Assembly: GCA_025056255.1 (NCBI GenBank)
Contig: JANWVT010000010.1
Span: forward strand, 6,662-70,661
From: Bernardetiaceae bacterium
GTDB taxonomy: Bacteria; Bacteroidota; Bacteroidia; Cytophagales; Thermoflexibacteraceae
Direction: 5' to 3'
Length of the DNA: 64,000 bases
Shown here: positions 1-64,000 of the stretch, piece by piece
Position numbering within the stretch: position 1 is the stretch's first letter
How the letters are laid out: the number at the start of each line of letters is the position of its first letter
Notes under the pieces: model-generated
What the model was told of the DNA's origin: nothing
The model's input: the letters and a program-made list of their open reading frames with translations, nothing else
Databases searched by the model: none
Position numbers and translations under genes: made by a program

Positions 1-1
1 C

Positions 2-628
2 GCTATGGATTTTATGCGGTTTACAAAGGCTGTACTCCTTGCTACGCCCGAACAGTCTTGGTACGAAACAGCGCGCGATTCTACCATAGAGGAACAGATG
101 GATATTCGTTCATTGAGTCCGGAAGTTTTAAAACAGCTACCCCTTGGCAGTGATATTCCACAAGAGATAGTAGCCAAGCGGAAATGGTCAAAAAATGCAG
201 CAGCAGATTATAAGTCCTTTACATCAAATGTGAGTTTGTCTTACACAAAGATGTACGGTGAAAAATTGCATACAGAGCAACCATTGCAAGTATATGATTG
301 GACAATTACCAATGAAACAGCCGTTATAGCGGGGATGTTGTGCAAAAAGGCAACAGCAACCTTGCCATCACAAAGTGCTATTGAAGCATGGTTTACCGAT
401 GAAGTAGCGCTTGCCAACGGACCTGCCATTTATCATGGGTTGCCCGGCCTGATTCTGAAAGTAGAAACAGAGCATGTAATTATTGCAGCAACGAAGGTAA
501 GTTTAATTGAAAATCTTGAAATTAAGCGCTGGACAGATAGTCGCTTAGTAGCAGCAGGTGATTTATTTGAGTCGTTGAAAAAAGTAGCAGAGGAAAAAAG
601 GCCTAAGCCAGTAAAGAATGATAACTAA
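2..628 (+). CDS. GLPGLI family protein, 5' end cut by window
   Basis: The family signature GLPGLI is visible in the segment GPAIYHGLPGLILKVE, about two thirds along the readable 207 residues. GLPGLI proteins are exported Bacteroidota proteins of unknown biochemical role, often encoded beside TonB-type outer-membrane barrels. Here the barrel gene follows after 3 bp, so co-transcription is likely. The reading frame is open to the window edge and no signal peptide is seen after the first ATG (position 5). Family members are usually longer with a signal peptide, so the true start probably lies outside the window. Identity is firm; function is unknown. Confidence 0.85.
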   Translation, partial: AMDFMRFTKAVLLATPEQSWYETARDSTIEEQMDIRSLSPEVLKQLPLGSDIPQEIVAKRKWSKNAAADYKSFTSNVSLSYTKMYGEKLHTEQPLQVYDWTITNETAVIAGMLCKKATATLPSQSAIEAWFTDEVALANGPAIYHGLPGLILKVETEHVIIAATKVSLIENLEIKRWTDSRLVAAGDLFESLKKVAEEKRPKPVKNDN

Positions 629-631
629 AAC

Positions 632-3301
632 ATGCATCGCCTACTCATCTATATAAGCATCCTGCTTACACTCCCTGCAACGCTTTTGGCGCAGGTTCCG
701 CTAACGGGGCAGGCGATAGATATAGCCACACGTCAGCCCGTTGCCCGCGCCAATGTACAGTTGCTGCAACCGGAGACTACGGCGGTGCTTGCCTTTGCTA
801 TAGCCGACCAGGAAGGTAAGTTTCGCCTCAAGCCGCAGGAGCCGGGGCGCTACTTGCTCAAGGTAACGGCTATGGGCTACCTGCCCGAAGAGAAATACAT
901 TGACCTAAGCGAGCAAAAAAATGAGTTTTTTGTAGAGTTAAGCACCGATAAGGCCAGAGTGCTCAAAGAAATCATCATCCCCGGCTATCCGCCTTCTACC
1001 TTTAAAATTAGGGGCGATACGATTTTCTATAACATAGATGCGGTGCGCGACGGCACAGAAAAAAACTTGGGCGAGGCACTGAAAAAACTGCCCGGCATTT
1101 CGGTAGATGAAGACGGCAAGGTATCGTATCAGGGCAAGCCTATCAGGAAAATCATGATAGAAAACAATGATTTTTTTGGCAACAAGCACCAGATGGCAAC
1201 GCAGAACCTTTCTGCCGATATGGTGAAGGAAGTGGAGTTGCACACCAAGTACAAGGAAAGCAACTTAGACAATTCAAGCAATGGCATTGTGATGAACGTG
1301 CTGCTGAAAGATGAGTTCAAAGGCAGACCCACGGGCAACCTGAGCACGGGAGCGGGCAATCGCTACACGGTGCACAGCAATTTGTTTATGTTTGGCTCAG
1401 GCGGCAACAAAGCACTCATCAGCGATTTTAACAATACGGGTGAGTTGCCTATCACACAGCAGGACTACTACGAAATGCGCGGCGGCATCCTCAATGTGAT
1501 AGAGTCGCAGACCAATGATGCGTTGCAGCCGACCACTTCTCAGATTAGTTCACCGCGTTTTTTGCTGAGCAATACGAATCTGGAAAATAAAAACAGCCAG
1601 TTTTCGGCGCTGAATTTTGCACGCAGGTACAACAAAAAAACCAAGTTAGACATCTACGGCTACGTCAACCGCATCGGGCAAACCGACCGCAACAGCCGTA
1701 CTGAAAATTTTATCGGCAATAATATTGTGTTCAACGAGCAGTTTCGCAACCGCACTGCCGTATTGTTTGGCTCAGTTATGCTCAACCTCACCCACGAGCC
1801 GAATGATGATAATTACTGGAAATACAGCTTTACTTACAATCCTTCGGGCGACCGCATGGAGGAGTCTTTGGTCAACAACCGCACCGAGGGGGCGCTGGAT
1901 GTACAAACCCGCTTGCGCAACCGCAATTTCAGCATTGGGCAGCAGGCTACGTATATCCGCAGGCTCAGCCCGCGCTGGATATGGAAAAGCCGCGCCTTGC
2001 AGCACTACGCTACCAACGACCAATTGCTGGCTATTAGCAGTACTGCACCTTTTTGGGGGCTGTCGTTTTCCACAAAGGATTTCAGTGTAGAGCAACCGCT
2101 CCAAACCCGCGACCAGTTCTACTCGCTTCGCAGTGAATGGAACAGAAAACAGAATGCACGCCACTTTGTAGGATTTTTTGCAGGAGTTGAGCATAAAAAT
2201 CAGCAGTTGAGCAATCGTTTAGACATAGCTTCCCGAGAGCCGCGCAACGATTTACGCCTTGCCAATAGCCTTTACAAGGGCGGCATACAAACCATGCAGG
2301 CATTGGGGCGCGTGGCAGAACTCAAATTGACAGCGCAGGCGCTCTATCTTGACCATCGGCTTAATGCAGGCGCAGCAACAGCGGCTACTACTCATAACGT
2401 TCGCTGGCTGTTTGAGCCCGAAATAGAACTTTCCAAACAAGTCGGTGAAAGTCAGCTTTCTTTACAGTGGAAGGTGAATTATCGCTATGCTGCCGTAGAG
2501 CAACTGCTCACCCACCCATTTATCAGTGATTACCGGACATTGAAACAAAACGGCGAAATAGTTGGCAGCACCCCTACACGCAGCGAGAATCTTACTTTTA
2601 GCTGGCGCCGCATGAATATGCTGAAAGGCAGTATGCTTTTTGCGAATGTGAGTTACTCACGCACTGTGAATGAAATTATCAATGTGTCGGAATCCATAGA
2701 CCGCAATACGGTGATGCTCCGCACCGTGTTTGCTCCGTTTTCGGAAGCGATTCAGGGCTTTGCCAACTATGACCACAAGTTTCGCCGCCTGCCTTTGGGT
2801 ATCAAGAATAACATCGTAGCATTGCACCGCGAAGGCGATAATTTTGAGGGTAGCAATCCTTCGCGTTTTACTACTCGCATCCTGAACTATCGCGGCAGTG
2901 TTTATACCGTTTTTAAAGAGCCTGTTTTTCAAGCGGAACTGGGTTTGGGATTTTCCATGACGCGGTCGTACTATGCCTTCTCAGACCGCCTGAATACCTT
3001 CGGCAGTTGGCAGCCTTACACGAAGTTTCGCGGAAAGTACGGACAGTTAGCCTGGGAACTGATGCTGGAATATCGCTACCAGAACGCACAGATTAATTCC
3101 AATGAGATGTTTTTTATCAATCCATCGCTGCGCTACACGCCAAAGGGCAAACGCTACGAGTGGTTCATGAGCGGCAATAATGTCGCCAACATGGGCAAGA
3201 ATCAGGTTGTAACGGCAGTGTTCAGCAACAACAGCATCATGGTTTCCGAACGTGCCATTCTTAGCGGCTACTTGTTGGGCGGCTTTAAGTTTGGTTTTTA
3301 A
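632..3301 (+). CDS. Outer-membrane beta-barrel protein with carboxypeptidase-like regulatory domain (TonB-receptor type)
   Basis: 889 residues. A signal peptide (about 1-20, ending in LLAQ) is followed by a carboxypeptidase-regulatory-like beta-sandwich (about 22-105, with the pattern ATRQPVARANVQL), then a plug-like region (LGEALKKLPGISVDEDGKVSYQGK shows the usual plug wording in its first half, about 140-165), then a long barrel ending in FKFGF with a terminal Phe, as outer-membrane barrels do. It fits the outer-membrane beta-barrel family that sits next to GLPGLI proteins. The substrate cannot be told from sequence; peptide or metal uptake are possibilities. Start chosen at the ATG with the signal peptide, 3 bp after the upstream stop. 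Confidence 0.85.
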   Translation: MHRLLIYISILLTLPATLLAQVPLTGQAIDIATRQPVARANVQLLQPETTAVLAFAIADQEGKFRLKPQEPGRYLLKVTAMGYLPEEKYIDLSEQKNEFFVELSTDKARVLKEIIIPGYPPSTFKIRGDTIFYNIDAVRDGTEKNLGEALKKLPGISVDEDGKVSYQGKPIRKIMIENNDFFGNKHQMATQNLSADMVKEVELHTKYKESNLDNSSNGIVMNVLLKDEFKGRPTGNLSTGAGNRYTVHSNLFMFGSGGNKALISDFNNTGELPITQQDYYEMRGGILNVIESQTNDALQPTTSQISSPRFLLSNTNLENKNSQFSALNFARRYNKKTKLDIYGYVNRIGQTDRNSRTENFIGNNIVFNEQFRNRTAVLFGSVMLNLTHEPNDDNYWKYSFTYNPSGDRMEESLVNNRTEGALDVQTRLRNRNFSIGQQATYIRRLSPRWIWKSRALQHYATNDQLLAISSTAPFWGLSFSTKDFSVEQPLQTRDQFYSLRSEWNRKQNARHFVGFFAGVEHKNQQLSNRLDIASREPRNDLRLANSLYKGGIQTMQALGRVAELKLTAQALYLDHRLNAGAATAATTHNVRWLFEPEIELSKQVGESQLSLQWKVNYRYAAVEQLLTHPFISDYRTLKQNGEIVGSTPTRSENLTFSWRRMNMLKGSMLFANVSYSRTVNEIINVSESIDRNTVMLRTVFAPFSEAIQGFANYDHKFRRLPLGIKNNIVALHREGDNFEGSNPSRFTTRILNYRGSVYTVFKEPVFQAELGLGFSMTRSYYAFSDRLNTFGSWQPYTKFRGKYGQLAWELMLEYRYQNAQINSNEMFFINPSLRYTPKGKRYEWFMSGNNVANMGKNQVVTAVFSNNSIMVSERAILSGYLLGGFKFGF

Positions 3302-3406
3302 TAGGCATTTGAGCAATTTGCTTTGCATGCGTCGTTGCACGCCATCTATTCCTATTGCATGTCTGTATTGGAAAAATACTTTAAAAATCTTTTTGCAAAC
3401 CCTTAC

Positions 3407-3424
3407 TTTTTTGCTTGCAAAAAA
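3407..3424. terminator. Possible bidirectional terminator between convergent genes
   Basis: An A/T-run inverted repeat (TTTTTG-CTTG-CAAAAA core) lies between the barrel gene ending at 3301 and the minus-strand hydrolase ending at 3443. The stem is mostly A-T pairs, so the call is weak. Confidence 0.3.
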
Positions 3425-3442
3425 TTGATTTTCAGGGTGATG

Positions 3443-4891
3443 CTAAATAAGTGCTTGTAGCACATCGCAATCGCCGAACGCACGTGCTTGACCAATTTTC
3501 AACTCTTCCGTCGTAAGCGGTCGGTGAGTGTGGGCGAAAATTTTTACAACAGTAGTATCACTGATAAAATCTTCGGCTAAACCATGTGTAGCACCACCGC
3601 CAATGTCTATTTTTTTGAGGTCGGCAGGTAGATAGTAATAGCGACGGATTTGCTCAAAAAGCCAGCGGGATTGTTCAGGTGCCGATTGTTCCATGGCTCG
3701 CAAGCCCCTCTCAGAGAGGATGTCTGCCAAGTGTCCGTATGTTTTTTGATTGCCAGCAGCGTCGGTATAGCGGAAATAGTAAATGTGTGTTTCTATGGGG
3801 TGCAGCGAGTAACAAGGCATTACTTGTAGGGTAGCTCCGTTTTCAGCCGTAGCTATGGTTTGCCATTGGTGGATATTGAGCAAGCGAAAATCGAAAAAAT
3901 AGGTCATTTCGTTGGGTGAGATACCTGCTAAGGCAGCCATTTTTTGCTTAAAAGCAGCTTGAACAACGCTATTGCAGTAAACAGGCAAGCGCATGCCGCT
4001 ATGAATTGCTTGCATTAGCCCAATAGCATGGTCGTCGTGTGCATGCGTTAGAAAAACACCTTGAATGTCGGCTAAGGTTTTGCCCGTTTGTTGCCAATTT
4101 TGCCATACGTTAGGTCCGGCATCTACCATGTAGCACTGTTCATAAAAAAGCAGTGCTGTACCCATACAGGGGCGAGTAGCATCCCAGCCATCACCGTCGC
4201 CCACGTGCAATATACCAAAAGCTACATCATTGGGTAGATGAACGGCAGGTAGCGAATAGGCGGATGGGAAAATACCGGGCTGCAAGTTAATCTCTACTGT
4301 TTCGGAAGCATAGCTAATGCGGAAATGATTGGGCTGTAAGCGAGTAATATAGCAACCTGTTAGGGGCTCTACTGTCTCTGTAGCGTCTAAGTAAACAGGT
4401 TGAATAAGGTTGGTGATAGGGTTGATGGCACCAAAAGCGAATTTTTCTTTCACATACCAAAAGGCGGCTGCTTCTTGCTCGTTCATGCCGGCAGCTTGTA
4501 ACTTGCGTATGTTATCCAGCCCATAGTTGCCGTAGTAAATGTAGCGCAACTGGCGATTTAGCTCTGCCGTTTCTCCAATTAGCAAGGGCTTTTTGCCTGT
4601 GTTATTAGGGTGATTAGGAACAATCAAACCTTGCAAATAGAGCATTTGCATTACTGAAAACTCGGCAGTGTTGACAGGATACCAACCCTTGGTGTAAGGT
4701 TCAGCTGTGGTATCTGCCAGTAAAATGGCATTAGGTCCGGTTTCGCCGTGGATGCCTTCGCAAATTAGTCCAGCAGCACGGAGGTATTTGTTAGCATCGG
4801 GTGGGCAACCGCATTGCAAGCGTAGCCCTGCAGCAGGGATTTCGACCCAGTGCAAACCCGGTAGTATTTGCTGAGTGATAATGTGACTCAT
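3443..4891 (-). CDS. Metallo-beta-lactamase-fold hydrolase, candidate cyclic-nucleotide phosphodiesterase
   Basis: 482 residues. The zinc-site motif THAHDDHAIG is at about 282-291, and later histidines occur in CYSLHPIETH, THGLAEDF and KIFAHTHRP. About 230 residues precede the metallo-beta-lactamase core and have no motif I recognise; they might be a regulatory domain. The start codon overlaps the stop of the adenylate cyclase by four bases (ATGA), which implies translational coupling. From that context I infer cyclic-nucleotide hydrolysis. The fold is supported by the motif; the substrate is inference. No signal peptide, so probably cytosolic. Confidence 0.7.
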   Translation of the reverse strand: MSHIITQQILPGLHWVEIPAAGLRLQCGCPPDANKYLRAAGLICEGIHGETGPNAILLADTTAEPYTKGWYPVNTAEFSVMQMLYLQGLIVPNHPNNTGKKPLLIGETAELNRQLRYIYYGNYGLDNIRKLQAAGMNEQEAAAFWYVKEKFAFGAINPITNLIQPVYLDATETVEPLTGCYITRLQPNHFRISYASETVEINLQPGIFPSAYSLPAVHLPNDVAFGILHVGDGDGWDATRPCMGTALLFYEQCYMVDAGPNVWQNWQQTGKTLADIQGVFLTHAHDDHAIGLMQAIHSGMRLPVYCNSVVQAAFKQKMAALAGISPNEMTYFFDFRLLNIHQWQTIATAENGATLQVMPCYSLHPIETHIYYFRYTDAAGNQKTYGHLADILSERGLRAMEQSAPEQSRWLFEQIRRYYYLPADLKKIDIGGGATHGLAEDFISDTTVVKIFAHTHRPLTTEELKIGQARAFGDCDVLQALI

Positions 4892-6522
4892 CCGACAATT
4901 TCTTCTACAAAGAACATATCCATTTTGCCGAATCCTTTTGCCTCTATTTCGCCGCGGTAACGACAGTAAAATTTGTCTTTAATTTGCATGTAGGTAGCCT
5001 CAGAAATATTGACTTTTCCGATTTCCCCTGCTGTTTCCATGCGTGCTGCTATATTAACCGTATTGCCCCAAATGTCGTAAGCAAACTTATTCTTGCCCAC
5101 TACACCTGCTAGTACGGGTCCGGTGTGAATACCCACGCGCAATTCTAAGTAGGGCTCGCCGCGCAGGCGCTTTTGGTGCTTGCGTTTTGCTATAAACTCT
5201 TGCATAGCAAGCCCTGTCAATACGGCATCAGCGGCATTGGTAATATTGGGTTTGGGAATACCGCCGGCACACATATAAGCATCTCCCATAGTTTTAATTT
5301 TTTCCATGTTGTAGCGTGCACAGATTTCGTCGAAAGCAGAAAAACATTCATTCAGTTCGCGAACGACTTGCTCAGGGGTATATTTTTCGGTGTATTCGGT
5401 AAACCCTTTAAAATCACAGAACAAAACACTTACCATTTTGTACAGACGCGGCGTAGCCTGCTTTTTTTCTTTGAGTTCGTCGGCTATTTCTCGCGGTAAA
5501 ATATTGAGCAACAAGGCATCCGACTTTTGTTTTTCGGCAGCCAATTCTTTGGCTTGCTCCTCTATCTGTAGTTTTTGGGCTTTAAGTTTCCGATTTATCT
5601 GCCGAATGCGAATCATGAAAAATAGGGCAGCTAATAGCAGTAGCGACAAGGCAGCAGCGGCAGCTAAGATGGCTTGTGTAGTTTTGGTTTGTGCAGCTAT
5701 GGTTTGCTCGCGCAGTTGAATAATTTCTTGTGCTTGCTGCAACAACGCTTGTGTAGCAGCTAAGTTTTCTTGAATTTTTGCCCGTTCGCGCTCTTTGGCA
5801 AGTAGTGAAAGCCGCAAACTTTGCTTCTCAACTTCTTTCATGCGCAGGCTATCGCGCAATCGGTTTTGCAATGCTTCTATTTCGGCTTCTACCTGCTGCC
5901 GAGCCGCTTCGTTGGCAGCAACGGTGCTACTAGTAGGATTGGCACTTGCATTCGTGGCGGTGGTATTTGTCGTTTCTGTCTGGATGCGGCTTAAATATAG
6001 CCTTGCCTGAGCCAGTATATCGGCATAGCCAATATCTTGGGCTTGTTCCTGTGCTTCTTGCAGTGCATTTTGTGCTTGTTGCAACTGGCGAGCATCGTAA
6101 TAGGCCAGTCCTTTTTTGAATAGCACACGTGCTACACCTTGCTCCCCCTCGGTGCCACCTGTAATTTGGTAATACTGGTAAGCTTGTTCTAAGTTACGGA
6201 TTGTTTTGGGCAACTCTCTGCTGGAAATAATGGCATAAGCAGAGCCTAACTCCTCATAACCTCTGGCTAATAGTGCCGAATTGTCTATTTTGCGGGCAGC
6301 ATTGATAGCATTATTGAAGGCTGTTAAGGCTAGCGGAAATCTTTTTTGTGCCTCATAGCGATTGCCCGCTTGAATAGCAAACTCAGCCGCTTGCTTGTAA
6401 TTCTTCTTAGCCAAGGCTTCTTGGTATTTCTTTTCCAGCTCAGCAGCATCATTTTGAGCATATAACACTCCCCCAAAAAAACATCCAAACAATCCAATAA
6501 GCAACTTTTTGTCAATTCGCAT
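4888..6522 (-). CDS. Class III adenylate cyclase with signal peptide, TPR-like region, coiled coil and one membrane segment
   Basis: 544 residues: signal peptide 1-23 (ends VLYAQ), alpha-helical TPR-like repeats about 25-180, coiled coil about 203-275, one transmembrane helix about 283-305, a short linker and a class III cyclase domain about 360-540. Catalytic residues are intact: metal-binding D370 (FCDFKGFT) and D414 (MGDAYM), adenine-selecting K410 and D483 (YDIWG), transition-state N490 and R494. The Lys/Asp pair points to ATP rather than GTP. The sensor part would lie in the periplasm and the catalytic part in the cytosol. It overlaps the downstream hydrolase gene by four bases. Confidence 0.9.
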   Translation of the reverse strand: MRIDKKLLIGLFGCFFGGVLYAQNDAAELEKKYQEALAKKNYKQAAEFAIQAGNRYEAQKRFPLALTAFNNAINAARKIDNSALLARGYEELGSAYAIISSRELPKTIRNLEQAYQYYQITGGTEGEQGVARVLFKKGLAYYDARQLQQAQNALQEAQEQAQDIGYADILAQARLYLSRIQTETTNTTATNASANPTSSTVAANEAARQQVEAEIEALQNRLRDSLRMKEVEKQSLRLSLLAKERERAKIQENLAATQALLQQAQEIIQLREQTIAAQTKTTQAILAAAAALSLLLLAALFFMIRIRQINRKLKAQKLQIEEQAKELAAEKQKSDALLLNILPREIADELKEKKQATPRLYKMVSVLFCDFKGFTEYTEKYTPEQVVRELNECFSAFDEICARYNMEKIKTMGDAYMCAGGIPKPNITNAADAVLTGLAMQEFIAKRKHQKRLRGEPYLELRVGIHTGPVLAGVVGKNKFAYDIWGNTVNIAARMETAGEIGKVNISEATYMQIKDKFYCRYRGEIEAKGFGKMDMFFVEEIVG

Positions 6523-6807
6523 ATGCTGAGAATGAACCTATGCAATTTAGCACAATAGCAGCGAAAAGCATTTAGTTCCCAAAAGCCTCCACAAATAAAA
6601 TCTGGCAAGTTTTTAAAAGCTATTTTCGATGTAGGCAAGAATTTGCCATTTGCTAAATAGTATTGCACCATTAACTGGGTTAGCTTTGCATTTAAAGCAA
6701 CACAATTGGTTTTGGAACCGCCGCGCCAATGCGTTTATGGCTTTAAAATTAGGTGGTTTGTGAGTGATGGGTAGAGAAAGAAAACACAAATAAGTTCTCT
6801 CAATCCC

Positions 6808-9084
6808 CTATTCTACTTTCACAAACTTTGTAACCATGCGTTCTTCGCCGTTGGCATCGGCGGCATAGACAAAGTAAACACCGCCGCGGGTGGTGCGCCC
6901 CTGATAGTCTAAACCGTTCCAAACGGCGGTACCGCCTTCGGCACGGGTTTCATAAACCAGCCGCCCTGCCGCATCGGTAATTTTGACCGAAACATTGGCT
7001 GCCAGCCCGTCTAAGGTAATCAGTCCGCTGAATGCGGGCGGCACAGGATTGGGGAATACGCGCACCTCGGCAAAAGTTCTGCCTGCTTCGGTGGCAGTGC
7101 CGCGAAACGATACCAGCCCTTTGTCGGTTGTGAAAAACACTTCGCCCGTTTGCGGATGGATGCTGATGTGGCGCACTTCATCGGAAAGCAGGGGACTGTT
7201 GGCTGCCGTAAAATGATAGATTTCCTGTGAACCGTCGGCAGAGAACAGCCATGCGCCGCGTGCCGTACCTATCCATTTGCGGTTGCCGCCGTCTATGGCG
7301 ATTGCGTAAACGGTTTCGCCGCGCAGCAGTTCGCGCAGGTTGAACACAATGCGCTGCGCATCGGCATTGTTGCCTAAGGCTGATGCTGCATCAAAAAATA
7401 CGGCGATGCCGTTGTCCGTACCGACCCACATTGCACCTTGTCGGTCGTTGGCAAGAGCCAACACGTTGGGCGAAGGCAAAGCTCCCTGTCCGCGCTGCGT
7501 TCCTAAGAGCCGCACACGCCCATTTTCGGCTACAATTGCCAAGCCACCGCCTGTGGCAGGATTGAACGGAATCCATGCGTTGCCCAAATCGTCCACCACA
7601 GGGGCAAGCGCATTGCCGCCGTTGAATGCACCTGTTGGGTATGCCCGCCAAGTGCCATTGGCAGCGCGGCGAAATACGGAAGGGTTGTTGCCCGTCCCCA
7701 AAGCCGTCAGCCACAAGCCCCCGCGCCCGTCGTTGGCAATGCCACTGATGCGCACATTAGGCGCGTCTGTTGCCCTTTGCAAACGGTTTGCCGAAGGTTG
7801 CCATGTCCACAAACCGTCGGTAAACGAAGCCAGCCAGACCCGTTCCGCATCGGCAGCAACCGCCGTGAGCCAGTCGCGAACGGGCGGCAAGGTATTCGGG
7901 TTGCTTGCCGCATCGTTGTAGTTTGTCCATTTGCCCGACGAAAAAACCGAAAAACCATCGGTATTATTTTCGGGCTGTCCGTTGGCAGTGAAACCGCCGT
8001 AAAAAGCCATGATGTTGCTGTTGATGAATGCGGTTCGCCGTACGGAAGGTGCAAACAGTCCTGCGGGTGAAAGGTTGCGCACCGTTGCGCCGTTGATTTG
8101 CAACAGTCCACTTTCAAAGTCGGCGACGTAGCGGATAGCACCCGTTCGCAGCGATTGGCGCGGCACTCGCAATTCGGGATGAGTGATAACCTGCATTTGC
8201 CCTGTTGTTGTCCATTCAATCAGTCGCCCGTTGGCAAGGCTGATGGTTGCGCCATCGGCTTGTAGTGCAATGTGATTGTATTGAGCCACAGGCAATTGCA
8301 AGCGTACCCATCTGCCGTTGTCATAGCGAAATACATCAGAAAAGTTCACGCCTGCCAGCAGCAGGTTGCCCGCAGCGGCTACCGTGCGCAAGTTCATTGA
8401 AGCAAAGGCGGTGCGCCAATTGCGGAAGTCCAACCGATTGACAGAAGCAGCTAAGGATGTTGCCCGCAACCCTTGCGAAGTGGCAGCAAAGAGGCTGTCG
8501 CGTAGGATAGCCGTTTGAAAAATCGCTACCGTTTCGCCATTATTGCCTAAGTTGAGGTAGTTTTCGCGCAGGCGTCTGGCGTTCATATCCACTACGGCAA
8601 TGCCAAAAGGCAGCGACAAGTAGGCAAAGTTGTTGTGTATCAATATGTGATTGATGCGGCGCGATGCCTGAATGCCTATCAAGGGTGCAGTTGCCAACGT
8701 GCGGATATTGACAATGCGTTCTTCATTGAGCAAGTCAATTTGCCCGTCGGTATAACCAATCACCAGTGTTTTTGAGGGTTCATGCCACGCCAAAGCGCTG
8801 AAATGATTGCCTGTCAGTCCGTCGGTTTTGTCAATGGTTTGCGTTTCGCCGTCGGTTTTGCGGTAGCGCATCAGCCCGTTTGCCGAAGCGGCATAAACCC
8901 ATTCGCCCGCATCTGCCAAATCGGTCATCTGCCGGAACGAAGGGTGCAAACGCCAAGTGCCTACAGGAATTTCTTGCGCGGCGGCAAGGTGTGCCCATAG
9001 CAGCCATAATATTACAGATAATTGCAGGGACAAGGCATGTCTCGTCCCTATGTTTGCGGGTATATCATTGGTATTCAAAAACAT
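6808..9084 (-). CDS. porZ: Type IX secretion system protein PorZ
   Basis: 758 residues, close to the length of Porphyromonas PorZ. Signal region about 1-37 (ends LAAAQ), then repeated beta-propeller blades (GLMRYRKTDGETQTID, GLWTWQPS, GLWLTALGTG, MWVGTDNGIAVF, KWIGTARGAWLF) and a C-terminal sorting-type domain from about 672 (RVFPNPVP, then AGRLVYE and TKFVKVE at the end). The opening IPVGTWRLHPSF is typical of PorZ. In known systems PorZ sits at the cell surface with PorU and helps deliver anionic LPS to type IX cargo. A TTCCTTTG element five bases before the ATG resembles the TAnnTTTG box, one base off. Confidence 0.88.
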   Translation of the reverse strand: MFLNTNDIPANIGTRHALSLQLSVILWLLWAHLAAAQEIPVGTWRLHPSFRQMTDLADAGEWVYAASANGLMRYRKTDGETQTIDKTDGLTGNHFSALAWHEPSKTLVIGYTDGQIDLLNEERIVNIRTLATAPLIGIQASRRINHILIHNNFAYLSLPFGIAVVDMNARRLRENYLNLGNNGETVAIFQTAILRDSLFAATSQGLRATSLAASVNRLDFRNWRTAFASMNLRTVAAAGNLLLAGVNFSDVFRYDNGRWVRLQLPVAQYNHIALQADGATISLANGRLIEWTTTGQMQVITHPELRVPRQSLRTGAIRYVADFESGLLQINGATVRNLSPAGLFAPSVRRTAFINSNIMAFYGGFTANGQPENNTDGFSVFSSGKWTNYNDAASNPNTLPPVRDWLTAVAADAERVWLASFTDGLWTWQPSANRLQRATDAPNVRISGIANDGRGGLWLTALGTGNNPSVFRRAANGTWRAYPTGAFNGGNALAPVVDDLGNAWIPFNPATGGGLAIVAENGRVRLLGTQRGQGALPSPNVLALANDRQGAMWVGTDNGIAVFFDAASALGNNADAQRIVFNLRELLRGETVYAIAIDGGNRKWIGTARGAWLFSADGSQEIYHFTAANSPLLSDEVRHISIHPQTGEVFFTTDKGLVSFRGTATEAGRTFAEVRVFPNPVPPAFSGLITLDGLAANVSVKITDAAGRLVYETRAEGGTAVWNGLDYQGRTTRGGVYFVYAADANGEERMVTKFVKVE

Positions 9085-9200
9085 CTTGCAAAGGAACGGA
9101 CGGTTCGGGAAATAGCAGCGGCGTATGGTTCTAAATTGCTACAAACAATCATTTTTCGTTAAAGTTATACCTTTTTGCTCGTAAAACAGTTTATTGCAAC

Positions 9201-11681
9201 GTGAACGCTACTGCTCTACATCCGCATATTGCCCAATGGTTTGATTCCAAAGGTTGGCAAATACAACCTTTTCAACAAGCGTGCATGGATGCTTTTCTGG
9301 CAGGGCAGTCGGGTTTGCTCAATGCGCCTACAGGTAGCGGCAAAACCTATGCGCTGTGGTTGCCCTGCCTTGCCGAATATTTGCACCAAGGCGGCAGCGC
9401 GGGAGCTGATGCCAAACCGCCCGGACGTTTGCAGGTATTGTGGATTACGCCGCTGCGAGCACTTTCCAAAGACTTGCAACTGGCAATGCAGCGCGCTTGC
9501 GACGAAATGCAAATCCCTTGGCGGGTAGCACTGCGCACAGGCGATACCAGTGCAGCAGAGCGACAAAAGCAGCGCAAAAATGCGCCCGAGTGCATGGTTA
9601 CTACGCCCGAAAGCCTGCACTTGTTTTTTGCTACCAAAGACCACGCTGCATTTTTCAGCGACCTGAAAGCCATAGTCATAGACGAGTGGCACGAACTGAT
9701 GGGCACCAAACGCGGCGTACAAATGGAATTAGCCGTTGCGCACCTGTTGCGGCTGCAACCAAAAGCCCGCTTATGGGGTATTTCGGCAACCATTGGCAAC
9801 TTGCAAGAGGCAGCCGAAACACTCACCTTTCCATTGAAAAAGCAAAAGCCTGATTTTGAGCCTTGTATCATTCGGGCAAACATCCGCAAAGAAATAGAAG
9901 TTATTTCCATTCTGCCCGATACAGTAGAAAAATTTCCGTGGGCAGGGCATTTGGGTATCAACCTGTTGCACAAGGTGTTGCCTATTATCAAGCAAAGCAA
10001 AACCACGCTGCTGTTTACCAACACGCGCAGCCAAACCGAAATTTGGTATCAAAAATTGTTGGAAGCTGCCCCAGAACTGGCAGGACTGATTGCCATGCAC
10101 CACGGGTCGTTAGACAATGAAATCCGCACGTGGGTAGAGGAAGCCCTGCACGCCGAAAAGTTGAAAGTGGTTGTCTGTACGTCAAGCTTAGATTTGGGGG
10201 TGGATTTCCGTCCGGTAGATACCGTTATTCAGGTAGGCAGCCCCAAAGGGGTTGGGCGGTTCATGCAACGGGCGGGCAGAAGCGGGCATCGCCCGGGCGA
10301 TGTGAGTCGCATTTACTTCTTGCCGACTCACTCGCTGGAACTGATAGAAGGTTGTGCCCTGCGCCATGCCGTTCGCCATGAGGTGATAGAGGAGCGCCCG
10401 CCACTGCAAAAATGCTACGACGTACTGGTGCAATACATGGTTACGCTGGCAGTTGCCGACGGCTTTCGCCCCGATGAGTTATTTGATGAAATATCTGCTA
10501 CGCACGCTTTCCATCAACTGACCAAACAAGAGTGGGAGTGGGCGTTGTCGTTTATTACCACAGGTGGTGCAGGATTGGCTCAATACGATGAGTTCAAAAA
10601 AGTAGAGCCGGACGAACAAGGTATTTACAAAGTGCGCAGTCGTCGGATTGCCATGCTGCATCGCCTTGGCATCGGCACTATTGTCAGCGACCCAGTGATT
10701 AGGGTGCAGTATGTCGGCGGCGGCTTCATTGGAACGGTAGAAGAATCGTTCATTTCGCGATTGAAAGAAGGCGATACGTTTTGGTTTGCAGGCAGAAGCC
10801 TTGCCTTCGTACGCCTGAAAGACATGGTGGCACAAGTGCGCAAAAGCAACAAAAAAACAGGGCAAATGCCGCGCTGGGGTGGTGGAAGAGTTCCGCTATC
10901 GTCTTCATTGTCAGTGCTATTGCGTGACAAAATGCAAGGCTGGGAACAAAGCCGCGAAATAGAAATGCAAACCATTCGTCCGGTATTAGAGCTGCAACAG
11001 CGTTGGTCACTTGTTCCGCGTTCCAATGAACTGCTGATTGAATATCTGCAAACACAAGAAGGCTATCACCTGTTTGTCTATCCGTTTGAGGGGCGCTGGG
11101 TGCATGAAGTACTGGCAGCAGTAATTGCCTACCGACTAATGGTTCGGCAGCCCATCACTTTCTCTATTGCCATGAACGACTATGGCTTTGAGCTGCTCTC
11201 CGACCAATCTTTTGACATTGAAGAGTCATTGGCAGAAGACCTGTTCACTACCGAAAACCTACACGACGACATCCGAGCGGGTACCAATCAAACTGAAATG
11301 GCGCGGCGCAAGTTCCGCGATATAGGAGTTATTGGCGGGCTGATTTTTCAAGGCTATCCGGGCAAAAATATCACCTTTAAGCACTTGCAAGCATCGTCTA
11401 AACTGCTGTTTGATGTGCTGGAAGAGTACGAACCCGATAACTTACTGGTGCAACAGGCTTACAACGAAGTAGTCAATATCCAGTTAGACTTCAAACGATT
11501 AGAGGCCGCTTTGCAACGCATCAAGCGTCAAAAAATCGTGCTCAAATATCCTAAAAATCCCACGCCCTTTGCGTTCCCTATTTTGGTTGACAGGCTTCGT
11601 GAGCAAGTATCATCGGAAACACTGGAAGAACGCATCGGTAGAATGACCCTGCGTTTAGAAGACATTGCCGCAGGCTTTTAA
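9201..11681 (+). CDS. Lhr-type DEXH-box helicase (ligase-associated DNA repair type)
   Basis: 826 residues, GTG start. Walker A APTGSGKT at about 40-47; motif II is DEWH, the Lhr form; motif VI is QRAGRSGHRPGD. The helicase core is followed by the winged-helix and Lhr-specific regions. The length matches the ligase-associated DEXH helicases, which in many bacteria sit beside an ATP-dependent DNA ligase and a metallo-beta-lactamase exonuclease. Neither partner is in this window. Divergent from porZ with 116 bp between the starts. The role in DNA repair is inferred from the family. Confidence 0.88.
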   Translation: MNATALHPHIAQWFDSKGWQIQPFQQACMDAFLAGQSGLLNAPTGSGKTYALWLPCLAEYLHQGGSAGADAKPPGRLQVLWITPLRALSKDLQLAMQRACDEMQIPWRVALRTGDTSAAERQKQRKNAPECMVTTPESLHLFFATKDHAAFFSDLKAIVIDEWHELMGTKRGVQMELAVAHLLRLQPKARLWGISATIGNLQEAAETLTFPLKKQKPDFEPCIIRANIRKEIEVISILPDTVEKFPWAGHLGINLLHKVLPIIKQSKTTLLFTNTRSQTEIWYQKLLEAAPELAGLIAMHHGSLDNEIRTWVEEALHAEKLKVVVCTSSLDLGVDFRPVDTVIQVGSPKGVGRFMQRAGRSGHRPGDVSRIYFLPTHSLELIEGCALRHAVRHEVIEERPPLQKCYDVLVQYMVTLAVADGFRPDELFDEISATHAFHQLTKQEWEWALSFITTGGAGLAQYDEFKKVEPDEQGIYKVRSRRIAMLHRLGIGTIVSDPVIRVQYVGGGFIGTVEESFISRLKEGDTFWFAGRSLAFVRLKDMVAQVRKSNKKTGQMPRWGGGRVPLSSSLSVLLRDKMQGWEQSREIEMQTIRPVLELQQRWSLVPRSNELLIEYLQTQEGYHLFVYPFEGRWVHEVLAAVIAYRLMVRQPITFSIAMNDYGFELLSDQSFDIEESLAEDLFTTENLHDDIRAGTNQTEMARRKFRDIGVIGGLIFQGYPGKNITFKHLQASSKLLFDVLEEYEPDNLLVQQAYNEVVNIQLDFKRLEAALQRIKRQKIVLKYPKNPTPFAFPILVDRLREQVSSETLEERIGRMTLRLEDIAAGF

Positions 11682-12037
11682 CCGAGTGAGTGTGCGATAA
11701 AGTCTTAGAACTTGATTTAAGTTTGTAAAAAGCTTGCGGCTAACTAACAATTATTGTAGAAAATAGGGCGTGCCTGTTGCAAGCCGCCTATCCACACATG
11801 CATGCCTATATCAGCAGAGTACGATTCACAAACATGCTTTTGCAAACACTCTGGCTTATAGGCACATTTAATTTTCAAGACATTTGCAAACTATTCGCAT
11901 TCATTATGGCACACATATGCAATGCAACCCACCTGAGGGTTGTCCGCAGTGTATGTACAAAAATATTTCACTGCTCAATTTCATTCTGAACAGTGCAATT
12001 GCAGACTGGCAGGTTCAATAAATTTGTATTTTTGCAC
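11682..12037. other. Intergenic region before cca
   Basis: No convincing gene. Apart from the cca promoter, the notable item is an imperfect hairpin at 11913-11956: CAACCC (11925-11930) pairs with GGGTTG (11937-11942), enclosed by ACATA (11913-11917) and TATGT (11952-11956). No T-tract follows, so it is not a standard terminator. Confidence 0.4.
12019..12035 (+). promoter_or_regulatory. Promoter -7 elements of cca
   Basis: Two overlapping-phase matches to the Bacteroidota -7 box TAnnTTTG lie just before the ATG: TAAATTTG (12019-12026) and TATTTTTG (12028-12035). Transcription would start close to the ATG at 12038, giving a nearly leaderless mRNA and ruling out the upstream in-frame start at 11993. 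Confidence 0.55.
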
Positions 12038-13486
12038 ATGAATTTTGCCGAATTATTGCGCCAAAATCCTGTTTTGATGCAGGTAGCAGAGGCAGTACAA
12101 GCGTTGAAAGTGCCCGGCTATATAGTAGGGGGTTATGTGCGCGACCTTTTACTGGGGCGCAAACACAAACCAGACATAGATTTTGTTTGCGTTGGCAGTG
12201 GTATCCGCTGGGCAGAATGCGTAGCACAACGCTTGCAAGAATCTACGGGGCAGCCTGTTGGCTTGGTAGTGTACAAGAACTTCGGCACAGCAATGATACA
12301 AACCTCAGAGATTACGCTGGAGTTTGTGGGCGCTCGCAAAGAGTCATATCGTGCTGACTCGCGCAAGCCCATCGTAGAAGATGGCACCCTGCAAGATGAC
12401 CAACTACGCCGCGACTTTACTATCAACGCAATGGCTATCAGCTTAAACCAAGCTGACTTTGGCAACCTAATAGACCCTTTCAATGGACAAGGTGATTTGA
12501 AACGCAAAATCATTAAAACCCCATTAGACCCCAACATTACGTTTTCCGACGACCCACTGCGCATGATGCGTGCCATACGCTTTGCCACACAACTCAATTT
12601 TGATATTGAACCAGATACCTTTCAGGCAATCATACATAACAAAGAGCGTTTGGCAATAGTGTCTATGGAGCGCATTACAGACGAGCTCAACAAAATCATT
12701 CTTGCTGATGTGCCCTCTTATGGTTTTAAGTTGCTGTTTGCCAGTGGATTGTTGCATCAGTTTTTTCCTGAAATGGTTGCTTTGCACGGTGTAGAAACCG
12801 TTAACGGGCACTCTCATAAAGACAACTTCTATCACACTTTGCAAGTGCTCGATAATGTGTGTGCTTACTCCAACGACCTATGGCTGCGCTGGGCGGCTAT
12901 TTTACACGATATTGCCAAACCGGCAACCAAGCGCTATTATCCTAAGCAAGGCTGGACTTTTCACGGGCACGAAGAAAAAGGGGCACGTATGGTGCCGCAC
13001 ATTTTCAAACGCCTCAAGCTGCCTACTAATGAAAAAATGAAATTTGTGCAAAAACTTGTCCGGCTGCACTTGCGTCCAATTGCGCTGGTCAAAGAAACGG
13101 TTACCGATTCCGCCATTCGCCGCCTATTGTTTGAAGCTGGCGACGACATTGACAGCCTAATGAAACTTTGCCGCGCCGACATTACTTCCAAAGACGGCAC
13201 TAAGGTGAAAAAATATTTACAAAATTTTGACCGCGTAGAACAAAAAATTGCCGAAGTGGAAGCGCGCGACCATATCCGCAATTTTCAGCCAGTTATTACT
13301 GGTGAAATTATCATGGAAACCTTTAATCTTCCGCCCAGTAAAGCCGTTGGCGACATTAAAGTACAGGTGAGAGAAGCCATTTTAGACGGCAAAATCCGCA
13401 ACTTCTTCCCAGAAGCCTATGAGTTTATGCTTACTGTTGGGCAGAGCTTAGGCTATCAACCTGTTAAGATTTTGCATCAATCATAA
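12038..13486 (+). CDS. cca: CCA-adding tRNA nucleotidyltransferase with HD domain
   Basis: Adds or repairs the 3' CCA of tRNAs. 482 residues from the ATG at 12038. The nucleotidyltransferase head shows GGYVRD (31-36) and the metal-binding DID (46-48), then the RRDFTIN segment and the tRNA-binding helices; an HD domain follows (HSHKDNFYHT, LHDIAKP, FHGHEEKGA). The start was chosen over an in-frame codon 45 bp upstream because -7 promoter boxes lie between them. The tRNA-Leu in this window has no encoded CCA, so this enzyme is needed for it. The epimerase gene follows after 3 bp. Confidence 0.92.
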   Translation: MNFAELLRQNPVLMQVAEAVQALKVPGYIVGGYVRDLLLGRKHKPDIDFVCVGSGIRWAECVAQRLQESTGQPVGLVVYKNFGTAMIQTSEITLEFVGARKESYRADSRKPIVEDGTLQDDQLRRDFTINAMAISLNQADFGNLIDPFNGQGDLKRKIIKTPLDPNITFSDDPLRMMRAIRFATQLNFDIEPDTFQAIIHNKERLAIVSMERITDELNKIILADVPSYGFKLLFASGLLHQFFPEMVALHGVETVNGHSHKDNFYHTLQVLDNVCAYSNDLWLRWAAILHDIAKPATKRYYPKQGWTFHGHEEKGARMVPHIFKRLKLPTNEKMKFVQKLVRLHLRPIALVKETVTDSAIRRLLFEAGDDIDSLMKLCRADITSKDGTKVKKYLQNFDRVEQKIAEVEARDHIRNFQPVITGEIIMETFNLPPSKAVGDIKVQVREAILDGKIRNFFPEAYEFMLTVGQSLGYQPVKILHQS

Positions 13487-13489
13487 ATT

Positions 13490-14464
13490 ATGTTAGCAGG
13501 CAAAACCGTTGTAGTTACCGGAGGAGCAGGGTTTATTGGCAGCAACCTGTGCGAGTCGTTGTTGGAAAAAGGTGCTACTGTTATTTGTTTAGACAATCTT
13601 TCTACGGGCAAATTAGAAAATATTGTCACCTTCCGCAATCACCCCCAATTTCGATTGATTGAAGGCGATATCCGCGACTTATCGGTGTGCTTGTCAGCTT
13701 TTGCTGGTGCCGACTACGTGTTACATCATGCCGCACTGGGCTCTGTGCCGCGCTCCATACAAGACCCTCACACTACCAACGAAGTAAATGTAGCAGGATT
13801 TCTGAACGTACTGGAAGCTGCCCGACAAACCAGCATCAAACGCTTGGTATATGCCTCCAGTTCTTCGGTTTATGGTGACTGGGAAGAGTCGCCCAAAATA
13901 GAGACGCGCACAGGCAACTTACTCTCGCCATATGCAGTCAGCAAATATACTAACGAGCTCTACGCCGGAGTATATCAGCGACTGCACGGTTTGCCTTGTA
14001 TTGGTTTGCGATATTTCAATGTGTTTGGCAAACGACAAAATCCGCTGGGAGAATACGCCGCCGTTATTCCTCGATTTATCAACTTGTTGAAAAAAGGCGA
14101 ACAGCCCACTATTTTTGGCAATGGCACACAAGCCCGCGACTTTACCTATATCGAAAATGTTGTACAAGTCAATTTAAAAGCATTGGTAAGTGCGCCTACC
14201 TCAACAGGCAGATGCTACAACGTGGCTTGTGGAGTGGCTACCTCGCTCAATGAATTGTTTGCATTGATAGTGCGCCTGATGGCAAACTACTATCCCGAAG
14301 TAGCACATATTCAGCCGCGATATGCGCCTCCTCGCCCCGGCGACATCCCCTTTTCATTGGCAAGCATTGAATTGGCTAAAACCCACTTGGGCTACGCCCC
14401 CACCCACTTTTTGGCAGAAGGACTTGCTGCTACTATTGATTGGTATCTCCGTTCCGATAATTGA
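13490..14464 (+). CDS. UDP-sugar 4-epimerase of the WbpP/TviC type (SDR)
   Basis: 324 residues. The NAD-binding GGAGFIGSN is at the N-terminus; the catalytic set is SSSSVYGD and YAVSK (Tyr-x-x-x-Lys). Wording such as AALGSVPRS, LRYFNVFGKRQ and YAAVIPRF is that of the UDP-GlcNAc C4-epimerases (WbpP, TviC), which make UDP-GalNAc for surface polysaccharides. It follows cca after 3 bp, although the two have no evident functional link. Sugar specificity is inferred from similarity. Confidence 0.88.
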   Translation: MLAGKTVVVTGGAGFIGSNLCESLLEKGATVICLDNLSTGKLENIVTFRNHPQFRLIEGDIRDLSVCLSAFAGADYVLHHAALGSVPRSIQDPHTTNEVNVAGFLNVLEAARQTSIKRLVYASSSSVYGDWEESPKIETRTGNLLSPYAVSKYTNELYAGVYQRLHGLPCIGLRYFNVFGKRQNPLGEYAAVIPRFINLLKKGEQPTIFGNGTQARDFTYIENVVQVNLKALVSAPTSTGRCYNVACGVATSLNELFALIVRLMANYYPEVAHIQPRYAPPRPGDIPFSLASIELAKTHLGYAPTHFLAEGLAATIDWYLRSDN

Positions 14465-14489
14465 GCCTGATTATAGCAATTTACCTTTG
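14461..14489 (+). promoter_or_regulatory. Promoter of a possible non-coding RNA
   Basis: TTG (14461-14463), 18 bp, then TACCTTTG (14482-14489): a full match to the Bacteroidota TTG-N17-23-TAnnTTTG pattern. It starts inside the epimerase stop region and points into a gene-free stretch. Confidence 0.6.
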
Positions 14490-14662
14490 ACCACACGCGG
14501 TTATAGGTGTCTTATCAATCACTTTTTTTACGGTACGTGCCTCTACACGCCGCAGCATAGGGATTTGATACATAAGATCCGAAGGTTTTGTAGCCTATCG
14601 GATTGTGTAGTGTGTGGCTTACTGTTGCCCCCCATAACACAGCGGCAAGCAAATTCAGTAAA
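14490..14662 (+). ncRNA. Candidate structured non-coding RNA
   Basis: This gene-free gap after the epimerase is densely paired. Nested stems: CCACAC (14491-14496) with GTGTGG (14612-14617); CTACAC (14543-14548) with GTGTAG (14605-14610); ATCCGAAGG (14577-14585) with CCT-A-TCGGAT (14594-14603). A second domain pairs TTACTG (14619-14624) with CAGTAA (14656-14661) around TTGCC (14625-14629) and GGCAA (14644-14648). A good promoter lies directly upstream. I do not recognise it as tmRNA, RNase P RNA, SRP RNA or a named riboswitch. No U-tract terminator is evident, so the 3' end is a guess. Confidence 0.45.
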
Positions 14663-14772
14663 AATAGCTTTTGGGCTAATCCTTACTTTTGGGGTTGTGG
14701 GAGTCTGATTATCCATCTAATTGCGTACATTGGCATTATTTTTACAGACGCTATTGGGTAAGCTCTATGCCC

Positions 14773-15336
14773 TTACTGTCCATTATATTGATTCATGGTA
14801 AGGGTGATGCCTACGGTGCAAAATGAAAGCACTATTTCACGAGCTTTTTGGAGCAGCGCTGGTATTTCCGCCATTTCTTCCGGATTGAATTTGCTAAGCA
14901 CGTACTCGGCTTGTTTCCCTTTGGGATAGTGATTGCCAATGCCAAAACGCAAGCGAGCATAGTTTTGCGTTCCCAGTACTGCTTCAATATCTTTTAAGCC
15001 ATTGTGCCCAGCGCTGCTGCCTGAAGGACGCAGGCGCATCTTGCCAAAAGGTAGTGCCACATCGTCCACTACAACCAACAAATTTTCCAGTGGAATCTTG
15101 TACTGCTGCATCCAATATTGAACTGCCTTTCCACTAAGGTTCATGTAAGTAGTAGGTTTAATTAAGCACATGGTGCGCCCCTTATGCTTTAGTTCGCATA
15201 CGTAGGCATATTTTTCAAAAGAAAATGCGGCGTCGTACTGTTTCGCCAAATTATCTACTACCATGAAGCCAATGTTATGTCGCGTTTCATGGTATTCGGC
15301 ACCAATATTGCCCAAACCGGCTATTAGGTATTTCAT
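14773..15336 (-). CDS. pth: Peptidyl-tRNA hydrolase
   Basis: Releases tRNA from dropped-off peptidyl-tRNA. 187 residues from the ATG at 15336, the usual length. Motifs: GLGNIG (7-12), N10, catalytic H20 (RHNIGF), [17 protein letters not shown] and the [10 protein letters not shown] segment. An upstream in-frame ATG at 15354 would add six residues before the conserved KYLIAGLGN start and was not used. Confidence 0.95.
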
Positions 15337-15465
15337 TAACTTTTTGATTATCAACAGAACTTTTTACCATTGCGCATCTGATTGCGCTACTGCTGATAAA
15401 ACTTTGACAATAGTATCAAAATTTTCAGGTGTGCTATTGAGAAAATTGATTTGGTCGGTAAGAAC

Positions 15466-15969
15466 TTAATTGCGTCGCAAGGGGCGCCCGTCGCTGAGGG
15501 GTTCTACTACGCCAGTCATTCCCAAAATAGTGCTGCCGCCCGGGATATTGGCATATACGGTTGTTATTTTATTTTGCTGTCCTTCTCTGCCTTGGCTATC
15601 AAATTCCAGTACAATTTCTCCTTGTCCGCCCGGAGGAACAGGGTCTTTGGTGTAATCGGCAGCTGTGCAGCCACACTGGGGTTGCACTTGCGAAATAACC
15701 AACGGCACTGTGCCAACGTTGGTAAATTTATAAGCATAGCGAACTTTCTTACCAGCTTGAATAGTGCCAAAGTTGTATTCTTGCGTTTCAAATTGGAACA
15801 TGGCAAAAGCAGATTGTTGGGTCGCTGTGCTGTCGGTGTTGGTGGTTGCTGTGTTGGCAGCTTGCGACTCGGTAGCTGTTGAAGAAGAACTTGTCTGTTG
15901 CTCTTGTTTTTGAGGTGAACAGGCTGCCAATGCGCCTACTAATAAACAAATGATTACCTGCGTTTTCAT
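15466..15969 (-). CDS. DUF1573 lipoprotein
   Basis: 167 residues from the ATG at 15969. The N-terminus KTQVIICLLVGALAAC is a lipoprotein signal with the lipobox cysteine; a Ser/Thr/Ala-rich linker follows. The DUF1573 core is clear: YNFGTIQAGKKVRYAYKF, VISQVQPQCGCT and PPGGQGEIVLEF. DUF1573 proteins have an immunoglobulin-like fold and are common periplasmic or surface proteins in Bacteroidota with no settled function. The longer in-frame start at 16041 would bury the signal peptide and was rejected. Confidence 0.88.
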   Translation of the reverse strand: MKTQVIICLLVGALAACSPQKQEQQTSSSSTATESQAANTATTNTDSTATQQSAFAMFQFETQEYNFGTIQAGKKVRYAYKFTNVGTVPLVISQVQPQCGCTAADYTKDPVPPGGQGEIVLEFDSQGREGQQNKITTVYANIPGGSTILGMTGVVEPLSDGRPLRRN

Positions 15970-16023
15970 AGAACAGTTGGATGTTTTTGCATCTGAGTTG
16001 AAATGAAGAGTAGCATTTTGAGC

Positions 16024-16048
16024 TAATTTTGTAAAGTTCACAAAATTA
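16024..16048. promoter_or_regulatory. Overlapping divergent -7 boxes between DUF1573 gene and waaA
   Basis: TAATTTTG (16024-16031, plus) and its mirror CAAAATTA (16041-16048, TAATTTTG on the minus strand) form an inverted repeat. A TTG at 15998-16000 is 23 bp from the plus box. The two predicted transcription starts lie within a few bases of each other. Confidence 0.4.
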
Positions 16049-16057
16049 TTCTGAGCA

Positions 16058-17311
16058 TTGTTGCTTTACAATCTGTTTTTGTGGGTTTATCGAGTAGGGT
16101 TGCTGTTCATGGCGCGGTTTCATCCCAAAGCCAAAGAATTTTTGAAAGGACGCCAAGAGCAAAGGCTTGCTTGGGAAAAAATATTTTCTCATCATGCGCA
16201 TCGGATAATATGGCTGCATTGTGCCTCATTAGGAGAGTTTGAGCAAGGCAGACCTATTATAGAAGCTTGTCGTCGAGCATACCCGCGCCATAAGCTGTTG
16301 CTCACTTTTTTTTCGCCCAGTGGCTACCAGCTAAGAAAGAACTACGAGCACGCTGACTGGGTGTTATATCTGCCACTGGATTCGCCCCAACAGGCAGAGC
16401 AATTAGTACGTTGGGTACGCCCCGAACTAGCACTTTTTGTCAAATACGAGTTTTGGTACTATTACCTTAGTGAATTGCACAAGCAGCAGATACCTACCAT
16501 TCTATTTGCCGCTATCTTCCGCCCTTCTCAGCTATTTTTTAAGCCATATGGTAATTTTTTTCGCAAAATGCTACATTTTTTTAGTGAAATACATGTGCAG
16601 GACGAATCCTCACGCCAGTTACTAGCTAATATTGGCGTAACTCATGTAACTGTATCAGGAGATACGCGCATAGACCGCGTAGCACAAATTGCCGATGCGG
16701 CTGCATCTGTGGATGCAGTTGCTGATTTTGTAGCAGAAGAGCCAGTGATTGTGATGGGCAGTATTTGGCAAAAAGATTGGGAAGTGGTGAGCCGCGACGT
16801 GCAAATATTGCATAAACACTACAAATTCATTGTTGTACCGCATGAAATTAATGAGCGCTTCTTGCAGACTATTGAGCAGACCTTAGGCACCCAAAACTGC
16901 ATCCGTTATTCTGCAATATCGCCTGAGCTAACGCATAAGTTAGGTGCTTATCGTGCCCTGCTCATTGATAAAATTGGGCTGCTGAGCAGCTTATACTTGT
17001 ATGCCCAGATAGCCTACATTGGTGGAGGATTTAAGGAAGGACTACACAATATTTTGGAACCCGCAGCTTTTGGCGTTCCTGTTGTATTTGGAAACCGAAA
17101 ATATCACCCATTTAGAGAGGCTAAGGAGCTATTGGCACAAGGCGGTGCACGCACTATTGCCAAATCAGGACAGTTTGCCGATATAGTTAGCTATTGGTTA
17201 AATAACCGTGCAGCGCTGCAAAACGCATCAGCGATTTGTAAGGATTATGTGCAGTACAACAGAGGTGCAACCCAGCAAATCATGGAAAGTATTTCGCGTT
17301 ACTTACGTTAA
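16058..17311 (+). CDS. waaA: 3-deoxy-D-manno-octulosonic acid (Kdo) transferase
   Basis: Transfers Kdo from CMP-Kdo to lipid IVA at the inner membrane. About 417 residues, the family length. The N-terminal membrane anchor is YNLFLWVYRVGLLFMARF; the N-lobe has the acceptor-side motif ASLGEFEQGRP; the C-lobe has SGDTRIDRV and GGGFKEGLHNILEPAAFG with the nucleotide-binding Glu. No ATG fits; TTG at 16058 or 16061 is the likely start. The membrane zincin gene follows after 2 bp. Confidence 0.92.
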   Translation: MLLYNLFLWVYRVGLLFMARFHPKAKEFLKGRQEQRLAWEKIFSHHAHRIIWLHCASLGEFEQGRPIIEACRRAYPRHKLLLTFFSPSGYQLRKNYEHADWVLYLPLDSPQQAEQLVRWVRPELALFVKYEFWYYYLSELHKQQIPTILFAAIFRPSQLFFKPYGNFFRKMLHFFSEIHVQDESSRQLLANIGVTHVTVSGDTRIDRVAQIADAAASVDAVADFVAEEPVIVMGSIWQKDWEVVSRDVQILHKHYKFIVVPHEINERFLQTIEQTLGTQNCIRYSAISPELTHKLGAYRALLIDKIGLLSSLYLYAQIAYIGGGFKEGLHNILEPAAFGVPVVFGNRKYHPFREAKELLAQGGARTIAKSGQFADIVSYWLNNRAALQNASAICKDYVQYNRGATQQIMESISRYLR

Positions 17312-17313
17312 AG

Positions 17314-18060
17314 GTGTTGAAGTGGATTTTTCGCATCGGGTTATTATGCTTATTGCTATTGCTAATGGCAATGGGTATCTACGTTGTGCTACAACCCGGC
17401 TATTTTCGCTGTCTCAACATTAGCCGCGAAAACATGACCATGATTGCCCCCCGTGTATATGTTACCCCACAAATGCCTGCTACTATGCGCGATTCTCTTT
17501 TGTACTACTTAAAGCAAGCACAACAGCGCATTATTGGCTTTTTTGGGTCGCAACAAGCCAACCCTATTATCATTGCTGGACATGACTTGTGGGCTATTCG
17601 TTATTTTGGGGCTGTACAAGCTCGCACAGGCATGACGCACCTAGCCCCCACAGGCGCATACATTGTACTTGCTCCTGAAGGCATCAATGCCGATGTACTA
17701 GCACATGAACTTTGCCATGCCGAATTAATGGCGCGAGTAGGATGGTGGAATCGTACTTTTCAGGTGCCTGCATGGTTCGACGAGGGCTTGGCAATGCTTT
17801 TAGACAACCGTTTCCCTAATGCCGAAACAGAGTGGCAGGCTATTACGCAAAATGGACAATATGCGCCTCCGCTTGCAGAACTTACTACTAATCGTTCGTT
17901 TTTCAGCAACCCTCATCACTTGTATTTGAACTATCTAACGGCTCGCCATGAAGTAGAGCAGTGGTATAGTGTTCATCGGCAACGAGGACTGCAATTGCTT
18001 TGCAAGTGCCTCGCCGATGGTCATTCATTTCACCAATGTTATAAACGCCCGCACCATTAG
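17314..18060 (+). CDS. Membrane-anchored zinc metallopeptidase (gluzincin-like)
   Basis: 248 residues, GTG start. One N-terminal membrane helix (about 5-27), then an extracytoplasmic domain with HELCH (131-135) and the downstream WFDEGLAM whose E157 suits the third zinc ligand, as in gluzincins and MA-clan peptidases. No specific family is recognised. Begins 2 bp after waaA and may be co-transcribed. The last residues (YKRPHH) end abruptly next to an open reading stretch in another frame, so a late frameshift is possible but not shown. Confidence 0.7.
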   Translation: MLKWIFRIGLLCLLLLLMAMGIYVVLQPGYFRCLNISRENMTMIAPRVYVTPQMPATMRDSLLYYLKQAQQRIIGFFGSQQANPIIIAGHDLWAIRYFGAVQARTGMTHLAPTGAYIVLAPEGINADVLAHELCHAELMARVGWWNRTFQVPAWFDEGLAMLLDNRFPNAETEWQAITQNGQYAPPLAELTTNRSFFSNPHHLYLNYLTARHEVEQWYSVHRQRGLQLLCKCLADGHSFHQCYKRPHH

Positions 18061-18570
18061 TGCACTTATACAGGGCTCACCCTATTCCCACAGCTCCTCG
18101 TGCCATTGTTCTGTGTCCTTACGAACAACTCCTCTGTTGCCGAATGTGGATTTTGGAATGAGGCGAACTACCCGTTGTTGGCGTTTTGTGAACACCTCCA
18201 CTTTCCATACATGCCCATGCGCAAAGCACCAAAAAGATATTGCTGTTGTTCGTGTTCTCACGTTAGATGGCAACGAGCATTTTCTTGGGAAAGTGAAAAA
18301 AGGCACTTTCAGATGGTTATTCATTAGCGACTCTGAACATCAAGCCTTAAAAAAATCCGGAGTGCTTTTGAAAACTTGATTCACGGAAAAACTCTTGTGG
18401 TAGCATGTGGCAAACACAAAAGTATTACTATAAGCACCTGAGATGCGCTTCCCTCAGTAGGGAAGAAAATATTCGGGCAGCTACGCTTTTATCTGCCCAA
18501 TCTGCATTAACTTGCACGCTATTATAACGAACGCCTTCACATTGGCACATTGTAAAAATTTGTTGTTGCT
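18061..18570. other. Intergenic region with no clear gene
   Basis: Weak open stretches exist on both strands. The plus-strand one (to 18379, ending KSGVLLKT) and the minus-strand one (18324-18082, ending WHEELWE) overlap each other and match nothing I know. One may be a small or decayed gene, but I cannot choose between them. Confidence 0.3.
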
Positions 18571-19782
18571 TTGAAATTACACCAAAACTTAGTAGGAGCT
18601 GTTGTAGAAGGACTACTGGCAATTTTTGGCGAAGAGCGTTACGCCGACAAAGTGATTGAAAGCCTACTACGTTCCAATCCTAAGTGGGGTTCTTCCGACA
18701 GAGGTTTTATTGCTGAAACCACTTACGACATGGTGCGCCATTGGCGGTTGTTGTGGTATTTAGCTGATAGTGAGCCTTCGTTGAAAAGTCACGCCCTCTG
18801 GCAGCTATTTGGCGTTTATTGGATGTGGCGTGGGTTTGAACTGCCCGACTGGTTTAAATGGGAACGCCCAGAGGCAATAGCCATTACTGCTCGCTTTGAA
18901 CAGGCTAAACAAAGCGCCAAGCTATTGTACTCTTTTCCCGATTGGTTAGATGCCCGCGCCAATAATGAACTTGGCAGCGAGCGCTGGACAAAAGAGGCAG
19001 CAGCACTTAATATGCAAACACAGGTAGTACTGCGTGCCAACACACTGAAAACCGACCGCGATACGCTTATTCGCTTATTAGCAGAACACAACGTAGAGGC
19101 ATATGGCATAGCCCAACTGCCCGATGCCATTGTGTTGAAGAAACGCCTGAATATTTTTGGCAATCCGCTCTACAAACAAGGCTTGTTTGAAATTCAAGAT
19201 GCTGCTTCTCAGTTGGTTGCTCCTTTTTCCCATGTGCAGCCCGGTATGCGGGTAATAGATGCTTGTGCAGGTGCAGGCGGGAAGACGCTCCATTTGGCAG
19301 CGCTGATGCAAAATAAAGGCAGCATTATTAGCATGGATGTGGAAGCGTTTAAGTTAGATGAACTGCGTCGTAGGGCAAGGCGGGCAGGTGTTAGCATTGC
19401 TGAAACACGGCTGATAGAAAATAATAAGACTATTAAACGCTTGCGGGAGAGTGCTGATGTGGTGCTGTTAGATGCTCCTTGTTCAGGAACGGGGGTCATT
19501 CGCCGAAACCCCGACAGTAAATGGAAACTCTCCGAAGACTTTATTGAAAGAATACAGGAAACCCAGCGCGATATTTTGCGTCGTTATAGCCAAATGACCA
19601 AACCGGGCGGCACATTGGTTTATGCCACCTGCAGTATTTTGCCCTCGGAAAATATGCACCAAATAGAATGGTTTTTAGGCGAACAAGAGGGAAAAAATTT
19701 TGTATTGGAAGAACAACGCGCCGTTATGCCCTCTGAATTTGGTTTTGACGGGTTTTACATGGCACGCCTTAGGAGAAAGTAA
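18571..19782 (+). CDS. RsmB/NOP-family rRNA cytosine-C5 methyltransferase
   Basis: 403 residues, probable TTG start. An alpha-helical N-terminal region (about 1-150) is followed by the methyltransferase core: SAM loop DACAGAGGKT, motif IV DAPCSGTGV with one cysteine, and motif VI YATCSILPSEN with the catalytic cysteine. The two-cysteine arrangement is diagnostic of RNA m5C methyltransferases of the RsmB/NOL1/NOP2 family. 16S rRNA is the likely target; the exact position is not known from sequence. Confidence 0.88.
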   Translation: MKLHQNLVGAVVEGLLAIFGEERYADKVIESLLRSNPKWGSSDRGFIAETTYDMVRHWRLLWYLADSEPSLKSHALWQLFGVYWMWRGFELPDWFKWERPEAIAITARFEQAKQSAKLLYSFPDWLDARANNELGSERWTKEAAALNMQTQVVLRANTLKTDRDTLIRLLAEHNVEAYGIAQLPDAIVLKKRLNIFGNPLYKQGLFEIQDAASQLVAPFSHVQPGMRVIDACAGAGGKTLHLAALMQNKGSIISMDVEAFKLDELRRRARRAGVSIAETRLIENNKTIKRLRESADVVLLDAPCSGTGVIRRNPDSKWKLSEDFIERIQETQRDILRRYSQMTKPGGTLVYATCSILPSENMHQIEWFLGEQEGKNFVLEEQRAVMPSEFGFDGFYMARLRRK

Positions 19783-20278
19783 TCACTCGAACTGACTTTA
19801 AAAAGTAACGAAGCGCTTGCATAGTAGTTGTGAACGGTTGTAGATGCTTTGCTGTAAAATACAGCAAGCAGCATGTTATTTAACACATATTTTAGACGTT
19901 GGCTGGTAATCAGCTGTTTACAAGTAATGCTCCAAAGAACATGTCTTTATTTTACACTTGTCAAAGCATTTTTTTTGCTACCTTGCCAGATGAGTGTACA
20001 ACACGCCGTAGAATTAAAAAACTGCTCGGAATTGTTGTACGGAGCCTTCTGCCATAACTTGGTAACTGCCTCAAACAGGCTACGAGTAGTTGTTTGTGAT
20101 ACACGAACAACGGCGCGTGCAACGGCGCGTGCAACGGCGGCGTGCAACGGCGGCGTGCAACGGCGGCGTGCAACGGCGCCTATAAGTTGTAGTTTTCAAG
20201 TGCTTTGTTGCATGGCTTGCTTTTTTTCTATCCTATTTGCTTGTTGCTTGAGACCATAAGTAAATGCTTAGCAATAAG
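19783..20278. other. Intergenic region with hairpin and tandem repeat
   Basis: No gene is supported. It contains a hairpin (TTGCTGT 19849-19855 with ACAGCAA 19861-19867) without a T-tract, and the 13-bp tandem array annotated separately. Confidence 0.5.
20107..20180 (+). repeat. GC-rich 13-bp tandem repeat (five copies plus a partial)
   Basis: Units of GTGCAACGGCGGC: 20117-20128 (12 bp), 20129-20141, 20142-20154, 20155-20167 and 20168-20180 (last base pair swapped), preceded by ACAACGGCGC. The same unit occurs three times on the opposite strand at 45348-45386. The unit length is not a multiple of three and no reading frame uses it plausibly. Confidence 0.9.
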
Positions 20279-21208
20279 CTATTCTTGAGTGGGTTTACTA
20301 CCAAGCCACAAACGCTTCAACCATAGCACTACCCGCCGACTCAGCAAAATTTTGCAAAGCAGAGCAACTTGCGAAGCACTTATGCCCAACTTGCGGATAG
20401 CCAGTAGTATGTAGCGAATACTACTGCTGTAATAACCGGCTAAATAACTGTGAATGGCACAAAAACGGTAAGTATTGCCCCAGAGTATTGTTTGCTCTTG
20501 CGAACTGAGGCTAATTTGGTTTAAGATGAATTGCGTAGCAGCAATTCTACCAGCTATTACATTGCTATGCTTGGTCATGGAGCGATTTTTGTGTACCACT
20601 ACAATGTTGGTTACTTCGTCTATGAGCAACAGTGCTCGGTGCTGGTAGTTAAGTAAATGAAAAATCCAATCTTCACAAAAGTTGAACTGCGGAGGGAACA
20701 GGTGAATATCGGGGCATTCTTTTTTGACACACACAAAAATACCTACAGGGTTGCCACTTAGAAACAAACGGTAATCATATCGTCCAGCAGGCAAATGATT
20801 AATCTCAGACTCTAAAATGCCTGTTTCAGTCTGCAACACAAATTTTGTTGTAAAAAAACATACATCAGGATTTTGGGCAATGGCGTGGGCAAGTGTTGCT
20901 AAGTGATGTGGCAGCATCCAATCGTCCGAATCATGAAAAACGACGTATTTGCCCTTGGCTAATGCAAAGCCTGTGTTGCGGGCAATGGAACGTTCTTCGT
21001 TTGCTTTGCGATAGTAGCGGATGCGGCTGTCGCGCTGCATCCATTGTTGCATCAATTGCGGGGTATTGTCGGTGCTGCCGTCGTCTATGAGCAGCAGCTC
21101 AAAATTGGTATAGGTTTGTGCAAGTACAGTTTCTAATACCTGAGGCAAAAATTCAGCGCGATTGTATGCGGGAATAACAACGGAAAAAAGCGGTACCTGA
21201 ATGTGCAT
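20279..21208 (-). CDS. Family 2 glycosyltransferase
   Basis: 309 residues. The GT-A fold is shown by FSVVIPAYNRAEFL at the N-terminus, LLIDDGSTDNT, RNTGFALAKGKYVVFHDSDDW (DSDD carries the DxD metal site) and a C-terminal helical tail rich in basic and hydrophobic residues. It probably makes a surface polysaccharide or glycoprotein glycan; donor and acceptor are unknown. It starts 3 bp after the Rpn-family gene, so the two are likely one transcript. Confidence 0.85.
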   Translation of the reverse strand: MHIQVPLFSVVIPAYNRAEFLPQVLETVLAQTYTNFELLLIDDGSTDNTPQLMQQWMQRDSRIRYYRKANEERSIARNTGFALAKGKYVVFHDSDDWMLPHHLATLAHAIAQNPDVCFFTTKFVLQTETGILESEINHLPAGRYDYRLFLSGNPVGIFVCVKKECPDIHLFPPQFNFCEDWIFHLLNYQHRALLLIDEVTNIVVVHKNRSMTKHSNVIAGRIAATQFILNQISLSSQEQTILWGNTYRFCAIHSYLAGYYSSSIRYILLAIRKLGISASQVALLCKILLSRRVVLWLKRLWLGSKPTQE

Positions 21209-21211
21209 CGG

Positions 21212-22078
21212 CTAAATCTTTTGTAAAATCTGTGCTATTTGCTCTGCTTTCATTCCTGTTTGGGTAGCAATTTCTTCCACACTTTTGCCACTCTTGAACA
21301 AACTGATAACCATGAAAACAAGCTCTATGACCTTGGCTATTCCTTCTGCTCTGCCTTCTTCTCGTGCTATGTCCAATGCATGCTTCAAATCCCTGTACAA
21401 TTTCAAATTCTCTTCATATGTCGCCCCTTTCTCCCGATTGAACTGAGCTATCTCTGCTAACTCAAAAAGTTTTACCAATATCCCCTCCCGCAACTCTTCG
21501 GGAACCCTGTCGAGTTTATTCAGATTCCGAAGCACATACATCCACTTATCAAAACGACTGGTCAACTGGTGCAAAGATTTGGTGAACTTGGGCATCTCCA
21601 AGTAAATGAAGGTCAGCTTGTCGTTGCAAGTTGCAATATCAGTGAGTTTTACATTGTAGCAGAATTTGTCTTTTGCGGCTTTGTCTTCATCGAATACAAA
21701 GTCCAAAATGGCAACCATGTAAACAGCATGAAGTTCGAAGTTCCGGTCAGAACTACGCTGTGCTTGCTCGCCTATGGGAAATGTGGAGTAATACACCGTA
21801 CGGTCTTTGAAAAACTTCTGCTTGTTTTTTTGCAGCTCTACAAAGAACTTCTTCCCTCGCTCGTTTTCGCAATACAGGTCGAACACGGTGCGCCGGTTTT
21901 CCTCGCCACTACCTAAGCGGTCTGTTTTCAGATAGGTGAGGCTTGTGATTCTGCCCTGTTCTTGTTGCAACAGTTCGTTGAGGAAGTCCAGCGGCAGTTC
22001 TTTGCTCGTTGCCTCTCCAAACAGCCGCTTGAATCCATACTCGGTAAACGGATTGATGTATTTTTCTGTAAATTCCAT
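21212..22078 (-). CDS. Rpn-family PD-(D/E)XK nuclease
   Basis: 288 residues from the ATG at 22078; a GTG at 22093 would add five. The opening INPFTEYGFKRLFGE, the nuclease centre FDLYCENERGKKFFVELQKNKQ (Asp, then Glu-x-Gln-Lys) and the tail with EEGRAEGI and SVEEIATQTGMKAEQIAQIL are those of the Rpn (recombination-promoting nuclease) family, often mis-labelled transposases. Known Rpn proteins are DNases, and some produce a short C-terminal product from inside the gene. First gene of a pair with the glycosyltransferase. Confidence 0.88.
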   Translation of the reverse strand: MEFTEKYINPFTEYGFKRLFGEATSKELPLDFLNELLQQEQGRITSLTYLKTDRLGSGEENRRTVFDLYCENERGKKFFVELQKNKQKFFKDRTVYYSTFPIGEQAQRSSDRNFELHAVYMVAILDFVFDEDKAAKDKFCYNVKLTDIATCNDKLTFIYLEMPKFTKSLHQLTSRFDKWMYVLRNLNKLDRVPEELREGILVKLFELAEIAQFNREKGATYEENLKLYRDLKHALDIAREEGRAEGIAKVIELVFMVISLFKSGKSVEEIATQTGMKAEQIAQILQKI

Positions 22079-22151
22079 TGTAGTATTGTTCACCGAAAAG
22101 AACAGTTAAAAATTCCTGCCTGCCTTCGGGGTTGATTTTAAGGTTTAGTCA

Positions 22152-22184
22152 GCCTTTTGACGTAGGTTTGACCTGCCAAAAGGC
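22152..22184 (+). promoter_or_regulatory. Hairpin upstream of the M1 peptidase gene
   Basis: GCCTTTTG (22152-22159) pairs with CAAAAGGC (22177-22184), with an inner stem AGGT (22164-22167)/ACCT (22171-22174). It ends 30 bp before the ATG and could be a leader structure; function unknown. Confidence 0.35.
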
Positions 22185-22214
22185 AATAACAAAGTTTTAA
22201 AATTATTCTAACAT

Positions 22215-23852
22215 ATGCTACGAATCCACTGCCTGATTGCCTTGCTTTGGTTTGCTTGGGCAGCTGTTGCGCAGCCGCCTGTTTTTACCCGTGCCGATAC
22301 GTTGCGAGGGACACTGTTGCCGGAGCGAGCTTGCTACGATGTAACTTACTACGACCTTAACCTGAAAATAAAACCTGATGAGAAGGCGATTGCAGGTTAT
22401 AACGCCATCACTTTCCGCGCTGTTCAGGATTTCAGCATTATGCAAGTAGATTTGGCTGCCAACATGACAATTGACCGCATTCTGTACGATGAATATCAAG
22501 TGCGGTTTCGCCGAGAAGGCAATGCAGTTTTTATCAATATGAACAGAAACATTCCCAAAGGCAGCGTTGGTACTGTCAAGATTTATTATCAAGGTCAGCC
22601 GCGCATTGCACCCAATCCGCCTTGGGATGGTGGTTTTTCTTGGGAGAAAGACAAACAAGGTCGCCCGTGGATTGGTGTAAGTTGTCAAGGGCTGGGAGCA
22701 AGTGTTTGGTGGCCTTGCAAAGACCATCCTTCCGACGAGCCGGACAGTATGCGTATCTATTGCGAAGTACCCGAACCGTTGATGTGTGTAGCCAACGGCA
22801 ACCTTTCGGGCGTTGTGAGTGTGCCAGGCAGGTACAAAGGCTACGATTGGCGCGTCAGCTATCCCATCAATAATTATAACGTAACGCTTAATATTGCCCA
22901 TTATGCTCACCTGAAAGATGAGTACACGGCTGCCGACGGTGAAAAATTGGCAGTAGACTACTACATTTTAGACTATAACAAGGAAAAAGCACAAAAGCAT
23001 TTTGCGCAAGTAAAGCCCATGCTTGCCTGTTTTGAAAAACGATTTGGCAAATATCCTTTCTGGCGCGACGGCTTTGCATTGGTAGAAACACCTTACTGGG
23101 GTATGGAGCATCAGAGCGCAGTTGCTTATGGCAATAATTACCGCAACAACGAGTTTGATTTTGACTTCATCATTATTCACGAAAGTGCACATGAGTACTT
23201 TGGCAACAGCTTGACCATGAAAGACAACGCCGAACTCTGGATTCACGAGTCGTTTACTACCTATGCCGAAGTGTTGTACTTAGAATGCCTGACAGGCAGT
23301 ACTGAAAAAACCATTGAATACCTCAAACAACAACGGCTGCGCATTCGCAATTTAGACCCCATGGTGGGGCAGTTTGGCGTGAATTACAACCGATGGCGCG
23401 ACTCAGATATTTACTTCAAAGGCACGTGGATGCTACATTCTATCCGCCACACCATTGCCAACGATACGCTATGGTACAACACCATTTATGACTTTGCACA
23501 AAAATTCCGCATACAGCATCTTTCAACCGACGATGTAATCTCGTTTTTCAACAAACGCACCCGCAAGAACTTGACCCCCATTTTTCGCCAGTACTTGTTC
23601 TATACACAAGTGCCACAGTTGGAGTATAAGTGGGAGCAGAAAGGCAAAAAAACTACGTTGCATTATCGTTGGAATGCAGCCGAAAAAGACTTCAACATGC
23701 CCGTATGGGTACAACTCAACAAAGCCACAGGCTGGGTAAAGATTTTCCCGACAGCCCAATGGCAAGCACTGACCGACAAAAGAAACAAACAGCCCGACCT
23801 GCAATTCAACACCGACTTGATGTATTTCAAGCCGGTGGAAGCAGGGAAATAG
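22215..23852 (+). CDS. M1-family zinc aminopeptidase, exported
   Basis: 545 residues with a signal peptide (1-20, ends AVAQ). The M1 exopeptidase motif is GMEHQSA, a variant of GAMEN; the zinc site is HESAH (322-326) with E345 in ELWIHESFTTYAE, the standard spacing. It carries the N-terminal saddle and catalytic domains but not the large C-terminal helical domain of full-length M1 enzymes. Likely a periplasmic aminopeptidase. Its stop codon abuts the stop of the convergent ppsA with no space. Confidence 0.9.
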   Translation: MLRIHCLIALLWFAWAAVAQPPVFTRADTLRGTLLPERACYDVTYYDLNLKIKPDEKAIAGYNAITFRAVQDFSIMQVDLAANMTIDRILYDEYQVRFRREGNAVFINMNRNIPKGSVGTVKIYYQGQPRIAPNPPWDGGFSWEKDKQGRPWIGVSCQGLGASVWWPCKDHPSDEPDSMRIYCEVPEPLMCVANGNLSGVVSVPGRYKGYDWRVSYPINNYNVTLNIAHYAHLKDEYTAADGEKLAVDYYILDYNKEKAQKHFAQVKPMLACFEKRFGKYPFWRDGFALVETPYWGMEHQSAVAYGNNYRNNEFDFDFIIIHESAHEYFGNSLTMKDNAELWIHESFTTYAEVLYLECLTGSTEKTIEYLKQQRLRIRNLDPMVGQFGVNYNRWRDSDIYFKGTWMLHSIRHTIANDTLWYNTIYDFAQKFRIQHLSTDDVISFFNKRTRKNLTPIFRQYLFYTQVPQLEYKWEQKGKKTTLHYRWNAAEKDFNMPVWVQLNKATGWVKIFPTAQWQALTDKRNKQPDLQFNTDLMYFKPVEAGK

Positions 23853-26231
23853 TCAAACGGTCTGCACTATTTTTTGCTCGGCAGCACTAATGTTTTCTAT
23901 GCCTCGGAGCAATGCATCAGGCGTAAAAGAAATGCTGTCGATGCCCTGTTCTACCAAAAACTGCGCAAAAGCGGGATGGTCGCTTGGGGCTTGCCCGCAA
24001 AGCCCGATTTTACGCCCTGCACGTTTAGCTGTTTGAATAACAAGCGAAAGCATTGCTTTTACAGCTTCGTTATTTTCATCAAACAAGTCGTTGATAATAG
24101 CAGAGTCGCGGTCTATACCAAGAGTGAGTTGTGTAAGGTCATTAGAGCCGATTGAAAAACCGTCAAATATTTCGGCAAACTCTTTTGCCAGAATTACGTT
24201 GCTTGGCACTTCTGCCATTACATAAACTTCCAGCCCGTTTTTGCCGCGCTCCAAGCCGTAGGACTTCATGGTTGCTAATACTTTTTTGCCTTCGGCTATG
24301 GTGCGGCAGAAAGGAATCATCAGCTTGACGTTAGTAAACCCCATTTCGTCGCGGACAATGCGCATAGCTTCACATTCCAGCCCAAACCCTTCGCGGTAGC
24401 GCTCATGATAGTAGCGCGATGCGCCTCTAAAACCCAGCATGGGGTTTTCTTCTTCGGGTTCAAAGGCTTTTCCACCAATGAGTTGAGCATATTCATTAGT
24501 TTTAAAGTCGCTCATACGCACAATGACGTCTTTGGGATAAAACGCCGCTGCTACCATTGCCACAGCTTCGGAAAGCTTCTCGGTGAAATATTTTTTCTTG
24601 TCGCTGTACTGTGCTGTAATGGCTTCAATGGCTTTTTTGTCTTTATAGTCAGGCAGTTCGTCGTATTTCACTAGCGCCATTGGGTGTACGCGGATGCTGT
24701 TGGTAATGATAAATTCCATACGGAGCAACCCTACACCTTCGTTAGGATAGCGAGAAAGTTTGAATGCTCTGTCTGGGTCTGCCAAAATGAACATGGGTTG
24801 TGTATGCGTAGCAGGAATTTGCTGAAAGTCAATTACTTTTTCCTCCCATTCTAATTTGCCGTCGTAAACATAGCCTTCGTCGCCTTCGGCGCAGGAAACG
24901 GTGATGATGCGTCCGTCGTGCAATTTCTCGGTTGCATCGCCCGTACCTACTACTGCATGAATGCCTAATTCTCGGGCAACAATAGAGGCATGACTGGTTC
25001 TGCCGCCTTTGTTGGTAACAATACAAACCGCTTTGCGTAGCAGTGCATTCCAGTCAGGATTGGTGATGTCTGCCACTATGATGTCGCCCTGTTGCACCTT
25101 GCCTGCGTCTGCCAATGAGCGCACGATGCACACTCTGCCACTTGAAATGGCATTGCCGACAGCCTTTCCTTTGCACAGCGGCGCAGTTTTAGAAAGTAGT
25201 GTATATTCTTTGACAGAAATGTTTTGTTTTTGCCTGTGTACGGTCTCGGGGCGCGCCTGCACAATAAACAATTCACCTGTAATGCCATCTTTTGCCCATT
25301 CTATGTCCATTGGCATTTGGTAATGTTGCTCGATGGCATAGCACCAGCGCCCCAGTGTTTCCACGTCGGTATGGGTGATGGAATATGTACCGCGCTCTTG
25401 TGGCGAAGTTGCTATGTTTGCAATAGGGCGCTCTGTTCCCCGCGAATAAACCATTTTGTTTTCCTTTGCGCCCAACTTTCTGCTAATCAATGCTTTTCTT
25501 CCTTGTGCAATGGAAGGTTTGAACAAATAAAACTCATCGGGATTGACCGCCCCTTGTACAATATTTTCGCCCAGCCCCCATGCGGAAGTGATGTAGATAA
25601 CCTTATCAAACCCGCTTTCTGGGTCTAAGGTAAAAGCTACGCCTGCGCTGCCCTTGTCGGAACGCACCATGCGCTGCACACCCACCGAAAGGGCTACATG
25701 CATATGCTCAAAACCATTATCTAAGCGGTATTTGATGGCGCGGTTGTTGAAAAGTGACACATAACAACGCTGTATTGCGGCTATCACCGCCTCTTCGCCT
25801 TGTATATTCAGAAAGCTATCGTGTTGCCCTGCAAAACTTGCAGTGGGGAGGTCTTCGGCGGTAGCACTGCTTCGTACAGCAAAGGATTGCTCTTCATGGT
25901 GGCTTAGCAAGGCTAATGACTGCCTTACTTGTTGCGAAATGGCATCAGGCATACTCCCCGAGGCTATCAATTCGCGGCACTTGCTGCCCACTTCGGGCAA
26001 ATTGCGGAGATGTACCGTGTCTAATTGTGCTAATGTCTGAGAGAGTTTATCTTTCAATCCATTCTGGTCTACGAAATGCCAATAGGCTGCTGCCGTAACG
26101 GCAAAGCCATCGGGAATATTGATGCCCAAGGGAGAGAGTTGGTTAAACATCTCGCCTAATGAAGCATTTTTGCCACCTACAGATGCAACATCTGTGTTGC
26201 GGATTTGGCTGAAAGGAATGCAAAAAGTCAT
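23853..26231 (-). CDS. ppsA: Phosphoenolpyruvate synthase
   Basis: Converts pyruvate and ATP to PEP, AMP and phosphate. 792 residues, the length of the E. coli enzyme. N-terminal ATP-grasp domain (VGGKNASLGEM, FAVRSSATAEDLPTASFAGQHD), central swivelling domain with the catalytic histidine in GGRTSHASIVARELGI, and C-terminal TIM barrel (FSIGSNDLTQLTLGIDRD, GLCGQAPSDHPAF with the catalytic Cys). All key residues are visible. Confidence 0.95.
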   Translation of the reverse strand: MTFCIPFSQIRNTDVASVGGKNASLGEMFNQLSPLGINIPDGFAVTAAAYWHFVDQNGLKDKLSQTLAQLDTVHLRNLPEVGSKCRELIASGSMPDAISQQVRQSLALLSHHEEQSFAVRSSATAEDLPTASFAGQHDSFLNIQGEEAVIAAIQRCYVSLFNNRAIKYRLDNGFEHMHVALSVGVQRMVRSDKGSAGVAFTLDPESGFDKVIYITSAWGLGENIVQGAVNPDEFYLFKPSIAQGRKALISRKLGAKENKMVYSRGTERPIANIATSPQERGTYSITHTDVETLGRWCYAIEQHYQMPMDIEWAKDGITGELFIVQARPETVHRQKQNISVKEYTLLSKTAPLCKGKAVGNAISSGRVCIVRSLADAGKVQQGDIIVADITNPDWNALLRKAVCIVTNKGGRTSHASIVARELGIHAVVGTGDATEKLHDGRIITVSCAEGDEGYVYDGKLEWEEKVIDFQQIPATHTQPMFILADPDRAFKLSRYPNEGVGLLRMEFIITNSIRVHPMALVKYDELPDYKDKKAIEAITAQYSDKKKYFTEKLSEAVAMVAAAFYPKDVIVRMSDFKTNEYAQLIGGKAFEPEEENPMLGFRGASRYYHERYREGFGLECEAMRIVRDEMGFTNVKLMIPFCRTIAEGKKVLATMKSYGLERGKNGLEVYVMAEVPSNVILAKEFAEIFDGFSIGSNDLTQLTLGIDRDSAIINDLFDENNEAVKAMLSLVIQTAKRAGRKIGLCGQAPSDHPAFAQFLVEQGIDSISFTPDALLRGIENISAAEQKIVQTV

Positions 26232-26326
26232 AACTATTCGGTGAAGGTTTGTTTGTCAGAAAATAAAGCTACAAAAATTGCACAGCTACTCAAAAATCTT
26301 CATGGAAACTTAATCATTATCAAGGC

Positions 26327-26357
26327 TTTGCGCTTCTGTAGTTTTGGCGTACCTTTG
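26327..26357 (+). promoter_or_regulatory. Promoter of typA
   Basis: TTTG (26327-26330), 19 bp, TACCTTTG (26350-26357): a perfect Bacteroidota primary-sigma promoter. The start codon lies about 45 bp downstream. Confidence 0.75.
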
Positions 26358-26402
26358 CGCCTCAATTGAGGGGGAAAGCCCTTGTGTATCATTTGGTTTC
26401 TT

Positions 26403-28217
26403 ATGCAAAACATCCGCAACATTGCCATTATTGCTCACGTTGACCACGGCAAAACGACACTGGTGGACAAAATCATCCATACTTGTCAGGTCTTCCGCGA
26501 CAATCAGCAAACCGGCGAACTTATTCTGGACAATAACGACTTGGAGCGCGAACGCGGCATTACTATTGTTGCCAAAAACGTATCGGTGCGCTACAAAGGC
26601 GTAAAAATCAATATCATAGATACTCCCGGACACGCCGATTTTGGCGGCGAAGTAGAGCGCGTGCTCAAAATGGCAGACGGCGTGTTGTTGTTGGTGGATG
26701 CATTTGAAGGACCTATGCCACAAACCCGCTTTGTACTGAGCAAAGCCATCGGGCTGGGTTTGAAACCAATTGTAGTAATTAACAAGGTGGACAAAGAAAA
26801 CTGCCGCCCCGACGAGGTACATGAGGCTGTTTTTGACCTGATGTTCAATTTGGGTGCCACCGAAGAGCAGTTAGATTTCCAAACTCTTTACGGCTCATCT
26901 AAACAAGGCTGGATGAGCTACGATTGGAAGGTGAAAACCGACAACATCTTGCCATTGCTGGATACTATTTTGGAAGTAATTCCGCCTGCACCCTCGCCCG
27001 AAGGTATTCCGCAGATGCAGATAACCTCATTGGATTATTCGGCTTATGTAGGACGCATTGCCATCGGGCGTGTATTTCGCGGCGTGTTGCAAGAAGGGAT
27101 GCTTATGGGTTTGTGCAAGCGCGACGGCAGCGTTCAAAAAGTGCGCATCAAAGAACTGTTCGTATTTGAAGGTTTAGGTCGGGAGAAAGTAAGTGAGGTG
27201 CGTGCCGGGGACATTTGCGCCGTAGTAGGTTTGGAAAATTTTGAAATTGGCGATACGCTAACCGATGTAGAAAATCCTGAACCGCTGCCACGTATTGCCA
27301 TCGACGAGCCGACTATCAGCATGGTATTCAGCATCAACAACTCTCCTTTCTTCGGCAAAGAGGGCAAGTTTGTAACCTCTCGCCACTTGCGCGACCGTCT
27401 AATGAAAGAAACTGAGAAAAACCTTGCACTGCGCGTAGAACCTACCGACTCGGAAGACCGCTTCTTGGTCTATGGTCGTGGCATTTTGCACTTGTCGGTA
27501 CTAATTGAAACCATGCGCCGCGAAGGCTATGAATTGCAAGTAGGTCAGCCACAAGTTGTTTATAAACAGATCAACGGACAGCGCCACGAACCTATAGAGA
27601 CACTGGTAGTAGATGTTCCTGAAGAGTTTGCAGGAAAAGTAATTGAGTTGGTAACGCAGCGCAAAGGCGACTTGCTTGTTATGGAACCCAAAGGTGACCT
27701 GCAACACTTAGAATTTAATATTCCGGCGCGTGGATTAATAGGCTTGCGCAGTAACCTACTAACTGCCACCCAAGGCGAAGCAATTATTTCACATCGCTTC
27801 AAAGGTTATGAGCCTTTTCGCGGTCCTATTCCAGAGCGCATTAACGGCTCTCTCATTTCCATGGAGAGCGGACCTGGAACAGCTTATGCCATTGATAAAT
27901 TGCAAGACAGAGGCATCTTTTTTGTTGATCCGGGCGAAGAGGTCTATGCTGGGCAGGTCATTGGCGAGCACAACCGCCCCAATGACTTGGTCGTAAATAT
28001 CCAAAAAGGCAAAAAATTGACAAATATGCGTGCCTCAGGCTCAGATGAAAACGTGCGCATTGCTCCTAAGCGTCAGTTTTCGCTCGAAGAAGCCATGGAA
28101 TATATTCAAAAAGACGAGTACGTAGAAGTTACTCCGCTGAGCATCCGCATGCGAAAAATTATATTAGACGAAAACGAACGCAAACGTTACGAGAAACGCG
28201 AATTAGAGACAGCCTGA
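26403..28217 (+). CDS. typA: Ribosome-associated GTPase TypA/BipA
   Basis: 604 residues from the ATG at 26403; an in-frame TTG at 26382 was rejected because family members begin right at the [16 protein letters not shown] segment. G1 is AHVDHGKT, the switch I region contains ERERGITI, G3 is [15 protein letters not shown]4 is NKVD. The elongation-factor-like domains and the TypA C-terminal domain ([25 protein letters not shown]) follow. It assists ribosome assembly and stress adaptation. Its TGA overlaps the next gene's ATG by one base. Confidence 0.96.
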
Positions 28218-28837
28218 TGCATATTCACAGTACGCCCAAGTGGCTGCACCGTTGGCTTAGCGGCTTTACTTGGCATAAGCCAACCGATAGAAAGGTGCTT
28301 TATCTTACTTTTGACGACGGTCCTATTAGCATGACAGAGTGGATTTTGGACGTACTGAAAGATTACGACGCAAAAGCTACCTTCTTTTGTGTTGGAGAGA
28401 ACATCATGCGCAATCCGCACATATTTTGCCGCACTCTTGCCGAAGGGCATGCAGTGGGCAACCATACCCACAATCACCTAAGTGGCTGGAAGAGTTCGTT
28501 GAAGCATTACTTAGCAAATACAGCTTTGTGTTGTGCTACAATGCAAAAATATGGAGCCGTTTGTCGGCTTTTTCGTCCACCCTACGGACGCATTACGGCT
28601 CGCCAAGCTACTGCTTTGCGCCAGCAATACGAGTTGATTATGTGGGATGTGCTGACCTGCGACTACAGCCCTCGCATTCGTCCGCAAGACTGCCTGCAAA
28701 ACTCTATTGCTGCTACCCAAAAAGGCTCTATTGTTGTTTTTCACGACAATAAAAAAGCAGACGTTAACATTCGTTATGCTCTGCCGCGCTATTTGGCACA
28801 TTTTGCCGATTTAGGTTTTACTTTTGAGTGTTTGTAA
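28217..28837 (+). CDS. Polysaccharide deacetylase (NodB homology, CE4)
   Basis: 206 residues. NodB motifs: TFDDGP (31-36), with metal ligands D34, H83 and H87 in the HTHNH stretch, then RPPYG and a later VVFHDN. CE4 enzymes remove acetyl groups from chitin-like polymers, peptidoglycan or xylan. No signal peptide is obvious; the N-terminus (KWLHRWLSGFTWHK) is basic and amphipathic. The start overlaps the typA stop (TGATG), so translation is probably coupled. Confidence 0.88.
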   Translation: MHIHSTPKWLHRWLSGFTWHKPTDRKVLYLTFDDGPISMTEWILDVLKDYDAKATFFCVGENIMRNPHIFCRTLAEGHAVGNHTHNHLSGWKSSLKHYLANTALCCATMQKYGAVCRLFRPPYGRITARQATALRQQYELIMWDVLTCDYSPRIRPQDCLQNSIAATQKGSIVVFHDNKKADVNIRYALPRYLAHFADLGFTFECL

Positions 28838-28841
28838 TCAT

Positions 28842-29762
28842 TTATGCCATAATGCAGCGCTGCTTGTAGGTGGCAATTGCTTCACTCATGAGTTCCTTGC
28901 CGAGTTCCATCAGTTCAGAAGCTTTGAAAAACTCGAAAGTGCCTGCCGAGTCAGCTGGGATGTTGACTAATATGTCTATTTCATGCCTATGGCGTGCAAT
29001 CGTTAATTGAGCCATTCGTCGAACCATGGCTGAGGAAGAAGCTGTTAACAGCGAATAATAACCTAAACTTTGCTTGTCTGCTGAAGAAGTCAGTCGGGAG
29101 AGGCGATTAATAAAGCCATTGATACTAAATCTGCCATTGGCATCGGTCAGGTCTGTTTGGTAATGTGCCTGATGATGAGCAATGTTTTTCTCAGCTGTTT
29201 TAGTAAGCGGTTCTCCATATAAGTTGATAACCACCAATAGCTCATCTCCTGTGCGTGGTACGTGTTCAATAGGCACTGGATTGAGCACCCCGCCATCTAC
29301 TAAAAATGTATTGCCAAATTTCACTGGTGTAATTACAGCAGGAATAGCAATGGAAGCGCGGGCTGCCTCATAAAAACTGCCACGTGTAAAAACCACTTCT
29401 TGCTCATTTAAAATATCGGTTGCTACAGCAGCATAGGGAATATGCATCTGCTCTATAGGCATATCTGGGATAAGCATTTTCATTTTTTCAAACACTTTCT
29501 CCCCTTTAATTAAGCCATGAGGCGCCAAAGTAAAGTCCATCAATCCCCATACATCGCGTTTGTTGAGTGTCTTAATCCAATTAGTGTAGGTTTCCAGTTG
29601 TCCCATGGCATATACGCCCCCAATAACTGCTCCAATAGAAGAACCTACTACGGAAGCAATTTGAAAACCGTTCTCTTCTAAGGCTTGGATAGCTCCTGCT
29701 TGTGCTAAACCGCGCGAGCCCCCACTGGACAACACTAAGGCTACTTTCTTGTTTTGCTTCAT
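28842..29762 (-). CDS. Patatin-like phospholipase
   Basis: 306 residues. Oxyanion-hole loop SSGGSRGLAQAG near the N-terminus, nucleophile elbow G40-S-S-I-G (S42) and catalytic D156 in VDGG complete the Ser-Asp dyad. No signal peptide; likely a cytosolic or membrane-associated lipid acyl hydrolase. It is convergent with the deacetylase gene, with 4 bp between. Confidence 0.88.
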   Translation of the reverse strand: MKQNKKVALVLSSGGSRGLAQAGAIQALEENGFQIASVVGSSIGAVIGGVYAMGQLETYTNWIKTLNKRDVWGLMDFTLAPHGLIKGEKVFEKMKMLIPDMPIEQMHIPYAAVATDILNEQEVVFTRGSFYEAARASIAIPAVITPVKFGNTFLVDGGVLNPVPIEHVPRTGDELLVVINLYGEPLTKTAEKNIAHHQAHYQTDLTDANGRFSINGFINRLSRLTSSADKQSLGYYSLLTASSSAMVRRMAQLTIARHRHEIDILVNIPADSAGTFEFFKASELMELGKELMSEAIATYKQRCIMA

Positions 29763-30375
29763 TTGTTGTAGTTAGCTTGTTGTTTAATAGGTTGCAATGT
29801 TAGTTTGATGTCGCATGGATTAAAATTTAAAAATGACAAAATTTTTACAACATAAAAACTTTTTCATCAGTGTTGAGAACAACTAACGCCACTGTTATTT
29901 TTCTATGCAAATCAGAACGAATCGGACAAGGCATAGGTTACAAAAGAGGGGTTGCGCTCCTGATCCTTATGCTTGGCAAGCAAGTTAAAACTTTTTTATT
30001 TCGCATGCCGCCTTAGCAGTTGTTTAGGTTTTTAGAGGGTTCATTTTGCCAATATAGTTTAAAGGCAAACTCGCTGCTGTTTGTGTTCTCACCAACTACC
30101 CTGTTGCAAGTATGCACTACGGTGTAGTAAGGTTGTCAGTTACAAAATACCATCATCCTGTCTAAGTGGTTTTTATCCATCATGTCGGTCTTTGTAAAAC
30201 CTAAGCATATTCTTACACCTGTCAGATTTATTTGCTGCATAAAGGTGCGCTTCTGTTTGTACTCTCTTTGCCGTTGTTGGCGCATTTACAAACAATCGTT
30301 CGTAGTGTGCAACAACACATACAAGGGCGTGATATGTGCACTATAGCCAAGTGAAGGATATTTTGAACCTGCTGA
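29763..30375. other. 613-bp gene-free region
   Basis: No coding region is supported. It carries one copy of the dispersed repeat described separately (30072-30207). I saw no RNA gene or clear terminator in the remainder. Confidence 0.5.
30072..30207 (-). repeat. Dispersed intergenic repeat, copy 1
   Basis: Read on the minus strand it runs ATGCTTAGGTTTTACAAAG, ACATGATGG, TTAGACAGGATGATGG, TACTTGCAACAGGG, then GAGAACACAAACAGCAGCG. The same blocks in the same order occur at 56687-56853, and the later blocks at 39135-39254. Confidence 0.6.
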
Positions 30376-31044
30376 TTACGAAGTTTTTCCTGCCACAACC
30401 ACTACAATTTCTCCTTTAACAGCTTTTTGGCTAAAGTAAGCAAGCACTTCTGCCACTGTTCCTCTAACCATTTCTTCGTGCAGTTTGCTGATTTCACGGG
30501 CAACACAAATCGGGCGGTCAGCGCCACAATGCAATTGCAACTCTTCGAGCAGTTTGAGCAGGCGGTGTGGCGATTCATACAATACAATGGTATGTTCTGA
30601 GTGGGCAATCTGTACCAGTTGGGTGTGCCTGCCCTTCTTATGAGGTAAAAATCCCCAAAATGTGAAAACATCACACGGCAAGCCCGAAGCTACTAACGCT
30701 GGAACAAAAGCTGTTGGACCGGGCAGACATTCCACAGCAATACCCTCGCGTATGCAAGCGCGAATTAGCAGAAAGCCCGGGTCGGAAATACCGGGTGTGC
30801 CCGCATCGCTGACCAATGCTCCTTTTTGCCCTTCTTTGAGGCGTGTCAAAATGCTTTCTAAGGCTTTGTGTTCATTAGCAGCATGAAAACTCAGCAGTGG
30901 CTTTTTAATGTCGAAGTGTTTCAACAAATTGCCGGATACGCGTGTGTCTTCTGCAATAACAAAATCGGCTTGGCGCAATACGCGCAAGGCGCGCAAGGTA
31001 ATATCTTCCAAATTACCTATTGGGGTGGGAACAACCGTGAGCAT
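30376..31044 (-). CDS. rsmI: 16S rRNA 2'-O-methyltransferase RsmI
   Basis: Methylates the ribose of C1402 in 16S rRNA. 222 residues. Tetrapyrrole-methylase fold with VVPTPIGNLEDITLRA at the N-terminus, AEDTRVSG, VSDAGTPGISDPG and FWGFLPHKKGR, all hallmark RsmI segments. It lies 8 bp after the DUF2452 gene, so the two are likely co-transcribed. Confidence 0.95.
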   Translation of the reverse strand: MLTVVPTPIGNLEDITLRALRVLRQADFVIAEDTRVSGNLLKHFDIKKPLLSFHAANEHKALESILTRLKEGQKGALVSDAGTPGISDPGFLLIRACIREGIAVECLPGPTAFVPALVASGLPCDVFTFWGFLPHKKGRHTQLVQIAHSEHTIVLYESPHRLLKLLEELQLHCGADRPICVAREISKLHEEMVRGTVAEVLAYFSQKAVKGEIVVVVAGKTS

Positions 31045-31052
31045 GCCAAGGG

Positions 31053-31538
31053 TTACAGATTTTCACCCAATTCTAAAACTTCCCAAGTATGGTCTGCTAA
31101 TAAGTGGACTTTGGCGATGAATTTAGAATACTTGCGACTGCGCCCCCATTCGTTAGGGGCAATCAGAGAAAGCACATCTCGCTGTCCTTCGCGTTCATAC
31201 AGGTAATAGATGCGCCCAATCAGTGGTTTAAATCGCATTTCTGCTTGGTAGATGCGCTCTGAAACCCAAATGCGTTCTTGAATAGCCTTTGCTTGGTTGA
31301 CCAATGTTTGCATTTGCTCATACAACTGCTGCATTTGCGAACCTGTCTGCTGTCGCATGGCTTCAAGGGCATTGGCTTTGATGCTTCCTTCATCTTCAGG
31401 TTTGATAACAGCACCTCCTACCGTATGCGCATAGGGCAGCGTACTGGGATGAGTGCTTATCTTCTCCCGCATTTTTTCTATGTCGATGCTATTTATATCA
31501 ACAGGTTTGCCAATTTTTTCGTTCTCTGGTTGGGGCAT
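31053..31538 (-). CDS. DUF2452 protein
   Basis: 161 residues. The DUF2452 pattern is clear: LPYAHTVGGAVIKPEDEG, QAKAIQERIWVSERIYQAEM, FKPLIGRIYYLYE, WGRS and LLADHTWEVLE. The family is conserved in Bacteroidota and has no known function. Cytosolic, with a central helical region. Upstream of rsmI by 8 bp. Confidence 0.88.
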   Translation of the reverse strand: MPQPENEKIGKPVDINSIDIEKMREKISTHPSTLPYAHTVGGAVIKPEDEGSIKANALEAMRQQTGSQMQQLYEQMQTLVNQAKAIQERIWVSERIYQAEMRFKPLIGRIYYLYEREGQRDVLSLIAPNEWGRSRKYSKFIAKVHLLADHTWEVLELGENL

Positions 31539-31601
31539 ATTATTGTTTTCTAGTAAATCTAACGTGCAATTACCTTAACAACCAAAAAGGCTTCTGTTTG
31601 T

Positions 31602-32396
31602 TTATACTGCCACAGGTGCTTTAATAGCAGGGTACGGGTTGTAGTTGAGCAATTGAAAATCTTCGTACTTGAATGCAAAAATATCTTTTACTGACGGATT
31701 AAGCCTTATTTGCGGCAGCGGACGTGGTTGACGACTCAGTTGTAAACGAACTTGCTCTAAATGGTTCAGATAAATGTGTGCATCACCCAAAGTGTGTATA
31801 AATTCACCCACTTGCAAGTTACATACCTGAGCTATCATCATTGTCAGCAGGGCATAAGAGGCGATGTTGAATGGCACCCCTAAAAAAACATCTGCACTTC
31901 GCTGATAGAGCTGACAAGAAAGTTTACCATTGGCAACGTAAAATTGGAACAGCACATGGCACGGCGGCAGTGCCATGTGCTCCAGTTCGGCAACATTCCA
32001 AGCACTTACTATGAGGCGGCGCGAGTCGGGATTGTGCTTAATTTGGTCAATCAGTTGTGTAATTTGGTCAATAGTGCGCCCGTCGCTACCTTGCCAACTG
32101 CGCCATTGTTTGCCGTAAATAGGTCCTAGTTCGCCTTGAGCATCTGCCCATTCATCCCAAATGCTCACACCGTTTGCTTTCAGATAGCCGATGTTAGTGC
32201 TGCCTTGTAAAAACCACAGTAATTCGTAAATAATCGACTTCAAATGCACCTTTTTAGTCGTTACCAAAGGAAACCCTTCGGCAAGGTTGAAGCGCATTTG
32301 ATAGCCAAAAATGCTAAGGGTACCGGTTCCTGTACGGTCGGCTTTGCGTACACCATGAGCTAAAATATAGCTGAGCAAGTCGTGATATTGCTGCAT
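31602..32396 (-). CDS. thyA: Thymidylate synthase
   Basis: Makes dTMP from dUMP with methylene-tetrahydrofolate. 264 residues from the ATG at 32396, the length of the E. coli enzyme. Catalytic C146 in [20 protein letters not shown]-like N-terminal loop (KADRTGTGT), [10 protein letters not shown] phosphate-binding segment and [16 protein letters not shown] are all present. The longer start at 32450 was rejected because a -7 box (TACTTTTG, minus strand 32409-32402) lies between it and the chosen ATG. Confidence 0.96.
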
Positions 32397-32401
32397 ATGT
32401 G

Positions 32402-32409
32402 CAAAAGTA
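32402..32409 (-). promoter_or_regulatory. -7 promoter box of thyA
   Basis: TACTTTTG on the minus strand, five bases before the ATG, matching TAnnTTTG. No convincing -33 element at the usual spacing. The mRNA would be nearly leaderless. Confidence 0.5.
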
Positions 32410-32571
32410 ACACATGAAAGATGTTTTTTCACTCGTTCAATTGTGCTCACAGCAAAGTGGGCAGCCGAACCATTTAGCCCTTGTTGGTTCGAATCTATTT
32501 TGTGCCACCGTGCCAGCTATTATTACTGCAAGAGTAATTCCAAATAAAGCATCTTTGCGTTTGTCTAAGGC

Positions 32572-33258
32572 TTATCTTCTTGCAATAACCAACAGGCGGT
32601 TGTCAACTTTTTCCATTTTCACATAAGGCACATCGGCTTGTTGCAGCCACGTTTTGATGTCTGTTTCTGATGGAACAATACGCCTGAGCGAGTGAAGCGG
32701 AAAAGTAAAAATAGCAAAGCGCTTAGCAGTTTTGCAAAGCGTAATAACAGACTGCTCTACGCAAACAGTTTTTCGCGACAAATCTAAGGCAATCACTACA
32801 TCAAACTGTTGATGAGGTGAAAAAATGTTCTGAGGTGCCGTTTCTTGTATTTGCAGAAAACCCATACCTCCTTTTTGTAGTGCATAGGCAACAGCCAAAT
32901 GGCGCGGACTGGCTTCGGTAATAGCAGCCGAAAGATAGCGGAAATGCCGCAGCCAACAAATGGTAAATTGCAGATAGTCAAAACCTACTTCCAGCATGTT
33001 GTCTGGGCGGATGCCATTGAGCAATGTCAGTATTTTTTGGAAAATAGCTGGAGTAGGAGTTTGCTTAAACCAAGCAAGTTCGGGCAGTTGCCTTTCTATC
33101 CCTTCCTGCAGCAGAACTTGCTGTTCTGTGGGGGAAAGTTCGGAGAATGGCTTGCGCACCAGTGCCTCTACAAGGGGGGAAACCGGTATTTGTGTATCTT
33201 GCAGCAAGCCGCGAATGTAGGCAGCAGCTAAAAATAGATGATATTCTTCCGACACCAT
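32572..33258 (-). CDS. Uncharacterised protein, possible degenerate SAM-dependent methyltransferase
   Basis: 228 residues. The middle part has a Rossmann-like pattern: MLEVGFDYLQF at the place of the SAM-binding loop, an acidic residue in SAAITEASP, and FDVVIALDL at motif IV. The glycine-rich loop is altered, so activity is uncertain. The N-terminal 90 residues are helical with no known match. Its start codon interlocks head-to-head with that of the next gene (shared CATG). Confidence 0.5.
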   Translation of the reverse strand: MVSEEYHLFLAAAYIRGLLQDTQIPVSPLVEALVRKPFSELSPTEQQVLLQEGIERQLPELAWFKQTPTPAIFQKILTLLNGIRPDNMLEVGFDYLQFTICWLRHFRYLSAAITEASPRHLAVAYALQKGGMGFLQIQETAPQNIFSPHQQFDVVIALDLSRKTVCVEQSVITLCKTAKRFAIFTFPLHSLRRIVPSETDIKTWLQQADVPYVKMEKVDNRLLVIARR

Positions 33259-34426
33259 GCAACGAATTTACAAAGCTTGCCTTAATGATACGGGATTGTT
33301 TATTGCCTTTGTTGCAACAACTTTTTGCTATGGATATGCGTCGCACGGACAACTCGGCATGACCTTAGACAGTTACTACTACCTAGCTGCTGCTCAAAAC
33401 TGGGCGGCGCGCTGCATGTTAGTTGACCATTTGGGAAACACTTATACAAACTGGCCACCGTTGTATCCGTGGCTGCTTTCATTAGGGGCGCCAGATATAA
33501 TGTCCTTTGCTGTTTGGCTGCATGGCATAGCCTTAGTAGCAAGTGTTTTCTTTTTCTCCCGATGTTTGCCTAATGGGCAGCCTTCTTGGTTACGCACCAC
33601 TGTTTTGCTGAGCTATGGACTATATGCGCCACTGTTGGCATGCAGCATTTATTTGTGGTCGGAAGTGGTGTTTATGGCACTATTACTGGCAGCTTTTGTT
33701 GCTTTTAGCAAATCAGACAAGCAGCCATGTGGGCGGGTTTTGTACATTGTAGTAGCAAATTTGATGTGTTTGCAGCGTCATGCCGGTATTTTTTTTGTCG
33801 CTGCATGGGCATTAGCACGTTTGCTTGAACCTTCGCCTTGGCAAAGTAGAATACGTGCTGCCTTTGCAGAGGGAGTAGCAGCTTCTGCAGCTTTCTGGAT
33901 TTGGCAATGGCGCAACTTCTGCTGGATAGAACATGCACAAGATTTTCGGCAAAATGCAGGGTTGGTTAGTCTTTCAGAAAGCATTGAGCTTAGTGTGTCA
34001 GCCATGAGCACTTGGCTGCTGCCGCTTCCATTACCAGTTGCTTTGCGCATAGCAGTTGTGGGAGTAGCAGGGGCAATCATTTTATTTTTTGTTTTGAAAG
34101 AAAGACAAAAAGAGCACATTACTAATGCATTATTGCTCAGTTTTGGGTGCTATCTTGCCGGTATGTGGGTGTTGCGCATGAACATTCCCAGCGAAAACGA
34201 TCGCTATTTTTTGCCCCTTTTCCCTTTTTTTCTAATACTACTGCTTCAAGTTTTGGGCACGCGCCCTAAAATAATTATCCTCTTGCTGGTTTGGATATGT
34301 TTGTACCAAACAGCAAGAGGACTTAAAAACACTTATCAATGGCACCAAAACAATGCAACTCGGTACGAATCAATCTCTAATGAAAGGATAATCGGGCTGC
34401 ACATACACGTCGGTGAAAGCCTCTGA
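33257..34426 (+). CDS. Polytopic membrane protein, GT-C (GT39-like) glycosyltransferase type
   Basis: 389 residues with many membrane helices. The first extracytoplasmic loop has LDSYYYLAAAQNW and TNWPPLYPWLLS, the acidic/aromatic pattern of dolichyl- or polyprenyl-phosphate-sugar glycosyltransferases of the GT-C fold. Acceptor unknown. The start is needed before residue 12 to keep the first helix, which forces an overlap with the divergent gene. Its 3' end overlaps pdhA by 57 bp in antisense. Confidence 0.65.
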   Translation: MQRIYKACLNDTGLFIAFVATTFCYGYASHGQLGMTLDSYYYLAAAQNWAARCMLVDHLGNTYTNWPPLYPWLLSLGAPDIMSFAVWLHGIALVASVFFFSRCLPNGQPSWLRTTVLLSYGLYAPLLACSIYLWSEVVFMALLLAAFVAFSKSDKQPCGRVLYIVVANLMCLQRHAGIFFVAAWALARLLEPSPWQSRIRAAFAEGVAASAAFWIWQWRNFCWIEHAQDFRQNAGLVSLSESIELSVSAMSTWLLPLPLPVALRIAVVGVAGAIILFFVLKERQKEHITNALLLSFGCYLAGMWVLRMNIPSENDRYFLPLFPFFLILLLQVLGTRPKIIILLLVWICLYQTARGLKNTYQWHQNNATRYESISNERIIGLHIHVGESL

Positions 34427-35407
34427 GGGGTCTGGGAAGGGGGAGGCTTCGGCAAACTGTACAGCATCTTCTACAATAGCTTTTACGCGGGCGTCAATAG
34501 CCGCCAATTCTTCTTGCGTAGCAATTTGCTTATTCAGAATAGTGGCACGTACTTGTTCGATGGGGTCTAATTGCTTGTAGGCTTCTACTTCTTCTTTGGT
34601 GCGATATTTTTGAGGGTCAGACATAGAGTGTCCGCGGTAGCGATAGGTACGCAACTCTAATAAAGTAGGACCTTCGCCGGCGCGCGCCCGTGCTGCCGCT
34701 TTGGCTACAGCATGGTGCACAGCTTCTACATCCATGCCATCTACGGGCATAGAAGGCATCTGGTAAGCCTCTCCCAGTACGTACAGGTCTGTAACGTTAG
34801 AAGTGCGCTGCACAGAAGTACCCATAGCATAGCCGTTGTTTTCAATAGCAAAAATGACAGGTAGTTTCCACGTCATAGCCATGTTGAGCGTTTCATGAAA
34901 GGCTCCTTGCCGCACCGCACCGTCGCCCATATAGCAGATACACACGTTACCCGTTTTATTGTATTTCTCCGCAAAGGCAATACCTGCCCCCAAAGGTATT
35001 TGTCCGCCTACAATGCCGTGCCCTCCCATGAAATTTACGTTTTTATCGAACATGTGCATCGAGCCGCCTTTACCTTTGGAGCAGCCAGTAGCTTTGCCGT
35101 ACAGTTCTGCCATTACAGCGCGTGCACTCGTGCCCAATCCTAAGGGATGCGCGTGGTCGCGATAGGCAGTAATCCACTTGTCGTTTTTGCGCAAAGCTGT
35201 AATGGCTCCGGCAGCACACGCTTCTTGACCAATATATAAATGACAAAACCCCCTAATTTTTTGCTGTCCATAAAGCTGTCCTGCTTTCTCCTCAAACTTA
35301 CGCATCAGGTACATGCTTTCGTACCAATACATATACGTTTCTTTGGTAAAATTGCCTTCGGCATCTACTACATTGACAGGAGGGGTCAAAACAAGTTCCA
35401 TATTCAT
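34370..35407 (-). CDS. pdhA: Pyruvate dehydrogenase E1 component, alpha subunit
   Basis: 345 residues. Thiamine-diphosphate site: GDGAVRQGAFHETLNMA ending in NNGYAMGTS, the standard GDG-to-NN motif. The phosphorylation-loop-like segment RYRGHSMSDPQKYR and the opening YWYESMYLMRKFEEKAGQLY are typical of E1-alpha. It needs a beta subunit, which is not in this window. A second ATG at 35401 is equally possible. The 3' end overlaps the GT-C gene by 57 bp. Confidence 0.94.
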   Translation of the reverse strand: MNMELVLTPPVNVVDAEGNFTKETYMYWYESMYLMRKFEEKAGQLYGQQKIRGFCHLYIGQEACAAGAITALRKNDKWITAYRDHAHPLGLGTSARAVMAELYGKATGCSKGKGGSMHMFDKNVNFMGGHGIVGGQIPLGAGIAFAEKYNKTGNVCICYMGDGAVRQGAFHETLNMAMTWKLPVIFAIENNGYAMGTSVQRTSNVTDLYVLGEAYQMPSMPVDGMDVEAVHHAVAKAAARARAGEGPTLLELRTYRYRGHSMSDPQKYRTKEEVEAYKQLDPIEQVRATILNKQIATQEELAAIDARVKAIVEDAVQFAEASPFPDPSEAFTDVYVQPDYPFIRD

Positions 35408-35510
35408 TTATTCGTATTGATGCTTTGCTAATGAAAACCAAGCGACTCGGCGCCATGGGCAAAAATAGACAAAAACATAGGATTATCAACCGATTCCACA
35501 AAGAGCTCTA

Positions 35511-35571
35511 CATATGCAAAAAAATATATATGAACATATGTTTTTTTATTTAAAAACATTTTCTATCTTTG
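35511..35571 (+). promoter_or_regulatory. Promoter and candidate operator of the persulfide dioxygenase gene
   Basis: A -7 box TATCTTTG (35564-35571) lies 45 bp before the ATG. Just upstream, CATATG occurs at 35511-35516 and 35535-35540, the second inside a perfect AACATATGTT palindrome (35533-35542) that abuts the expected -33 position. No good TTG is seen at -33, which suits an activated or repressed promoter. The regulator is unknown. Confidence 0.45.
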
Positions 35572-35616
35572 TGCAATCAAACCAATCTAAACAGCGACTC
35601 AATTTAGGAAAAGCCT

Positions 35617-36981
35617 ATGAAAATAGAACAATTTGAAGACAAAGGTCTCGCGCACTATGCGTATGCTATTTTAAGCGAGTCTGACAAATCAGTAGTACTG
35701 GTTGACCCTGCTCGCAATCCTCAACCGTATTATGATTTTGCGGCTGCTCATGGTGCTACTATTGTAGGCGTGATTGAAACCCACCCACATGCTGACTTTG
35801 TAAGCTCTCATTTGGAGATTGCCCAGCAAACAGGTGCAAAAATCTATGTGAGCAAACTATTAGGTGCTGAATACGAACACGTTCCTTTCGATGAAGGCGA
35901 CACCATCAGCTTAGGAGATTTCACACTTCGCGCTTTAAATACGCCGGGGCATTCACCCGACAGCATCAGCATTGTGCTAAGTGTAAATGGTAAAGACTAT
36001 GCCGTATTTACTGGCGACACGCTGTTTATTGGCGATGTAGGGCGTCCAGATTTGCGCGAAAGTGTAGGCAACCTGACAGCTCAGCGCGAGGAACTTGCTC
36101 GCCAAATGTATCACAGCACGCGTGAAAAACTCATGAAATTAGACGATGACGTGCTGGTATTTCCTGCACACGGAGCAGGCTCGCTTTGCGGCAAAGCATT
36201 GAGCGGTGCCAACTCCAGCACGATTGGTGCAGAAAAAATGAGCAATTATGCGCTGCGCCCTATGAGCGAAGATGAATTTGTAAAAGAACTCATTGCCGAC
36301 CAGCCTTTTGTGCCGAAATATTTTGGATTCGACGTGCTGATGAACAAGAAAGGCGCACCAGCATACCAACCCAGTATTAGCAGCGTGCCTCGCTTGCAAC
36401 CTATTCGCAGCCAAGCCGATACAGCCCAATTAGACCGTAACGTATTGATTGTAGACGCCCGCCCGCAGGTGGCATTCCGCAAAGGACACTTGCGCAACTC
36501 CATTAATTTGATGAACGGAGGTAAATTTGAAACTTGGCTGGGTAGCATTGTGAATCCGGGAGAGCCATACTACTTAGCAGCTGCCGACGAAGCCACCCTC
36601 AACGAATTGATCGCTAAAGCAGCTAAAATTGGCTACGAAGGAGCCATTAAGGGAGCTTTCGTGTTAGATGGCAGCTATACTGAACTGACCTCACCAGAAA
36701 TTGATTTGGAAGCATTCCGCAAGCATCCGTCCGACTATGCTATTGTGGATATTCGCAACTGGTCAGAAATTAATACGAAGAAAATTTTTGAAGGAAGCCT
36801 AGCTGTTCCCTTACCTGAACTGCGCGAACGCATTAGCGAAATTCCGAGAAATAAACCTGTGGTTGTACACTGTGCAGGTGGCTATCGCTCCGCAGCAGGC
36901 GCTAGCATTATCGCCAATTTGTTAGAAAAAGAGGGCGTTACAGTTTACGACCTCAGCGAGGCGATTACTACATTTAATTGA
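35617..36981 (+). CDS. CstB-like persulfide dioxygenase-sulfurtransferase (MBL, pseudorhodanese, rhodanese)
   Basis: 454 residues. The metallo-beta-lactamase-type dioxygenase domain (1-250) has THPHADF (55-61), TPGHSPDS, GDTLFIGDVGR and PAHGAGSLCGK. The first rhodanese-like domain (about 270-360) has no active-site cysteine; the second (about 370-454) has HCAGGYRSA with the catalytic cysteine. This three-part order is that of CstB, which oxidises persulfides and transfers sulfur during sulfide detoxification. A terminator follows, so it is probably monocistronic. Function is inferred from architecture. Confidence 0.85.
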   Translation: MKIEQFEDKGLAHYAYAILSESDKSVVLVDPARNPQPYYDFAAAHGATIVGVIETHPHADFVSSHLEIAQQTGAKIYVSKLLGAEYEHVPFDEGDTISLGDFTLRALNTPGHSPDSISIVLSVNGKDYAVFTGDTLFIGDVGRPDLRESVGNLTAQREELARQMYHSTREKLMKLDDDVLVFPAHGAGSLCGKALSGANSSTIGAEKMSNYALRPMSEDEFVKELIADQPFVPKYFGFDVLMNKKGAPAYQPSISSVPRLQPIRSQADTAQLDRNVLIVDARPQVAFRKGHLRNSINLMNGGKFETWLGSIVNPGEPYYLAAADEATLNELIAKAAKIGYEGAIKGAFVLDGSYTELTSPEIDLEAFRKHPSDYAIVDIRNWSEINTKKIFEGSLAVPLPELRERISEIPRNKPVVVHCAGGYRSAAGASIIANLLEKEGVTVYDLSEAITTFN

Positions 36982-37003
36982 CAGTTGATTGATGGGTTGT
37001 ATG

Positions 37004-37040
37004 AAACAGCTTGCCGCATTAATGGCAAGCTGTTTGTTTT
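37004..37040 (+). terminator. Rho-independent terminator after the persulfide dioxygenase gene
   Basis: Perfect 12-bp stem AAACAGCTTGCC (37004-37015)/GGCAAGCTGTTT (37024-37035) with an 8-base loop and a following T-rich run. Confidence 0.85.
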
Positions 37041-37152
37041 TGTTGCCCAACAGAATTTTATGCAATAGCTAAACTTTCTGCATCAGCAAATTGTATTAGT
37101 ACAAGTAGGTGTGCAAAAGCAACGCATGAAGGCAAGCATTAATAGTAAACTG

Positions 37153-38292
37153 ATGCGTAAAAGCTGGATACTGGTTCTGTGGATGAGCCTCCTACATGTT
37201 GCTTGTTTTAAAAAGAATTTACCAGAATCGCCTCAAACAGATTTTAATGCACCGCTACGCCCTTATCAGTTGCAAATTCCCGATTATTTCAGCCGAAATT
37301 TTCGCATTCCCGACGATAACCCGCTAACAGAACAAGGCGTAGAACTGGGGCGCATGTTATTCTACGATACACGTCTTTCTTCCGATAATAGTGTTTCTTG
37401 CGCCTCTTGCCACCAACAAAGCGCTGCTTTTTCCGACAATAATCGTTTCAGCAAAGGAGTAGAAGGGCGAACAGGTACGCGCAACAGCATGTCGTTGGCA
37501 AATTTGCTCTGGGTAAATCGCTTTTTTTGGGATGGGCGTGCTACTTCGCTCGAGTCGCAAGCACTGTTTCCACTTGGACATCCCGACGAAATGAACCTAC
37601 CACCAGAACAAGCCGCCGCTAAGCTGCAAACCTTGCCTGAGTATCCACCCCGCTTTAAACAAGTATTTGGCTCTGAACAAATTACGCCGCTCAACATTGC
37701 CAAAGCGCTGGCACAGTTTCAACGCACGCTCATCAGTGCTAACTCTCGCTACGACCGCTACTTGCGCGGCGAGTATCGCCCCACAGCATTAGAATTGCAA
37801 GGCATACAGTTGTTTTTTACTCATCCGATTCCTGAAATCGGGCTGCGTGGCGGCAATTGCGGCGACTGCCACGTCGGTCCGCTGGTGCAAGGCGACCCAA
37901 CTGCATTCAGGGGCTTCCATAATAACGGCTTAGACCCCGATGCTACACTCGCGCCCGGGCTACAAAATGTTACTGGCAACCCTAACGACCGCGGTAAATT
38001 TCGAGCGGTCTCTTTGCGCAATATTGCCTTAACTGCCCCTTACATGCATGACGGCAGATTTCAAACCTTAGAACAAGTTTTGGAGCACTACGACCAACAC
38101 ATACAAATGAGCCGCACCTTAGACCCGCTCATTATTGAAGCCAGTAACGAGATTCGAAACGACAACAATGCTCCCGTTAAGCTCTATCTTACCCCACAAG
38201 AAAAGCGCGCCATACTTGCATTTTTGCATATGCTTACCGACAGCACCTTTATTCAAGATAAGCGTTTCAGCAATCCTTTCATAAACAGATAG
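37153..38292 (+). CDS. Di-haem cytochrome c peroxidase (CcpA/MauG family) lipoprotein
   Basis: 379 residues from the ATG at 37153, chosen because RKSWILVLWMSLLHVAC is a lipoprotein signal; an ATG-less longer frame upstream adds 14 residues before it. Two haem-binding CxxCH motifs, CASCH and CGDCH, and the distal-site PYMHDGRFQTLEQVLEHY are present. The family reduces hydrogen peroxide in the periplasm or carries out related oxidations. Precedes a RidA-like lipoprotein by about 140 bp. Confidence 0.88.
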   Translation: MRKSWILVLWMSLLHVACFKKNLPESPQTDFNAPLRPYQLQIPDYFSRNFRIPDDNPLTEQGVELGRMLFYDTRLSSDNSVSCASCHQQSAAFSDNNRFSKGVEGRTGTRNSMSLANLLWVNRFFWDGRATSLESQALFPLGHPDEMNLPPEQAAAKLQTLPEYPPRFKQVFGSEQITPLNIAKALAQFQRTLISANSRYDRYLRGEYRPTALELQGIQLFFTHPIPEIGLRGGNCGDCHVGPLVQGDPTAFRGFHNNGLDPDATLAPGLQNVTGNPNDRGKFRAVSLRNIALTAPYMHDGRFQTLEQVLEHYDQHIQMSRTLDPLIIEASNEIRNDNNAPVKLYLTPQEKRAILAFLHMLTDSTFIQDKRFSNPFINR

Positions 38293-38300
38293 GATGGCAT

Positions 38301-38320
38301 AACAGCAGGGCTCTGTTTTT
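38301..38320 (+). terminator. Weak terminator after the peroxidase gene
   Basis: AACAG (38301-38305) pairs with CTGTT (38312-38316), followed by a T run. Short stem. Confidence 0.4.
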
Positions 38321-38429
38321 TTGCTATCAGAATTTTTCAGTTTTGTGTAGTAAGCAGAAAATCTGTTTTATTTTGTCGGTCTGTTTGGTTACCGTTCCAT
38401 ACACCTTTCCCAACTATTTTAAATAGGTT

Positions 38430-38924
38430 ATGAGAAAAGTAATATTACTCCCACTGTTTTGGTGGCTGCTTGTTGCTTGTAAGCAGCCTTCGTTGCATAT
38501 GGTACAACGCTACGACAACAATCCAGCTTCGCCTATTTTACAAGGCGTAGAAATACCTGCCGGAAAGCGCTGGATTCACACCAGTGGCATTGTAGCCGCC
38601 ATTGCCGACAGCAGTGCTGCCCCGGGCAGTCGGCAGCGCTTTGGCGATACATACACCCAAAGCATTAGCATTATCAAGCGCATAGAAGGAATTTTAAAAC
38701 AAGGGGGAATGTCTTTAAGCAACGTGGTATTCTTGCGCGTGTATGTGGCACCAGACCCACAAAAAGGCAATCAACCCGACTACAACGGCTGGTTTGAGGC
38801 TTATAAGCTGTTTTTTAACAATCCGCAAAATCCAGTAAAGGTAGCACGCAGCACGCTGGGCGTACAATCATTGGTAACACCTGACTACCTAATTGAAATT
38901 GAAGCTATTGCGGTGGAACAATAA
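38430..38924 (+). CDS. RidA/YjgF-like lipoprotein
   Basis: 164 residues. The N-terminus ends in WWLLVAC, a lipoprotein signal, which is unusual because RidA enamine/imine deaminases act in the cytosol. The RidA core is clear: LKQGGMSLSNVVFLRVYV, WFEAYKLFF, then ARSTLGVQSL with the conserved Arg, and LIEIEAIAVEQ at the end. It probably sits in the periplasm or on the outer membrane. Whether it still has deaminase activity is unknown. Confidence 0.8.
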   Translation: MRKVILLPLFWWLLVACKQPSLHMVQRYDNNPASPILQGVEIPAGKRWIHTSGIVAAIADSSAAPGSRQRFGDTYTQSISIIKRIEGILKQGGMSLSNVVFLRVYVAPDPQKGNQPDYNGWFEAYKLFFNNPQNPVKVARSTLGVQSLVTPDYLIEIEAIAVEQ

Positions 38925-39134
38925 GGACATGGTAAGGTTTTTCCGGAGCACAAATTAAAAGGGAATCGGCTCAATATGAATTTGGCAAAACGCTAAATAA
39001 CTACTTAGACGGGGTTGGCATGATTGCCGGGCTATGATTTTTCACCGTTGCCTATCTCCCTTTACGTGGGCAGTGGTTGTTCATAAGGACATGCACAACG
39101 GCAGCGCACAATAAACATGCAGGCTCTATTTTCC

Positions 39135-39254
39135 TTGGACAGGATAGCAAAGATTGACAAGAGTTAAGGAGCTGAAAACAACTTCACTATATTGCAGCGT
39201 TTGTCCTTACTTGCAACAAGGTTGCTTTTGAGGACACAAACAACGGCGAAGACG
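39135..39254 (+). repeat. Dispersed intergenic repeat, copy 2
   Basis: Blocks TTGGACAGGATAGC, GATTGACAAG, TCCTTACTTGCAACAAGG and GAGGACACAAACAACGGCG appear in the same order as in the copies at 30072-30207 (minus) and 56687-56853. Confidence 0.6.
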
Positions 39255-39492
39255 TAAACGACTAACTGATAAAAACAAGGTAAGACCAAGCACCCCACAG
39301 GGAATTAAAAAAGTGTGTCCCGATTTGAAAACGCATCCCGAATACGCATTTTTCATGCCCTACCATACCAGCAAAAAGGGCAGCCCGCAGAGCCGCAGCG
39401 GTGCAAAAGTTTGAGGCATTTTTTCCCTATTAGTCCATACGCCTATTTTTGGCGTTTCCCTTTTCTGAATTGCATCCCTTTTTCAGGGGATA

Positions 39493-39528
39493 AAAAACCC
39501 GCTCAGAAGTGCTTCTAAGCGGGTTTTT
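39493..39528. terminator. Strong bidirectional terminator beside tRNA-Leu
   Basis: Stem AAAAACCCGCT...AGCGGGTTTTT with an inner AGAAG/CTTCT stem. It lies 10 bp past the 3' end of the minus-strand tRNA. Confidence 0.88.
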
Positions 39529-39538
39529 AGTGCGAAAG

Positions 39539-39621
39539 TGCCCAGAAGAGGATTCGAACCTCCACGCCATTACAGCGCCGCCACCTGAAGACGGTGCGTC
39601 TACCAATTTCGCCATCTGGGC
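39539..39621 (-). tRNA. tRNA-Leu (anticodon CAG)
   Basis: 83 nt, minus strand. Acceptor GCCCAGA pairs with TCTGGGC, discriminator A. D-arm segment AATTGGTAGACGC; the anticodon stem CCGTC/GGCGG encloses the loop TTCAGGT, giving CAG (reads CUG codons), with G37. A long variable arm marks it as class II. T-arm GGTTCGAATCC-type. CCA is not encoded: the next bases are CTT. Confidence 0.95.
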
Positions 39622-39822
39622 AAATCCTATCTGCAAAGATGCATCACTTTGTACTTATGCGCAAGAGTTTAACTAAAAAATTAGCATATCCCCGAGCAGC
39701 TCAAACCCTAACTTGTAGCGTTTTACTGAGGGCTGTAATGTGTTGCGCTTTGTGTGTACTTGCAATGCATTTATTAGAAAAAAGGCTAACTTTTCTGATT
39801 GGTTATGCTGTTTTGCCCTTTT

Positions 39823-40312
39823 AGAACAAGCAACACAGAAGCTTTGGCAAGGATTGCCGACAACTTCGGTATTTGGGAAATGTACGCGACCGACTCCCAC
39901 ATCCTTACGGAATAGCCGATGCCGTACGATGGATAGAATGGAATTGTGTAGCTTGTTCGAACCAACCACCGACTTTGCCATTGAGTATAACGGATAACTC
40001 GCCGACGATATTGGTATTTCACTACATAAAATAATGAACGATTTACGGGAGAAATTGGCTATTGGCTAGGTAAGGGTTTTCGTGGTAAAAACATTATGCC
40101 GCAATTGATTCCCCAATGTTGCTGTTATCGTTTCCTGACCTTTGTTCTCAAGCGCATTGAGGCTATTGTTTTTGCCACCAATGAAGCCTCCAAAAGTACT
40201 GGAAAAATCAGGATTTCAACCGGAAGCCATCCATAAAGAAGCTTACTATAAGTGCAGCAAAGTAATTGATGGCTAGCGATATGTCAAATTTATAGAAAAT
40301 TATGCCAAATAA
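39823..40312 (+). pseudogene. Decayed GNAT (RimJ/RimL-type) N-acetyltransferase
   Basis: Pieces of one acetyltransferase are spread over several frames: VRDRLPHPYGIADAVRWIEW, TDFAIEYNG, LADDIGISLHK, IGYWLGKGFRGKNIMPQ (acetyl-CoA loop region), RIEAIVFATNEASK and VLEKSGFQPEAIHKEAYY, ending VIDG, a TAG stop (40274-40276), RYVKF. At least four frameshifts plus an in-frame stop rule out function. The 3' end overlaps the sigma-54 activator gene by 13 bp. Confidence 0.85.
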
Positions 40313-41772
40313 AACTTTCGCATTTTTGCTTTTAGCGTGTTGAGGCTGATGCCTAAGGCTTTGGCAGTATGCGACAAGTTGTTGCGAAAATGACGCAAGG
40401 CTTTTTGGATGTGAGCTCGTTCTACTTCTTCTATGCTCCAGCCAGTGGGAGAAGTGGTAATAGATAACTCACTACTCTCAATTTCATGTAACACCATGTT
40501 CAGTGTAATGCGTGGTTCATGCCGATAGAATACATACAAACCTGCTAATAAGTTTTGCAACTGCCTAATGTTGCCGGGGAAGTTGCATCGAACAATAAAA
40601 TCAACTGCTTCAGTTGAAATTTGTGCTGGTCTGCCATGGTTGAGTTTGCGGGCTTGTTGCTGCCATAAAAAGTTGAACAGTTGTTGGCGTTCACTTTCAG
40701 GGAGGTCTGCCCAAGCAGGCAGTTTAATAGGAGCAGGGTTGAGCCGGTAGTAGAGGTCGTCGCGGAAAGTACCTTGTGCAATCATTTGCAACAAGTTTCT
40801 GTGTGTAGCGGCAACAATGCGAACGTTTACCTTTCGGGGGCGTGTATCGCCTAATGGTATAATGACTCCGTCTTGTAATACGCGCAGCAACGACTGTTGT
40901 AGCAGTAAGGAAGCATCGCCTATCTCATCAAGAAAAAGCGTGCCCCCGTTAGCTGCTTCAAAATAGCCTATGCGACTTTCTACGGCACCTGTAAAAGCCC
41001 CTTTTTTATATCCGAACAGTTCGGCGCGAAGCAACTCATCTGGCATGGCAGCGCAGTTGATAGCGATAAATTGCCCTCGCCCCGATAGTTGGTGAATATA
41101 GCGAGCGATTTGTTCTTTGCCTGAACCCGAAGGACCTGTAATGAGTGCGGGAAAGTTGGGTAACGAGGCAACTTGTTCTGCCCGCCGATAAGCTGCTTCC
41201 ATAGAGGCTGTGATGCAAGTATTAGTTGAACGACTTTCGCTCTTGGAGTTTATCAGCAACCCATATGCTTGGGTAGATTGCTGCTTGGTTAAATCTATTT
41301 CCAATATTTCAGGTTTGCCGCTTTCAGTAAATTCGGGTTTGCGCATGTGAAAAAGGCGTGTGAAGCCACTACAAGAGGTCAGGCAGCACAGTGTCCAAGC
41401 AAGTTGCATCATTTGGTAGCCTGCATTATAAAAAATATTAACTCTCACCTGTCCATCTTCGCGTAGAGACAATAGAAATGGCTCTACTTCGCCTTTGATA
41501 CGTGCTAAGTCTATCGGGTCAGTAATATTCATGAAAACGGGCGTGATGCGATGTGAAGGAAAATCTTTACTGAGCCGGTGCAACATAGCTGTCATTTGCG
41601 TATCTTCTGGCTGGGAAGCTTTTATAGAAAGCAAGTAGTGCCGTTCGCATTCGTATTGGGGTACATAGTAGCGATGCAGCCGCCAAGTCATGCCATTGAT
41701 GGCGGGTACATGAGGGCGGTCTTGTTCAAAATCGAAGCGATAGTCTAACCAAGAAACCAGTACATTTTTCAT
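40300..41772 (-). CDS. Sigma-54-dependent activator with RtcR/CARF-like sensor domain
   Basis: 490 residues. The AAA+ domain has Walker A GPSGSGKE (213-220), the sigma-54 contact loop GAFTGA (258-263) and Walker B LFLDEIGD (279-286); a Fis-type helix-turn-helix closes the protein (SHTAKALGISLNTLKAKMRK). The N-terminal 170 residues follow RtcR, whose sensor is CARF-like: strand-loop NIFYNAGYQMMQLAW (112-126) stands where RtcR has its TTGT ligand loop, then EILEIDLTKQ. So it may sense a cyclic or RNA-end nucleotide. The rtcBA genes are not here. Last gene of a tight four-gene operon. Confidence 0.8.
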   Translation of the reverse strand: MKNVLVSWLDYRFDFEQDRPHVPAINGMTWRLHRYYVPQYECERHYLLSIKASQPEDTQMTAMLHRLSKDFPSHRITPVFMNITDPIDLARIKGEVEPFLLSLREDGQVRVNIFYNAGYQMMQLAWTLCCLTSCSGFTRLFHMRKPEFTESGKPEILEIDLTKQQSTQAYGLLINSKSESRSTNTCITASMEAAYRRAEQVASLPNFPALITGPSGSGKEQIARYIHQLSGRGQFIAINCAAMPDELLRAELFGYKKGAFTGAVESRIGYFEAANGGTLFLDEIGDASLLLQQSLLRVLQDGVIIPLGDTRPRKVNVRIVAATHRNLLQMIAQGTFRDDLYYRLNPAPIKLPAWADLPESERQQLFNFLWQQQARKLNHGRPAQISTEAVDFIVRCNFPGNIRQLQNLLAGLYVFYRHEPRITLNMVLHEIESSELSITTSPTGWSIEEVERAHIQKALRHFRNNLSHTAKALGISLNTLKAKMRKFYLA

Positions 41773-41783
41773 GGAGAAGCGGC

Positions 41784-43337
41784 TTACTTCTTTCTGAACA
41801 CCAGCACACCGAAGGTTTGGTCGTCGCTAATAATTTCGTGAATAATTTCGTATTGTTCGGGTTTAGTGGTAAAGTATTCGTAGGTCAAGCTTTCCTTGCG
41901 CAGTTCAGGACGATAGGAATAGTGGGAGTCCCAAAGGATGAGGCTGCCTGCCGGCGCTGCTTTTACGTTTTTATCAGTAATGAATTGCGGGCGCGCACGG
42001 AACTCGTAGCGAGTTTTGCCTAAGTAGTAGTAGAACATGTCGTGATGCAAAAAAAGAGCAGGTGGCTCACCATAGGTTTGCTCGTAGGTTTTGTACCATT
42101 CTGCTAATCGTTGGCAAGCAGCGTCTTCGCCAGATAGCTTAATTGGGCGAACCGTTATTACGGCTGAAAAAACCAACAGTGTTGCAAAAGCTATCCATTT
42201 TTGCTGTTGCTGCAAGGGGAATAACAAAATGAACACACCTGCTATGAACAATACAAACGGACGCCAGTCGCGCTGGTTAGTAAATACTACATAGTTGTGT
42301 TCATAGGTCATCAGCCATGCTACTACCACTGTTAACGCCCCCATTACATATAGTAGCAGTGACTTGGGCTGAAAACTCTCCCACCATTCTACGGCAAAGG
42401 CGGTCATGACAGCTGCTAATGGAGCTATTACTAACACATAGCGCAAGTTGCCGCCACCCGAAGGACCGATGTGTACTGTTTGCCAGTTGAACAGGCAGTA
42501 CATCAAAAAATAGAGCACAAAAACCAACCAAACTATGGTATCTGGCTTTTGGAGCAGCATTCGCACGTTGTTTTTTGCTTGGGCAATGCGCATGGTGAGG
42601 TACACAACTGTTGCCAGCACTACTGGTGCGCCGTAAATAGTAGCCGACATGCGAAAGTAGTGGTCGAATCCTTTACGGGGGAATGCATCACCAATTTCAC
42701 TGCCAGACTGCAGAATTTGGTGCAGCAAATACAGTGGGTCGCCGGTAATAGACCATCCCCATATGTTTTGGATGAGTGGAAAAGTGGCTAACAAAAAAGC
42801 TGATAGCCATTTTCTATGAAAAGCAAGCCAAACAAAATACAAACCGAGAAAGGGATAAAACTCTTGCCGAATGAAGGTAATGTAACTTGCTACTAATGCT
42901 GCTGTTGTCCATTTTTGTTGCAAGTGCTGCCAAATGCCCCATGTGAGCAGGCAAGCCGTGATGATTTCTGAGTAGTTGCGAAACGCTAAATTGAACCACA
43001 ACGGCTGCAAAGCTAACGCAAAAAACGCCAATGCTGGTATGCGGCTTCCTAATTGTTCGGCTACGCGATATGCCAGCCAAGCTGTAAGTGCTGCTACGAT
43101 ACAGTTGAATAAGGTTACAAACTTAGCACCTGCCAGTGCCGGTAAGGCGTAAATAAGTTTGTAGCCCGGCTTTGCCCAGTTGCTCAAAATAGAATTGGGG
43201 CTGAACCAAAAGCCACGCATCGACAAAAAATGAGCTGCTTCGTCTTGTTGATAAAATCCATCGGCACTAAACGAATAAGCAAAATATACAATTGCCAACA
43301 AGGCAGTTGCTATCCAAAGTTGTTTTCTACTCCACAT
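41784..43337 (-). CDS. Polytopic membrane protein, GT-C glycosyltransferase type
   Basis: 517 residues, about ten or more membrane helices. The first loop has QQDEAAHFLSMRGF, an acidic pair typical of GT-C enzymes, and NYSEIITACLLTWG; a soluble C-terminal domain (from about 400) follows. It probably uses a lipid-linked sugar, but acceptor and donor are unknown. Gaps to its neighbours are 6 and 11 bp, so it belongs to the operon with the J-domain-like protein and the sigma-54 activator. Confidence 0.65.
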   Translation of the reverse strand: MWSRKQLWIATALLAIVYFAYSFSADGFYQQDEAAHFLSMRGFWFSPNSILSNWAKPGYKLIYALPALAGAKFVTLFNCIVAALTAWLAYRVAEQLGSRIPALAFFALALQPLWFNLAFRNYSEIITACLLTWGIWQHLQQKWTTAALVASYITFIRQEFYPFLGLYFVWLAFHRKWLSAFLLATFPLIQNIWGWSITGDPLYLLHQILQSGSEIGDAFPRKGFDHYFRMSATIYGAPVVLATVVYLTMRIAQAKNNVRMLLQKPDTIVWLVFVLYFLMYCLFNWQTVHIGPSGGGNLRYVLVIAPLAAVMTAFAVEWWESFQPKSLLLYVMGALTVVVAWLMTYEHNYVVFTNQRDWRPFVLFIAGVFILLFPLQQQQKWIAFATLLVFSAVITVRPIKLSGEDAACQRLAEWYKTYEQTYGEPPALFLHHDMFYYYLGKTRYEFRARPQFITDKNVKAAPAGSLILWDSHYSYRPELRKESLTYEYFTTKPEQYEIIHEIISDDQTFGVLVFRKK

Positions 43338-43343
43338 CTTAGG

Positions 43344-44444
43344 CTAAATGCTGCGTTTAATCACTTTTAGAAAGTAAACAAGGTCTTGTTTGGTTTGCAA
43401 GGAACTAATTTGTTCCTGTACTTGCTGGATGCTACTCATTAAGTTTTTCTTGCGGTAGCGGAATTTGGTAGGGCTAAAATCGTACTTATAGGAAAGAAAA
43501 TGTTTGATGATAGGAGCATCTTCGCTGCACTGTATATATCGCCAAAGCTCGATTTGCATTTGGCTGAGTTGCTTGTGTAACACACGGCAATAGCTTTTCA
43601 ATTGTTCATCTACCACTTCTTCCATTTTGGTAGTGCCTGTTGCATTGTATTCCAACTGCATGCGCATCAGTTCATATAGGTCGTTGCGTTCATAAGCCTG
43701 TGTTAGTTTTTTCATTAGTTCTGTTTTTTGTTCACGCAACATTGGGTCAGGCTCTAAGTCGGGATGTAGTGCTTTGGCTAATGAGGTATAAAGACTGCGT
43801 ACATCTTTGGCTTCTTGCTGAGCTTCTGCTTTTGAGCGCTTTGCATTTTGAAAATGAGCATTGTTTTGGCGAGTACTATTGGTGCTCATGTGCTCATGGA
43901 TGTGTTCAAAAAAGTTGTGCAATTGCTCCTGTGCATTTTCGTCTTCGGGGTGAAAGCCGAAAAATGTTTCAAAAAACTGATTGGCTAGTTGTTCCTGTCG
44001 TTGGCGAAGTGCTATATCTTCTTTGGTTTCATATTTTTCGAGTAATGAATCTACAAATGCATCGTCTAATATCTCTGCCCATTGGTCAGCTTGATGAAGT
44101 ATGAAGGCGCGTAAGATTTTCTTTTCTACTTTGGTAAGCGCCATTGTATCGTGTAGGTAGTCCAAGTGTTGTAGCCATTGTATTTGTTTTTCCTTGAGTT
44201 CAGCCAGCAGCGGTGATAGTTCGGCACCTATCTTCTCTCTAACATATTGTACGGATGCTTGTATGCGCTCTTTTTCACATTTCAGTTGTTCAATTGCTTG
44301 CACCAATTGGTTAAATTTTCGTTGGGTGGCATTCAATTTTTTGCTATTAACAGGCTGTATACTAAGGGTGAGTGTTTGGGAAGCAGACTGAGTTTCTTGC
44401 CCAGTGATAGCTGCCATTGGTTTAGGCTTTTGTTTGCGTGGCAT
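43344..44444 (-). CDS. J-domain-like protein, atypical
   Basis: 366 residues, mostly helical with long charged coiled-coil stretches (about 40-180). A J-domain-like segment lies at about 213-265: VRSLYTSLAKALHPDLEPDP with HPD at 227-229, then helix III-like ELMKKLTQAYERNDLYEL. The HPD is the DnaK-stimulating motif. Substrate unknown. It sits 7 bp after a PPIase gene, which suggests a folding or assembly role. Confidence 0.7.
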   Translation of the reverse strand: MPRKQKPKPMAAITGQETQSASQTLTLSIQPVNSKKLNATQRKFNQLVQAIEQLKCEKERIQASVQYVREKIGAELSPLLAELKEKQIQWLQHLDYLHDTMALTKVEKKILRAFILHQADQWAEILDDAFVDSLLEKYETKEDIALRQRQEQLANQFFETFFGFHPEDENAQEQLHNFFEHIHEHMSTNSTRQNNAHFQNAKRSKAEAQQEAKDVRSLYTSLAKALHPDLEPDPMLREQKTELMKKLTQAYERNDLYELMRMQLEYNATGTTKMEEVVDEQLKSYCRVLHKQLSQMQIELWRYIQCSEDAPIIKHFLSYKYDFSPTKFRYRKKNLMSSIQQVQEQISSLQTKQDLVYFLKVIKRSI

Positions 44445-44451
44445 GATGAAG

Positions 44452-45213
44452 TTACTTTTTCAAAATTACGACTTTCATAGGAATATCTTGCAGCGGCCAA
44501 AAACCTTCGTCGGTTTCAGCAGCAGCAATTTTATCTACTACCTCCATACCACTGATGACCTGACCAAAGACAGTATGTTCACCGTCTAAGTGGGGTGCAC
44601 CGGGCACTTTGGCATATGTACTGCGCTGGGCAGCCGTTAGCTTGAAATGGTTTTGTTTGGCAGTAGCTTCCAGTTCGGCAGGTGTGTAGCGCGTGCCTTG
44701 TACAATGTAGAAATCGTGCGAAGCTGAGCGCTTCTCAGGATTGTTTTGGTATTCGCGAGCCATTGCTACTGCACCGCGCACGTGCAAATATTGGCTTCTA
44801 ATTTCTGCCGGAATAGTGTATTTACCGATATTCATGACAGGGCGCTCTGAGCCTCCTCCCTGAATCATAAATCCTTTAATAACGCGGTAAAATTCGGTTT
44901 TGTCGAAATAACCCATTTTGGCAAGGCGGATAAAATTAGCCCTGTGCAAAGGGGTATCGTCATACAACCGCAAACGGATGTTACCTAAAGGCGTTTGTAT
45001 TTCCACCTCATTTTCAGGATTAGCAGCTCCGTAGCGGGTCAGCTCTTCTACCACATTAGCCTCGTTAAGTTCTGGGAAAACAGGTGGTGAGGTTTTTGCT
45101 ATTTTGGGTGTGGTACGTTCCTTTTTAGTTGATTGTTTAGAATCAGATGTTTTTTCCTGACAGGCTGTCCACAACCAAGCCATGCTGAGTAACCACACAA
45201 GGTATTGTTTCAT
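44452..45213 (-). CDS. Cyclophilin-type peptidyl-prolyl isomerase, lipoprotein
   Basis: 253 residues from the ATG at 45213; the signal MKQYLVWLLSMAWLWTAC ends in a lipobox cysteine. The cyclophilin core shows FDKTEFYRVIKGFMIQGG, VRGAVAMAR and HTVFGQVISGMEVVDKIA. An insert (YTPAELEATAKQNHFKLT) sits before the DGEHTVFG segment, as in Bacteroidota homologues. First gene of the operon; acts in the periplasm. Confidence 0.9.
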   Translation of the reverse strand: MKQYLVWLLSMAWLWTACQEKTSDSKQSTKKERTTPKIAKTSPPVFPELNEANVVEELTRYGAANPENEVEIQTPLGNIRLRLYDDTPLHRANFIRLAKMGYFDKTEFYRVIKGFMIQGGGSERPVMNIGKYTIPAEIRSQYLHVRGAVAMAREYQNNPEKRSASHDFYIVQGTRYTPAELEATAKQNHFKLTAAQRSTYAKVPGAPHLDGEHTVFGQVISGMEVVDKIAAAETDEGFWPLQDIPMKVVILKK

Positions 45214-45347
45214 GGGTAATCGCGCTTTGAGCAATCAAATTTAAGTCGAAAATTAAGCTGTTTTTCTCAGCAATGCCTCAGCGCGCACCACAATTTGCTT
45301 ATCTAACGCAGCAAGGCGATTAAGCATGTGAAAAATTCGATTTCTAT

Positions 45348-45386
45348 GCCGCCGTTGCACGCCGCCGTTGCACGCCGCCGTTGCAC
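45348..45386 (-). repeat. Three perfect copies of the 13-bp GC-rich unit
   Basis: GCCGCCGTTGCAC at 45348-45360, 45361-45373 and 45374-45386. It is the exact reverse complement of the unit repeated at 20107-20180. Confidence 0.95.
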
Positions 45387-45533
45387 ACCCTTGCCGTCTT
45401 CGTGTCCTCCTGAATGCTTATTTCTTTACTGTTGAGCATGGTAACATACGCAATAGGCTAAGGAAAACTCAGTGGCTTACAAGCTGAGTAGCGACCTTGC
45501 ACTTAGCCCTGTCAATCCTGCAATCCTGTCTAA
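45387..45533 (-). repeat. Dispersed intergenic repeat, copy 3 (divergent)
   Basis: On the minus strand: TTAGACAGGATTGCAGGATT, GACAGGGC, then GAGGACACGAAGACGGCAAG leading into the 13-bp tandem units. The ends match the other copies; the middle is diverged or replaced. Confidence 0.5.
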
Positions 45534-45587
45534 GAAAAAAACAGCTTTCTACTTATTTGCATCTACGTGCTACAAGTTATGGCTTGT

Positions 45588-45620
45588 AAACCTAACAAGT
45601 TTTTAAAACTTATTAAGTTT
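45588..45620. terminator. A/T-rich inverted repeat, possible bidirectional terminator
   Basis: TAACAAGTTTT (45593-45603) pairs with AAAACTTATTA (45605-45615), extended by AAAC/GTTT, with T-rich flanks. Confidence 0.5.
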
Positions 45621-45909
45621 TTATCGTTTTTATTGTAAAAAAGTCAACTTTTTAGAAAGTGCAACTTAAGGATATGCTTATGCGGCTACATCCTTGCAGT
45701 TAACAAGAAAAATATGTGTAGTGTTATTTTACCTGAAAAACATGCTCTACCGATTCCCTTTCACTGCACCTTAAAGGTTGGGTGAGTAGTGTGGGAGATA
45801 ATGTGAATGCGAGTGCCTACGCGAATAAAAACCCCCTTTTACAAGGGTTCTCCAAATAAGGTGTTCGCTAATAGTAAGCAAAAATTAGCCTTGCAAAATA
45901 GCTTCCCTT

Positions 45910-46280
45910 CTATCTCGCAAATCTGGTAAGGTGCTGTTGCTGTGCTGGTTTGTAGCTGAAAGGAGAAAGAGCTGGTAGTTTTTCTATGCGCAACTCGCTG
46001 CTTGCTTTTTTGCCTAAAACTGCAAATACGCCTTGCCCCAACAGGTTTCCGCTTTTTTCTTTTCCTACTGTGCTTATTTTTTTGCCATCAATGAAAACAA
46101 TCATAGGCTTCGACTCGGCTTGATACCTGCTTGCTTTGGCATTCGCTTAGAGACAGTTGTTTTAAACGCGGGTGTAGAAGGGCTGTAGTTTTGCCTGTGC
46201 TGTCTTTTTCGTTTATGCTAAGCTGTTCGTAGGGATATGAGATCACAACAAACGGACTGCTCCTTCCAGAGCGTATTTAA
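45910..46280 (-). pseudogene. Decayed gene fragment of unknown family
   Basis: A 3' piece of 64 codons reads MIVFIDGKKISTVGKEKSG onward to RIEKLPALSPF and stops at 45910. Upstream, a different frame continues a coding-like sequence (SSPFVVISYPYEQLSINEKD, then LLHPRLKQLSLSE) that would join it after one frameshift near 46150. The whole has no plausible start. I do not recognise the family. It could also be one small intact gene, less likely. Confidence 0.4.
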
Positions 46281-46294
46281 GCAAACAAAAAGGT

Positions 46295-46903
46295 TTAGGG
46301 GCAGCGTCCGGGCGTATCGGGCGGGGCAATAGTATCGGGTGTTTGCACAAACACACCCTCTTTGTCAATGTACGTAATAGTTTCTGCTGTGCAGGATGAT
46401 TCAGGGTCGTTTCCGTAGTGATACTCTAATTTGCGGCGAATGGTGTTCTCTTCCTACACGCTTTCTAAAATATTGCCGAAGTAATTTTTCACCTCGTCTG
46501 TATTGCCTCCAAAGATAACTTGCGAAATGCGTTTATCGTTAGCATCGTACAACGCCAACCAAAGTGGTGAGTTGGTGGGGTCATATTCATCGTAATATAA
46601 TAGTCCTATAAAATTATGATAGTATACGCGTCCTACAGGTATGATAGCCTCAGGATGTTCTACTGCTAAGTAGGTTTTTACCAAGGCGCTTTCCAAGGGC
46701 GAGTCAGTAGCTTGTAATGGCTTAGCTTGCGAGTATTGCAGAGGCAGCGACAGCTCAGGAACTATTTGTACAAAACTTGTAAACGTTACAACGGCAGTAG
46801 TTGTGCTATCTTGCGGCAATTCTGATACTTGTTTAGTATCGGAACTGCCACAGCTCCATATTGTTAGCAGCAGCAATCCCATGAAAATCCGATTGTTTTT
46901 CAT
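46295..46903 (-). pseudogene. Lipoprotein gene interrupted by an in-frame stop
   Basis: The signal MKNNRIFMGLLLLTIWSC marks a lipoprotein. The first open part has 149 codons and ends at TAG (46456-46454, after ILESV). The same frame then stays open for 52 more codons (EENTIRRKLEYHYGNDP to PPDTPGRCP) before TAA at 46295-46297, and that stretch reads like a real protein tail. Either the gene is broken by one point mutation, the product is truncated, or the stop is read through. Family unknown. 57 bp after the P-type ATPase stop region on the opposite end of the order. Confidence 0.55.
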
Positions 46904-46960
46904 AATGCTTATCGTCTATCGGATTTAAAAAACGATTTGCCGCCTGTATCATAACCTGTG

Positions 46961-49411
46961 TTAAATTTTCATCTTTTTTACAGTTTCGTACCAAATCACC
47001 GACACAACACCTATCAACAGACAGGTGACGGCTTGTTGTCCACTCAGGGAAGTGAACCCCAAAAACATGGCAACAGGAGGCAGATAAATAAATGCGATAG
47101 CAAGTGCTAAGGTAACGCCAATAATGAGCGGAATCAGTGGGTTGGAATAGCGCAAGGTATGCCAAATTGAATAATGAAATGAACGATTGACCAAAGTTAG
47201 CACAATATTGGCAGTGATAAGAGTTGCAAAAACCATTGTGCGCGTTAGCGTTTCGTCTGCACCGCTGTAAACAGCCAGTTGGTAGGTGAACAAGGTGCCG
47301 GTAGTAATAGCTAACCCTTGTATTACACTGGTTATCAGTTCGTTCCACTTAAAAAATGTAGCGCTCAAAGGTCGAGGTGGCTGCTGCATAGCATTGGCTT
47401 CCATGGGTTCGTTTTCATAGATGATAGAACAGGTTGGTCCCATTATCAACTCGAAAAAAATAATGTGAACCGGTGAAAAAATGTATGGATATGTCCAATG
47501 CAAAACCAAAGGTAAGAATACAGTTAAGATAATGGGAATGTGGATGGAGATGATGTACCGAATTGCTTTTTTAAGATTTGCATAAATGCGCCTACCCATG
47601 GCAATAGCATCTATCATTTTAGACAAGTCGTCGGTTGGTAAAACAAGTGAAGCTGCCTGTCGAGCTATTTCCGTTCCTTTCTTACCCATGGCAATGCCAA
47701 TATGAGCGGCTTTGAGGGCTGGCGCATCGTTGACGCCGTCGCCAGTCATAGCTACGATATTCTGATTGGCTTTTAAGGCATTGACTATCCGCAGCTTAGC
47801 TTCTGGAAACATGCGTGTGAAAACATGAAATTCTTGTACTTTTTGTTGAAGTTCAGTATCAGAAAGTCCTAAGAGTTCGCTGCCGTTGATGCTTTTTTCT
47901 GCACCTTGCAATCCAATTTGGCGGGCTATGGACTGGGTAGTAAGTGGATTGTCGCCCGTGATAATTTTTACGGTGATGCCCGCCTGATAAAATGCTTGTA
48001 AAACTGCTTGCATATTGGGTTTAGGAGGGTCGTAGAAAGCGAGCAGTCCATAGTAGCGTAGCGAAAAATCTTGCTGGCGGGGCGGTAGTGTATCGCCACT
48101 AAATATGGCTTCTCCTACTGCCAGTACACGGTAGCCCGATGCAGCTAGTTGTTGTACTTGTGCTTCTATGTCCAATTGCTCCTGCCGGCTGAGCGAAGAG
48201 ATTGCCAAAATGGCTTCTGGTGCACCTTTGGCAGCAATAAGGCGCCTGCCTGCGGCGTCGGCAAATACATGAGTCATCATGGGTGGCTTGCCGTCTAAGG
48301 GATATTCGTGAATCATGCGATAGTGGGGGCGTTCGTCGTAGGGGCTAGTAGCAGCATAAGCCTCGTGCAAGGCTACTTCCATAGGGTCGAAGGGGGTAGG
48401 TTCGCTTGCCCACATTGCCATGCGTACTACTGCTGCCTGCGTAGTATGAGCGGCAGGTAGCACTTTTGCAAGGCTCATGCGGTTTTCTGTGATGGTGCCT
48501 GTTTTATCTACGCAAATTATGTTGGCGCTGCCCAGTGTCTCTACTGTTTTGATTTGCTTGACCAAAATGCCTTGTTGCATCAGCCGCCATGCTCCAAGTG
48601 CCATGAAAGTAGTAAAGGCAACTGGTATTTCTTCGGGCAAAATACTCATGGCAAGCGTAAGGGCTTTGAGCAAACTGTCTGCTAATAGTCCAGAGCGCAT
48701 GAAGTGCAGTGTCCAAACCATAACAAATACGACTGTACCTGCCATCACCATCATGCGTACAAAGTGGTGAAGCTGTTGTTCCAACGGTGTAGTTTCTTCT
48801 GCAATAGCTTCTAACTGTTTGCCAATTTTAGCGAGTTGTGTATCACTGCCAATAGCCGTTACACGGGCAATGGCTCTTCCGCTCGTAACAACAGTGCCCT
48901 GAAAAACTAAAGAATGCCCACTTGCCTGTTTGTAAACAGGTAAAGACTCGCCTGTTAGCAAAGACTCGTTTACTGAAAAATCATGAGCCTGCAGAATCAC
49001 CCCATCTGCGGGCACAACTGTTCCCTCTTCTATCACCATGGCATCGCCAATTGCCAGTGCCGTGGTGGGTAGTTCCACTACTACCCCGTTGCGAATCGCC
49101 TTGCAGGTAGGCTGCATCACTTCTTTTAGTTTCTTCAGGGCTTTTCGGGTGCGCACGTCTTGGTAAAGCGAAATAGCAGCTACCAACACAATAGCACCTG
49201 CCAAGAACAACGCATCTGGTAAGTCGCCACTGAACAAATAAATAGCAGCTGCTACTAACAGCAGCAAAATCATAGGGTCTTTGGCAAGTCCTTTCAGAGC
49301 ATCCCACAGGCTGTCTTTATCTTGGTAAGTCAAAGTATTGAGCCCATATTTTGCTTGTGAAGTTGCTGCCTCAGCATCGGTAAGCCCTTGGATAGAGAAT
49401 TGAGATGACAT
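46961..49411 (-). CDS. P-type cation-transporting ATPase (type II-like)
   Basis: 816 residues from the ATG at 49411; the in-frame TTG at 49420 is less likely. Actuator-domain TGES (LLTGESLPV), phosphorylation site DKTGT, hinge TGDGVNDAPAL and MVKIITGDNPLTT-like nucleotide-domain segments are intact. Helix M4 has PEEIPVAF. In M6 the calcium-pump pattern NxxTDGxPA is missing; the region reads FELIMGPTCSIIYENEP. Transported ion is therefore open; calcium is not assured. Confidence 0.88.
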   Translation of the reverse strand: MSSQFSIQGLTDAEAATSQAKYGLNTLTYQDKDSLWDALKGLAKDPMILLLLVAAAIYLFSGDLPDALFLAGAIVLVAAISLYQDVRTRKALKKLKEVMQPTCKAIRNGVVVELPTTALAIGDAMVIEEGTVVPADGVILQAHDFSVNESLLTGESLPVYKQASGHSLVFQGTVVTSGRAIARVTAIGSDTQLAKIGKQLEAIAEETTPLEQQLHHFVRMMVMAGTVVFVMVWTLHFMRSGLLADSLLKALTLAMSILPEEIPVAFTTFMALGAWRLMQQGILVKQIKTVETLGSANIICVDKTGTITENRMSLAKVLPAAHTTQAAVVRMAMWASEPTPFDPMEVALHEAYAATSPYDERPHYRMIHEYPLDGKPPMMTHVFADAAGRRLIAAKGAPEAILAISSLSRQEQLDIEAQVQQLAASGYRVLAVGEAIFSGDTLPPRQQDFSLRYYGLLAFYDPPKPNMQAVLQAFYQAGITVKIITGDNPLTTQSIARQIGLQGAEKSINGSELLGLSDTELQQKVQEFHVFTRMFPEAKLRIVNALKANQNIVAMTGDGVNDAPALKAAHIGIAMGKKGTEIARQAASLVLPTDDLSKMIDAIAMGRRIYANLKKAIRYIISIHIPIILTVFLPLVLHWTYPYIFSPVHIIFFELIMGPTCSIIYENEPMEANAMQQPPRPLSATFFKWNELITSVIQGLAITTGTLFTYQLAVYSGADETLTRTMVFATLITANIVLTLVNRSFHYSIWHTLRYSNPLIPLIIGVTLALAIAFIYLPPVAMFLGFTSLSGQQAVTCLLIGVVSVIWYETVKKMKI

Positions 49412-50049
49412 AGGGTTCAATTTTATGGAAAATGTACAAAAAATTGGGAAGATGCAAATGGCTTCTCAAAGGCGTCAAAACCTGTTAAATTTTTGAGCAC
49501 AATTTGGCTTTGGTAAGGTTTTTTCCAAACAACTCCGTAGCATAACAGAGAGCAAATGCTTTGAAAAGCACAAAACGAACATATACTTTTTCAGCTCATC
49601 GTTACTTTTTGCATTTTTCCACTTATAATCAGCTGCATACAAACCAATGTTGTATCATTGGTGTCTATTTAACAAGTACGACTTGCGTAATACGCAAGAG
49701 GCTTAGTTGAGGCATCAAAAAATAACAAACACCATTTTGGGGCGAGTCGCTGCCTAATTTTACAAGCAGAAGCCGAGTCCATCCGCAAACAAACGCATTT
49801 ATACGACAACTTTGCTTCTTTCGAACTCTACATACGCATGTTGATAGACTACTTTGGCAAGCGCAAGATGATTCTTGGGCAATTTCCACTACATAATTAC
49901 CAAGGGAGCATCTGAAAAAGCCGGAGCAGAAGATAAGAAACAATATCCTGCTATCTATGAACATTTAATTTTCTTACAAAGAAAAGTTGTTGCCAAGAAA
50001 CAACGCTGAAACAGGTATCGGGTAGGAATGGTAGGCTCTTTAAAGATGG
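49412..50049. other. Gene-poor region with a coding remnant
   Basis: Between the ATPase start and the restriction-enzyme remnant. Only the 74-codon remnant at 49691-49915 looks protein-like. Confidence 0.4.
49691..49915 (+). pseudogene. Unidentified coding remnant
   Basis: 74 codons without a start codon, bounded by TAA and TGA: YARGLVEASKNNKHHFGASR, ILQAEAESIRKQTHLYDNF, SFELYIRMLIDYFGKRKM. Composition and helical pattern look like real protein, but I do not recognise it. It may belong to the same decayed locus as the restriction-modification remnant downstream. Confidence 0.35.
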
Positions 50050-50483
50050 GCAGCTGATTACTATGAAGAATTTGAAAAGGAGAAGAGGGGGTGGAAAAGA
50101 ATAGGCTCTTTAATTCACTTTCAATACGATCATTCAGATGGGCTATGTTTAGACAGCACCTGTTTTAAAAAATTGCTATCAGACAATTGCTTGAAAATTC
50201 TCCAAAAACTGGGGCAGGAGATGTGATAATTAAGAAGTATCCAAGCGTTAAAACCAATTTTAGCGCCCGAATTATCAATGAAGAACAACAAACTTTTATT
50301 GACTTAGTCATCCAAATCCTCTCTATGAAATCCGAAGACAAAAACACGAGTGTTTTAGAGCAGCAAATAGACCACTTGGCATACCAACTGTATGATTTAA
50401 CCTATGAGGAAGTAAAAATAGTAGCCCCTGCGTTTTCGCTTAGCCCAGAAAAGTACGAATGCCTCCGCATTAACGAACAGTAA
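50050..50483 (+). pseudogene. 3' remnant of a type IIG (Eco57I-like) restriction-modification gene
   Basis: Two frames carry the end of such an enzyme: YYEEFEKEKRGWKRIGS to DGLCLDSTCF (50059-50163), then from 50187 the typical C-terminus INEEQQTFIDLVIQILSMK, LEQQIDHLAYQLYDLTYEEV and KIVAP. The target-recognition middle and the whole methylase part are missing. A relic of a lost defence gene. Confidence 0.7.
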
Positions 50484-50751
50484 AAAGCGCTTGGTGGATG
50501 ACACTGCTGTTTCTGTGATGACTTGCGGGGGTAGTTTTTAAATGAACCGAGGAAAAAATGCAGCGCGGATTAGGTGTGCTGTTGGTGCGTATATTGGTAA
50601 GGACGCGAACACTTGGGCGGCGTATCACAGCTTGCCACACCAAGCCTATCAGCACTTTAGGGTAAGCAACATGCTTTCATTTGTATATCTACAAGTGAAA
50701 AATTATGCATCTTTGTGAATGCTCAAAGGCATGAGTAATTGATTTTTAGCC

Positions 50752-51528
50752 ATGAGTTTTGGTTGGACACTGCAAAACAAGAAAGCGCTCATCACAGGCG
50801 GCACAAAAGGGATTGGTAAAGCTACCGTAGCAGCATTTTTGCAACTTGGAGCCAGTGTAGTGTTTACTGCCCGCCATGCCGAGGAGGTAACAGCAGCAGA
50901 AGCACAATGGAGCTCCCAATATCCTGAGCTACAAGTAAAAGGCATTGTTGCCGATGTCAGCCTTGAAAGCAACCGCCTACACGTATACGACTGGATAGCT
51001 ACTCATTGGCAGCAGTTAGACGTACTGGTAAACAATGCAGGCATCAACATTCGCAAAAAAACGCCCGAATATACTCGCCAAGAGTATGAGCAAATATTAG
51101 CTATCAATATGCTGGCACCTTTTGAGTGGGCGCGATTGCTTTATCCGCTGTTGAAACGCTCCGGCAAAGCAGCTATTGTAAATGTGGCATCTGTGGCGGG
51201 AAGCAATATAGACATTGGCACAGGCTCACCTTATGCCATGTCTAAGGCTGCCCTGATTCAGCAAACGCGCAGCCTTGCTGTTGAATGGGCAAAAGAAGGA
51301 ATTCGCGTTAATGTGGTCTCGCCTTGGTACACCAACACTCCCCTAGCCGCACCCGTGTTGCAAAACGAAGCACGTATAGCCCACATCTTAAGCCGTACGC
51401 CTATGGGGCGTATTGCCCAACCCGAAGAAATAGCGGCTATTATTGCTTTTTTAGCAATGGACAAATCCTCTTACATTACCGGACAAAACATTATTGCCGA
51501 CGGCGGACTCAGCATCAGCGGGTTGTAA
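50752..51528 (+). CDS. Short-chain dehydrogenase/reductase
   Basis: 258 residues. NAD(P)-binding GGTKGIGKA (about 15-23), NNAG, catalytic Ser in VNVASVAGS and YAMSK (Tyr-x-x-x-Lys), and the C-terminal YITGQNIIADGG of classical SDRs. The wording resembles tropinone-reductase-like members. Arg/Thr residues after the first strand (FTARHAEE) favour NADP. Substrate unknown. The WG-repeat gene starts 55 bp downstream. Confidence 0.88.
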   Translation: MSFGWTLQNKKALITGGTKGIGKATVAAFLQLGASVVFTARHAEEVTAAEAQWSSQYPELQVKGIVADVSLESNRLHVYDWIATHWQQLDVLVNNAGINIRKKTPEYTRQEYEQILAINMLAPFEWARLLYPLLKRSGKAAIVNVASVAGSNIDIGTGSPYAMSKAALIQQTRSLAVEWAKEGIRVNVVSPWYTNTPLAAPVLQNEARIAHILSRTPMGRIAQPEEIAAIIAFLAMDKSSYITGQNIIADGGLSISGL

Positions 51529-51582
51529 AATATTGGCGGCAGGTTTGTCGTTGTATGGTTAAATAGACCCTTGTTTGCTGCT

Positions 51583-52896
51583 ATGTACTTTGCTTTTTTG
51601 CTGTTAACAGCCTGTTTACCACTCTTTTTTACTTCCGCCTATGCCCAGAGAAAGCCCCCCAAAGACGCGGGCACCCTTCCTGCAGGCGTCAACCGCAACC
51701 CTGCTCCCAGTAACCCTATGCGGCGCAATGCACCTGTTTTTCCGGAAGTCAAAAAACCTTTGGACAGTGCAGCGCTTGCCGGTGGCAGTGCAGGCAAACA
51801 GACTTCTCCCCTTTTTGAAAAACGCGATTCAGCATTTATCAGTGCCATAGGGGGCAACCTGTTTATTATTAGGCAGCAAAACTTAGAAGGCATCGCCAAC
51901 GACACCGGTAAAATACTACTGGCACCTGCATACGACCGCATCAGTTTTTTCAACAACAAAGATTCCACTTGCACACGGTGGGAAGGTATCCTCAAAGTAG
52001 AAAAGGGTGGAGCCGTTGGATTGCTCCACTACACAGGCAAACCTATCACAGTGCTCGACTATCAGGATATTAGCCTGTTGCCTGCCAGTTGTTTTGGTAC
52101 TCATGCAGCCTCTATGGTGGCTAAGGTGAAACAATGGGGCAAATTTGGCTTAATCAACGGCAAAGGCGAAGTGCTCATCCGCCCCGGCTACGACGATGTA
52201 ACAATGCTTACCGACCAGCAAGGCAAAGCTACTCATCCAGAGGTAGTGGTAGTGCGCAAACAAAATAAGTACGGCATGATGGACTTGCGCAACGGCAACG
52301 TTTTGAAAACAGAGTTTGAACGAATTGAATTTTTGCAGCATTTGGAAAAAAAAGAGGGCAAGGGCAAAATGGAAAAAGAATTGCTGTTGCGCTTGAAAAT
52401 CAATGGGAAGTGGGCATTTCTAAACATTGCTACCCAATTGCAAAGCACGCCCGAGTGGGACGAACTACTGCCTTTTAGCGACGGCTGGGCGCCCGTGCGA
52501 AAAGGCGACAAATGGGGATTTATCAACGAAGAAGGAAAGAATAAAATCAGTTGTCAGTACGAAGCTACTCACGGTTTCAGGCAAGCAGGCGCGCCTGTGC
52601 GCAAAAATGGTAAATGGGGCATTATCAACTCCGACAGGAAAGAAGTGTATGCCCTACAAGCCGACCAAATGGAATTTTTGGTACAGCCAGACCACAATCG
52701 GCAACATAGCAGCTACGTGTTGTCTTTGGTGAAAGTGGAAAAAAACGGCAAAGTGGGAATTATTGATACCCAAGGGCATCTGGTTATACCTTGCGAGTAC
52801 GATAGTTTGGAATATTTGCCGCGTACAGGCGGTTTTAAAGCGATTCGGGAAGGAAAAGAGCAGTTTGTAGCTCTACCAGATGCACCATCTAAGTAG
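51583..52896 (+). CDS. WG-repeat protein, exported
   Basis: 437 residues from the ATG at 51583; an in-frame TTG at 51571 adds four. Signal peptide ends at about residue 22 (TSAYAQ). Repeats with the WG core follow at about 35-45-residue spacing: KFGLINGKGEVLIRPGYDD, KYGMMDLRNGNV, KWAFLNIATQ, KWGFINEEGKNKISCQYE, KWGIINSDRK and KVGIIDTQGHLVIPCEYD. WG-repeat proteins are beta-propeller-like and common on Bacteroidota surfaces; partners are unknown. Confidence 0.85.
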   Translation: MYFAFLLLTACLPLFFTSAYAQRKPPKDAGTLPAGVNRNPAPSNPMRRNAPVFPEVKKPLDSAALAGGSAGKQTSPLFEKRDSAFISAIGGNLFIIRQQNLEGIANDTGKILLAPAYDRISFFNNKDSTCTRWEGILKVEKGGAVGLLHYTGKPITVLDYQDISLLPASCFGTHAASMVAKVKQWGKFGLINGKGEVLIRPGYDDVTMLTDQQGKATHPEVVVVRKQNKYGMMDLRNGNVLKTEFERIEFLQHLEKKEGKGKMEKELLLRLKINGKWAFLNIATQLQSTPEWDELLPFSDGWAPVRKGDKWGFINEEGKNKISCQYEATHGFRQAGAPVRKNGKWGIINSDRKEVYALQADQMEFLVQPDHNRQHSSYVLSLVKVEKNGKVGIIDTQGHLVIPCEYDSLEYLPRTGGFKAIREGKEQFVALPDAPSK

Positions 52897-52993
52897 TAAA
52901 GACAAATATCGGTGAAATTGAGCTTATTGGTGGTGCTTTATCACATATTGAACGATTTATCACACATGGCATATATCTTAATCCAGTCGAGTT

Positions 52994-53539
52994 ATGGCTC
53001 AGTATATCCCTTTCGACCCGGCAGTAGAGGTAAACGGGCGCACCATTCTTGCTTTCGTAAATGCTATTCCAGCCTACCGCGGCACCATGCTGTCCATTTT
53101 GGCACAACATCAACTATCTGATGTTGATCCTAACGGCTGGTATCCACAGATTTACTGGTTGAATGCTTTCCGCGCAATTGGCGAAAATTTTGGCGACAAT
53201 ACATTGTTTGCCATAGGCAAAGCCATTCCTGAGAATGCAGCCTTTCCCCCTGAAATTAATGATTTGAAAAGCGCCTTGGCATCCATTGATGTTGCTTATC
53301 ATATGAATCATCGCAACGGTGAAATCGGCTATTATAAGCTGGTCTCCTTCGACGAGAAGAACAAAAGGGCTATTATGGAATGCCGCAATCCCTACCCCAG
53401 CGAGTTTGACCGTGGTATTATCACAGCAATGGCAAGGAAATTCAAGCCACCCTTGGCAGTTGTGAATGTGTCCTTAGACCCTAATAAACCTACGCGAAAA
53501 AACGGTGCAATGGAATGTACCTACGTAGTCAAGTGGTAG
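52994..53539 (+). CDS. Conserved uncharacterised protein, possibly V4R/HNOB-like fold
   Basis: 181 residues, no signal peptide or membrane helix. Segments such as AYRGTMLSILAQHQLSDVDP, GWYPQIYWLNAF, FGDNTLFAIGK and MECRNPYPSEFDRGIITAM look highly conserved, and the tail AMECTYVVKW resembles the end of V4R/haem-NO-binding domains, where a Cys-rich signal sits in a similar place. That likeness is impression only. Function unknown. It precedes the receptor gene by 75 bp but has its own start signals, and the receptor has its own operator. Confidence 0.6.
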   Translation: MAQYIPFDPAVEVNGRTILAFVNAIPAYRGTMLSILAQHQLSDVDPNGWYPQIYWLNAFRAIGENFGDNTLFAIGKAIPENAAFPPEINDLKSALASIDVAYHMNHRNGEIGYYKLVSFDEKNKRAIMECRNPYPSEFDRGIITAMARKFKPPLAVVNVSLDPNKPTRKNGAMECTYVVKW

Positions 53540-53564
53540 AAAATCTTTTTACTTAACATTCTAC

Positions 53565-53609
53565 TTGCAATTGAGTTGCATTTTTATATTTTTGCAACTC
53601 AATTGCAAA
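53565..53609 (+). promoter_or_regulatory. Receptor promoter with two palindromic operator sites
   Basis: Promoter: TTG (53565-53567), 19 bp, TATTTTTG (53587-53594). Left arm TTGCAATTGAGTTGCA (53565-53580) and right arm TGCAACTCAATTGCAA (53593-53608) are perfect reverse complements, 12 bp apart. Each arm is itself a palindrome with 5-bp spacer; the right one is TTTGCAA-CTCAA-TTGCAAA (53591-53609). One site covers the -33 element, the other the -7 element. The 19-bp size and receptor gene suggest a Fur-family repressor such as Zur; that is inference. Confidence 0.8.
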
Positions 53610-53614
53610 AAGTA

Positions 53615-55915
53615 ATGCGTGTGCTATTTACTTTATTACTTGTACAAATCCCCGCAGTGTGTGCACAGGCGCAAGAGCAGCCTTGTAAGGGGCGCATAGC
53701 AGGTAAAGTAGTAAACAGTTATACGCGACAACCCATTGCGGGTGCCTCGGTGCAGCAGATGAACGACAGTAGCAAAGCCCTGGTAACCAATGCCGACGGC
53801 ACTTTTGCCCTCAATCAATGTGAGCGATTGGCGCAAATCATCATTAGCAAAGCAGGTTTCAAAGATGCCGTTTATACCCTGCCTGCAGGCGAGGAAAAAG
53901 TACTGCCGCTGATTCCCGAAACGCTGGAACTTGCAACCGTTACCGTAACTGATGAGCGAATCAGTACCGGAAATGCGGCGACTACACTGGCAACCGTTTC
54001 CGATGAGGCACTTACGCGCAAACAAGGCAAAGGACTCGCCGAAGTTCTTGGCGACATTAGCGGAGTGCAGGTGCTGCGCAACGGCGCGACCATTGCCAAG
54101 CCCATTATTCAGGGTTTGCACGGCAATCGCATTTTGATTTTGAACAATGGTATTCGTCAGGAAGGGCAGCAGTGGGGTTTAGACCACGCTCCTGAAATAG
54201 ACCCCTTCATGGCGTCGCAACTGACCGTAGTCAAAGGGGCGGCTGCTGTGCAGTACGGCGCGGAAGCAATAGGCGGCGTGGTGCTGGTCAATCCACCGAA
54301 GTTGCCTACACAGGCAGGTATCCGCACAATGCTGCACCTGCAAGGGGCAAGCAACGGCAGGCAGGGCATTGCATCGGGGCAGGTAAGCGGCTACCACAGC
54401 GGCATTGGCTGGCGGGCACAACTGACCCGCAAACGCAGTGGCAATGTGCATACGCCTAATTATTTCCTTGCTAATACGGGCGTAAGCGAAACCAACTTCT
54501 CGCTGGCTGCGGGCTACCAAAAAGAGCGCTACGGCGCGGAAGTATTTTTCAGCCGTTTTAATACCGACTTAGGCATTTTCAGAGGTGCACACATTGGCAA
54601 CCTAACCGACCTACAATTTGCTATCAGTAGCCCACGCCCTGTTGTCAGCTCCGACTTCAGCTATCAGATAGATAACCCGCGTCAGGCAGTTACGCATAGT
54701 CTTTTGAAAATCAATGGATATTGGAAAAAATCGCAAGGCGAATGGCAATGGCAATACGGCTTTCAGCACAACAAGAGGCAAGAGTTTGACATTCGCCGCG
54801 GCGGGCGCGACAACATCCCCGCCCTTGACCTGAACCTGTTCACGCACACTTTGGACGCAGTTTATGAGGCAGGCAAAGGCAGTGCTTGGCAATGGAAAGC
54901 AGGCTTCAATGGCATTGTACAAAGCAATCTGAACACGCCCGGCACGGGTATTCGTCCCTTAGTACCGAACTATTGGGTAACGGCGGCAGGTACTTTTGCT
55001 ATTTGGAAATACTCGGCAACCCGTTGGGATGCCGAAGCGGGCATTCGCTACGACCTGCGCCACATGGAAGTGCGCCGATTTGACCGCAACAACGTTTTGC
55101 AGCGTACCGAAAGGCTGTTTAATAACATTTCGGCAACAGTGGGCGCAGCGTATTACGTCAGCGAAAAAACCACCTTGCGCTCGCAATTAGCCTCTGCATG
55201 GCGACCGCCCGCACCCAACGAACTATACAGCGAAGGGCTGCACCACGGCGCGGCAGCCTTAGAGTTCGGTAGCGACAGCCTCAAATCGGAACAATCGTGG
55301 AAATGGACAAACGGCATAAGCCTGAAAACCGACAATATCAGTCTGGAAATCAGCGGCTTTGCCCAGTATATCGGCAACTACATCTACCTTGCCCCGCAAG
55401 GCGAAACACGGCTGACTATTCGCGGAGCGTTCCCTGTTTTCCATTTTGAACAAACCAATGCGCGACTTGCAGGTGCTGATTTAACGCTGCACTGGCAACC
55501 TTGGGCACAGTGGGAAACATGGTTGAAAGGCTCAATGGTACGCGCCCGCGACCTGACCAATGGTGCATTTCTGCCGTGGATTCCGCCCGACCAAGCATCT
55601 GTCTCCTTGCGTCGCAACTTGCTACTGCCTTCGGAAAGTCGTTGGAAAGGGGCTTATGCCTCGCTTAGCTGCATAGTTGCGGCGCAACAATGGCGTGTGG
55701 ATGTAGAACGCGACTTTGCGCCCCCTCCTCGGGGCTATACGCTGCTCAATTTTGACAGTGGTATTCGCTATGAACACGGCAGGCAAGCATTGCATATCGG
55801 TTTTTCGGTGCATAACCTCACTAATGTTGCTTACCGCGACTACATGAACCGATTCCGCTACTTCGCCGATGAGCAAGGACGGAATTTTCAACTCTACCTG
55901 AAATACACATTGTAA
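53615..55915 (+). CDS. TonB-dependent receptor, ZnuD-like
   Basis: 766 residues from the ATG at 53615, which follows the operator by five bases and begins the signal peptide MRVLFTLLLVQIPAVCAQAQ; an in-frame TTG at 53576 lies inside the operator and is rejected. A carboxypeptidase-like domain (about 25-105) precedes the plug: LAEVLGDISGVQVLRNG, GLHGNRILILNNGIRQEG, DHAPEIDPFMASQL and VVKGAAAVQYGAEAIGGVV. The DHA-x-x-(I/V)DP wording is shared with ZnuD-type zinc receptors. The barrel ends LYLKYTL. Likely metal uptake, probably zinc, from the motif and the operator. Confidence 0.85.
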   Translation: MRVLFTLLLVQIPAVCAQAQEQPCKGRIAGKVVNSYTRQPIAGASVQQMNDSSKALVTNADGTFALNQCERLAQIIISKAGFKDAVYTLPAGEEKVLPLIPETLELATVTVTDERISTGNAATTLATVSDEALTRKQGKGLAEVLGDISGVQVLRNGATIAKPIIQGLHGNRILILNNGIRQEGQQWGLDHAPEIDPFMASQLTVVKGAAAVQYGAEAIGGVVLVNPPKLPTQAGIRTMLHLQGASNGRQGIASGQVSGYHSGIGWRAQLTRKRSGNVHTPNYFLANTGVSETNFSLAAGYQKERYGAEVFFSRFNTDLGIFRGAHIGNLTDLQFAISSPRPVVSSDFSYQIDNPRQAVTHSLLKINGYWKKSQGEWQWQYGFQHNKRQEFDIRRGGRDNIPALDLNLFTHTLDAVYEAGKGSAWQWKAGFNGIVQSNLNTPGTGIRPLVPNYWVTAAGTFAIWKYSATRWDAEAGIRYDLRHMEVRRFDRNNVLQRTERLFNNISATVGAAYYVSEKTTLRSQLASAWRPPAPNELYSEGLHHGAAALEFGSDSLKSEQSWKWTNGISLKTDNISLEISGFAQYIGNYIYLAPQGETRLTIRGAFPVFHFEQTNARLAGADLTLHWQPWAQWETWLKGSMVRARDLTNGAFLPWIPPDQASVSLRRNLLLPSESRWKGAYASLSCIVAAQQWRVDVERDFAPPPRGYTLLNFDSGIRYEHGRQALHIGFSVHNLTNVAYRDYMNRFRYFADEQGRNFQLYLKYTL

Positions 55916-55942
55916 GTTTTATTCACCTAAATCCTTTTCACT

Positions 55943-56506
55943 ATGTTCAATTTGCGTACAGGCTTTTATGCCCTACTATTGACCATTGTTGTGTTGAGCG
56001 GGTGCAACCGCAAAGACCCGGAACCTGAGAATGAGAAAGAGGAAATTAACCGCATGGAAGTAGTGTTCACTCCTGTTACGGGTGGCAATAGTGTTACTTT
56101 CCTGTTTAGCGACCCCGACGGCGAAGGTGGCAATCCGCCTACTATTACCGCCCCTCCACTTCGCGCCCGTACTACCTATAACGTAACCATTACGCTCTCA
56201 AAAGACAAAGATGGCAAGCGCGAAGATAAAACTGCTGAAATTCGTGCAGAAGCCGATGAGCATCAGTTTTTCTTCATCATCAATCCTGCCACGTTGATGA
56301 CGCACCGCTACGACGATGTGGACAAAAACAACCGTCCCTTGGGTTTGCGCAACATCGTGGAAACGCAAGCAGCAGGTAGCGGCACCATGCGCATTGTATT
56401 GCGCCACGACCTGAACAAGGCTTTCCCGAACCTGAACAATACTAACTTCCAGCAGGCAGGCGGTGAAACCGATATTGACGTAACATTCCCCGTTACGGTG
56501 CAGTAA
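55943..56506 (+). CDS. Small lipoprotein, partner of the TonB receptor
   Basis: 187 residues. Lipoprotein signal ending LTIVVLSGC, then an acidic linker (KDPEPENEKEE) and a beta-rich domain (MEVVFTPVTGGNSVTFLF, SDPDGEGGNPP, ADEHQFFFII). Histidines and acidic residues are plentiful. It follows the receptor by 27 bp and shares its terminator, so it probably belongs to the same uptake system as a surface or periplasmic binding partner. Family not recognised. Confidence 0.75.
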   Translation: MFNLRTGFYALLLTIVVLSGCNRKDPEPENEKEEINRMEVVFTPVTGGNSVTFLFSDPDGEGGNPPTITAPPLRARTTYNVTITLSKDKDGKREDKTAEIRAEADEHQFFFIINPATLMTHRYDDVDKNNRPLGLRNIVETQAAGSGTMRIVLRHDLNKAFPNLNNTNFQQAGGETDIDVTFPVTVQ

Positions 56507-56563
56507 CCACCCAACAGACTCTCCGGACAAGAAAAATGGCAACTTGTCTTCCCAACTCATTGA

Positions 56564-56598
56564 AAAAACGATAGGTTTTCAATGCCTATCGTTTTTGC
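56564..56598 (+). terminator. Terminator of the receptor-lipoprotein operon
   Basis: Stem AAAAACGATAGG (56564-56575)/CCTATCGTTTTT (56585-56596), 9-base loop. Confidence 0.88.
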
Positions 56599-56686
56599 TA
56601 GCTTGTGTGAAAACTATGCAAATTGGCTCAACAATCAGTTAATGAGAAACTCAAAAGGATTAACCAAAAAAAACAAATATTTAGAG

Positions 56687-56853
56687 CATGTTTAGGTTTT
56701 TACAAGGGCAAACATGATGGAAACGACTTAACTTATTGCTTGGACAGAATGGCAGGATGAACCATTGAGTAGCTGAAAAATAACTCTGCCACACAGTAGC
56801 GCCTGTCTTTACTTGCAACGGGTTGGTTAAAGAGAAGACCAATAAGAACAAAC
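56687..56853 (+). repeat. Dispersed intergenic repeat, copy 4
   Basis: Blocks CATGTTTAGGTTTTTACAAG, ACATGATGGAAACGAC, TTGGACAGAATGGCAGGATG, TTTACTTGCAACGGG and GAGAAGACCAATAAG. Same block order as copies at 30072-30207 (minus) and 39135-39254. Confidence 0.6.
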
Positions 56854-57153
56854 CTGCCTTCATGAATGTGCACATTGGCAAAACCGACCTTACAAAAACA
56901 TAAACAGCCACCTAAGCAAATTATGCGATTACACGTTTGAAATTTGCACGATGCCGTTGTACAAACAGAGGAGCCTTATCCCTACATTCTTACAAACGCG
57001 CTATTGACTTACCAAAAAAACAGGCGTGCACTTGGTCATAATTAAAAAAACAGAATCTGGTTATTCAAGCCCATTTAATTAGAGCATTGCAGAACTTGCT
57101 GACCCAATTGCTGTAGTTGCTTGACTTCCAAACTTTGCAATGCCTGCCCAAGA

Positions 57154-57606
57154 TTATACCCGAACTAACTCAAATGTATATTCTGGCTCTGTTTTATCTA
57201 CGTTGCGAGGTAGTTTGAAGCGAATTCTAAGGCTGTTCTCAGTAGATTCTAAAACGGTTAGAATGATTTCGTTGGGCGTTCCTCTGTCCAAAATAATTTG
57301 CGTGTTGTTGTTAGCTAGTGCCCATGTGCCTGTATTAGCGGGATTGAGGTTGGGTTTGGCAGGTGCATTGCCTGGTGTCACACTGTAGTTGGTCGGGTTT
57401 CCAGAAGCAGACTGGAAAGTTATCCGAAAAGCGGTATAGTTACCTGTATTGTCAGGGTTTCCGTTGAGTAATACTCTTGATACGCGCCAAGCTCCTGTAA
57501 TAAGTTCTACGGGTGATTTCGGGGTAGCGCCGCCGCCACACTTAGATGCAATCAACACCGAAACTATCAATAGAAGCACTGCAAGTGAAACATGTTTCTT
57601 TACCAT
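57154..57606 (-). CDS. Small lipocalin-like exported protein
   Basis: 150 residues from the ATG at 57606. A hydrophobic signal (VSLAVLLLIVSVLIASKC) ends at a cysteine, but Lys just before it is unusual for a lipobox. The mature part (ELITGAWRVSRVLLNG, GTWALANNNTQIILD, RIRFKLPRN) has the Gly-x-Trp and strand pattern of Bacteroidota lipocalin-like lipoproteins. Function unknown. It starts 42 bp after the ABC ATPase gene. Confidence 0.7.
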   Translation of the reverse strand: MVKKHVSLAVLLLIVSVLIASKCGGGATPKSPVELITGAWRVSRVLLNGNPDNTGNYTAFRITFQSASGNPTNYSVTPGNAPAKPNLNPANTGTWALANNNTQIILDRGTPNEIILTVLESTENSLRIRFKLPRNVDKTEPEYTFELVRV

Positions 57607-57648
57607 AATCAAAGGAGGGTAATCATTGCTAACAAATATACACAATCT

Positions 57649-58245
57649 TCACTTGAAATCTGCAATGGATATTGTAGCAGAACAAAGTTCTATTTCAGCA
57701 GCCATATTAGAGGCTATAATCACAGTTCGATTTTTTTGTTGTTGCAACTGTTCTATGAACCATTTAGTATTGGTGGCGTCGAAATTGGTAGTAGGCTCAT
57801 CAAGCAGCAAAACGGGGGCTGGGCTAAACAGTGCCAGTGCCAGTTTAAGCTTTTGTTTCATGCCTGAAGAGAGCAGGCGTACTTCGCGATTGCGCACCTT
57901 TTCAAATTGTGCCGAGGTAATGAGCTCATCAGGGGGCAAGCAAAGTGGTTTTAGGCGATGATGTAGCTGAACTGTTTCCCACACGGAAAGTTCTTCTATT
58001 AGCTCCATGTAAGGAGCAGCAAAAGCAATGTTTCGAAAAATATGCTCGGCAGAAATTCCTTCATATGAAAGTTTTCCTGCCGATGGAGGCATGATTCCTG
58101 CCAAAATCTTCATGAGGGTAGATTTGCCACTTCCGTTAGCGCCTACGATGGCATATGTTTTATTGGGGTAGAAAGTAGTGGTTAGGTGGCGGAACACCCA
58201 TTCGTAGCCAAATCGCTTGCCTAAATTATCGGTGCTAATGCGCAT
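57649..58245 (-). CDS. ABC transporter ATP-binding protein
   Basis: 198 residues, short for the family but complete: Walker A GANGSGKST, Q-loop region, signature LSSGMKQKLKLALA (a variant of LSGGQ) and Walker B VLLLDEPT. No permease is adjacent in the window. It begins 2 bp after lpxA; this place next to lpxA is common in Bacteroidota. Substrate unknown. Confidence 0.9.
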   Translation of the reverse strand: MRISTDNLGKRFGYEWVFRHLTTTFYPNKTYAIVGANGSGKSTLMKILAGIMPPSAGKLSYEGISAEHIFRNIAFAAPYMELIEELSVWETVQLHHRLKPLCLPPDELITSAQFEKVRNREVRLLSSGMKQKLKLALALFSPAPVLLLDEPTTNFDATNTKWFIEQLQQQKNRTVIIASNMAAEIELCSATISIADFK

Positions 58246-58247
58246 AG

Positions 58248-59051
58248 CTACTCATCAAAATCGGCGGAGGCATTTTTAGAAACACCCTTCATGAGCCCGC
58301 GGGTGGCATTTTTGATAAATCTGAGCACTTCGTCGCGTTCGGCAGATGGAGGGATTTCCTGCTCAATAGCAGCAATTGCCCGAGAGTTGTTCAGTCCGCT
58401 CAGGTAGAGCAATCGGTACACATCTTGAATTTCATTGATTTGCTCGGAGGTGAATCCACGCCTGCGCAATCCGATGGAGTTTACGCCTACATAGCTGAGG
58501 GGCTCTCTGCCGGCTTTGGCATATGGCGGTACATCTTTGCGCACTAACGAGCCTCCAGAAATCATGGCATGTTTGCCGATTTTCACAAATTGGTGGACGG
58601 CACTGGTCCCTCCAATAACGGCATAGTCGCCAACTTCTACGTGTCCGGCTAATTGTACTGAGTTGGCAATAATGCAGTGGTCGCCTACGATACAATCATG
58701 CGCTACATGCACATATGCCATCAACAGGCAATTGCTGCCCACAATGGTGGTATATTTTTCTTTAGTGCCGCGACTGATAGTTACACACTCGCGGATAGTA
58801 GTATTGTCGCCGATGACAGCGGTAGTGTCTTCGCCTTCAAACTTGAGGTCTTGTGGAATACCGGCAATGACTGCACCGGGGAAAATACGACAGTTTTTAC
58901 CAATTCTTGCACCGGGAAAAATAACCGCATGTGAACCTATCCAAGAGCCTTCGCCAATTTCAGTGTTGTCATGGATAACGGCAAAGGGGTCAATGGTTAC
59001 ATTAGCGGCTATTTTAGCACCCGGGTGAATATAAGCCAACGATTGATTCAT
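58248..59051 (-). CDS. lpxA: UDP-N-acetylglucosamine O-acyltransferase
   Basis: First step of lipid A synthesis. 267 residues from the ATG at 59051; an ATG at 59060 would add three. Left-handed beta-helix hexapeptide repeats (IHPGAKIAANVTIDPFAVI onward), the catalytic His in the YVHVAHDCIVGDH stretch, and the C-terminal helical region (GLRRRGFTSEQINEIQDVYR). Follows lpxC/fabZ by about 35 bp. Confidence 0.95.
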   Translation of the reverse strand: MNQSLAYIHPGAKIAANVTIDPFAVIHDNTEIGEGSWIGSHAVIFPGARIGKNCRIFPGAVIAGIPQDLKFEGEDTTAVIGDNTTIRECVTISRGTKEKYTTIVGSNCLLMAYVHVAHDCIVGDHCIIANSVQLAGHVEVGDYAVIGGTSAVHQFVKIGKHAMISGGSLVRKDVPPYAKAGREPLSYVGVNSIGLRRRGFTSEQINEIQDVYRLLYLSGLNNSRAIAAIEQEIPPSAERDEVLRFIKNATRGLMKGVSKNASADFDE

Positions 59052-59086
59052 AAAGAACATCCTAAAATCAAAAGTAGTAAAATACC

Positions 59087-60490
59087 TTACATTTCTCGGG
59101 CATCTTTTTTAAACAAACTGGCAGTTAGCAAAGCTTCACAAACCAAATTACCTGCCACAAATGCCTGTCCTTTCATTTTGAAAATGCCGCGTTTGATAGG
59201 TGCGGTTAGTTCGCAGCGGATAATGAGTGTATCGCCCGGCAGCACCATTTTTTTAAATCGGCATTCGTCTATACCCAGAAAATATGTCCAATAGTCATTA
59301 GGATTTTCTACGGTACTAAGTGCAAAAATACCGCCTGTTTGCGCCATTGCTTCAATTTGCAATACTCCCGGCATAACGGGGTTGCCCGGAAAATGCCCCT
59401 GAAAAAAGAATTCGTTCATGGTGATATTTTTTACTCCTACCACTGATTTATCATCCAGGTGGATAATTTTATCAATCAGCAGCATAGGGTAGCGGTGAGG
59501 GAGTTTTTGGGTAATCTGATTGATATTCAAAATAGGCACTGTGGCGGGGTCGTAGGCTGGCGCTTGGTCGGGCTGTATTTTTTTCATTGCTCGTTTGATT
59601 TTGCGCGCGAAGGCTACGTTGGCGGCATGTCCGGGGCGTGCAGCCAAGATTTGGGCGCGCAGCGGTTTGCCTACTAATGCTAAGTCGCCCATCAAATCGA
59701 GCAATTTGTGGCGGGCAGGTTCGTTTTTGTAGCGCAATTCAATGTTGTTGAGGATGCCTTCTTTTTTAACTTCTACCTTTTCTTTGTTGAATAATTTTGC
59801 CAAATATTCCAATTCTTCATCTTTTACGACCCTATCCACAATCACAATGGCATTGTTTAAGTCGCCGCCTTTGATAAGATTGTTTTTATACAGCATTTCA
59901 AGTTCGTGTAAAAAACAGAAAGTACGGCAAGAGGCAATTTCATCGGCAAATTGAGTGATGTCGTTCAGATAGGCGTGTTGGCTTCCTAAAACAGGTGAGT
60001 TGTAGTCTACCATCACGGTCAGGCGGTAGTCGTGTAGTGGCAGGGCGGCTAACTCCACGTTTCTGGCAGGCTCGGAATAAAAAATGCCACTGGGTACGTC
60101 GAAAAAGTCGCGCATAACGTTTTGTTCTTCCAAACCTGCTTCTCGGAGACATTCTACAAATTGGATAGCACTACCATCCATAATAGGAGGTTCGGGTCCG
60201 TCTATTTGAATGAGCACGTTGTCTATTTGCAGCCCTACTAACGCGGCTAAGGTGTGTTCTACGGTGTTGATACGAGCGCCGTTTTGCTCAATAGTAGTTC
60301 CGCGCGACACATCTACAACCAAATCGGCATCAGCATCTATGGTAGGCATACCGGGCAAATCGGTACGCTGAAACTTAATGCCATGCCCGGGGCGGGCGGG
60401 TAAAAAAGTCATGTTCGATATCACCCCTGTATGCAAACCCACTCCTGAAACGGTTACAGATTTTTTGATAGTATGTTGTCTGGTTTCCAT
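59087..60490 (-). CDS. lpxC/fabZ: Bifunctional LpxC deacetylase / FabZ dehydratase
   Basis: 467 residues, the fusion usual in Bacteroidota. LpxC half (1-300): TVSGVGLHTG, zinc ligand in VEHTLAAL, FCFLHELEML, and HKLLDLMGDLAL with the second zinc His and Asp. FabZ half (about 315-467): QKLPHRYPMLLIDKI, FFQGHFPGNPVMPGVLQIEAMAQ with catalytic His and Glu. One protein thus joins the committed lipid A step to fatty-acid elongation, two users of 3-hydroxyacyl-ACP. Confidence 0.96.
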   Translation of the reverse strand: METRQHTIKKSVTVSGVGLHTGVISNMTFLPARPGHGIKFQRTDLPGMPTIDADADLVVDVSRGTTIEQNGARINTVEHTLAALVGLQIDNVLIQIDGPEPPIMDGSAIQFVECLREAGLEEQNVMRDFFDVPSGIFYSEPARNVELAALPLHDYRLTVMVDYNSPVLGSQHAYLNDITQFADEIASCRTFCFLHELEMLYKNNLIKGGDLNNAIVIVDRVVKDEELEYLAKLFNKEKVEVKKEGILNNIELRYKNEPARHKLLDLMGDLALVGKPLRAQILAARPGHAANVAFARKIKRAMKKIQPDQAPAYDPATVPILNINQITQKLPHRYPMLLIDKIIHLDDKSVVGVKNITMNEFFFQGHFPGNPVMPGVLQIEAMAQTGGIFALSTVENPNDYWTYFLGIDECRFKKMVLPGDTLIIRCELTAPIKRGIFKMKGQAFVAGNLVCEALLTASLFKKDAREM

Positions 60491-60493
60491 TGA

Positions 60494-61540
60494 TTATTGC
60501 TGAGGCTTTTGGGTAACTATTTTTTCTATGGCGTCTAATCTTTTAGCCATTTCGGGTAATTTTTTAAATATGGCAAACGATTTCATGTAATCTTTGACAT
60601 CTATTACCGGAGAACCTACCAGCACTTGGTTCTCTTCTTTGATGCTTTTCATCACACCTGCTTGTGCTCCAATGTTGGTGCGGTTGGCAACTTTAATGTG
60701 CCCTGCAAATCCTACCTGACCGGCTATCATACAGTTTTCGCCAATCTCGGTAGAGCCAGAGATGCCTGTTTGTGAGGCTATTACTGTATTTTTTCCAATG
60801 CGGACATTATGTGCTACTTGAATGAGATTGTCTAATTTAACGCCGCTGTGGATAATGGTTTCGCCCATGGTGGCGCGGTCTATGACAGTGTTGGCGCCAA
60901 TATCTACATTGTCTTCAATGATTACGCTGCCTACTTGGGGCACGGCAATGTAGGTGCCGTCTGCTTGTGGAGCAAAGCCAAAGCCGTCGCTGCCAATTAC
61001 GGCACCGGCATGTATGGTGCAATTTTTTCCAATAGTACAGTTGTGGTATATCTTCACACCCGGGTAGAGAATGGTATTGTCGCCAATAACGGTATTGTCG
61101 CCGATGTGTACTTGTGGATAGACTTTAACGCCGTTGCCAATTTTAACCCCTTGACCAATGTAAGCAAATGCTCCTACGTAAATATCGCTTCCCAGTTGTG
61201 CTGAGGGAGATATGTAGCAAGGCTGCTCAATGCCTACTTTTTTGCTTGTTGTTTGCATCAACTTTTGATATTCATTGAGCAGTTGGCTAAATGCCACGTA
61301 GGCATCATCTACTCGAATAAGGGTTGCGTTGATTTGTTTTTTAGGTACAAAGTCTTTGTTGACGATAATAGCAGCGGCTTTTGTAGTGTAGGCATAGGGC
61401 TCGTAGAGCATATTAGCTAAAAATACAATATCGGTGGCGGTTGCTTCTTGTATTTTGGCTAATCCTTTAATGATGCGCCGGCTATCGCCCTCTATCTCTC
61501 CGTTCAATAATCCGGCTACTTGCTGTACGGTGAATTCCAT
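60494..61540 (-). CDS. lpxD: UDP-3-O-acylglucosamine N-acyltransferase
   Basis: Third step of lipid A synthesis. 348 residues. N-terminal uridine-binding domain (MEFTVQQVAGLLNGEIEGD, LIRVDDAYVAFSQLL), then hexapeptide repeats with GSDGFGFAPQ, the catalytic His in NLIQVAHNVRIGKNT, and GQVGFAGH. Start 3 bp upstream of lpxC/fabZ in the direction of transcription. Confidence 0.95.
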   Translation of the reverse strand: MEFTVQQVAGLLNGEIEGDSRRIIKGLAKIQEATATDIVFLANMLYEPYAYTTKAAAIIVNKDFVPKKQINATLIRVDDAYVAFSQLLNEYQKLMQTTSKKVGIEQPCYISPSAQLGSDIYVGAFAYIGQGVKIGNGVKVYPQVHIGDNTVIGDNTILYPGVKIYHNCTIGKNCTIHAGAVIGSDGFGFAPQADGTYIAVPQVGSVIIEDNVDIGANTVIDRATMGETIIHSGVKLDNLIQVAHNVRIGKNTVIASQTGISGSTEIGENCMIAGQVGFAGHIKVANRTNIGAQAGVMKSIKEENQVLVGSPVIDVKDYMKSFAIFKKLPEMAKRLDAIEKIVTQKPQQ

Positions 61541-61601
61541 TATAATTCAGACACTTAGGGTGTGTGCTTTCAAAAAAAATTTTACAAAGATAAACTTTCT
61601 T

Positions 61602-62831
61602 TTATTTAGGATGGCATAGAAAGTATTTCTTAACAATTTTGGTTAGTGCCTTGATATTGGGCAAATCGGAGGCTTCAGCTACGTCTTTAAGTTCTCCACG
61701 CCGAGTGGCAATTAGGATGCCCTCGTCTTGAGGCTGATAGGCAGCATTAGTGAGTTTGCCATAGGTGACGATATATTCTGCCTCAGCCATACTAATTCCC
61801 CACAAGCTGCTCCACTTTTTGCGCAATGCTTTAATTTCCGCCTCGGGTATTTTTTCATCTCCCATATGCACTTTGTACAGTCGGCGATGCAACAGCATTT
61901 GGCTAAGGCGCGAAAGTATTAGGTCTGGTTCATATTGCCACATTTTGATGCAAGCCCAAATATCGTGGTCATCTAAGGTGGCAAATGCTTCTAAATATTT
62001 TTCATGACTGGTAAAAATCTGCCAGTTTACATTGGTCTCAAAAAAAATGCGCAAGGCAGGGCTTGCAAAAACGGGCTTTCCTTTGGCAAACAAATCTTTT
62101 GCTCGGCGAATTGCCTGAATGAGCATTTGTTCGGTGCTAACGGTTGTTTTATGCAAATATACTTGCCAATACATCAGCCTTCGGGCTACTAAGAAGTTTT
62201 CGATACTGTAAATACCTTTTTCAGCAACTACCAGTCGGTCTTCTACTACGTCGAGCATCTTAATAATGCGTTCTGGGTTGATAGCCCCTTCTTGTACGCC
62301 GGTAAAGAAACTGTCGCGTTGCAAATAGTCTAATCGGTCCATGTCTAGCTGGCTGGAAACCAACTGGTGGAAAAACTTGCGTGGATAGATGCCTTTAAAC
62401 ATCTGTATTGCTAAGGCAAGTGCGCCGTTCATTTCCCGATTGAGCCGCTCAATCATAAGCAAGGAAATATCTTCATGGCATACGTTGTCTAACAGGGCTG
62501 TTTCTAAGGCATGAGAAAACGGTCCGTGTCCAATGTCGTGTAATAGGATTGCTGCTAAGGCTGCCTCATATTCAGCGTCCCAGATATAGTGTCCCTTAAC
62601 GCGCAGGTTGTCTAATGCTAACATCATCAGATGCATGGCTCCCAGCGCATGGTGAAATCGCGTGTGAATAGCGCCGGGATATACTTGTTCGGTAAGCCCC
62701 AGTTGTTTAATCCGACGCAAGCGCTGGAGCCAAGGGTGGTTGATTAGGTCAAATATCAGACGATTGGGAATAGTAATAAATCCGTGTACAGGGTCGTTCA
62801 CAATGGTTTTACGGCGCAGAGGCGTTGTCAT
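61602..62831 (-). CDS. HD-domain hydrolase
   Basis: 409 residues. The opening VNDPVHGFITIPN and QRLRRIKQLGLTEQVYPGAIHTRFHHALG, then LLHDIGHGPFSHALE, give the four-residue H...HD...D site of dGTPase-like HD phosphohydrolases. Homologues beside lpxD are common in Bacteroidota; substrate unknown. Start overlaps the PspA-like gene's stop by four bases and lpxD follows after 61 bp. Confidence 0.88.
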   Translation of the reverse strand: MTTPLRRKTIVNDPVHGFITIPNRLIFDLINHPWLQRLRRIKQLGLTEQVYPGAIHTRFHHALGAMHLMMLALDNLRVKGHYIWDAEYEAALAAILLHDIGHGPFSHALETALLDNVCHEDISLLMIERLNREMNGALALAIQMFKGIYPRKFFHQLVSSQLDMDRLDYLQRDSFFTGVQEGAINPERIIKMLDVVEDRLVVAEKGIYSIENFLVARRLMYWQVYLHKTTVSTEQMLIQAIRRAKDLFAKGKPVFASPALRIFFETNVNWQIFTSHEKYLEAFATLDDHDIWACIKMWQYEPDLILSRLSQMLLHRRLYKVHMGDEKIPEAEIKALRKKWSSLWGISMAEAEYIVTYGKLTNAAYQPQDEGILIATRRGELKDVAEASDLPNIKALTKIVKKYFLCHPK

Positions 62832-63625
62832 GCAAGGTCTTGGTTGTTGTTGAGTCGAGCTTTAATTTTTGCTAATTCGTTGGTAAATGTTGAAAGATTT
62901 TCTGAATCTGTTTTGGAGGAAAGCATCTTCTCACCAGAGGAGAGAGAGGAAGAAAACAGTTGTGGATAGGTTGCAGGATTGATTCCTAAGATGCGGTCTA
63001 TTTCAGCATCTATGGAGGTAGGTTGTTGGTGTAGCTGTATATAAGCCTGAGCCAAGGCTTCTTGCTCGTTTACTTTTTCTTTGAGGCTATCTAAAAAGGT
63101 AAATGTTCCTTGTGCATGTATTTGTGCAAGCCGCTCATGGAGGGCAAGTGTTGTCTGGCTGAGTTGTGCACGTGCTTTGAGGGTTTTTATTTCGGTTTCC
63201 CAGTGGTCTATTTGCATTTTAAGTTGCATGGTCTGCTGCTCTAATTGCTTAACAGTTTGGGCATAGGTTTGCAAACTTTTTTCGCCAGATTGAACGCGAC
63301 GCAGAATTTCATCTTTTTTCATCAGTGCTTGCATTGCCAATCGGTCGGCATCGGCTTGGGAGAGTTGCCCGTCGCGTGCTTTTTCCAAAAGTAAGATAGC
63401 TTTTCGCTCATACTCGTTGGCTACGCGTATTTGGGCGTGGTGTTCGTGTTGGGTGCGGAGGTAAGTGGCTTTCAGCTCTGCCAAACTTTTCAGGCTTTCA
63501 CTGAGGGCAGCTTTTAAATCGCGAATGTTTTGTTCCACAAGCATCACGGGGTCTGCTGCTTGCTCTGTTTGGGTAGTAAACAAAGATTTAATTGCCTGAA
63601 CAATGCGAGTTAAGATGTCATTCAT
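62828..63625 (-). CDS. PspA/IM30-family membrane-stress protein
   Basis: 265 residues. The N-terminal amphipathic helix NDILTRIVQAIKSLF and the following ADPVMLVEQNIRDLKAAL are the PspA/Vipp1 helix-0/helix-1 pattern; the rest to about residue 190 is long coiled coil, then a linker and a short C-terminal helix. PspA-family proteins coat and remodel stressed membranes as ESCRT-III-like polymers. Four-base overlaps on both sides link it to the J-domain and HD genes. Confidence 0.85.
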   Translation of the reverse strand: MNDILTRIVQAIKSLFTTQTEQAADPVMLVEQNIRDLKAALSESLKSLAELKATYLRTQHEHHAQIRVANEYERKAILLLEKARDGQLSQADADRLAMQALMKKDEILRRVQSGEKSLQTYAQTVKQLEQQTMQLKMQIDHWETEIKTLKARAQLSQTTLALHERLAQIHAQGTFTFLDSLKEKVNEQEALAQAYIQLHQQPTSIDAEIDRILGINPATYPQLFSSSLSSGEKMLSSKTDSENLSTFTNELAKIKARLNNNQDLA

Positions 63626-63990
63626 TTGCCAAATTTTTTCTCAAAATAGCTATATGCTGTGTTGATGCGTTGCGTAATTTCTATGGCAGTTTTTTGCTTG
63701 TCTGGCTCGTTTGGGAAGCGGTCGGGATGATATTTTTTGATAAGCGCCTTGTAAGAGGCTTTAATTTGTTCAAAATGTGCACCTGGTTGTACTTCTAAGG
63801 TTTGATAATGCCTTAATTCTTCGGCAGAATATGCAGGAGTAGGTTCTTTGTAAGCACTACTGCTGCGGATTTGTTCCTCATACTGCCTGTATAACTCTTG
63901 CGAGAAGGCGTCGGTTTCTTCGTTTTTCGAAAGAACATTCCCAATGTTGGCACGTATGATTTTGAAAAGACGATTTAACATATCTGGCAT
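63622..63990 (-). CDS. Small J-domain protein with PspA-like N-terminal helix
   Basis: 122 residues. The J-domain fills the C-terminal half (about 60-122): YQTLEVQPGAHFEQIKASYK, HPD at 88-90 (KKYHPDRF), then INTAYSYFEKKFGK. The N-terminus LNRLFKIIRANIGNVLSK is an amphipathic helix strikingly like that of PspA/Vipp1, so the protein may bind the same membrane patches. Its stop overlaps the PspA-like gene by four bases. An alternative ATG is at 63981. Confidence 0.82.
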   Translation of the reverse strand: MPDMLNRLFKIIRANIGNVLSKNEETDAFSQELYRQYEEQIRSSSAYKEPTPAYSAEELRHYQTLEVQPGAHFEQIKASYKALIKKYHPDRFPNEPDKQKTAIEITQRINTAYSYFEKKFGK

Positions 63991-64000
63991 GGTTTACTGC

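What the first reader, a model, noticed from the sequence alone, without database searches (positions are those of the whole stretch)
53565..53609. Twin palindromes cover both promoter elements of a ZnuD-like receptor
Two 16-bp arms are perfect reverse complements, each is itself a palindrome built on TTGCAA-N5-TTGCA, and they sit exactly on the -33 and -7 elements. This is a textbook place for a dimer-of-dimers repressor. The 19-bp site is the size Fur-family proteins use and the receptor has ZnuD-like DHA wording, so it is a candidate Zur box for this group.
Basis: partly seen in the sequence, partly recalled or inferred. Interest (0 to 1): 0.68.

Follow-up and report, generated by a model that had tools for sequence, protein, structure and literature searches.

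The report
Twin zinc-repressor boxes over a promoter
Two matching repressor-binding sites sit on both halves of the promoter of a zinc-receptor-like gene, and the same site stands before zinc genes in many related bacteria, so it is very probably this group's zinc (Zur) switch.

Summary
Observation confirmed. 53565-53580 and 53593-53608 are perfect reverse complements. Each belongs to a 17-bp operator, WTGCAAY-NNN-RTTGCAW (53565-53581, 53592-53608). A -7 element (TATTTTTG, 53587-53594) ends on the first TTG of operator 2; the -33 TTG is the first TTG of operator 1.

The motif is conserved: before 56 of 103 orthologous receptors at spacing 3, and 0-1 at spacings 0-2 and 4-10. Across 59 order-level genomes it has 158 places against 51 for a one-base spacing control. 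Neighbours form a zinc-starvation set: ZnuD-like receptors, COG0523/ZigA-like GTPase, MerC-like, AztD-like and ZIP proteins, GTP cyclohydrolase I, Fur-family regulators. The own genome has one Zur-type and one Fur-type regulator; the Zur type tracks the motif (39/44 versus 6/15 genomes, p=0.0004).

Best reading: a Zur box of Cytophagales, not found in the held literature; zinc-loaded Zur dimers cover -33 and -7. Tight twins are mirror copies more often than chance. Zinc binding and repression are untested; zur itself mostly lacks a box (1 of 30).

The parts
53565..53581 (.). Operator 1 (TTGCAATTGAGTTGCAT), covers the -33 element
   Evidence: conserved in four genomes of the genus and in ortholog promoters
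53592..53608 (.). Operator 2 (TTGCAACTCAATTGCAA), overlaps the end of the -7 element and the predicted start region
53565..53567 (+). -33 element (TTG), inside operator 1
   Evidence: offset of the -7 element from boxes peaks at +22 to +25 in 142 promoters
53587..53594 (+). -7 element TATTTTTG (consensus TAnnTTTG), last TTG shared with operator 2
   Evidence: conserved in the genus
53615..55915 (+). ZnuD-like TonB-dependent receptor, 766 aa from ATG 53615
   Evidence: Pfam plug and barrel; best solved chain ZnuD 4rdr, 4.4e-14; ZnuD model score 93.3 bits, below its cut-off of 950
55943..56506 (+). Lipoprotein (187 aa) downstream, probably co-transcribed
   Evidence: 47% identical to a lipoprotein that has its own twin box in L153; no Pfam family

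Best explanation
The 44-bp palindrome is a double operator for the zinc uptake repressor Zur. Zinc-loaded Zur (the 141-aa Fur-family protein at G000:C107:89736-90158, locus L019) binds two 17-bp boxes, WTGCAAY-NNN-RTTGCAW, as two dimers. One box covers the -33 element, the other the end of the -7 element and the predicted start region, so RNA polymerase is shut out. When zinc falls, Zur leaves and the ZnuD-like receptor and the lipoprotein behind it are made. Shown by computation: the motif, its conservation, its fixed place on the promoter, its zinc-type regulon and its co-occurrence with Zur. Inferred: that Zur is the binding protein, that zinc is the signal, and that binding represses by occlusion.
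For: Strict motif in 56 of 103 unique receptor-ortholog promoters at spacing 3, 0-1 at other spacings, shuffles mean 0.045 and maximum 1. 158 places versus 51 for the spacing control in 59 genomes; 66 of 80 examined groups upstream and outside genes versus 7 of 29 control groups. Neighbours: MerC 13, CobW 5, FUR 5, TonB plug 7, GTP cyclohydrolase I 3 of 102 genes; ZigA-like and AztD-like; ZIP. The -7 element starts at -5 (40), +22 to +25 (40) or +33 to +35 (19) from the box in 142 promoters. Zur-type protein present: motif in 39 of 44 genomes; absent: 6 of 15. L019 groups with box-adjacent Fur-family proteins and not with L018 and best matches FurB/Zur 2o03 among solved chains. Box 18-22 bp before zur in three genomes of another family. 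Operators and -7 element conserved in the genus while flanks diverge.
Against: No binding or expression data. Only 1 of 30 L019-type loci has a box within 500 nt, and the own zur has none. Of the 103 promoters, 41 lack even the core, and only 6 of these have a strict site further upstream. The own genome alone has 4 strict places against 2 control places. The genome co-occurrence test ignores kinship. Four Zur-positive genomes (G009, G040, G042, G045) have no strict site, nor does G023, whose match is weak. An MbnP-type protein, a family named for copper, is also preceded by a box.
Confidence: 0.87

Rival explanations
1. The boxes are operators of a Fur-family regulator that senses another metal (copper, nickel or iron), and the receptor imports that metal or a chelate.
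For: The receptor scores higher against a heme receptor model (158.7 bits) than against the ZnuD model (93.3), both below cut-off; OprC, a copper porin, is the next solved relative after ZnuD; an MbnP-type protein carries a box.
Against: ZigA-like GTPase, AztD-like protein and ZIP transporter are zinc families; L019 is closest to the zinc regulator FurB among solved chains, if weakly; the Fur-type L018 does not track the motif clearly (43 of 54 versus 2 of 5, p=0.08).
Confidence: 0.08
2. The palindrome acts as an RNA or DNA hairpin: a terminator of the upstream gene or a leader structure that controls translation.
For: The strand folds as RNA at -24.7 kcal/mol, z -5.1.
Against: No terminator-like site is found at the palindrome and no T run follows either arm. 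The -7 element lies between the arms, so most of the hairpin would not be in the transcript. Most promoters with the motif show a single box, which makes no long hairpin, and wide twins are not mirror copies. In G001 the arms no longer match perfectly but both boxes are kept.
Confidence: 0.03
3. The palindrome is a chance pair of a common hexamer (TTGCAA) with no function.
For: The loose form is near chance in the window, and the own genome holds 2 control places beside 4 strict ones.
Against: Spacing specificity, upstream placement, promoter phasing and conservation while the flanks diverge.
Confidence: 0.01

Closest known systems
Zur boxes of other bacteria (review PMC6103462, passages)
   Same: Palindromic site of a Fur-family zinc repressor. 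Twin boxes on -35 and -10 are described for S. coelicolor znuA and B. subtilis yciC; E. [quoted passage not shown]
   Different: Described boxes are 9-1-9, 7-1-7 or 23-bp palindromes in the passages read; here the box is 7-3-7 with a TTGCAA core and sits on Bacteroidota -33/-7 elements. In tight twins the boxes are mirror copies, which the passages do not mention.
Zur regulons with COG0523 genes (PMC2770081, passages)
   Same: Same logic: Zur sites before COG0523 genes and before paralogs that can replace zinc enzymes.
   Different: The paper used taxon-specific motif profiles; the searched words Bacteroid-, Flavobacter- and TTGCAA do not occur in its main text, and Cytophaga occurs once, in a UreG table.
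ZnuD zinc receptor (solved as 4rdr)
   Same: Closest solved relative of the receptor, 4.4e-14 over residues 104-283.
   Different: Scores 93.3 bits on the curated ZnuD model with cut-off 950; carries a CarboxypepD_reg-like N-terminal domain.

Membership tests
Zur operator / Zur regulon | A Fur-family regulator of Zur type is encoded | tested here: met
   L019: Pfam FUR 1.4e-10, best solved chain FurB/Zur 2o03, groups with box-adjacent Fur-family proteins. No curated NCBIfam cut-off is reached (Zur model 32.2 bits, cut-off 167).
Zur operator / Zur regulon | Palindromic operator conserved before orthologous genes | tested here: met
   56 of 103 promoters; spacing and shuffle controls
Zur operator / Zur regulon | Operator overlaps promoter elements | tested here: met
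   three preferred offsets of TAnnTTTG in 142 promoters; start sites inferred, not mapped
Zur operator / Zur regulon | Targets are zinc uptake or zinc-sparing genes | tested here: met
Zur operator / Zur regulon | Site before zur itself (common, not universal) | tested here: inconclusive
   1 of 30 L019-type loci; other Zur-type genes beside boxes in L155, L191, L218, L221, L286, L290, L295, L299
Zur operator / Zur regulon | Zinc-dependent binding and repression | not testable with these tools
   needs gel shift and expression data
ZnuD receptor family | Curated ZnuD model NF038289 above its cut-off | tested here: not met
   93.3 bits against a cut-off of 950; so ZnuD-like, not filed as ZnuD
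Intrinsic terminator | G+C-rich stem with short loop followed by a T run | tested here: not met
   no terminator-like site at the palindrome; no T run after either arm

The most novel reading that the evidence does not exclude
The Zur boxes of this group use three fixed seats on the promoter (on -7, on -33, one helical turn above -33). When two boxes take the tight seats (starts 24-33 bp apart) they are kept as exact mirror copies, spacer bases included. That suggests a two-fold symmetric four-subunit Zur complex that reads the inner bases, or a mutational process (template switching between arms) that keeps making the palindrome perfect. Mirror pairs: 8 of 13 tight twins (null mean 1.1, maximum 5 of 2000), 6 of 11 after collapsing three genus-mates (null mean 0.55, maximum 4 of 10000); wide twins (34-46 bp) 3 of 21, p=0.08.
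Probability: 0.4. Interest if true: 0.6.

Novelty: new variant of a known kind. Interest (0 to 1): 0.55.

Why it matters
I found no Zur box for Cytophagales or other Bacteroidota in the held library (searches; subscription papers are not held). A specific 17-bp box gives each genome a short, testable list of zinc-starvation genes, including little-studied ones (MerC-like proteins, His-rich lipoproteins, an MbnP-type protein, a pyridine-nucleotide oxidoreductase, small proteins ending in RAPP). The promoter phasing also offers a clean place to study how two dimers of a Fur-family repressor share one promoter.

Tried and rejected
Loose TTGCAA-N5-TTGCAA scans were too unspecific; the reversed-pattern control printed by the tool has a different composition, so I used a spacing control instead. 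One of the three exact loose sites in the own genome (L002) lies inside an ORF and fails the strict form; dropped as chance. In G014 the four strict places lie in or beside genes with no zinc link, and G014 has no L019-type match. Terminator and RNA hairpin readings were tested and set aside. My ORF caller labelled 12 N3 groups intragenic; at least two are miscalls by spurious frames (L150, L155), and it hid the MerT-like gene of L147, found by three-frame reading. The first genus alignment took one genome on the wrong strand and was redone. Paper searches for a Bacteroidota Zur box found none (calls named under Why it matters).

Rows dropped: of 110 receptor loci, 4 for short upstream DNA and 3 as duplicates. 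Of the strict places I examined the neighbours of 80 groups, mostly leaving out receptor promoters already seen; the listing was cut short. Of 51 control places I examined 29.

Full report
What is there. The arms 53565-53580 and 53593-53608 are perfect reverse complements, 12 nt apart. Read as operators, the unit is 17 bp, W-TGCAA-Y-NNN-R-TTGCA-W, at 53565-53581 and 53592-53608. TATTTTTG at 53587-53594 fits the Bacteroidota -7 consensus TAnnTTTG, with a TTG 19 nt upstream (consensus from the one passage read of PMC7366714). ATG 53615 follows; in two genus-mates an in-frame stop directly precedes this ATG, so the TTG at 53576 is not the start.

Is it more than chance? In the window and own genome alone the case is modest: the loose motif is near chance, and the strict form has 4 places in 3.39 Mb against 2 for the spacing+1 control. 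The four places are three promoters: the receptor twin, a MerT-like plus His-rich lipoprotein unit (L147), and an MbnP-type protein (L148). The MerT match is weak (5.7e-5, below cut-off).

Comparative evidence is strong. I gathered 110 loci of receptor orthologs, giving 103 unique promoters. The strict motif occurs in 56 at spacing 3 and in none at spacings 0-2, 4 and 6-10 (one at 5); 200 sets of dinucleotide shuffles gave a mean of 0.045 and at most 1. Of the 41 promoters without the core, six have a strict site further upstream. In one of these a Fur-family gene lies between, and in four a small gene; in three of those four the small protein ends in RAPPxx, in the fourth (L121) in a KDPP tail. 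Over 59 order-level genomes (own included) the strict motif has 158 places in 45 genomes, the spacing+1 control 51 in 29. Of the places whose neighbours I read, 66 of 80 groups are upstream and outside genes, against 7 of 29 for the control.

What the motif marks. Among 102 genes on either side of the examined groups (divergent bystanders included), Pfam finds MerC 13, TonB plug 7, CobW nucleotide-binding 5, FUR 5, Pyr_redox_2 4, GTP cyclohydrolase I 3 and peptidase M28 3. A COG0523-type GTPase (L156) scores 566.6 bits against the ZigA cut-off of 600, and a lipoprotein (L152) matches AztD at 3.2e-26, below its cut-off. A ZIP transporter is adjacent in L200. The lipoprotein downstream of the window's receptor is 47% identical to one with its own twin box in L153. 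This is the composition of a zinc-starvation regulon (established knowledge of Zur regulons; PMC2770081 and PMC6103462, passages).

Which protein. The own genome has two Fur-family proteins. L018 is Fur-like (best solved chain a ferric uptake regulation protein, 6d57, 1e-21). L019 is closest to the zinc regulator FurB, 2o03, among solved chains (9.7e-6) and to the Fur-family genes that sit beside boxes in relatives (E 2e-20 to 1e-39), while its match to L018 is not significant. L019-type proteins are found in 44 of 59 genomes; the motif is present in 39 of these and in 6 of the 15 others (p=0.0004). L018-type proteins are in 54 of 59; motif in 43 of 54 and 2 of 5 (p=0.08). These tests ignore kinship. 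Against simple autoregulation, only 1 of 30 L019-type loci has a box within 500 nt. In three genomes of another family of the phylum the box stands 18-22 bp before a Fur-family gene of this group, and in those genomes other boxes stand before COG0523 or TonB receptor genes.

Promoter phasing. In 142 promoters with a strict box, TAnnTTTG starts at -5 from the box (40), at +22 to +25 (40) or at +33 to +35 (19), and at most 3 at any other offset. So the box's TTG is the end of the -7 element, or the -33 element, or lies one turn above it. Twin spacings of 27-29 (9 pairs) and 38-40 bp (16 pairs) are the differences between those seats. A published parallel is the pair of Zur boxes on -35 and -10 in S. 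coelicolor znuA and B. subtilis yciC (passage of PMC6103462).

Mirror twins. For twins 24-33 bp apart, 8 of 13 are mirror copies in all five variable bases (re-paired null mean 1.1, maximum 5 of 2000). With the three closest genus-mates collapsed it is 6 of 11 (null mean 0.55, maximum 4 of 10000). A further example seen later is L286, not in the count. Wide twins (34-46 bp) show no clear effect (3 of 21, p=0.08). The cause is open: symmetric protein contacts or template switching.

Reach. In 118 genomes spread over the phylum strict places number 7 in 5 genomes of the same order, 29 in 24 of the same class and 38 in 89 others, so the motif thins out with distance; no spacing control was run there. 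Of 20 stretches read, Zur-type, COG0523 or TonB receptor neighbours occur in genomes of one outside family (G080, G159, G167) and a Zur-type neighbour in G075, while G114, G118 and G163 have other neighbours.

Limits. No experiment. The start site is inferred. The metal is inferred from the regulon. Subscription literature was not searched; papers were seen only as search listings or the passages cited.

Noticed in passing
L083, L106, L117, L121 and other receptor loci, ORF just upstream of the receptor: Many receptor orthologs without a box of their own follow a small secreted protein (about 105-150 aa, His-rich) ending in RAPPxx or RGPPxx; in four loci the box stands before that small gene. 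No Pfam match for L106 and L078.
   Followed up: partly
L147:3109-3471 (G000 contig C52): The own-genome box at C52:60147 precedes a 121-aa MerT-like ORF hidden under a longer spurious frame, followed by a lipoprotein with a His-rich stretch; a relative has the same order.
   Followed up: partly
L165, L178, L182, L189, L299: A pyridine-nucleotide oxidoreductase recurs directly behind the box in several genomes, an unexpected member of a zinc regulon.
   Followed up: no
L066, L072 (Parapedobacter receptor promoters): No strict box, but a wider inverted repeat with GTTGCAT and GCAAC arms and a longer spacer lies near the start; it may be a variant operator.
   Followed up: no
L300, L301 and G144, G155: TTGCAATTGAGTTGCAT, identical to operator 1, occurs in four genomes of one distant family; in L300 and L301 it is 58 nt before a 143-aa ORF of unknown function.
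   Followed up: no
L297, L298 (G114): Four strict boxes lie within 9 kb; where ORFs follow (L297) they do not look zinc-related, one resembling a restriction-type protein by eye.
   Followed up: no

Follow-up and report, generated by a model that had tools for sequence, protein, structure and literature searches.

The window analysed here (the whole stretch of 64,000 nucleotides) encodes a small J-protein that begins with an amphipathic helix of the type found at the N-terminus (alpha0) of PspA and Vipp1, and whose gene directly precedes a pspA gene. This J-protein is probably a membrane-targeted DnaK co-chaperone dedicated to PspA, which would be its client. We consider this the best explanation because the J domain and its HPD motif imply the recruitment of DnaK, the alpha0-like helix implies a membrane or the alpha0-lined face of a polymer as the site of action, and the genetic linkage implies PspA as the object, and because precedents exist for VIPP1 and Vipp1.

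The features of the locus are given in Table 1. As claimed by the sequence-only reading, the genes of the J-protein and of PspA overlap by four bases, the pspA and HD-domain genes likewise overlap by 4 nt, and a gene that we take to be lpxD, a name based on that same reading and on family knowledge, comes next. The overlap between the J-protein gene and pspA (-4) is kept in 3/3 same-genus relatives. Three nucleotides upstream of the J-protein gene, past the end of the window, lies a gene encoding a TamB protein of 1548 residues (PF04357, 5e-47), and beyond tamB there is a presumed menD-like gene, again named from family knowledge. In the window's genus, the pair is found between tamB and HD-lpxD-lpxC/fabZ-lpxA, i.e. 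in an envelope-building cluster (window:62828-63625, L007:4656-9302). The closest named relative in the species scan described below was the Bernardetiaceae MAG SKYG34, the J-protein of which is 58% identical.

Table 1. Features of the J-protein/PspA locus (window coordinates)
Feature	Position	Strand	Basis or remark
J-protein gene, 122 aa	63622..63990	(-)	PspA-alpha0-like N-terminal helix, variable polar linker and C-terminal J domain
Amphipathic N-terminal helix, residues 3-19	63934..63984	(-)	AlphaFold (low pLDDT); alpha0 matrix; shuffle; near-invariant R7
Candidate true start, second ATG	63979..63981	(-)	Start position of same-genus relatives (alignment)
J domain, residues 56-120	63631..63825	(-)	Pfam DnaJ, 5.5e-11; pLDDT ~90 over most
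HPD motif, residues 88-90	63721..63729	(-)	Conserved in family alignments
4-nt overlap ATGA, J stop/pspA start	63622..63625	(-)	
PspA paralogue II (PspA-II), 265 aa, PspA/IM30 bacterial ESCRT-III	62828..63625	(-)	PF04012 and AlphaFold model
HD-domain protein (PF19276/PF01966)	61602..62831	(-)	Pfam; neighbour only in window's genus
lpxD (presumed)	60494..61540	(-)	Neighbour only in window's genus

The sole Pfam match in the J-protein was DnaJ (PF00226, 42.8 bits for a cut-off of 27.8, residues 61-115). Together with the alignments and the J-domain helices seen in the AlphaFold model, this match places the protein among the J-domain proteins. The HPD motif was invariant in alignments A1 and A3, while in A2 the H and D were invariant and the P was present in at least 90% of the sequences. 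Conservation along the protein was highest in HPD and the J-domain core, and the linker of its relatives differed in length and sequence. HPD is needed by J-proteins generally for the stimulation of DnaK; a full-length DnaK is encoded in the window's genome and, judging from its motif, the J-protein should recruit it. The AlphaFold model showed a confident J domain (residues 56-120) preceded by two low-confidence helices, one standing apart at residues 3-19 and another at residues 26-44. No PF04012 match was found in the J-protein with Pfam and the ESCRT-III core (alpha1-alpha5) was absent, the alpha0-like segment being all that it has in common with PspA. The second ATG may be the real start of the protein, because its relatives begin at M(F/L)DR.

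We compared the N-terminus of the J-protein with alpha0 by means of weight matrices built from PspAs that are not linked to a J-protein, using either the canonical type of alpha0 alone or both types. Scores were computed for the N-terminal residues of 49 members of the J-family and, as a background, of 858 unrelated ORFs. The window J-protein reached 15.0 bits with the canonical matrix and 17.6 bits with that of both types, and all background N-termini scored lower (maxima of 6.0 and 5.2 bits, respectively); it also outscored all 4290 internal segments. Every background protein was beaten by 39 of the 49 members with the canonical matrix and by 43 of them with both types. When residues were permuted within the hydrophobic and polar classes only, p was 0.016 for the window protein and ≤ 0.05 in 45/49 members. 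The match to alpha0 thus exceeds mere amphipathicity. Chance or amphipathicity alone was ruled out for most members by the background and these class-preserving shuffles; in L080, L031, L161 and L151, the helix was not distinguishable from a chance or amphipathic resemblance. The hydrophobic moment of the window helix was at the 98th percentile. Thus, matrix, shuffle and moment all agreed with the earlier claim that the protein opens with a PspA/Vipp1-type helix.

The N-terminal pattern of the J-family is roughly (I/L/F)-F-(D/E/S)-R-(I/L)-x-x-(I/V)-(I/L)-(R/K)-(A/S)-x-(I/L/F). It shows the published alpha0 motif (L/I)FDR, and R7 was nearly invariant in the family alignment. The conserved start of alpha0 has been quoted as MGLFDRxxRV in a review (PMC13051332). 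The J-protein helix shares with alpha0 its motif, its extreme N-terminal position, its amphipathicity and its net positive charge, but it is joined to a J domain via a variable linker, without the EDP linker or the ESCRT-III core. Low pLDDT values are expected for an isolated segment of this type, since alpha0 of PspA and Vipp1 is unstructured without lipid (PMC13051332).

PspA-II matched PF04012 with 93.5 bits (cut-off 33.9) and was predicted to adopt the long helical-hairpin fold. Its AlphaFold model matched the Vipp1/PspA structures 8qbs, 6zvr and 7o3x, and 7abk weakly; Pfam and predicted fold both indicate that pspA encodes a true member of the PspA/IM30 family. Its N-terminal helix (residues 2-22) was predicted with low confidence, its alpha0 motif has diverged, AADP stands where the canonical EDP linker would be, and there is an extra C-terminal helix (residues 241-263). 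The helix of the J-protein resembled the canonical alpha0 more than it resembled the diverged alpha0 of the adjacent PspA-II, and most linked PspA-II of the window's family scored below the J-proteins on the alpha0 matrices. Recent copying of the helix from the neighbouring PspA is not favoured, because the copy would be expected to resemble its neighbour more than the canonical alpha0, and the reverse was observed.

The gene pair first noticed in the window was found to be kept elsewhere. We searched 59 genomes, including the window's own, and found the J-protein gene followed by pspA on the same strand in 12/12 other genomes of the same family. Direct pairs were also present in three genomes of family f2, the gaps in these and in the same-family genomes ranging from -4 to 223 nt, and two genomes of family f18 had them as well. 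When 84,980 species were scanned, with one genome per species, named Flammeovirga and Sporocytophaga loci with a direct pair came to light. The pair thus extends to Cytophagales beyond the window's family. The gap amounted to 210-347 nt in L025, L030 and L075, which leaves room for an internal promoter or a small gene. A trio, J - CesT_Tir_1 - PspA, occurred in Bacteroidota families f35 and f48, as well as in two MAGs from outside this phylum, one of Nitrospirales (L093, Nitrospirota) and one of Zetaproteobacteria (L082). Horizontal transfer, ancient linkage or mis-binning would all fit these last two trios. The third arrangement, PspA - DUF4178/PspC-domain protein - helix-J (a J-protein with the alpha0-like helix), was seen in G375 (L159, 2-1854).

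In the species scan, PspA was present in the flanks of 15/21 helix-J loci, versus 0/59 for the other J-protein loci (flanks of up to 8 kb). The bulk of these other J-proteins, mainly from Clostridia and Desulfobulbaceae, were ordinary J-proteins with no PspA neighbour. Similarly, no PspA was found within 1.5 kb of the other J-proteins of the window's genome. Both the fused helix and the J-PspA pair are real and statistically strong, and they are kept in different families and probably in different phyla, as a dedicated PspA co-chaperone would predict. Outside the window's genus, the J-PspA core alone persisted and the remaining neighbours changed. We discarded HD, lpxD and tamB as members of the unit because they are conserved only inside the genus, and the HD gene probably lies outside of it. 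The view of HD-lpxD as a continuation of the pair therefore describes the window correctly, but the association is genus-specific and incidental to the pair. As to the proposal of a PspA co-chaperone itself, its two foundations, the fused helix and the gene pair, withstood the matrices, the shuffles and the linkage analysis, while the HD/lpxD connection fell away.

A second, canonical PspA (PspA-I) is encoded on contig C19 of the window's genome, directly behind its only CesT_Tir_1 gene (G000, L008:6172-7347). Directly upstream of PspA-II, CesT_Tir_1 was absent and the J-protein gene took its place. In the sampled genomes of the order Cytophagales, PspA-I followed CesT in 9/9 cases and every PspA-II followed a J-protein gene. 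In the PspA tree, where several supports were moderate, the copies linked to J grouped together (91/84), Sporocytophaga excepted, and this group was nested within other copies from that order; the PspAs of the trios fell outside. The simplest reading suggested by these findings is an ancestral J-CesT-PspA trio, in which PspA was duplicated, one copy keeping CesT and the other keeping J.

The tree of J-proteins contained a supported clade (98/97) to which the window protein and every PspA-linked J-protein belonged, along with a few J-proteins that lack this linkage. Another group (97/82), from other Bacteroidota, had the same N-terminal helix and no PspA within 1.5 kb. The helix-J architecture is therefore not exclusively tied to pspA operons. 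Several members of this second group (L153, L160, L163, L168 and L177) have as neighbours the genes of a sigma-54 activator (AAA+) and of a protein with a rhodanese domain. Since PspF, a sigma-54 activator, is bound by PspA in E. coli, one may ask whether helix-J contacts the activator in this clade. We also surveyed 392 Bacteroidota genomes, helix-J being assigned from match positions in 40 of them. PspA was present in 38/40 helix-J genomes versus 121/352 others (Fisher p = 2e-14, the genomes not being independent). By family, the figures were 12/12 versus 25/46 (p = 0.002), shared ancestry confounding the co-occurrence. No PspA match was found in the helix-J genomes G028, G335 and G414.

In the mechanism that we envisage, the PspA/Vipp1-type helix would take the J-protein to a negatively charged, stressed membrane or to the alpha0-lined PspA lattice, and the J domain would then bring DnaK-ATP onto PspA. 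Membrane binding, J-PspA contact and DnaK-driven remodelling are the inferred steps of this mechanism, with the outcome that PspA polymers would be disassembled, recycled or re-nucleated. DnaK would thereby play for bacterial ESCRT-III a role similar to that of Vps4 in eukaryotes, or of HSP70B-CDJ2 for chloroplast VIPP1. More tentatively, the J-protein might be an alpha0 mimic that co-assembles with the alpha0 layer of PspA, on the membrane or the polymer, and recruits DnaK there.

The main competing explanation is that the J-protein is fixed to the membrane and works alongside PspA: the helix would anchor the J-protein and DnaK at the damaged membrane for the refolding of other membrane-proximal proteins, and PspA would be a co-expressed co-worker rather than a client. 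The whole clade of helix-J proteins encoded away from pspA speaks for this, as does the fact that alpha0 alone is known to bind membranes and to sense curvature (PMC13051332). The linkage is however specific to PspA, in three arrangements, and helix-J is nearly absent from PspA-less genomes, which makes this explanation rather unlikely. Still less probable is a regulator of the lattice that mimics alpha0 and, by entering or capping PspA polymers or by competition for the membrane, controls assembly largely without DnaK. In most of the family, the alpha0 of the J-protein is nearer to the canonical one than that of the linked PspA-II, as if the function had been divided. Yet the use of DnaK is under selection, since no part of the protein is better conserved than HPD and the J-domain core. 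Chance association, or hitch-hiking inside the larger envelope operon (menD-tamB-J-pspA-HD-lpxD-lpxC/fabZ-lpxA), could be invoked for the window's genus, where tamB, HD and lpxD flank the pair; it is contradicted by the turnover of these neighbours around a lasting J-PspA core beyond the genus, and we regard it as most improbable.

The closest precedent for a PspA-dedicated co-chaperone is found in Chlamydomonas, where CDJ2 is a J-protein dedicated to a client of the PspA/IM30 family, and where HSP70B/CDJ2/CGE1 assembles and disassembles VIPP1 polymers in vitro (PMC10602608). The pair described here differs from this system in being operonic and bacterial, and in that its J-protein bears a PspA-type alpha0; to see in it a bacterial counterpart of CDJ2 is reasonable as an analogy. 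According to one proposal, Vipp1 rings attach to membranes by means of amphipathic alpha0 helices in their lumen (PMC8281802). Bryan et al. 2014 (PMC4297356) described the binding of DnaK2 and DnaK3 to Synechocystis Vipp1, which increased under stress. In bacteria, too, a member of the PspA family can thus be a partner of DnaK; this case differs in that a dedicated J-protein is not known to figure in it. The main text of a 2024 survey of PSP systems (Ravi et al. 2024, PMC11237479) covers CesT-PspA and band-7 operons. Its CesT/Tir-PspA dyad is embedded in the J-CesT-PspA trio, and CesT precedes PspA-I in the window's genome, but that main text describes neither a trio with J nor the J-PspA-II pair, and the word 'DnaJ' does not occur in it. 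No bacterial J-protein paired with PspA was found in the open-licence literature searched.

According to the same survey, in its main text, the control of assembly is unknown for those PspA homologues that lack an associated AAA ATPase (PMC11237479), and a 2026 review states that it is not yet clear how polymerisation and disassembly are controlled, chaperones appearing to be involved (PMC13051332). The probable co-chaperone described here, which is conserved, linked to pspA in an operon and equipped with the membrane tag of PspA itself, is a specific and testable candidate for the disassembly of PspA/Vipp1 polymers in culturable bacteria, and it suggests a bacterial parallel to the chloroplast arrangement of VIPP1, HSP70 and J-protein. 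If the J-protein does act as an alpha0 mimic, DnaK and the helix-tagged J-protein would form a general ATP-driven disassembly machine, equivalent to Vps4, which would serve bacterial ESCRT-III in Bacteroidota and beyond.
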